DNA of 20,071 bases, from the NCBI GenBank assembly GCA_026397575.1, contig JAPLUP010000469.1, positions 1-20,071 of the forward strand, read 5' to 3'. Shown piece after piece: positions 1 through 20,071 of the stretch (position 1 is the stretch's first letter; every line of letters starts with the position of its first letter). The DNA comes from Candidatus Zixiibacteriota bacterium. Its GTDB lineage: Bacteria > Zixibacteria > MSB-5A5 > CAIYYT01. The notes under the pieces are model-generated. The model made no database searches. It was not told the DNA's origin and saw only the letters and a list, made by a program, of their open reading frames with translations. Made by a program: the position numbers and the translations under genes.

Positions 1-1245
1 AGATCGAAGTACAATCGTTGCCGACAGGTCTTGAACCGTCTTGTTCGTCTCGATGAAGACACTTCATCCACGTCGCTACTGGCCGATACCTATTCGCTGC
101 TCGGTGAGTTATCGCGAAGAACCGGCCGATTGCCCGAAGCTCGGTCGGCGGGCAAACGCGCGGTGGAGTTGGCGCATTCAAGTCACAACTGTTGCGTTGA
201 GTCAGACGCCTACAATGGCCTCGGGCTGGCCTATTGGGTTGGCGGTATGCTGGCGGAAGCACGCGATTGCTTCGTTAAGAGCCTGAAGCTTCAGGAAGGC
301 AACGGCTCCATGTATGCCGAGGCCAGGGTTGCCAACAATCTGGCGATTATAGCCGGGGATATGGGTGACTATGTGGAAGCGCGTCGCCTGGCCGGTAAGG
401 CCAAAGAAGTTTTCATTGAACTTGGAGACCGTCGCAATCAGGCTTATGAGAGCGGCAATCTAGCGAGTTTATTAGTTGGCGGCGGCCATTATCGCGAGGC
501 AATTGAGTTGTACAATTCTGCCGATCGAATCTTCATCAAACTGGGTGAGACGCATCCGCACTATTATACGGTCGGGAATCTTGGTGATCTTAATCTGCTT
601 CTGGGCGAGTTCGATGATGCCGATAGTAGGTACGTGGAAGTGGCGAAATTCGCTCGCGAAAGCGGTGATCAAGAGTTGGAGGCGGAAATGTGCGTGCGCT
701 TCGCTGAACTCGCCTACTATCGCCAGCAACGGGACGAGGCGAGGAAGCTCTACGAGACTGCCATTCAGAAAGCGGAAGCGGTTGGCTCACTTGAATTCAG
801 GGTCAGAGGAACTATTGGGCTTTGCCGCTATTTGATCGGCGAACGAAACGCGCAGGAAGCTGGGCAAGCAATCGATCGGTTAGTCAAATTCGCGCAAGAG
901 TCCAAGTCAGATCGCACCCGGTATGAAGCCGAATTCCTGACCGGGGAGATGTTGCGCATCATGGGGCAGTCGGCATCGGCCTTGCCGCACTACCGTGAAT
1001 GCGCCGCCTACGCCTCCCGACAGCGACAATTCGAGTTGGCGCTGAAGTGCTATGTCCGCCTCTATGAGACAAACCCTGATTCAAGGGCCGAAACGGCAAA
1101 CAATCTCAAGGTTCTGCTTGATGACTTCCTCTCGACAAACGGCGAACAGATATTCCAGAGACTGATGAATTCCCGCTATTTCCAGTTCTTCCACGAGACA
1201 ATGATGCAGATTGCCGGAACCACACCTGTGGGATTGATCCGGTAA
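1..1245 (+). CDS. Tetratricopeptide-repeat (TPR) protein, 5' end cut by window edge
   Basis: The frame is open from the first base to a TAA at 1243-1245 with no upstream stop, so the gene starts outside the window; the TTG at 31 is only the first in-window start-like codon. The roughly 414 visible residues are helical repeats of about 40 residues with TPR signatures, for example SDAYNGLGLAYWVGGMLAEA, VANNLAIIAGDMGDYVEARR and AYESGNLASLLVGGGHYREA. The 40-residue period and Leu-Gly-Tyr spacing resemble the long TPR arrays at the C-termini of bacterial kinases, adenylate cyclases and transcription regulators. No catalytic or DNA-binding domain is visible because the N-terminus is missing. The last 50 residues (FLSTNGEQIFQRLMNSRYFQFF) are not repeat-like. 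The repeats should mediate protein-protein contacts; the partner is unknown. A sigma-54 promoter region starts right after the stop, so this gene is probably not cotranscribed with the lipoproteins downstream. Confidence 0.8.
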   Translation, partial: RSKYNRCRQVLNRLVRLDEDTSSTSLLADTYSLLGELSRRTGRLPEARSAGKRAVELAHSSHNCCVESDAYNGLGLAYWVGGMLAEARDCFVKSLKLQEGNGSMYAEARVANNLAIIAGDMGDYVEARRLAGKAKEVFIELGDRRNQAYESGNLASLLVGGGHYREAIELYNSADRIFIKLGETHPHYYTVGNLGDLNLLLGEFDDADSRYVEVAKFARESGDQELEAEMCVRFAELAYYRQQRDEARKLYETAIQKAEAVGSLEFRVRGTIGLCRYLIGERNAQEAGQAIDRLVKFAQESKSDRTRYEAEFLTGEMLRIMGQSASALPHYRECAAYASRQRQFELALKCYVRLYETNPDSRAETANNLKVLLDDFLSTNGEQIFQRLMNSRYFQFFHETMMQIAGTTPVGLIR

Positions 1246-1249
1246 ACAC

Positions 1250-1262
1250 TTGTCCAAATCCC
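1250..1262 (+). promoter_or_regulatory. Conserved upstream box, copy 1 (possible enhancer-binding site)
   Basis: TTGTCCAAATCCC lies exactly 140 nt before the sigma-54 core at 1390. The same 13-mer occurs at the same distance before the second lipoprotein gene. A GTTCAAAA box follows 37 nt downstream of it in both copies (here 1287-1294). The fixed spacing suggests binding of a sigma-54 activator, but no family is assigned and the box is not clearly palindromic. Confidence 0.4.
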
Positions 1263-1389
1263 CCAGTTTTCACCGAAATTCGACCTGTTCAAAAGCAGTG
1301 CGCAAGAACTGCACAAATCAGATGACTGTAACTGTCTGAATTCCAAGTACTTGAAAGGTGTTCCGGAAAATGTCACAGGATGAAACAGT

Positions 1390-1406
1390 TTGGCAGCCTC
1401 CTTGCA
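1390..1406 (+). promoter_or_regulatory. Sigma-54 (RpoN) -24/-12 promoter of lipoprotein copy 1
   Basis: TTGGCAGCCTCCTTGCA fits the sigma-54 consensus TGGCAC-N5-TTGCW at 15 of the defining positions that matter: GG at -24, GC at -12 and 16-nt total spacing from TGGCA to TTGCA. Only the C after TGGCA is replaced by G. It is embedded in a stretch (GATGAAACAGTTTGGCAGCC and flanks) that is identical before the second copy, while the sequence on either side has diverged. Expected transcription start is about 12 nt downstream, leaving a leader of roughly 60 nt to the start codon at 1478. Confidence 0.72.
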
Positions 1407-1477
1407 ACAGTAGTCGCCGAAGAACAAAGGTGCTTTGTCACTAGGAGGCCCGAAGGGGCCGAAAGGAGGATAGTTTG

Positions 1478-2038
1478 ATGAGTAGTAAACGGTACGTTTC
1501 GATTTTGGCGGTGCTGTTCGCTATCTCCATTTCCTTGGCGTTTGTTGGGGGATGTACGTCAAATGCTGTCGCGCCAAACGATAGTCTCATTCAGAGCAAA
1601 CTGGACTGGATGAACGAATTCTTCTCGCCTAACGGGGCGCAACAGGGACCCGGGCTGGGCGAGTGCCCTGTCCTGTTCGACACTGTGGTTACCGAGCAGG
1701 TCAATAGTTCCAAGGACGAGTTCAAAATCGTATTCGGCAAGGAAGAAATCGCATTCAGCCTTCCCAAAGATGCCTTGTCGAGCGCGGCCACACTGGCTGT
1801 TCACGCTACGAAGTATCAGGCGCCGTTTGGCTCTTTTTGGCTGCTTGACTGCGGACCGAATGGCACCGTTTTTGCCAAACCGCTGGAAGTAACTCCTAAC
1901 CAGGAAGTAACTGAGAGCAACTCCCCAGTCCTCTACTATTTCAATCCAGCCACAGGATTGTGGGAGGTGGAGCAGATCACTGCTTCCAGCAACTCGAATC
2001 TGCTGATTAACCATTTCTCCATGTACGGGATATCATAG
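1478..2038 (+). CDS. ZU5-like lipoprotein, tandem copy 1
   Basis: The product is 186 residues. The ATG at 1478 is chosen because GGAGG (1465-1469) sits 8 nt upstream; a TTG directly before it is possible. Residues 1-25 are a lipoprotein signal peptide with lipobox VGGC and acylated Cys26, so the mature protein should be anchored in an envelope membrane. The mature part begins with SNAVAP, then KLDWMNEFF, and ends in a block resembling ZU5-type beta-sandwich domains: FSLPKDALSSAATLAV, then CGPNGTVFAKPLEV, LYYFNPATGLWEVE and a final INHFSMYGIS. That series (proline-alanine-leucine strand, PxGxxFxxP, YY-W, HFS-Y) is the ZU5 pattern. The protein occurs as a neighbouring paralogue at 2373-2951, and both have two matching Cys (in CPVLFDT and LDCGPNG) that could pair. 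Function is unknown; sigma-54 control suggests an inducible envelope response. Confidence 0.8.
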   Translation: MSSKRYVSILAVLFAISISLAFVGGCTSNAVAPNDSLIQSKLDWMNEFFSPNGAQQGPGLGECPVLFDTVVTEQVNSSKDEFKIVFGKEEIAFSLPKDALSSAATLAVHATKYQAPFGSFWLLDCGPNGTVFAKPLEVTPNQEVTESNSPVLYYFNPATGLWEVEQITASSNSNLLINHFSMYGIS

Positions 2039-2072
2039 CAACTTACCGGAGGGACTGACCGATTGACTAATG

Positions 2073-2102
2073 GCCCCGGGCGTTTTCGTCCGGGGCTTTT
2101 TT
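2073..2102 (+). terminator. Intrinsic terminator of lipoprotein copy 1
   Basis: A 10-bp stem (2073-2082 with 2087-2096, one G-U pair) closes a TTTT loop and is followed by six T. The core CCCCGGGCG-TTTT-CG recurs after copy 2. Confidence 0.92.
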
Positions 2103-2148
2103 GTTTTGCCCACAACCGGAAGAGCCATTGGTTTCTCACCACAGAGTG

Positions 2149-2161
2149 TTGTCCAAATCCC
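2149..2161 (+). promoter_or_regulatory. Conserved upstream box, copy 2
   Basis: TTGTCCAAATCCC again, exactly 140 nt before the second sigma-54 core; GTTCAAAA follows at 2186-2193 with the same 37-nt offset as in copy 1. Confidence 0.4.
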
Positions 2162-2288
2162 TTAATTTTTCCCGGAAAAATCAGTGTTCAAAACGGCTGT
2201 TCAGGAATCGACCACAGAACGCCCGCGTAAGGCGCTCTGTATCAACGCGTTATTTTGAGTACAAGGGATTGTTGCCGGATGAAACAGT

Positions 2289-2305
2289 TTGGCAGCCACT
2301 TTGCA
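2289..2305 (+). promoter_or_regulatory. Sigma-54 -24/-12 promoter of lipoprotein copy 2
   Basis: TTGGCAGCCACTTTGCA has the same GG/GC spacing as copy 1 and the same preceding GGATGAAACAGT. The variable N5 spacer differs at two positions while the -24 and -12 elements are unchanged, which is the pattern expected of selected promoter elements. Confidence 0.72.
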
Positions 2306-2372
2306 ACACTCCTGACAGAATTGATTGGTCGTTGACCGCCACAGGGTCTGCAAGAACCCGGAAGGAGGAAAT

Positions 2373-2951
2373 TTGAAGATATCACCGTTTCGTACTTGGT
2401 TCATTGCGACGTTAATGGTTGTATTGGCCGTATCTGAGTCCTTGGCAATTGGAGGGTGTACATCCAACGCCGTCGCTCCGGAAAACGGAAATCCGAATCA
2501 GGACAAACTTGATTGGTTGAATCAGTTTTTCAATGGTGGCGGTGCCGATCGCGGACCCGGAATCAACATCGACGGCTGCCCGGTCCTTTTTGACACCACT
2601 CTGATTCAGACAGTAACTAAGTGGGGGGCCCAGATTGACATGGTGCATGGTGTGGAGAAGATCGGATTTTCGTTACCGTATATGGCGGTGACGCAGTCGG
2701 TCACTCTCAAGATCCGTGTTACGAAGTATCAGGCGCCATTTGGTGAGTTCTGGATGCTGGACTGTAGTCCCAATGGCCAGACTTTCGACTTCCCGCTCTA
2801 TTGCCAGCCCAATCAGCATATCTTGAACTCTTCCACCGCGGTGCTCTTCTACTACAATCCCACCACCAAGCTGTGGGAGGTTCAGGCGACAGTGAGGGGC
2901 TCGAACCCGCAGTTGCCGATCTATCACTTTTCGAAGTATGGAATATCGTAG
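2373..2951 (+). CDS. ZU5-like lipoprotein, tandem copy 2
   Basis: The product is 192 residues from a TTG at 2373 preceded by AAGGAGG (2362-2368). An earlier in-frame TTG at 2325 would put the Shine-Dalgarno inside the gene and extend the signal peptide unnaturally, so it was not used. Signal peptide residues 1-28 end in lipobox IGGC (Cys29). Similarity to copy 1 runs over the whole mature part: CTSNAVAP, KLDW-NQFF, CPVLFDT, GFSLP, TKYQAPFGEFW, LDCSPNG, FYYNPTTKLWEV and YHFSKYGIS. Best-kept segments are TKYQAPFG-FW-LDC and the C-terminal ZU5-like end; the region after CPVLFDT has diverged most. Copy 2 carries its own promoter and terminator, so it is a separate transcription unit. The role is unknown. 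Confidence 0.78.
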   Translation: MKISPFRTWFIATLMVVLAVSESLAIGGCTSNAVAPENGNPNQDKLDWLNQFFNGGGADRGPGINIDGCPVLFDTTLIQTVTKWGAQIDMVHGVEKIGFSLPYMAVTQSVTLKIRVTKYQAPFGEFWMLDCSPNGQTFDFPLYCQPNQHILNSSTAVLFYYNPTTKLWEVQATVRGSNPQLPIYHFSKYGIS

Positions 2952-2985
2952 TCCTTAGCTGGAGGGATTGACTCACTGACTTATG

Positions 2986-3015
2986 GCCCCGGGCGTTTTC
3001 GCCCGGGGTTTTTTT
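2986..3015 (+). terminator. Intrinsic terminator of lipoprotein copy 2
   Basis: A perfect 9-bp GC stem (2987-2995 with 3000-3008) closes a TTTT loop and is followed by seven T. It differs from the copy 1 terminator mainly by C for T in the 3' arm, which replaces a G-U pair with G-C. Confidence 0.92.
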
Positions 3016-3039
3016 GTTATTGGTGACGCCCTTAAACAG

Positions 3040-3200
3040 TTCTGCCAGCACGAATGAGCGATCATAGGTTTCCGCGTTGCGGAGCGCCCAAATGAATTCG
3101 GACTTACAGAGGTGGCAGCCGGTGAAAATCTCCGCTATGCCGCCGTAGAAGATTCCCATCGCCAGAAGTATCGTGTCCAGCGGTTGAATCGGGTGTTGTC
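3040..3200 (-). pseudogene. Decayed fragment of a GPR1/FUN34/YaaH (SatP-type) acetate transporter
   Basis: The minus strand encodes PLDTILLAMGIFYGGIAEIF, followed by TGCHLCKSEFIWALRNAETY and DRSFVLAEL. The first part closely matches the second membrane helix of the acetate/succinate transporter family (ILAMGIFYGGIAQIFAG in E. coli SatP, recalled from family knowledge). The second part still aligns without gaps to the KKGNTFG...SYGSFWL segment, but key residues are lost. The N-terminal NPAPLGL signature is absent from the DNA upstream, and the frame runs on into unrelated sequence overlapping the terminator and lipoprotein gene. Only about 50 of roughly 190 residues survive. I read it as a gene remnant next to other recombination scars. 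Chance similarity is unlikely for the MGIFYGGIAEIF run but cannot be excluded without a search. Confidence 0.5.
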
Positions 3201-3375
3201 CAGATTTAGCTGACGGCAAACACATATAGGCAAGATTGCGAGAGATTTGAATCTGCGGCAAGTTCTAATTGTGATTCACCGCCTCCGTCAGACACGGATC
3301 TGATGGGGCACTCTTTTCCCGGAAGCGGCCGCGCCTGCAAATTTGTAGTTTGCTCAAACGCCTGTCTTACATAAC

Positions 3376-3642
3376 ATGGAAAGCGTGTCATATCACGTTT
3401 ACATCCTACGCTGCGGTGACGGCACCTACTATACCGGCCAGACTACCGATCTCGACAAGAGAGTCATAGCTCACAATCACGGTACCGGCGCCCGCTATAC
3501 GCGCGGACGCGGACCAGTGCAACTGGTATATCATGTCGGAGTTGCGACTTTGAGGGAGGCATTCATCTTGGAGCGCAGAATTAAGCGCATGCCGCGTGCC
3601 GGGAAAGAGAAGTTGATTGCCAACGTTCAGACCGAATACTAA
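3376..3642 (+). CDS. GIY-YIG endonuclease domain protein (UPF0213/YhbQ-like)
   Basis: The 88-residue product is a single GIY-YIG domain, the usual size for stand-alone members related to the UvrC N-terminal nuclease. Visible motifs are VYI (residues 8-10, the GIY position), YTG (19-21, the YIG position), Arg29, the ARYTRGRGP loop (39-47) and Glu66 in LERRIKRMPR, which is the metal-binding glutamate position. All expected catalytic residues appear present. These proteins act as small structure-specific or nicking nucleases whose cellular role is poorly defined. No convincing Shine-Dalgarno precedes the ATG. The gene sits alone between a transporter remnant and a recombinase remnant, so it may have arrived with mobile DNA. 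Confidence 0.85.
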   Translation: MESVSYHVYILRCGDGTYYTGQTTDLDKRVIAHNHGTGARYTRGRGPVQLVYHVGVATLREAFILERRIKRMPRAGKEKLIANVQTEY

Positions 3643-3763
3643 CTTCCAATGCCGCGTGTCCGAATTGATTTGACGACGTACACTCTGATCCTGCTCATAG
3701 AGAGAGTCAGAAACCTCCTGAAACCACAGTAGAATCTGTCCCCTTCCGGTCACTATTTCGTGA

Positions 3764-4374
3764 TGTCTGGGCACCGCTTACGTATGCCAAAGACGGTGCA
3801 ATTTTGAGTACGACAATAAGGATTTCGTAATCAAGAAGGTCAAGAAGTTGGTTCTCGACGTCGTCGACCGAAAACAACTGGAGCAACTGGTTCGTGAGAA
3901 ATTGAGCCACAAGATTGATGGTCAAAAGCCAAGCCCCGCCAGTGTATGTGACAAACTTACTGACGTACAAAAGAGAGCACAGAACTTTCTCGACTCTGTT
4001 GAGAGAGGCATGGACTTTCAGTTCGTCAAGGGTCGGCTTGATGATCTGAGCAGGGAACGTCTGCGGCTCGAAAGTCAGAAAATCGCCCTTGAGGCAGGGG
4101 GCAAGAATCATGGGACGTAGACTCAGTGGCGCGGACGATTATCAGCCATGTCGACGAGATCGATGAGGCAATTGCTGCCGCCCAACCGGCCCAGATGAAG
4201 CGGATTTTCAAGAGTCTTGTCCAGAAGATAATCGTCTATCCAAACGACAGAAAAGCCATCTGTCACTTCTTCAAGCTCCCGTTACCCCTTGAACTGCAAC
4301 AAATCAGCGTGCTATTTAACATGCCGGAGACCGGAATCGAACCGGTACGCCCATTACTGAGCGAGGGATTTTAA
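3764..4374 (+). pseudogene. Frameshifted C-terminal remnant of a large serine recombinase
   Basis: After an in-frame TGA at 3761-3763, one frame reads GTAYVCQRRCNFEYDNKDFV, which resembles the second half of a recombinase zinc ribbon. It continues into a charged coiled coil (KKLVLDVVDRKQLEQLV, then FVKGRLDDLSRERLRLESQK) up to a TAG at 4118-4120. The C-terminal signature continues two frames away: VDEIDEAIAAAQPAQMKRIF, then KSLVQKIIVYPNDRKAICHF and FKLP. This is the typical end of large serine integrases (A...KR.L..LV..I.V.P....I...F.LP). A frameshift near 4095 must therefore separate the two parts. The resolvase catalytic domain and recombinase domain are absent. The second frame reads directly into the 3' half of tRNA-Leu and stops in its anticodon loop, as expected for an element integrated at that tRNA. 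Confidence 0.72.
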
Positions 4375-4407
4375 GTCCCTTGCGTCTACCAATTTCGCCA
4401 CTCCGGC
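4322..4407 (-). tRNA. tRNA-Leu (anticodon UAA)
   Basis: Read on the minus strand, the 86-nt gene folds completely. The acceptor stem GCCGGAG pairs with CTCCGGC, with discriminator A at 4322. A D-arm with GGTAGACGC follows, then the anticodon stem AGGGA/TCCCT around loop CTTAAAA (anticodon TAA at 4371-4373). There is a long class II variable arm and the T-arm ACCGG-TTCGATT-CCGGT. The long variable arm and UAA anticodon identify leucine. The 3' CCA is not encoded. The recombinase remnant abuts the 3' end. Confidence 0.96.
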
Positions 4408-4628
4408 AATTGGTGATGCGTGATGAAGTTACATTAGTTCGAGGCGGAAGGCAAGAGTCAATGCGCGGATGGTAGGTGCGGATTCAGTCATCAGCGTCAA
4501 CTTTCAGCATCCAAGGGGAGCTTCAACCTCGATAGGTTGGCCGCCTGCCGGTTCGTGAAGGGATCTTTTGCATGACCGAATAGGTCGGAACCCCGATGAG
4601 CGCACGTCACCATTCCAAGAGTCTACCC
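4408..4628. other. Intergenic stretch with copy A of a dispersed repeat
   Basis: No credible gene. It holds the 35-nt repeat listed separately (4527-4561) and a small GACC-GAATA-GGTC hairpin near 4574. Confidence 0.5.
4527..4561 (+). repeat. 35-nt dispersed repeat, copy A
   Basis: It matches 5470-5504 at 32 of 35 positions; the shared core is GCCTGCCGGTTCGTG. Two mismatches are transitions within an AGG...CCT stem, so the short hairpin is kept. Confidence 0.75.
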
Positions 4629-5243
4629 TCAGGGATTTCTACCTACCCAACTCCAGGTCCGTGCTTGACCACTGGGTTCGGGGGGAAGAATCGTCTCAAC
4701 ATGAACTTGACAAGATCTGAATAGCGGTGTCGGTAACCGTTTAAGGTTGACATCGAAGAAACTGAGTGGCTGTCTCCAAGAGTCAAAGGTATTGAGAACG
4801 AATGTCGTTTCCGGCGCATTGCCATATACCCGCAGATGGATCGTTGCAAGCAAACCTCGGCCCGGCTCAACAGAAATCGTGTCGTCAATCACGCCGAAAA
4901 CTCCGATCAGGATCGTGTCCCCATCCGCGTAAACCATCTTGAAATCGAAATGATCGACCCGGCTGCCATGGAACGATACCGAATCAAAATGAATGATGTT
5001 CGAGGGGAAAAGCAGTGGGACATTTACTTGCGTCAGCGCCACCTCGTTGTCAAACGAGACGGGCACGCTAAAGCTCTGCCCTCCCTTGGCCTCCAGTTGC
5101 TCCGGCAGGTAGATTTGATTGATAAGCGGCTCAGGCTCGGTGCTTTTGCTGCAACCCACCAGTGCCAGGGTCAGCGCCATAGACACCAAGCACAAATAGC
5201 CAAACAGCCGCAGTGTCCTCATGTCACTCGAAAAAAGCATCAT
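4629..5243 (-). CDS. Lipoprotein with cohesin-like domain, paralogue 1
   Basis: The 204-residue product starts at tandem ATGs (5243 or 5240); an internal ATG at 5222 is also workable. The tandem-ATG start is kept because the paralogue at 6749-7327 begins the same way, with a shared CTATT element just upstream. The signal peptide ends in lipobox LVGC (Cys31), followed by SKSTEPEP. The mature part (about residues 42-165) resembles a cohesin-type beta-sandwich: IYLPEQLEAKGGQSFSVPVS, FDNEVALTQVNVPLLFPSNI, then a DSVSFHGSRV strand and GRGLLATIHLRV. This resembles the pattern of cohesin or cohesin-like domains (GD.F.VPV..., L.FDP..L, G.LAT..F.V). The C-terminal 20 residues are not shared with the paralogue and may be a short extension from a lost stop. 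It is probably surface-exposed and binds another protein; the ligand is unknown. Confidence 0.75.
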   Translation of the reverse strand: MMLFSSDMRTLRLFGYLCLVSMALTLALVGCSKSTEPEPLINQIYLPEQLEAKGGQSFSVPVSFDNEVALTQVNVPLLFPSNIIHFDSVSFHGSRVDHFDFKMVYADGDTILIGVFGVIDDTISVEPGRGLLATIHLRVYGNAPETTFVLNTFDSWRQPLSFFDVNLKRLPTPLFRSCQVHVETILPPEPSGQARTWSWVGRNP

Positions 5244-5311
5244 AATAGATAACGTGCTAAGGGCGCAGGTGTCTAATGGTTTTTTCTTCCTCGCCCTCGG
5301 ATATTGAGGTT

Positions 5312-5363
5312 GCGGCAGGTCTTAACGGTGGTGGTCGGATACTGTGGGAGCGTGACCTGCCGC
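5312..5363. repeat. Inverted repeat, 10-bp perfect arms
   Basis: GCGGCAGGTC (5312-5321) and GACCTGCCGC (5354-5363) are exact reverse complements around a 32-nt loop. There is no T-run, so it is not a standard terminator. Confidence 0.7.
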
Positions 5364-5397
5364 GCTAACATGATGGTCTGAGGACAACCAGAGAAAA

Positions 5398-5443
5398 CCG
5401 TCACGTCACACGCCCGGCAGCCGCCGGACGCAAGACGTGACGG
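5398..5443. repeat. Inverted repeat with nested GC hairpin
   Basis: CCGTCACGTC (5398-5407) and GACGTGACGG (5434-5443) pair perfectly. Inside lies a second stem, CCGGC-AGCC-GCCGG. The cruciform-like structure lies 35 nt after the previous inverted repeat and 27 nt before repeat copy B. Confidence 0.7.
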
Positions 5444-5469
5444 AACGGTAAAAAGAAGGGTCTGCATTG

Positions 5470-5504
5470 CCTCGACAGGTTGGTCGCCTGCCGGTTCGTG
5501 GAGG
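5470..5504 (+). repeat. 35-nt dispersed repeat, copy B
   Basis: Second copy of the 4527-4561 repeat, in the same orientation, 32 of 35 identical. The pair brackets the lipoprotein at 4629-5243. Confidence 0.75.
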
Positions 5505-5558
5505 AATTTCTACACTGGTATCTTTTGGTGAATTGGGCGAGGAGAAGGCAGGGGATAA

Positions 5559-5612
5559 TGATGCGCATCAGCAGCTGCGCGTAGCGCCGTTCGCCGCAAC
5601 CGGTTGTTAGAC
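5559..5612 (-). repeat. Integron attC-like half-site with adjoining palindromes
   Basis: On the minus strand GTCTAACAACCGGTTGCGGC begins at 5612. GTCTAAC fits the attC box RYYYAAC, and its TAA is the stop codon of the AlbA_2 gene, an arrangement common in integron cassettes. GCGCTACGCGC and two palindromes (GCAGCTGC at 5571-5578, TGATGCGCATCA at 5559-5570) follow. The matching partner half (CCGCAACC...GTTRRRY) is not found downstream, so this is at best a truncated or degenerate attC. Confidence 0.35.
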
Positions 5613-6539
5613 GTTAGCCCCAGTCTCACGATACTTGACCCTCGCCTTCTTGAAGAACTCCGGATCCGCTTGCGCCTGAGAAACGAGCCACGCGACAAAG
5701 CTCTCGCTGTACTGACGTGAGGCGAATTTAGGCTTGTACGAAAACTTTAGGTTGTCGTCGATACCGTGGACATGGCGAATCGCGACAACGTCGTAGGAGT
5801 TGAACTCGGAGCCAGCTGGCAGTTGCTTGCGGACCTCGGACATAACCTCCTTCTGCCGAAAAGGGTGGGAACTGTCCGGGTCCACGAGACGATAGGCCGG
5901 AGCAGCCGGGTCGTCTGTGATTTTGATGGGTGCCGCGTCAGGCGAATCCGACTGGCGAACGTCGGGAGGCAAGACGGAGACTTGCGACCCTGCAGGGGCT
6001 TGAACGACCTTCCGGACTCCAGCAAGCCAATCTCTTCTAATGGACTCGAGTTTGCGTTCCAAGGCGCTGGCGATGTCTTCGGTTGTGCCCGGCTCGCTCT
6101 TCGCGCCGTGACGAAAGTAGACTGTGCCCTGACCGAACGCAGTCCGCTGTTTGCCTCCTTCGATGGCGAAGGTACCGGGCTTGGCGAAGACGGTTGGTAT
6201 CGCGCTCGGCTTGATGAGCCAGCCCAGCAATGTATGCCCTGCTTTCTCGGCCTCGCAGATCTCAAAGTCCGGGACGGAAGTCTGCGCGTAGCGATGGATC
6301 CGATCCGTGATGGTGGCGGGATCGATCATCCGAAGAGTAGTGAGATCGTTCCCTGTCGGCTCCCCACGGCTGTTCAGTCCGAAGAGGATTATGCCACCGC
6401 CGGAATTCGCTATGGCAATGAAGTCCTTGATCATTTCGCACCAGGCCTGGTCAGACGCGACATCAAGCGATTCCTTGAATTCGATCTGTCTGGACTCTCG
6501 TTGCGCCGCGAGTGCCTTGGCAAGTAACGCCTCGCTCAC
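5607..6539 (-). CDS. AlbA_2 (Schlafen-type) putative DNA-binding protein
   Basis: The product is 310 residues from a GTG at 6539, chosen for AGAGG four bases upstream; a TTG at 6602 would add 21 residues. Residues 1-160 form an AlbA_2 domain: IEFKES (19-24), IAIANSGGGIILFGL (41-55) and YFRHGAKSEP (141-150), which are its hallmark blocks. The family is found in transcription regulators, Schlafen-like proteins and defence-associated proteins. A proline-rich linker (about 180-225) leads to a C-terminal domain (226-310) with SHPFRQKEVMSEVRKQLP and FNSYDVVAIRHVHGI, which looks like a winged-helix-type module but was not identified. The gene separates two paralogous lipoprotein genes on the same strand and ends in an attC-like box, so it may be a later insertion. 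No promoter was recognised. Confidence 0.78.
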   Translation of the reverse strand: MSEALLAKALAAQRESRQIEFKESLDVASDQAWCEMIKDFIAIANSGGGIILFGLNSRGEPTGNDLTTLRMIDPATITDRIHRYAQTSVPDFEICEAEKAGHTLLGWLIKPSAIPTVFAKPGTFAIEGGKQRTAFGQGTVYFRHGAKSEPGTTEDIASALERKLESIRRDWLAGVRKVVQAPAGSQVSVLPPDVRQSDSPDAAPIKITDDPAAPAYRLVDPDSSHPFRQKEVMSEVRKQLPAGSEFNSYDVVAIRHVHGIDDNLKFSYKPKFASRQYSESFVAWLVSQAQADPEFFKKARVKYRETGANV

Positions 6540-6748
6540 GATTCCTCTTACTGGTGACGTGTAACAGTGATTCGATTGATCCGCATAAGATGCGGAGTTC
6601 AAGTTTCCTATTCGCTAGCCCGCTTTCGCTCTCAACAGCCATGCCAACCCCTCACCAAAGATAGTCGAATGTAACCAAAATGCAACTATTCCAAATTCAA
6701 GTCAATCACAAATACGATGTCGTACTGCCTCCCCAGCAGCGCCACAAC

Positions 6749-7327
6749 TCAGTTTGGTTCACCATCGCCACCCTCTTTGGACGTCTGCCCATTGATATGA
6801 ACGGTACAGGCCTTGAACTGTGGTGGATTGGCCACGGGGTTCAATTGAAGGTCGAAGAAACTAAACGGCAGGAACGGGTAGTCGAATGTGTTCAGCAGAA
6901 ATGTCGTATCCGGTGCGGTCGGGCCAACCGTAAAATAGATCGTGGCGAGCAGACCGCGACCGGTCGCAACTGCGGCAGAATCGTCAATGACACCGATCGC
7001 AAGCGTGTCGGCTTTGGCAAGAACATTTTTGAACATAAATTGATCGGCGCGGCTGTCGCGGAAGGAGACCGAATCTAAACGCAGGATTGAGGAGGGAAAC
7101 AACATCGGCACGTTGATTGCGGACAGAGAGACTTCGTTATCGAAGTTGACCGGCACCGTAAAAAACTCTCCGGTCGCAACCTCAATCTTTTCGGGCAAGT
7201 AGACGCGGTTGGTAATCGTTTCCGGCTCGCTGCTCTTGCTGCACCCGACAATTCCAGCGCCTATTAGAAAAAACAGTGTGACGAAAACGCCGCCAAATCG
7301 CAAAATCTGAACTCTGCTCCACATCAT
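6749..7327 (-). CDS. Lipoprotein with cohesin-like domain, paralogue 2
   Basis: The 192-residue product starts at tandem ATGs (7327, 7324), as in paralogue 1. Signal peptide with lipobox IVGC (Cys29), then SKSSEPE. The mature sequence parallels the 4629-5243 product throughout: YLPEKIEVATGEFFTVPVNF, DNEVSLSAINVPMLFPSSIL, LDSVSFRDSRADQFMFKNV, IGVIDDS, GRGLLATIYFTVG, then PDTTFLLNTFDYPFLPFSFF. The repeated beta-strand pattern and the G-GLLAT-F block support a cohesin-like fold. Paralogue 2 ends soon after HINGQ, showing that the longer tail of paralogue 1 is not conserved. It is divergently placed from the flavodiiron gene. No dockerin ligand has been shown; the binding role is inferred from fold resemblance only. 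Confidence 0.77.
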   Translation of the reverse strand: MMWSRVQILRFGGVFVTLFFLIGAGIVGCSKSSEPETITNRVYLPEKIEVATGEFFTVPVNFDNEVSLSAINVPMLFPSSILRLDSVSFRDSRADQFMFKNVLAKADTLAIGVIDDSAAVATGRGLLATIYFTVGPTAPDTTFLLNTFDYPFLPFSFFDLQLNPVANPPQFKACTVHINGQTSKEGGDGEPN

Positions 7328-7439
7328 AGCTGAATAGATTACGCGTCACATTGCCATTTGTCCAATGCTTTTTTCGGTTACCGCGATGATCGTTCCGCAG
7401 GAAGCGTTGTATTAGTGCATACGAATACTACAAAAGCAG

Positions 7440-7467
7440 TTGCCAATCGTACCATAGTTGGTATTAT
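7440..7467 (+). promoter_or_regulatory. Sigma-70-type promoter of the flavodiiron gene
   Basis: TTGCCA (7440-7445), a 16-nt spacer and TATTAT (7462-7467), each one mismatch from consensus. The predicted start near 7474 leaves a leader of about 16 nt carrying GGAGG at 7481-7485. Confidence 0.6.
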
Positions 7468-7489
7468 ACGCAGCTTGAGTGGAGGATAT

Positions 7490-8686
7490 ATGAATTCTGT
7501 TGAATTGACCAGGAGAGTTTTCTGGGTGGGGGCGGCAGACCCCGATTTGCGTGTATTCGATATCGTCGTTAAGACGGATTACGGAACAACCTACAATTCC
7601 TATCTGCTCTTGGGAGAAAAGGTAGCTCTGATCGATGCGGTCAAAGAGGGTTTCGAGAATCTTTTCTTCGCCCGCATTGAAGAACACGTGCCCCTGGAAC
7701 GGATCGACTATCTGATCGTCAATCACACCGAACCTGACCACTCCGGTGCGACCAAGCTACTCCTGGCACGCAACCCCAAGATCAAGCTCGTCTGCTCCAA
7801 ACCGGCGGTGCCGTTCTTAAAGAACATCGTCAACGACGAATCAGTGGCGATCGACGGTGTCAAAGGGGGCGACCGTCTCGATCTGGGAGGGCTATCACTC
7901 GAGTTTATCTCGGCTCCATTTATGCACTGGCCGGATACTATGTTTACCTATTGCCCTGAAGAGAAGATTCTCTTCCCGTGCGACGGGTATGCGGCACATT
8001 TCGCCCCCTATGAATCAATCTTCTCCAAAGCGGGGGACAAAGTGCATGAGAAGGAGGCATGGCACTACTATGACGCGATCATGCGCCCGTATGCGTCCTT
8101 CTGCCGCAAGGCATCGCAGGCCGTGATTGGCATGGATATTGATATCGTTGCGCCATCGCATGGGCCAATCAACCGCGACGAACCGAAGCATTTCATCGAG
8201 AAATATCTGGAATGGACAGCCCCAAAGCCAAGTGGCGACAAAAAGCGCGTCCTAATTGCTTTTGCCAGCTCTTATGGAAATACCAGAATGATGGCGCAGG
8301 AGATCGACCAGGCGCTCCAGCAGGCCGGTATGGCAACCACAATGGTGGACTTGGCTCATATTCAGGCGAAGGAGTTGCGCGATCATTATGAGGCGGCTGA
8401 CGCGATTCTCTTTGGTACACCGACTTTCGTTGGCGATGTGGTCAAGCCGGTGTGGGATGCCGCGCAACTTCTGATGACCGTTTCGAGCGTTGGCAAGAAG
8501 GCTGCCGTGTTCGGTTCCTATGGTTGGGGAGGGCAAGCGGTGGACATACTGGAATCATACCTTGAAAGCCTTAAGCTCAAAGTGCACAAGCCCGGCGTGA
8601 AGGCAAGACTGGTTCCATCGCCGACGGAATTGGAAGAATGCAGACGTTTTGCTGAGGCGTTCAGTGGATTTGTGCAGCAGGGATAG
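7490..8686 (+). CDS. Class A flavodiiron protein (oxygen/NO reductase)
   Basis: The product is 398 residues from the ATG at 7490 with GGAGG four bases before it; the open frame reaches back to 7358 but that part lies in the promoter. Residues 1-245 are a metallo-beta-lactamase-like domain with every diiron ligand: His79, Glu81, Asp83 in NHTEPDHSG, His146 in APFMHWPDTMFTY, Asp165 in FPCDGYAAH and His224 in PSHGP. Residues 252-398 are a flavodoxin domain with the FMN phosphate loop ASSYGNT (259-265). There is no C-terminal rubredoxin or flavin reductase extension, so it is class A and needs an external rubredoxin-like donor. These cytoplasmic enzymes reduce O2 to water or NO to N2O and protect anaerobes. 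It has its own promoter and appears monocistronic. Confidence 0.95.
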   Translation: MNSVELTRRVFWVGAADPDLRVFDIVVKTDYGTTYNSYLLLGEKVALIDAVKEGFENLFFARIEEHVPLERIDYLIVNHTEPDHSGATKLLLARNPKIKLVCSKPAVPFLKNIVNDESVAIDGVKGGDRLDLGGLSLEFISAPFMHWPDTMFTYCPEEKILFPCDGYAAHFAPYESIFSKAGDKVHEKEAWHYYDAIMRPYASFCRKASQAVIGMDIDIVAPSHGPINRDEPKHFIEKYLEWTAPKPSGDKKRVLIAFASSYGNTRMMAQEIDQALQQAGMATTMVDLAHIQAKELRDHYEAADAILFGTPTFVGDVVKPVWDAAQLLMTVSSVGKKAAVFGSYGWGGQAVDILESYLESLKLKVHKPGVKARLVPSPTELEECRRFAEAFSGFVQQG

Positions 8687-8784
8687 GGCATGCTTTCTGC
8701 TAAAGCACAAACAAGAATGAACCGATACTCTATCATGTATGTTGGCTGGCGCCTGTACTGAAAGTTCTGAGGATGAAAAAGCGC

Positions 8785-8812
8785 TTGACAGAGCCTGAGA
8801 AAAGATTATGCT
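8785..8812 (+). promoter_or_regulatory. Sigma-70-type promoter, probably for the RRM gene
   Basis: Perfect TTGACA (8785-8790), a 16-nt spacer and TATGCT (8807-8812, four of six). It is the best promoter match upstream of the RRM gene on this strand. Confidence 0.45.
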
Positions 8813-8824
8813 TACGGATATGCT

Positions 8825-8858
8825 GACAGCGGGAAGCGCTGCCAAGATTGTTTGTTTT
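8825..8858 (+). terminator. Possible attenuator hairpin just after the promoter
   Basis: GACAGCG (8825-8831) pairs with CGCTGCC (8837-8843) with one mismatch around GGAAG, followed after five bases by a T-rich run. It would lie at the very 5' end of the leader, so it could be an attenuator or simply mRNA structure. Confidence 0.3.
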
Positions 8859-9182
8859 TCCGGGATTTATCTGCTGAGTTATCCATCGACAGTTATCGTT
8901 GCAAGGCCTGTTGCCTCTGTGTGTTCGGCGGTAATGCTGAGTTCTTGCCGACAGCTTCATAGCGCATGTGAATCGGTATTATCTCGGGTGAATCGTTCAC
9001 CTTACAATGGTGTATCAGACACTTTGATTTCTAATTGAAACTTCCCCCTGACCGCATGGGACTATGAGCGCTCGCGCGGGTCTGAACCCTCAAGCGCAAT
9101 TGGTCATTGCTGTGCGACCTGAAGTTGAAAGGAGCCGTAAGACACGGAGTAGCACATCTTAACTTGAATGGAACACGGTAAC

Positions 9183-9211
9183 TCTCGACGGGCCTGTTTG
9201 GCCTGCCGAGA
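9183..9211 (+). promoter_or_regulatory. Leader hairpin upstream of the RRM start
   Basis: TCTCGACGGGCC and GGCCTGCCGAGA form a 12-step stem (one A-C mismatch, one G-U) around TGTTT. It ends 15 nt before the GGAGG at 9227-9231 region, close enough to influence translation, which is typical of autoregulated or cold-inducible RNA-binding protein genes. Function is inferred. Confidence 0.4.
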
Positions 9212-9235
9212 ATAGATAACTTTCTGGAGGAACAA

Positions 9236-9550
9236 ATGAATATCTACGTGGGAAACCTCGCACGCGAAGCCAGTGAAGATGACTTGCGCGCCATCTTCGC
9301 CGAATTCGGACAGGTCAGCAAAGTGACCATTCTTAAGGACAGATTGAGCGGCGAGCCGAGAGGTTTCGGATTTGTCGAAATGTCTTCGCCGGAAGAGGCC
9401 AAAGCCGCTATCGAAGGCGCTAACGGGCGGCAACTCAAGGGTCAGTCACTTCGGGTCAACGAAGCACGCCCGCGCGAAGACAACCCCGATCGTGGCGGTG
9501 ATCGTCCGAGACGTCCTGGTGGTGGTGGCGGTGGTCGTCGCGGCTGGTAA
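9236..9550 (+). CDS. RRM-domain RNA-binding protein
   Basis: The 104-residue product starts at an ATG 4-5 nt after TGGAGGAAC. It is one RNA recognition motif (residues 1-80) with RNP2 IYVGNL (2-7) and RNP1 RGFGFVEM (42-49), each with the aromatic residues that stack on RNA. A basic, glycine-rich tail follows (ending RRPGGGGGGRRGW). This is the layout of small bacterial RRM proteins such as cyanobacterial Rbp, which are often cold-induced single-stranded RNA binders or chaperones. The tail and domain size match family norms, so the gene is intact. A strong hairpin follows at 9598-9627 and the next gene is convergent, so it is monocistronic. Confidence 0.94.
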   Translation: MNIYVGNLAREASEDDLRAIFAEFGQVSKVTILKDRLSGEPRGFGFVEMSSPEEAKAAIEGANGRQLKGQSLRVNEARPREDNPDRGGDRPRRPGGGGGGRRGW

Positions 9551-9597
9551 ACCCAGAAACTGCAACCAAATCGCCGTCATGGCGGCTGATTGATACC

Positions 9598-9627
9598 GTG
9601 CCGTACTCCTCATGAGGGGTACGGCAC
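9598..9627. terminator. Strong hairpin between convergent genes, probable terminator
   Basis: GTGCCGTACTCCTC and GAGGGGTACGGCAC form a near-perfect 14-step stem (one G-U) with a tight loop. The T-tract is poor on both sides, so termination efficiency is uncertain. Its place between convergent genes suggests use in both directions. Confidence 0.6.
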
Positions 9628-9679
9628 TCTTGCTCGTACCACATTCTCATCGTACTTGGGCCGTGGTAATGGGCTTCGT

Positions 9680-11083
9680 TTATACTCCTGCCAACGTCTT
9701 TTCGAAAGTCACTGCACCAAGGCAGGAGTCCACCAGGAAGTAGCTTTCCGGATGAAACGGCGCGTAAAACAGAGAGACTTCCTCAAACGGCAGGTCCGCC
9801 AGAGTGCGGGGAAGCTCTTCGGTTTTTCCAACTACCTCACGCATCAACGCCACATGCGCCAGCGCCCCGGCTTCAGCTATTCCGACCGCAACCGGCAGGT
9901 AGTTTTCCTTCAACTCTCGTGATTCAAACATAGGCAGCTTCGACATCGCGCAGGAGATGCGCCGGGTGAGGCGGTACAGTGCCTCGAAATTCTTGATTCG
10001 AAATGCCGGCACACATATAGCCCCGGCATTCTCGCTGCCGCCGAATCTTATCCTGAAAACATTCATCTGCTCGGCAGGAAGTCTGAACATCCAGAAGGGA
10101 AAGTATTGTTCATCGACGTTCGCCGATCCCTGAACCGATAAAATCCGGCGATTCAACTCCGGACAATCCTCAAGAACCGTCAATTGCTGACAGTTCCGGC
10201 AAATATAGACATACGATCGGGTATCCGGCAACTGTTCGCCGCAGTTGCGGCAACGGTGCAATTCCACACCCAAACGGCCCAACTCGGCTGATTGTTGCTG
10301 GTCTGCAATCTGCAATTGCTCGGAGATGCCGTCGCTGCAACTATAGACGATTCGACCGGTCAATCCATCCAGCACGAAGCTCCTCGTCTTGCCCCTCACA
10401 TTGGCTTCCGCCAAGAAGTAGGGGAAGTTGATGAGCGACAGCACCGGACGAAGCAGCAGCGAGATGTTCACACCAGACTCTTCTGCTGAGATATGATTCA
10501 GTTGCTCAACCGCCCGATTAGCCTTGGTGATGGCATCCTGCCAGGGTGTCTCGATACTTAACAACTCAAAACCGAGCTGCAAGTGCTCCTCGCTGTACGG
10601 CATCGTCTTAACATACTCGGGTCGTTCGCCGAGACTGTAGGGTATGATTTCCGGCAAACCACCGGCGGCAATCGTGACGTCATACGGCGATAGCATCGTC
10701 TCGACCTTCTTCAGATCGGTGGCCGTTTCCGTGTTCGTCTCCTCATTATAGTTGATGCGCGTTTCCTTGCGGTGGCGCAGCCTCAATAGGATGGCGTCGA
10801 TTTTCCAATACGGAAAATAGAACTTGCGAACACTGTCGAGAGAGTGGGTCAGTGGCTCAGCGTTGCCCTTCAGATGGCGATCAATGTGAAAACGCACATC
10901 CTTGTCAAGTAACTTCGCTTTGACAACATACACCGGTGGTGTAGCCGGAGTAAGAATCCTCAGCACCGAGCAACAACTCGAGCACGAGGTCGTTAGGAAA
11001 TCCGACTCCAATTCGAGTTCCGCCCCGCAGGCCGGGCAGCTTGTGGCGATATAGAACCCGCGCTTAGCTTTGACCGGTATCAT
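9680..11083 (-). CDS. Zinc-ribbon protein of unknown function, partner of the SPFH gene
   Basis: The 467-residue product has no signal peptide or membrane helix. Two zinc ribbons are visible: Cys16-Cys19/Cys34-Cys37 (CPACG...CSSC) and Cys278-Cys281/Cys295-Cys298 (CRNCG...CRNC). An aromatic motif recurs three times: KFYFPYWKID (88-95), LINFPYFLAEANV near 220 and QYFPFWMFRL near 350. This suggests three related modules. The start codon lies 20 nt inside the upstream SPFH gene, so the two are translationally coupled and probably act together. Bacillus ydjGHI-type loci likewise pair an SPFH/zinc-ribbon protein with further zinc-ribbon proteins in a membrane-stress complex; that comparison rests on gene context, not demonstrated homology. 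The exact function is unknown. Confidence 0.8.
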   Translation of the reverse strand: MIPVKAKRGFYIATSCPACGAELELESDFLTTSCSSCCSVLRILTPATPPVYVVKAKLLDKDVRFHIDRHLKGNAEPLTHSLDSVRKFYFPYWKIDAILLRLRHRKETRINYNEETNTETATDLKKVETMLSPYDVTIAAGGLPEIIPYSLGERPEYVKTMPYSEEHLQLGFELLSIETPWQDAITKANRAVEQLNHISAEESGVNISLLLRPVLSLINFPYFLAEANVRGKTRSFVLDGLTGRIVYSCSDGISEQLQIADQQQSAELGRLGVELHRCRNCGEQLPDTRSYVYICRNCQQLTVLEDCPELNRRILSVQGSANVDEQYFPFWMFRLPAEQMNVFRIRFGGSENAGAICVPAFRIKNFEALYRLTRRISCAMSKLPMFESRELKENYLPVAVGIAEAGALAHVALMREVVGKTEELPRTLADLPFEEVSLFYAPFHPESYFLVDSCLGAVTFEKTLAGV

Positions 11084-11987
11084 CGCGCTTCACTGCCTTA
11101 CCGCACTTGCCGCAGAACTTCGAGCCGGGAATCATTTCCGCCTGGCAGTTCGGGCAGAGTTCCTTGGCATCCAAACGAAGCCCGCAGAACAGACAATACA
11201 CGGCCTCGGATGGCAATTCCTTGTGGCAGGAGGGACAGAAATTCTGTACGATCATCTGGTGTCCGCAACGGTAGCAATAGCGCGACTGTTCCGGCGTGTC
11301 AGTATGGCATTTTGGGCAGGTAACGGTGGCCACCGGCTCTTTTCTCAACTCCTGCTGCTCCGGCGCAAACACTTTGTTCATCATCGTCGGCACCATGAGT
11401 CCGACGCCTGCCGCCATTCCCATCGTATTGCCGGTCGCGCCGGCAATTCCAGAAGTAGCCAGGCCTTTTGCCATCTCGAACTTGAAAAACTTATCGAGAT
11501 CACCAACCGCTTCCATTCCTGATCGCTGGTCAATCATCTTGCCGACCTCGTCGGGAGGTGTGATCGAGGAAATGAAGAAGTCGATCAGTTCAAGGCCATA
11601 CTTCGAAAATTCGTCAGCGACTCCCTTCTTGAAATCCTCAGCAATCTTTTCGTATTGCCCGGGGAGATCCAAAATCGAATCCAGCTTCTCGCCCAGCAGA
11701 TCGTTCATCCGGGCGATAATCACATCGCGGAGATAATCCTGAATATCATCGGTCGTGTACAACGCCTGCCGGCCAACGATAGAGTTTAGGAAGACCATCG
11801 GCTGGGCAATACGAAGGGTATAAGCGCCGTGGCCACGCAACCGTACGAGTCCGAGCTTGCTGTCCTCAAAAGTCACCGGGTCTTTGGTGCCCCATTTGAG
11901 ATTGGTGAACACCTTTAGGTTGACAAAATAAACCTCGGCGCGAAACGGCGAGTTAAAGCCAAAAGGAAAAGCGAGCAACCGGGTCAA
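11064..11987 (-). CDS. SPFH-domain protein with three C-terminal zinc ribbons, N-terminus apparently lost
   Basis: The 307-residue frame begins at a TTG (11987) with no ribosome-binding site and a TAA four codons upstream. It starts in the middle of the YdjI-like SPFH fold: PFGFNSPFRAEVYFVNLKVF, TNLKWGTKDPVTF, IVGRQALYTTDDIQDYLRDV, then ITPPDEVGKMIDQRSGMEAV with GDLDKFFKF. Family members carry about 85 further N-terminal residues (including the ESQ..VF..G.....GPG.Y.L block). None of that is found in any frame of 11988-12252. After a glycine/methionine-rich hydrophobic stretch (178-205) come three zinc ribbons with CxxC pairs at 224/227-238/241, 251/254-265/268 and 278/281-292/295. SPFH proteins form membrane-associated oligomers. 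This copy may be a 5'-truncated pseudogene, or may still be made as a short form. Confidence 0.75.
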   Translation of the reverse strand: MTRLLAFPFGFNSPFRAEVYFVNLKVFTNLKWGTKDPVTFEDSKLGLVRLRGHGAYTLRIAQPMVFLNSIVGRQALYTTDDIQDYLRDVIIARMNDLLGEKLDSILDLPGQYEKIAEDFKKGVADEFSKYGLELIDFFISSITPPDEVGKMIDQRSGMEAVGDLDKFFKFEMAKGLATSGIAGATGNTMGMAAGVGLMVPTMMNKVFAPEQQELRKEPVATVTCPKCHTDTPEQSRYCYRCGHQMIVQNFCPSCHKELPSEAVYCLFCGLRLDAKELCPNCQAEMIPGSKFCGKCGKAVKRDDTGQS

Positions 11988-12153
11988 TGTTGCCGGTTAT
12001 GCCTGCTGAGAGAGTCGTCAAAGATTGGCGACAACTTGAAGAGCCAAGAGCGCCCCATAGGTACTGCTGAAAGACCCGCCTGAACGCGCCGGCAGGAATC
12101 GTTTCCTGACCACGCCTGAGCAGGATAGAAAGTAGCATTGTAGCATTTTTCTC
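11988..12153. other. Gene-free sequence joined to the truncated SPFH gene
   Basis: No family-like coding sequence in any frame. It contains a perfect hairpin CAGGAA-TCGT-TTCCTG (12093-12108) flanked by direct repeats of CGCCTGA (12078-12084 and 12112-12118 region). This could be dispersed repeat DNA that replaced the missing gene end. Confidence 0.4.
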
Positions 12154-12182
12154 TTGACAAGCTGGTCAGTAGTGGTTATTTT
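12154..12182 (+). promoter_or_regulatory. Sigma-70-type promoter of the propeller protein gene
   Basis: Perfect TTGACA (12154-12159), a 17-nt spacer and TATTTT (12177-12182). A leader of about 65 nt carries GGAG at 12241-12244, eight bases before the ATG. Confidence 0.6.
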
Positions 12183-12252
12183 GGTCTCAGGTGGGGACCG
12201 AGATTAGATCACCACAACCTGCACCAGTCCCCATTTATTTGGAGCATTCTAT

Positions 12253-14466
12253 ATGAAGACGCTTGGTGTCATATTGGCAATGGCGTTCGCGCTGCTGACG
12301 TCCGTGGTATCTGCGCAAGAACACGTATCCTCTATCCATCTGGGCAGCCGTTACGAAAAGATCGTCGAGCGGAATGGCTACTGGTACCTGGTTGGGCAGT
12401 GGGGATTGGAATGCTGGAGGTTTGACGAACACAAACAGTTTGTCAAGCTCTCCGAAGTGCCGACTCCGGGTATCGCCCAGTGGGTGGCGCTGGAGGGCAA
12501 CTACGCCTATGTCGCCGATGGCTGGGAAGGGCTGACCATTGTCGACGTCTCCAATCCTCACAACCTGCGATTCGTCTCGAATTTTATGCCCACCCCCATT
12601 AGCTTTGGCGCCCTGCCGGGATACTTTGAACATGTTGCCGTCAAAGACCACATCGTCTATTTGACCGGACGCTATGGCATCGCGGTGATCGACGCAACTG
12701 CGCCGCAAACACCGGTTCAGATCGACAGAATCTACTACGCTGACACCCTCTACGGCGTCTTCATGGACGAAGGCAATCGCGTCGGGATGGTCGTCTTCCA
12801 TGATTCCACAATGTACGTTGCCTATACCGGCACCCCAAACTGGGAAAAATATCCGCCCGGTATTTACCAATACGACATTTCCGACCCGCGCGATATCAGA
12901 CTCGAAAGGACGTATGGAGACCTGCCCTGCGCGGGCAAGTTTCTGGCAATTCAGGATTCCGCGCTTTTCGTCGCCGGCATTTGGGCAATGAAGGCATTTC
13001 GGATCGCAAGCGACTCTCTCATCGCCAAGGATTCGATCACCGACATGACCATGATAACCCAGCTCGGCGATCCGGAGGACATCTCCCTTTCCGGGAATAC
13101 CCTCCTGTTAGCGGGCACTGGCGGAAAGACTTCCGGGGGGATTGCGAATATCAATGTCGCAAACTTGGATTCAATATACTATGTGGAAATCTACGAGACG
13201 CCGGTCCACTTCAACTGCGCCGCCATAGCGGATTCGACGGCCATTGCTGGGTATTTCCACTATGACTTGCTTCTGCTGGACTTGATGCCCGACGGCACGC
13301 TCGACTCGACTGATTTTGTGAAGAGCGCGGGGAACATACAAGGCCTGTCGTTGTATGCTGACCACCTCTTCGTGGGAGACCTTTCCAATGGGGTTCTTAT
13401 CTATGATGTTACTGACAGGGTGTACCCCTCATTGGTCAGCAGAATTCCGATCAAATCCCCTATCTCACCGACCGTGTTGGACGGGTATCTCTTTGTCGGA
13501 AGTATCGGCTCCGGGACGATGGTCTACGATGTTCAGAGTCCTGCCGACCCAGTTCTGACAGATTCGCTACCGGATAGCAAGCGCTCGGGATTCTGCAAGT
13601 GGGGCGACCTGATTTTCATGGGAACAAACGATGGAGTTGACATATTCGATTTCTCCACCGCCAAGCTGAGGTTTGTCGGCTTCTCGACGGCTGGGGGTGG
13701 CCATGAAATGATTATCAGGGACAGCATTCTCTTTAGTCCAGGGGGTGCCGCGAAAATCAACAGCGACACGACGCTAACCTTCCTATCGAGAATCGGGAGC
13801 ACCATGACCGGTTTTGATCTGGTTGATAGCTTCTATTTCGCCTCGCGCGGCTATTTTGGTCTTCATATTTTCAATGTAGCCAACCCGAGCATACCGTTGT
13901 ACGTGACCCGTTGGGATACGTTTACTTATGCCAACCCACCGGGTGACGGGCGCGACGTCAGGGTTCTGGGAACCACCGCGCTGCTGCTGGATGGCGACTG
14001 GGGTATTACCGAGATTGATGTCGCCAATCCTCTCCAGCCGCAGTTCATCAAACGAATAACGACGCCCAGCAGTGCCAATGGTATGTGTTATGATGATCGC
14101 TATTTCTACGTGGCAGATTTTCTGGGAGTGGAGATTTTCTCCTATGATTTCTCGACAGACACGGAGGTAGTGGATCCTCCTTTGCCCCGATCCTTCACGC
14201 TTTACCAGAACTACCCCAATCCCTTCAACTCGCAGACGGTGATTGCCTATGACCTTCCCAAACCGTCAGACGTTGACCTGTCGATTTTCAATAGCCTTGG
14301 GCAGCGTGTAAAGACCTTACGCGTCGACGCACAGACTGAAGGAATACATTCCTACAATTGGGACGGAACCTCAAACTCGGGAAAGGAGGTGGCGAGTGGT
14401 ATTTACTTCTACCGGCTAAGCGCGAACAACATCAACAGTACCAAAAAAATGATCTTGCTTCGATAG
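12253..14466 (+). CDS. Secreted LVIVD-repeat beta-propeller protein with C-terminal sorting domain
   Basis: The 737-residue product has a Sec signal peptide (MKTLGVILAMAFALLTSVVSA, cleavage likely after Ala21). Residues 40-640 are repeated blade-like units of the LVIVD type: YAYVADGWEGLTIVDVSNPH, VYLTGRYGIAVIDATAPQTP, HLFVGDLSNGVLIYDVTDR, YLFVGSIGSGTMVYDVQSP, FASRGYFGLHIFNVANPSIP and ALLLDGDWGITEIDVANPLQ. The C-terminal 90 residues (from about 645) are a type A sorting/FlgD-like Ig module: FTLYQNYPNPFNSQTVIAYD, SIFNSLGQRVKTL, YNWDGTSNSGKEVASGIYFY and a final KKMILLR. In Bacteroidota this module directs export by the type IX system; in Zixibacteria-like genomes the same module is frequent but its exporter is less clear. 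The protein should be extracellular or surface-bound. The substrate is unknown. Confidence 0.9.
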   Translation: MKTLGVILAMAFALLTSVVSAQEHVSSIHLGSRYEKIVERNGYWYLVGQWGLECWRFDEHKQFVKLSEVPTPGIAQWVALEGNYAYVADGWEGLTIVDVSNPHNLRFVSNFMPTPISFGALPGYFEHVAVKDHIVYLTGRYGIAVIDATAPQTPVQIDRIYYADTLYGVFMDEGNRVGMVVFHDSTMYVAYTGTPNWEKYPPGIYQYDISDPRDIRLERTYGDLPCAGKFLAIQDSALFVAGIWAMKAFRIASDSLIAKDSITDMTMITQLGDPEDISLSGNTLLLAGTGGKTSGGIANINVANLDSIYYVEIYETPVHFNCAAIADSTAIAGYFHYDLLLLDLMPDGTLDSTDFVKSAGNIQGLSLYADHLFVGDLSNGVLIYDVTDRVYPSLVSRIPIKSPISPTVLDGYLFVGSIGSGTMVYDVQSPADPVLTDSLPDSKRSGFCKWGDLIFMGTNDGVDIFDFSTAKLRFVGFSTAGGGHEMIIRDSILFSPGGAAKINSDTTLTFLSRIGSTMTGFDLVDSFYFASRGYFGLHIFNVANPSIPLYVTRWDTFTYANPPGDGRDVRVLGTTALLLDGDWGITEIDVANPLQPQFIKRITTPSSANGMCYDDRYFYVADFLGVEIFSYDFSTDTEVVDPPLPRSFTLYQNYPNPFNSQTVIAYDLPKPSDVDLSIFNSLGQRVKTLRVDAQTEGIHSYNWDGTSNSGKEVASGIYFYRLSANNINSTKKMILLR

Positions 14467-14496
14467 GGAGTGTTGAATCAGCCCGTTGGGTTTGAA

Positions 14497-14573
14497 GTCG
14501 CGGCTGAAGCCGCTCCTACAGCTGAACGAAACGTGCTGCTAAGGTTGTTTGTAGGAGCAGCTTTAGCCGCGAC
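14497..14573. repeat. REP-like inverted pair
   Basis: The units at 14497-14520 and 14550-14573 are inverted copies matching at 22 of 24 positions, separated by 29 nt. Each contains its own small hairpin (GCGGCT-GA-AGCCGC in the first) and ends in CTCCTACA. The core resembles REP sequences known from Pseudomonas and Xanthomonadaceae. It lies just after the propeller gene and may aid 3'-end stability or termination. Confidence 0.8.
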
Positions 14574-14659
14574 AGCGCCAGAGAGGCATATACTCTTTGG
14601 TCGTAGTAACAGCCTCGCTGAGGTTTTTCAACAGTCCCGATAGCAGGGGAGGAATCAAC

Positions 14660-16360
14660 ATGAACAAGATAATTAGGGCGGCAGTGATATTTCAATTCCT
14701 GAGCCTTTTCACATTTCCGATTGCCGCACAGGAATCACCAGAGATAGTCAAAGGGACTGTCGATCTGGTTCTGAGAGCAAACGTTACCATAACCCATCAC
14801 CCAACATCGATCGAAACGGGCTATCCGTCATTTGACTCTTTGTTGACTCGATTTGGTGTCACTTCTATGACTCCCGCTTTCGATTTGCCGGTCAAAGCCG
14901 AACATCTGGCGGTCTTCTATCGACTCAATATGGATGAGCACTGGGTTGTTCACTTCCCTGATTCCATCAGCGTTCACACGACCGCGACCGGTTTTGCTCT
15001 TGATGGCTTGGTGGAGAGTGCCGAACCGATCTCGTACGGCGTAGCTACCCTACTCCCCATTGACGCTGGATTCCACAGACAGTGGTATCATAATCAGCCA
15101 AACGGAGTCGACATCAACTCTCCCCAAGGGTGGGACTATGACACTTCGGCTGCGGGCGTCCTTGTGGCAGTCCTCGACGAAGGGATCGATTCGCTGCACC
15201 GGGAGCTGAACCGGAACCTCTGGATAAACGCGGCCGAGACTCTGGCTACCCACGGAGACCCCGGCACGCACCAATTCGTACCGGATGGCATCGATGATGA
15301 CGGTAACGGCAAAGCAGATGACTTTTACGGGTGGGACTTCAGCGGTGCCGGTGACGCTGACCCGAAGCCGGATTACTACGACAACCCGCCCTGCACCCAA
15401 ACAGACCTCGATAAAATGAATCATGGGACGAGGGTCGCGGGTGTGTTGATGGCGCAGAACAGTTTATGGCTCACCGATGGCAACGACATGGTGGGAGTAA
15501 TGTGGTACGGTTCTGTTCTCAATGTGAAAGTGACGAACCCAGGTGGTGTGACAAACCCGGACAAGTATGCTGCTGCAATCCAGTACGCGGCTCAAACCGG
15601 CGCGAAAGTAATCAGTATGAGCTTCGCCTTCCCTTACCCGGGGTCGAACTTGGGAACCGCCGTCCAGTATGCCGACCAATTGGGCTCCGTCCAGGTGGCC
15701 GGAGTGCCTAATCCTGGTCAGGACGGCGAGTATCCCTGGAAATACCCTCAGGTGATTGGGGTCTACCGGATAGATGCGAACGGTCAGAATGAGCCGCACC
15801 CGATCTACCGGTTGGACACAACATGTGTCGTTGCCCCGGGATTTAACATTTACACAACGGACGCTTTGGTGCCAGGACGGGGTTGGCCCGACACTCTATG
15901 TGAGGAGTTCGTTGGCGCCGACTACTCCTACCTGACTGGAACTTCCCTGGCAACGCCTATTGTTGCCGGAGTAGCCGCGATGATGATCGCGCATCGAAAG
16001 CAGCTATTTGGCAGTCTCGGCGAAATCACACCGGCGCTGGCAAGGGAGATTGTTTGGTGGACTACTGACGATTACGGTCCTCCGGGCTTCGATAGTCTGT
16101 ACGGCCGTGGCAAGGTTAATTTGCAAAAGGCGATGCTGGTTGTGGGACATGGTGACGTCAACAACGATCATTCCCTTGACATCAATGATCCAGTCTACCT
16201 GATCAACTACATCTTCAATGGTGGGCCTCCACCACAGCCCCAAGTTATGGTAGGTGATTCTAACTGTGACGGCGAGATAGACATCTCCGATGTCGTCTAT
16301 TTACTCAACTATGTATTCGAGGTAGGAGCTCCACCACCTATCTGCTTCCAAGGCCCGTAG
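14660..16360 (+). CDS. Secreted subtilisin-family (S8) peptidase with dockerin repeats
   Basis: The product is 566 residues from the ATG at 14660, with GGGGAGG seven bases upstream; the frame extends back to 14597 without a ribosome-binding site. Signal peptide residues 1-23 end in IAA-QE. A propeptide-like region (about 30-145) precedes the S8 domain. The triad is Asp173 in VAVLDEGID, His255 in NHGTRVAGVL and Ser429 in GTSLATPIVAG; Asn351 in VAGVPNPG is the likely oxyanion residue. DEG instead of the usual D[ST]G, and PN instead of GN, are unusual. A DDDGNGKADD loop (212-221) may bind calcium. Residues 498-519 (GDVNNDHSLDINDPVYLINY) and 532-553 (GDSNCDGEIDISDVVYLLNY) are two dockerin-type calcium-binding repeats. 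Dockerins bind cohesins, and cohesin-like lipoproteins are encoded nearby. Confidence 0.92.
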   Translation: MNKIIRAAVIFQFLSLFTFPIAAQESPEIVKGTVDLVLRANVTITHHPTSIETGYPSFDSLLTRFGVTSMTPAFDLPVKAEHLAVFYRLNMDEHWVVHFPDSISVHTTATGFALDGLVESAEPISYGVATLLPIDAGFHRQWYHNQPNGVDINSPQGWDYDTSAAGVLVAVLDEGIDSLHRELNRNLWINAAETLATHGDPGTHQFVPDGIDDDGNGKADDFYGWDFSGAGDADPKPDYYDNPPCTQTDLDKMNHGTRVAGVLMAQNSLWLTDGNDMVGVMWYGSVLNVKVTNPGGVTNPDKYAAAIQYAAQTGAKVISMSFAFPYPGSNLGTAVQYADQLGSVQVAGVPNPGQDGEYPWKYPQVIGVYRIDANGQNEPHPIYRLDTTCVVAPGFNIYTTDALVPGRGWPDTLCEEFVGADYSYLTGTSLATPIVAGVAAMMIAHRKQLFGSLGEITPALAREIVWWTTDDYGPPGFDSLYGRGKVNLQKAMLVVGHGDVNNDHSLDINDPVYLINYIFNGGPPPQPQVMVGDSNCDGEIDISDVVYLLNYVFEVGAPPPICFQGP

Positions 16361-16412
16361 TAACGTCGATTTGGTCCCGGTGTGGTAGACGTCATGAGGG
16401 TGTCTCATCGGA

Positions 16413-16544
16413 TTGTCAAGGGCTGTCAAAAGGCGTGCAGAGAATGCGGGAACCGCTGAGGCAGTTGAGGTGTTCATCAAGGAACAGATTGCGAAAGCGC
16501 AGTTTGAGTACGATCTCGGAATGACTGATGAACGCAGTGCTTGA
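16413..16544 (+). other. Short coding-like segment upstream of ferritin
   Basis: A 43-codon frame from a TTG at 16413 to TGA at 16542 reads AENAGTAEAVEVFIKEQIAK then AQFEYDLGMTDERSA. Its composition is protein-like (amphipathic, acidic/basic alternation), yet there is no ribosome-binding site. It could be the tail of a lost gene, a small protein, or chance. No family recognised. Confidence 0.25.
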
Positions 16545-16572
16545 TGAGCACTGAGATAGAGGAGTAATTCAG

Positions 16573-17064
16573 ATGATGATTTCTGAAACAATGGCGGCGA
16601 AGTTAAACCAACAAGTAAAAGAGGAATTCTTCTCCTATTGGACCTACCTTGCCATGGCATACCGGTTCGAATCGATGAGTCTAAAGGGGTTCGCCAAGTG
16701 GTATCAACTCCAGGCGGACGAGGAAAAGGGTCACGCGCTGAAAATTGCCGGCTATCTGGTCGAACAGGGCGCCGACGTCAAGCTGACAGCGCTCGACAAT
16801 CCCAAGAACGATTATGCTTCGGCACAGGAAATCGTGCAGGTCACCGTCGAGCACGAAAAGAAAATCACCCGACTAATTCACGAACTGATGGCGCTGGCCA
16901 ACAAAGAAGATGACTTCGCCACCGCCAGCTTCCTGGGTTGGTTCGTTGATGAACAGGTTGAGGAGGTTTCGGTCGCTCAGCAGTTGTTAGACCTGGTCAA
17001 ACTTGCGAGTGACAAAGTGCAACTTCTGCTCATGGAAAACCGCATCTTCGCGCTGCGCGAATAG
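16573..17064 (+). CDS. ftnA: Bacterial non-haem ferritin
   Basis: The 163-residue product has the usual FtnA length and four-helix pattern. The ATG at 16573 has GAGGAG (16559-16564) eight bases before it; a second ATG follows directly. Ferroxidase residues are present: Glu18 in KEEFFSYWTYL, Glu51 and His54 in ADEEKGHALKI, Glu95 region in TVEHEKKIT, Gln/Glu127-131 in WFVDEQVEEV. The absence of a haem-binding Met and the WFVDEQVEE motif favour ferritin over bacterioferritin. It oxidises Fe(II) and stores iron as a 24-mer in the cytoplasm, limiting Fenton chemistry. It is convergent with the DUF3592 gene. No Fur box was recognised. The symbol is given by family, not by proven orthology. Confidence 0.93.
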   Translation: MMISETMAAKLNQQVKEEFFSYWTYLAMAYRFESMSLKGFAKWYQLQADEEKGHALKIAGYLVEQGADVKLTALDNPKNDYASAQEIVQVTVEHEKKITRLIHELMALANKEDDFATASFLGWFVDEQVEEVSVAQQLLDLVKLASDKVQLLLMENRIFALRE

Positions 17065-17124
17065 CATTCGACGAGTAATAGAAACACCAGACGTTTACCA
17101 ACCGATACAAGAGCAGTCACCCAG

Positions 17125-17697
17125 TTAGCGGCCGCTCTTTTCTTGTAAATGCTTCGTCCGTCGCCGTCCAACCAGAAAAACGGCAAGCACAACAACACCC
17201 AGAAGCGACCCAAACACTGCCGTCGATAATCGCACATACACGTTCCAAGGCACATTAGCGCGCAGCCGCGAAATACCCGGACAGGCGGGATCGTAATGCA
17301 CGGTAATCGCCGCACTGGGAGTGTAGTCGGCAACTGACTTCTCGGCGACATCGAGTCGAACGTTCCGGGTGCCAAATCCCGGTACTCCCAGATCGGTCAC
17401 GCCTGTATGCACGGAGTCGCCGACCTGATAGCTGTAAGTGATTTTGGGCACGAACGCTCGTTTGCCAACTACTTCCGCCGAGATCACCTTGCCCGTGGCT
17501 GCGGGCCAGCGTGCCGTCGCCAAATACCATTCCAACCGTATTGTCTCCCGATAACCAAGCAGGGCGGCGAGGACTAAACAAATTGCTGCCGCTGTGCCAA
17601 CTACCGGACGCAGACGGACCGGCCGTCTCCACACAAACAGACATGCCGCCAAGGCCGTCAAAACGATTAGCGCCAGCCAGACAATTACTATCACCAT
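17125..17697 (-). CDS. DUF3592 membrane protein
   Basis: The product is 190 residues from an ATG at 17697 with GGAG eight bases upstream. The open frame extends to 17859, but that part is arginine-rich, overlaps the divergent carboxylase promoter region and is not family-like. Two N-terminal membrane helices (about 2-22 and 32-48) lead into a soluble beta domain with the DUF3592 pattern: RWPAATGKVISAEV, VPKITYSYQVGDSVHTG, VADYTPSAAITVHYDPACPG and SRLRAN. A third helix (about 155-178) and a basic tail (RRRTKHLQEK) end the protein. The soluble domain should lie outside the cytoplasm or in the periplasm. The function of DUF3592 is not established. Confidence 0.8.
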   Translation of the reverse strand: MVIVIVWLALIVLTALAACLFVWRRPVRLRPVVGTAAAICLVLAALLGYRETIRLEWYLATARWPAATGKVISAEVVGKRAFVPKITYSYQVGDSVHTGVTDLGVPGFGTRNVRLDVAEKSVADYTPSAAITVHYDPACPGISRLRANVPWNVYVRLSTAVFGSLLGVVVLAVFLVGRRRTKHLQEKSGR

Positions 17698-17731
17698 TCC
17701 CGGACTCCGATTTCCGACTCGTGTTCGGCCT

Positions 17732-17760
17732 ATTCTGTCTGTTTGACGCTCGGTTGTCAA
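17732..17760 (-). promoter_or_regulatory. Sigma-70-type promoter of the DUF3592 gene
   Basis: On the minus strand, perfect TTGACA (17760-17755), a 17-nt spacer and CAGAAT (17737-17732, four of six). Predicted start is about 25-30 nt before the ATG at 17697. Confidence 0.5.
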
Positions 17761-17809
17761 CCGCGATTTGCTGAATTGAGTGCGAGCCGACCTACCCGTG
17801 TGATTGCGT

Positions 17810-17837
17810 TTGACTAACGGCCGGGATTGTTTATCTT
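17810..17837 (+). promoter_or_regulatory. Sigma-70-type promoter of the carboxylase operon
   Basis: TTGACT (17810-17815), a 16-nt spacer and TATCTT (17832-17837). The leader would be only about 15 nt and lacks a clear Shine-Dalgarno. Confidence 0.45.
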
Positions 17838-17858
17838 CCCGCGAGATCTGATTGACCA

Positions 17859-19382
17859 ATGATTACTAAGATACTGATTGCTAACCGAGGCGAAATCGCC
17901 ATCCGCATCATCCGCGCCTGCCGTCATCTCGGCATTGGTAGCGTAGCGGTCTTCTCGGATGCTGATCGCGGAGCGCTACATGTGAGCATGGCGGACGAAG
18001 CCTATCACATCGGTAAGTCCCCGGCTTCTCAGAGTTATCTCGTAGGCGAAAAGATCATCGCGGTTGCGAAGCAAGCCGCTGCGGATGCTATCCATCCCGG
18101 CTATGGTTTTCTCGCGGAGAATTGGCGTTTTGCGCAGATGGTTGCCGACGCGGGATTGATCTTCATAGGCCCTTCCGCAGAAGCCATCAGATTGCTCGGC
18201 GACAAACTCGAAGCCCGCGCGTTAGCCGAGAAAGCCAAAGTGCCTGTCATTCCCGGCGGAGCGGTGCATCCCGATGATCTTGCCCATGCTAAAGCGTTCG
18301 CCAAGAAGTGCGGTTACCCGGTGTTGGTCAAAGCGGTCGCCGGTGGCGGTGGCAAGGGCATGCGCATTGTCAGAGAAGCGAACGAACTGGCTGCCGCGCT
18401 GACAGCTTGCGGCAGCGAGGCGAAGTCGGCATTTGGCGATGATCGCGTCTTTGTCGAGAAATATGTCACTCGACCGCGCCATATCGAAATTCAAATCGCC
18501 CGTGATCGTTTTGGCAACAGCGTCTATCTGGGCGAGAGAGAGTGCTCCATCCAACGACGGCATCAGAAGTTAATTGAAGAAGCGCCATCGGTGCTTGTCG
18601 ACGAGCCGCTTCGTAAAACGATGGGAGAAGTCGCACTCAAAGCAATCGCGGCAGCCAACTACGAAAACGTAGGTACGGTGGAATTTCTGGTCGACGCCGA
18701 CCGCAAGTTCTATTTCCTCGAAGTCAACACACGCTTACAGGTCGAGCATCCGGTGACGGAACTGGTGACCGGAATCGACCTCGTGAAGGAGCAAATTAGA
18801 ATCGCTGCCGGCGAAAAACTGTCGTTTACGCAAGATCAGATCAGGATCAAAGGTCACGCGCTCGAATGTCGTATCTGCGCGGAAGACCCCGCCAACGACT
18901 TCTTACCCAGCGCGGGACGAATTCTCAATTATCGCGCGCCCTCCGGTCCGGGTGTGCGCGTTGATTCGGGCGTTACGGAGAATTCCGAAGTGCCGCCCTA
19001 CTATGACTCATTGCTGGCGAAGCTTGTGACCTACGGGGCCACCCGGCAGGAGGCGATTGAGCGGATGCGCCAAGCGCTCGCGGAATTCCGCATTTCGGGG
19101 GTTGGTACTAACGTCTGCTTCCACGAATCGATCATGGAGCACCCCGTGTTCCTTGCCGGCAGACTCACTACCAATTTCGTCGCCGAGCATTTCACCGGCG
19201 GCAAATGTACCGGCCCGGCTGATTTGCATCTTACCGAAGCTGCGGCCATTGCGGCAGCGTTGCATCATTACTATGATTCGAACCGAATCAAGCAGATCAA
19301 CCTTGCTGCTATGCCGGTCTCCCGCTGGGGCGCGCAGGCCAGAACCGACGGCTTGCGTAACGACCACAGGGGCAAACCATGA
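17859..19382 (+). CDS. accC: Biotin carboxylase subunit of acetyl/propionyl-CoA carboxylase
   Basis: The 507-residue product covers the whole biotin carboxylase fold. It opens with ILIANRGEIAIRIIRA (5-20). ATP-grasp residues follow: Lys116 in LLGDKLEAR, Lys158 in YPVLVKA, the glycine loop GGGGKGM (162-168) and ERECSIQRRHQKLIEEAP (227-243). Metal and catalytic residues are Glu288, Asn290, Arg292 and Glu296 in FLEVNTRLQVEHPVTE. It carboxylates biotin on the carrier protein using ATP and bicarbonate. About 60 residues beyond the standard AccC end (~450) are less conserved, as in the alpha subunits of propionyl-CoA carboxylases. The 4-nt ATGA overlap with the carrier gene and the mutase gene behind it argue for propionyl-CoA rather than acetyl-CoA. 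The symbol reflects the family; a PccA-like role is the better functional guess. Confidence 0.93.
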   Translation: MITKILIANRGEIAIRIIRACRHLGIGSVAVFSDADRGALHVSMADEAYHIGKSPASQSYLVGEKIIAVAKQAAADAIHPGYGFLAENWRFAQMVADAGLIFIGPSAEAIRLLGDKLEARALAEKAKVPVIPGGAVHPDDLAHAKAFAKKCGYPVLVKAVAGGGGKGMRIVREANELAAALTACGSEAKSAFGDDRVFVEKYVTRPRHIEIQIARDRFGNSVYLGERECSIQRRHQKLIEEAPSVLVDEPLRKTMGEVALKAIAAANYENVGTVEFLVDADRKFYFLEVNTRLQVEHPVTELVTGIDLVKEQIRIAAGEKLSFTQDQIRIKGHALECRICAEDPANDFLPSAGRILNYRAPSGPGVRVDSGVTENSEVPPYYDSLLAKLVTYGATRQEAIERMRQALAEFRISGVGTNVCFHESIMEHPVFLAGRLTTNFVAEHFTGGKCTGPADLHLTEAAAIAAALHHYYDSNRIKQINLAAMPVSRWGAQARTDGLRNDHRGKP

Positions 19383-19894
19383 AGTATCAGGTGACCATCA
19401 ACGACCTGCCGATGACGGTTGACATCTCCGAGCAGGCAGGTGAACTCCGGGTCATAGTCGATGGCAGACTTATCACCAGCTCTGTAGTTACAGATAAGGA
19501 GCACAACCGCATGTTGATGTTGCTTGATGCCCGATCCTTTGATGCTGAAGTTTATCGCAGCAATGGCGTAACTTCCGTCTTGCTTGCCGGCAGAGAATTC
19601 CCTTGTATTGTCGAAGATGAACGTCTGGTGTTGATCCGCAAGGTTGCAGGTCTGACCACAGCCGGTCAAAACACCGTGCTCAAGGCGCCGATGCCGGGAC
19701 TAATCGTTCGGCTGTTGAAAAATGTCGGCGATACTGTCACGAAAGGCGAGAAATTGCTAATCGTCGAAGCGATGAAGATGGAAAACGAACTGAAATCCCC
19801 CATAGCCGGAAGGGTCAAGGAAATCCACGTCGCCGTCGGACGTCCTGTCGACAAGGGGCAGGTCCTCGTTACATTATCAGGTCATGACCAATAA
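19379..19894 (+). CDS. Biotin carboxyl carrier protein
   Basis: The 171-residue product starts at an ATG that overlaps the carboxylase stop (ATGA). Residues 1-90 form a variable beta-rich domain like the BT domain that joins carrier and carboxylase in propionyl-CoA carboxylases. Residues 100-168 are a biotinyl domain: [20 protein letters not shown], then VEAMKMENE with biotinylated Lys133, and [15 protein letters not shown]. It carries carboxybiotin between the carboxylase and a carboxyltransferase, which is not encoded in the window. Because this organism has separate carboxylase and carrier polypeptides, it resembles archaeal and sodium-pump-type split systems. It overlaps the next gene by 11 nt. 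Confidence 0.93.
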
Positions 19895-20071
19895 ATTCCA
19901 TAACGAGGACGATCAGTCCGGGTTTGACTACGAAGACAAACTTGGAGACCCGGGCGAATTTCCATACACGCGCGGCATCTATCCCGGTATGTACACCGAC
20001 CGCCTCTGGACTATGCGCCAGTATGCGGGGTTCGCGAGCGCGCGCGAATCGAATTTGCGCTATCGTTATCT
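19884..20071 (+). CDS. Methylmalonyl-CoA mutase large subunit, 3' end cut by window edge
   Basis: An ATG at 19884, inside the carrier gene, opens a frame that runs off the end. Its visible 62 residues include [40 protein letters not shown] and [10 protein letters not shown]. This is the highly conserved N-terminal block of B12-dependent methylmalonyl-CoA mutase ([22 protein letters not shown]...E.N.RY), including the Tyr and Arg that contact the substrate. The N-terminus before this block is shorter than usual (about 17 residues). The enzyme isomerises methylmalonyl-CoA and succinyl-CoA. Overlap with the carrier gene indicates one operon with the carboxylase. It could be another acyl-CoA mutase of this family, which the missing part would decide. 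Confidence 0.9.

Follow-up and report, generated by a model that had tools for sequence, protein, structure and literature searches.

A probable sigma-54 promoter with a clade-fixed upstream control region precedes members of a lipoprotein family in Zixibacteria

Two tandem lipoprotein genes of a Candidatus Zixiibacteriota bacterium are each preceded by a -24/-12 promoter element and by upstream elements, namely a 17-bp dyad, a distal palindrome (E1) and an IHF-like site, that recur before related lipoprotein genes at distances fixed within clades. In the genomes searched, strong matches to models of these promoters fell at this one lipoprotein family, and the window's genome carries rpoN together with many genes for enhancer-binding proteins. 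We consider it likely that each gene forms its own sigma-54 unit, controlled by an activator bound at a fixed place, and that copies of the gene took the control region with them. A classical sigma-54 regulon reserved for one lipoprotein family would explain these data most simply, and this regulon, served by a classical mechanism, is apparently undescribed.

Results

Two lipoprotein genes and their promoters

The window, that is, the whole stretch of 20,071 nucleotides analysed here (contig JAPLUP010000469.1 of assembly GCA_026397575.1), is contig C10 of genome G000, which comprises 3.09 Mb in 719 contigs. Left of gene A lies the end of a cyclase-AAA-TPR gene, and the window begins at the contig end (Table 1). 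Genes A and B are tandem paralogs with 52% protein identity, each followed by a nearly identical terminator-like hairpin, and their products, judged by a signal peptide and a GGC lipobox, are lipoproteins. Neither protein had a Pfam match. The top Foldseek matches of the predicted structure (mean pLDDT 79.7) were ZU5 domains (E of about 4e-3, probability 1.00, TM-score of about 0.4), with no match below E 1e-3; these weak matches suggest that the domain may have a ZU5-like beta fold.

Table 1. Features of the window around lipoprotein genes A and B
Feature	Position	Strand	Remarks
C-terminal 404 aa (TPR region) of cyclase-AAA-TPR protein	31..1245	+	cut by contig start
E1-like palindrome TGTGGGATTGATCCGGTA	1227..1244	+	13/16; overlaps TPR gene end; offset -164 from -24
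Usual E1 place of gene A	1248..1265	+	contains box 1250-1262; E1 score 8/16
TGTTCA of gene A	1286..1291	+	105 nt before -24
17-bp dyad of gene A, TGCGCAAGAACTGCACA	1299..1315	+	9/12 positions; inverted repeat; candidate enhancer-binding-protein site
IHF-like stretch of gene A, TTCCAAGTACTTGAAA	1341..1356	+	8/9, minus strand match
-24/-12 element of gene A, TGGCAGCCTCCTTGCA	1391..1406	+	zero mismatches to TGGCAG-N5-TTGCA
Lipoprotein gene A	1478..2038	+	start ATG 1478 or TTG 1475
Terminator-like hairpin 3' of gene A	2072..2097	+	
E1 place of gene B	2147..2164	+	contains box 2149-2161; E1 score 10/16
TGTTCA of gene B	2185..2190	+	105 nt before -24
17-bp dyad of gene B, TGTTCAGGAATCGACCA	2198..2214	+	10/12 positions; candidate enhancer-binding-protein site
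IHF-like site of gene B, TATCAACGCGTTA	2240..2252	+	9/9 consensus positions
-24/-12 element of gene B, TGGCAGCCACTTTGCA	2290..2305	+	zero mismatches to TGGCAG-N5-TTGCA
Lipoprotein gene B	2373..2951	+	start TTG; predicted ZU5-like beta domain
Terminator-like hairpin 3' of gene B	2985..3010	+	

A preliminary description of this DNA had reported that both genes are preceded by TGGCAG-N5-TTGCA and, at equal distance, by the same 13-nt box, and the comparison of the two regions confirmed this. A -24/-12 element of the GG-N10-GC type stands 5' of both genes, and these two elements are the sole zero-mismatch matches to the full pattern in the window. The box, TTGTCCAAATCCC, has exactly two exact copies in the window, while five further matches carry 2-3 mismatches, which is the chance level. 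Measured start to start, box and promoter are 141 nt apart in both copies (the 140 nt given earlier reflects a counting convention), and GTTCAAAA begins at +37 from the box in both (starts 1287 and 2186). The stretch between the box and -24 shows 46% ungapped identity and no gaps, much as had been described (about half, without net indels), and the identical block at the promoter, GGATGAAACAGTTTGGCAGCC, is longer than had been noticed.

Genome-wide, the 13-mer has 2 exact copies in G000, both in the window, and 66 copies with at most 2 mismatches against 35 for a reversed control; the box alone is uninformative in such a scan. Likewise, 5 exact copies of the -24/-12 pattern were counted, two of them in the window, and 68 with at most one mismatch against 40 for its control. 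These exact and relaxed counts revealed that the motifs are singly unspecific and that their combination is specific.

Several other features of the window were recorded. Short stem-loops lie just 5' of the Shine-Dalgarno sequences of A and B (1447-1460 and 2344-2359), and close relatives share them with altered sequence; folding z-scores of 39 leaders (mean -0.45) did not support 5'-UTR hairpins as a general trait. Another look-alike pair of lipoproteins (GCSKSxEPE) is encoded on the minus strand at 4629-5243 and 6749-7327, one of which gave a sub-threshold cohesin-domain match. The protein at 14597-16360 ends in what we take to be dockerin-like repeats, and the small ORF 3376-3642 resembles a GIY-YIG family protein.

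Upstream elements and enhancer-binding proteins

Profile A4 of the lipoprotein family had matches in 65 of the 132 genomes of the phylum, and the family stands partly in tandem arrays, for example of six genes in G026 and of five in G027. From a best-first choice among these matches, 48 loci were fetched and 71 members taken, one of which was dropped for too little upstream DNA, leaving 70. Statistics on the upstream elements were based on 43 promoters, comprising those of 41 members with a -24/-12 site 20-125 nt upstream and the window's two.

The dyad and E1 consensus sequences were read by eye from the same promoters, which makes their scores partly circular: the dyad TGTTCA-N5-TGAACA reached at least 9/12 in 23 of the 43 promoters (Markov-resampled mean 3.6, largest 11 in 200 runs), and the palindrome E1, TATGGGAT-N2-ATCCCATA, which lies distal to the dyad, had a mean best score of 11.2/16 (resampled mean 8.8, largest 9.2 in 100 runs). 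The dyad mostly keeps one place per family, at -92/-93 in f1, -88 to -90 in f19 and -87 in f5. Over all promoters, the mean dyad score peaks at -108, -87 and -21; in f5 the peak at -87 is accompanied by another 21 bp further out, at -108, and by a third dyad-like peak at -21 that abuts -24. The right half of E1 starts at -136/-137 in 11 of the 15 promoters of L203-L206 and L215, at -132/-133 in 4/8 f1 promoters, at -123 to -126 in 6/8 f19 promoters and at -103 in both f16 promoters. The usual E1 place scores 8/16 in G001, as in gene A, and 10/16 in gene B, and gene A (13) and G001 (14) each have a better copy that lies 21 bp more distally and overlaps the TPR gene at its end. The box, which occupies the usual E1 place, is probably a decayed form of E1.

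In the window's family, the best IHF-like match had a mean of 7.5/9, compared with 6.4 after resampling, and none of 300 runs scored as high. This match lies at -50 in 4/8 promoters of the family and is perfect in gene B and G001, while the site had no significance in f5, f19 or f15. The IHF consensus used is supported by PMC7962754. The f5 promoters of L203-L206 have in addition a conserved block of the TGTGGGTTTTTCATCCA type that spans about -21 to -3 and abuts -24, and f1 promoters carry TGAAACA at this place.

The sigma-54 assignment itself was supported by rpoN, which is present in G000, in 120 of the 132 phylum genomes and in 78/78 near-complete ones; it was not found in G004, which is 77% complete. 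Enhancer-binding proteins are numerous. PF00158 matched 12 times in G000, and each of 15 other genomes had 14-28 matches, for an overall total of 326. Seven of the ten strongest G000 proteins carry a receiver domain (one receiver is partial, and one protein has its HTH end cut off), three have TPR or GAF regions, and HTH_8 was found in 9/10. The L1 loop reads GAFTGA or GSFTGA in 3/8 recognised G000 proteins, the remainder having variants such as GAFTDA or GAFTSA and, once, GVATGV. The 1422-aa frame at L093:2741-7009 (G000:C700), in which GVATGV replaces GAFTGA, contains TPR, GAF, sigma-54 activator and HTH_8 domains in the part examined.

The preliminary description had also pointed to a dedicated activator, and the gene neighbourhoods did not show one. 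A search by tblastn with the ten G000 proteins over the 48 loci and the window, which recovered 3/3 controls and was used in place of an earlier motif scan that had recovered 2/8, found an enhancer-binding-protein gene adjoining a lipoprotein gene in 1/49 sources, L202 of G042, where the lipoprotein is a distant family member in a different gene context. A receiver-sized match was found in L212. In this L202 region (7469-8845 and 6661-7209) the enhancer-binding-protein gene, at 7469-8845, stands directly 5' of a lipoprotein gene with a -24/-12 site, and TPR and TPR-HD-GYP-like genes follow; it may serve as a lead to the activator.

Rather than an enhancer-binding protein, other factors such as a cyclic-nucleotide receptor, a repressor or a global regulator might bind the dyad and E1, with the activator site elsewhere or absent. 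Two unlike palindromes and the third f5 peak at -21 suggest more than one protein, and cyclic-nucleotide signalling genes adjoin the lipoproteins in part of the loci. However, the size of the dyad, its N5 gap and its position are typical for the Fis-type DNA-binding domains of sigma-54 activators, and the frequency of HTH_8 among the G000 proteins also argues against this alternative, which we regard as rather unlikely.

Occurrence of -24/-12 sites in the lipoprotein family

With a site defined as GG-N10-GC scoring at least 4/6 at 40-125 nt upstream, and with control starts set mechanically, a -24/-12 site was found 5' of 39/70 family members and of 7/365 other ORFs of the same loci. Outside the window's order, 33/63 members have a site. 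Together with strong matches of the promoter models described below, these counts upheld the earlier proposal that a lipoprotein family is the target. The simple scan found no site in 31/70 members, including L090 of G002 and all 11 members examined in f17, although the f17 genomes do have rpoN; the f17 loci are L185, L187, L190, L193, L194, L195, L208, L217 and L219. Members without a site are what would be expected if the -24/-12 look-alikes were fortuitous and another promoter were used, but the difference between members and other ORFs, the presence of rpoN in G000 and the fact that the lone sigma-70-like match in 1200-3100 falls inside the end of gene A make this explanation very improbable.

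We similarly weighed whether the conserved stretch might belong to an RNA or to the upstream gene and be no control region at all. The box of gene A starts 4 nt past the TPR gene's stop codon, and the end of this gene is overlapped by the better palindrome, as this explanation would have it. Gene B, however, has the same elements 3' of a terminator-like hairpin, and at L079/L077 TGTTCA, dyad and promoter are present without an adjoining TPR gene, so that we give this possibility very little credence.

Conservation of the control region in related genomes

A profile of the A and B proteins matched 5/5 genomes of the order, in which seven promoters of this type were found in four genomes of two genera (two promoters each in G000, G002 and G003 and one in G001). 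TGTTCA lies 105 nt before -24 in 6/7 of them and 106 nt in the remaining one (L081), and the distance from -24 to the start codon is 80-89 nt, counting gene A from ATG 1478. The spacing noticed in the window is thus kept in related species. It is fixed within clades only. An off-by-one control pattern (98 N vs 99 N) gave 34 matches in 30/132 genomes. The site of the G004 copy, CGGTAAACATCTTGCT, is weaker, and TGCTCA lies at 108 there; the paralog L084/L090 of G002 lacks the promoter, though it belongs to the window's own family.

Among six ungapped promoters, mean pairwise identity was highest at the -24/-12 block (0.75), followed by TGTTCA with the dyad and the stretch from E1 to TGTTCA (0.62 each), the IHF-like stretch (0.57) and the box (0.55), and it was 0.42 in the two spacers. 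The 13-mer, which had been put forward as the constant part, did not prove to be so: in G001, of the same genus, it reads TCGTCCATATCCC, with two changes, and the G002 and G003 promoters, in the second genus, showed none even when 3 mismatches were allowed, (A/T)TCC alone remaining. The box itself is therefore absent from loci that keep their promoters, as the preliminary description had named as evidence against its proposal, whereas TGTTCA at 105 nt and the 17-bp dyad are kept, so the wider idea of a conserved upstream control region survives.

From these comparisons, the likeness of the promoters is more than a duplication. That the upstream likeness is a functionless remnant of tandem duplication is hardly credible: the two genes are indeed tandem paralogs, but TGTTCA, dyad and -24/-12 recur at unchanged distances in other species, a second genus included, at loci of G001, G002 and G003, while the spacers have fallen to an average identity of 42%. 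On the evidence given for each, a duplication remnant, an RNA element and chance -24/-12 sites were considered and rejected.

The first lipoprotein of G001 (L092, G001:C20) shows 64% protein identity to A and 49% to B, whereas its promoter (-106 to -14) shares 84% of positions with that of B (window 2184-2310) and 46% with that of A. A gene A-like protein with a B-like promoter suggests that recombination between paralogs may have occurred.

Specificity of promoter models

A sequence-only model of eight promoters, R1, was run over the 132 phylum genomes with strict filters. In the order's 5 genomes it gave 8 matches at E<=1, which are its training promoters and nothing else. Weak matches (E<=1) were obtained in 54 further genomes; the best outside the order, in G109 (E 7e-5), had no lipoprotein link established, and one in G131 (E 8e-4) precedes a family lipoprotein. 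Over 40 loci, R1 matched L222 and, weakly, a few places in L213, L203 and L201.

A second model, R2, was built from 14 f5 promoters (one of the 15 in A5, from L215, was omitted for a run of N) and run over 15 genomes. It gave 18 matches at E<1e-9, every one within the lipoprotein arrays of G022 and G024-G027; four were outside the training set, and the next matches in these genomes had E of at least 0.05. R2 also recognised the G004 promoter (E 3e-5). Its matches in G000 and G001 were weak and away from lipoproteins, and there were none in G002, G003, G023, G028, G039, G062 and G063; because R2 missed all seven promoters of G000-G003, we conclude that the models transfer poorly between families. 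Among 42 other sources, it matched only L089 and, weakly, three further places, of which one (L214) is before a lipoprotein gene. In the models' own genomes searched, strong matches are confined to the lipoprotein family.

A neighbouring cyclase, kinase and DUF3307 gene

The full-length counterpart of the TPR protein in G001, of the same genus, has 1350 aa (L092:789-4841) and contains cyclase, AAA_16 and TPR domains, and its best solved-structure matches were to the human soluble adenylyl cyclase ADCY10 (E 1e-28). The first cyclase domain aligns at FADTSGFTA and GDILKFSGDA, the second at VNLAARLM. Among 14 cyclase proteins tried, with hits defined by these patterns, both catalytic motif sets were recognised in 10 and the first only in one (L214), while 3 were not recovered. 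On the 5' side of the G001 cyclase gene are a DUF3307 gene and one for a histidine kinase with cNMP_binding, PAS, HisKA and HATPase domains. The set of kinase, DUF3307 and cyclase-AAA-TPR genes was found beside lipoproteins in 14/48 loci, from 14 genomes; the lipoproteins are downstream on the same strand in 11/14 and face the cyclase in L189, L211 and L212. By pattern, 6/13 kinases tried had a recognisable cyclic-nucleotide phosphate-binding motif.

Gene order and domains together would allow a cassette in which the cyclase makes cAMP, the kinase senses it through its cyclic-nucleotide-binding domain and phosphorylates a receiver-type activator, and the sigma-54 lipoprotein array is thereby switched on. 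We put this chain forward tentatively, as possible but doubtful.

Discussion

We propose that genes A and B are separate transcription units, each with an RpoN promoter. An AAA+ enhancer-binding protein would most likely bind the dyad TGnnCA-N5-TGnnCA about 90 nt before -24; in the window's family, an IHF-like site between dyad and promoter would bend the DNA, and the activator would remodel the closed complex at -24/-12. The distal palindrome E1 may be the site of a second protein of the same control region, and this region, including its spacing, would have been copied with the gene into tandem arrays. The assignment of proteins to individual elements, like the role of cyclase and kinase as the source of the signal, is inferred.

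This arrangement resembles promoters of the NtrC/glnAp2 type in its GG-N10-GC element, its upstream 17-bp dyad with an N5 gap and, in the window's family, its IHF-like site, and an AAA+ activator would be expected here too. The NtrC consensus is TGCACC-N5-GGTGCA, and some glnAp2-type promoters have an IHF site. The window's half-sites are TGTTCA/TGAACA instead of TGCACC/GGTGCA, and a search with the NtrC consensus gave 3 window matches with 3 mismatches, below chance, none at these promoters. In further contrast to the NtrC/glnAp2 type, there is an extra distal palindrome, the distance is frozen within clades and matches are confined to one lipoprotein family.

The cyclase shares with ADCY10 two cyclase domains with complementary motifs followed by an ATPase and TPR region, an architecture taken from relatives, the window's own copy being truncated. 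Unlike ADCY10, it is bacterial and partly clustered with the kinase and lipoproteins. The predicted lipoprotein domain appears similar in fold to the ZU5 domains of ankyrin and ZO-1, but it has 10-13% identity to them, is Pfam-negative and comes with a lipobox.

Lipoprotein genes are among the sigma-54 associations in the survey of general tendencies by Francke et al. (2011; PMC3162934), where neither the phylum nor the regulon is named in abstract or outline. The open-licence PMC literature contained nothing on Zixibacteria with sigma-54, RpoN or adenylate cyclase, and the combination of Zixibacteria, lipoprotein and promoter led there to a match that, by its title, concerns Dictyoglomus. Among the literature matches listed, no title or abstract beginning describes the regulon, and those listed in one broad literature set make no mention of Zixiibacteriota.

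For Zixibacteria, a little-studied phylum, these results provide a readable regulon with its promoter architecture, its target family and possible signalling partners, all read from sequence. Spacing that is kept while the spacer drifts amounts to a natural mutagenesis of sigma-54 enhancer geometry. In addition, the recurring combination of a cyclase akin to the human bicarbonate sensor, a cyclic-nucleotide-binding kinase and sigma-54 lipoproteins offers a testable bacterial cAMP route. If true, cAMP would control genes here by way of a phosphorelay and sigma-54 rather than CRP, and the signalling cassette would be self-contained, serving an array of ZU5-like surface lipoproteins that can be expanded.
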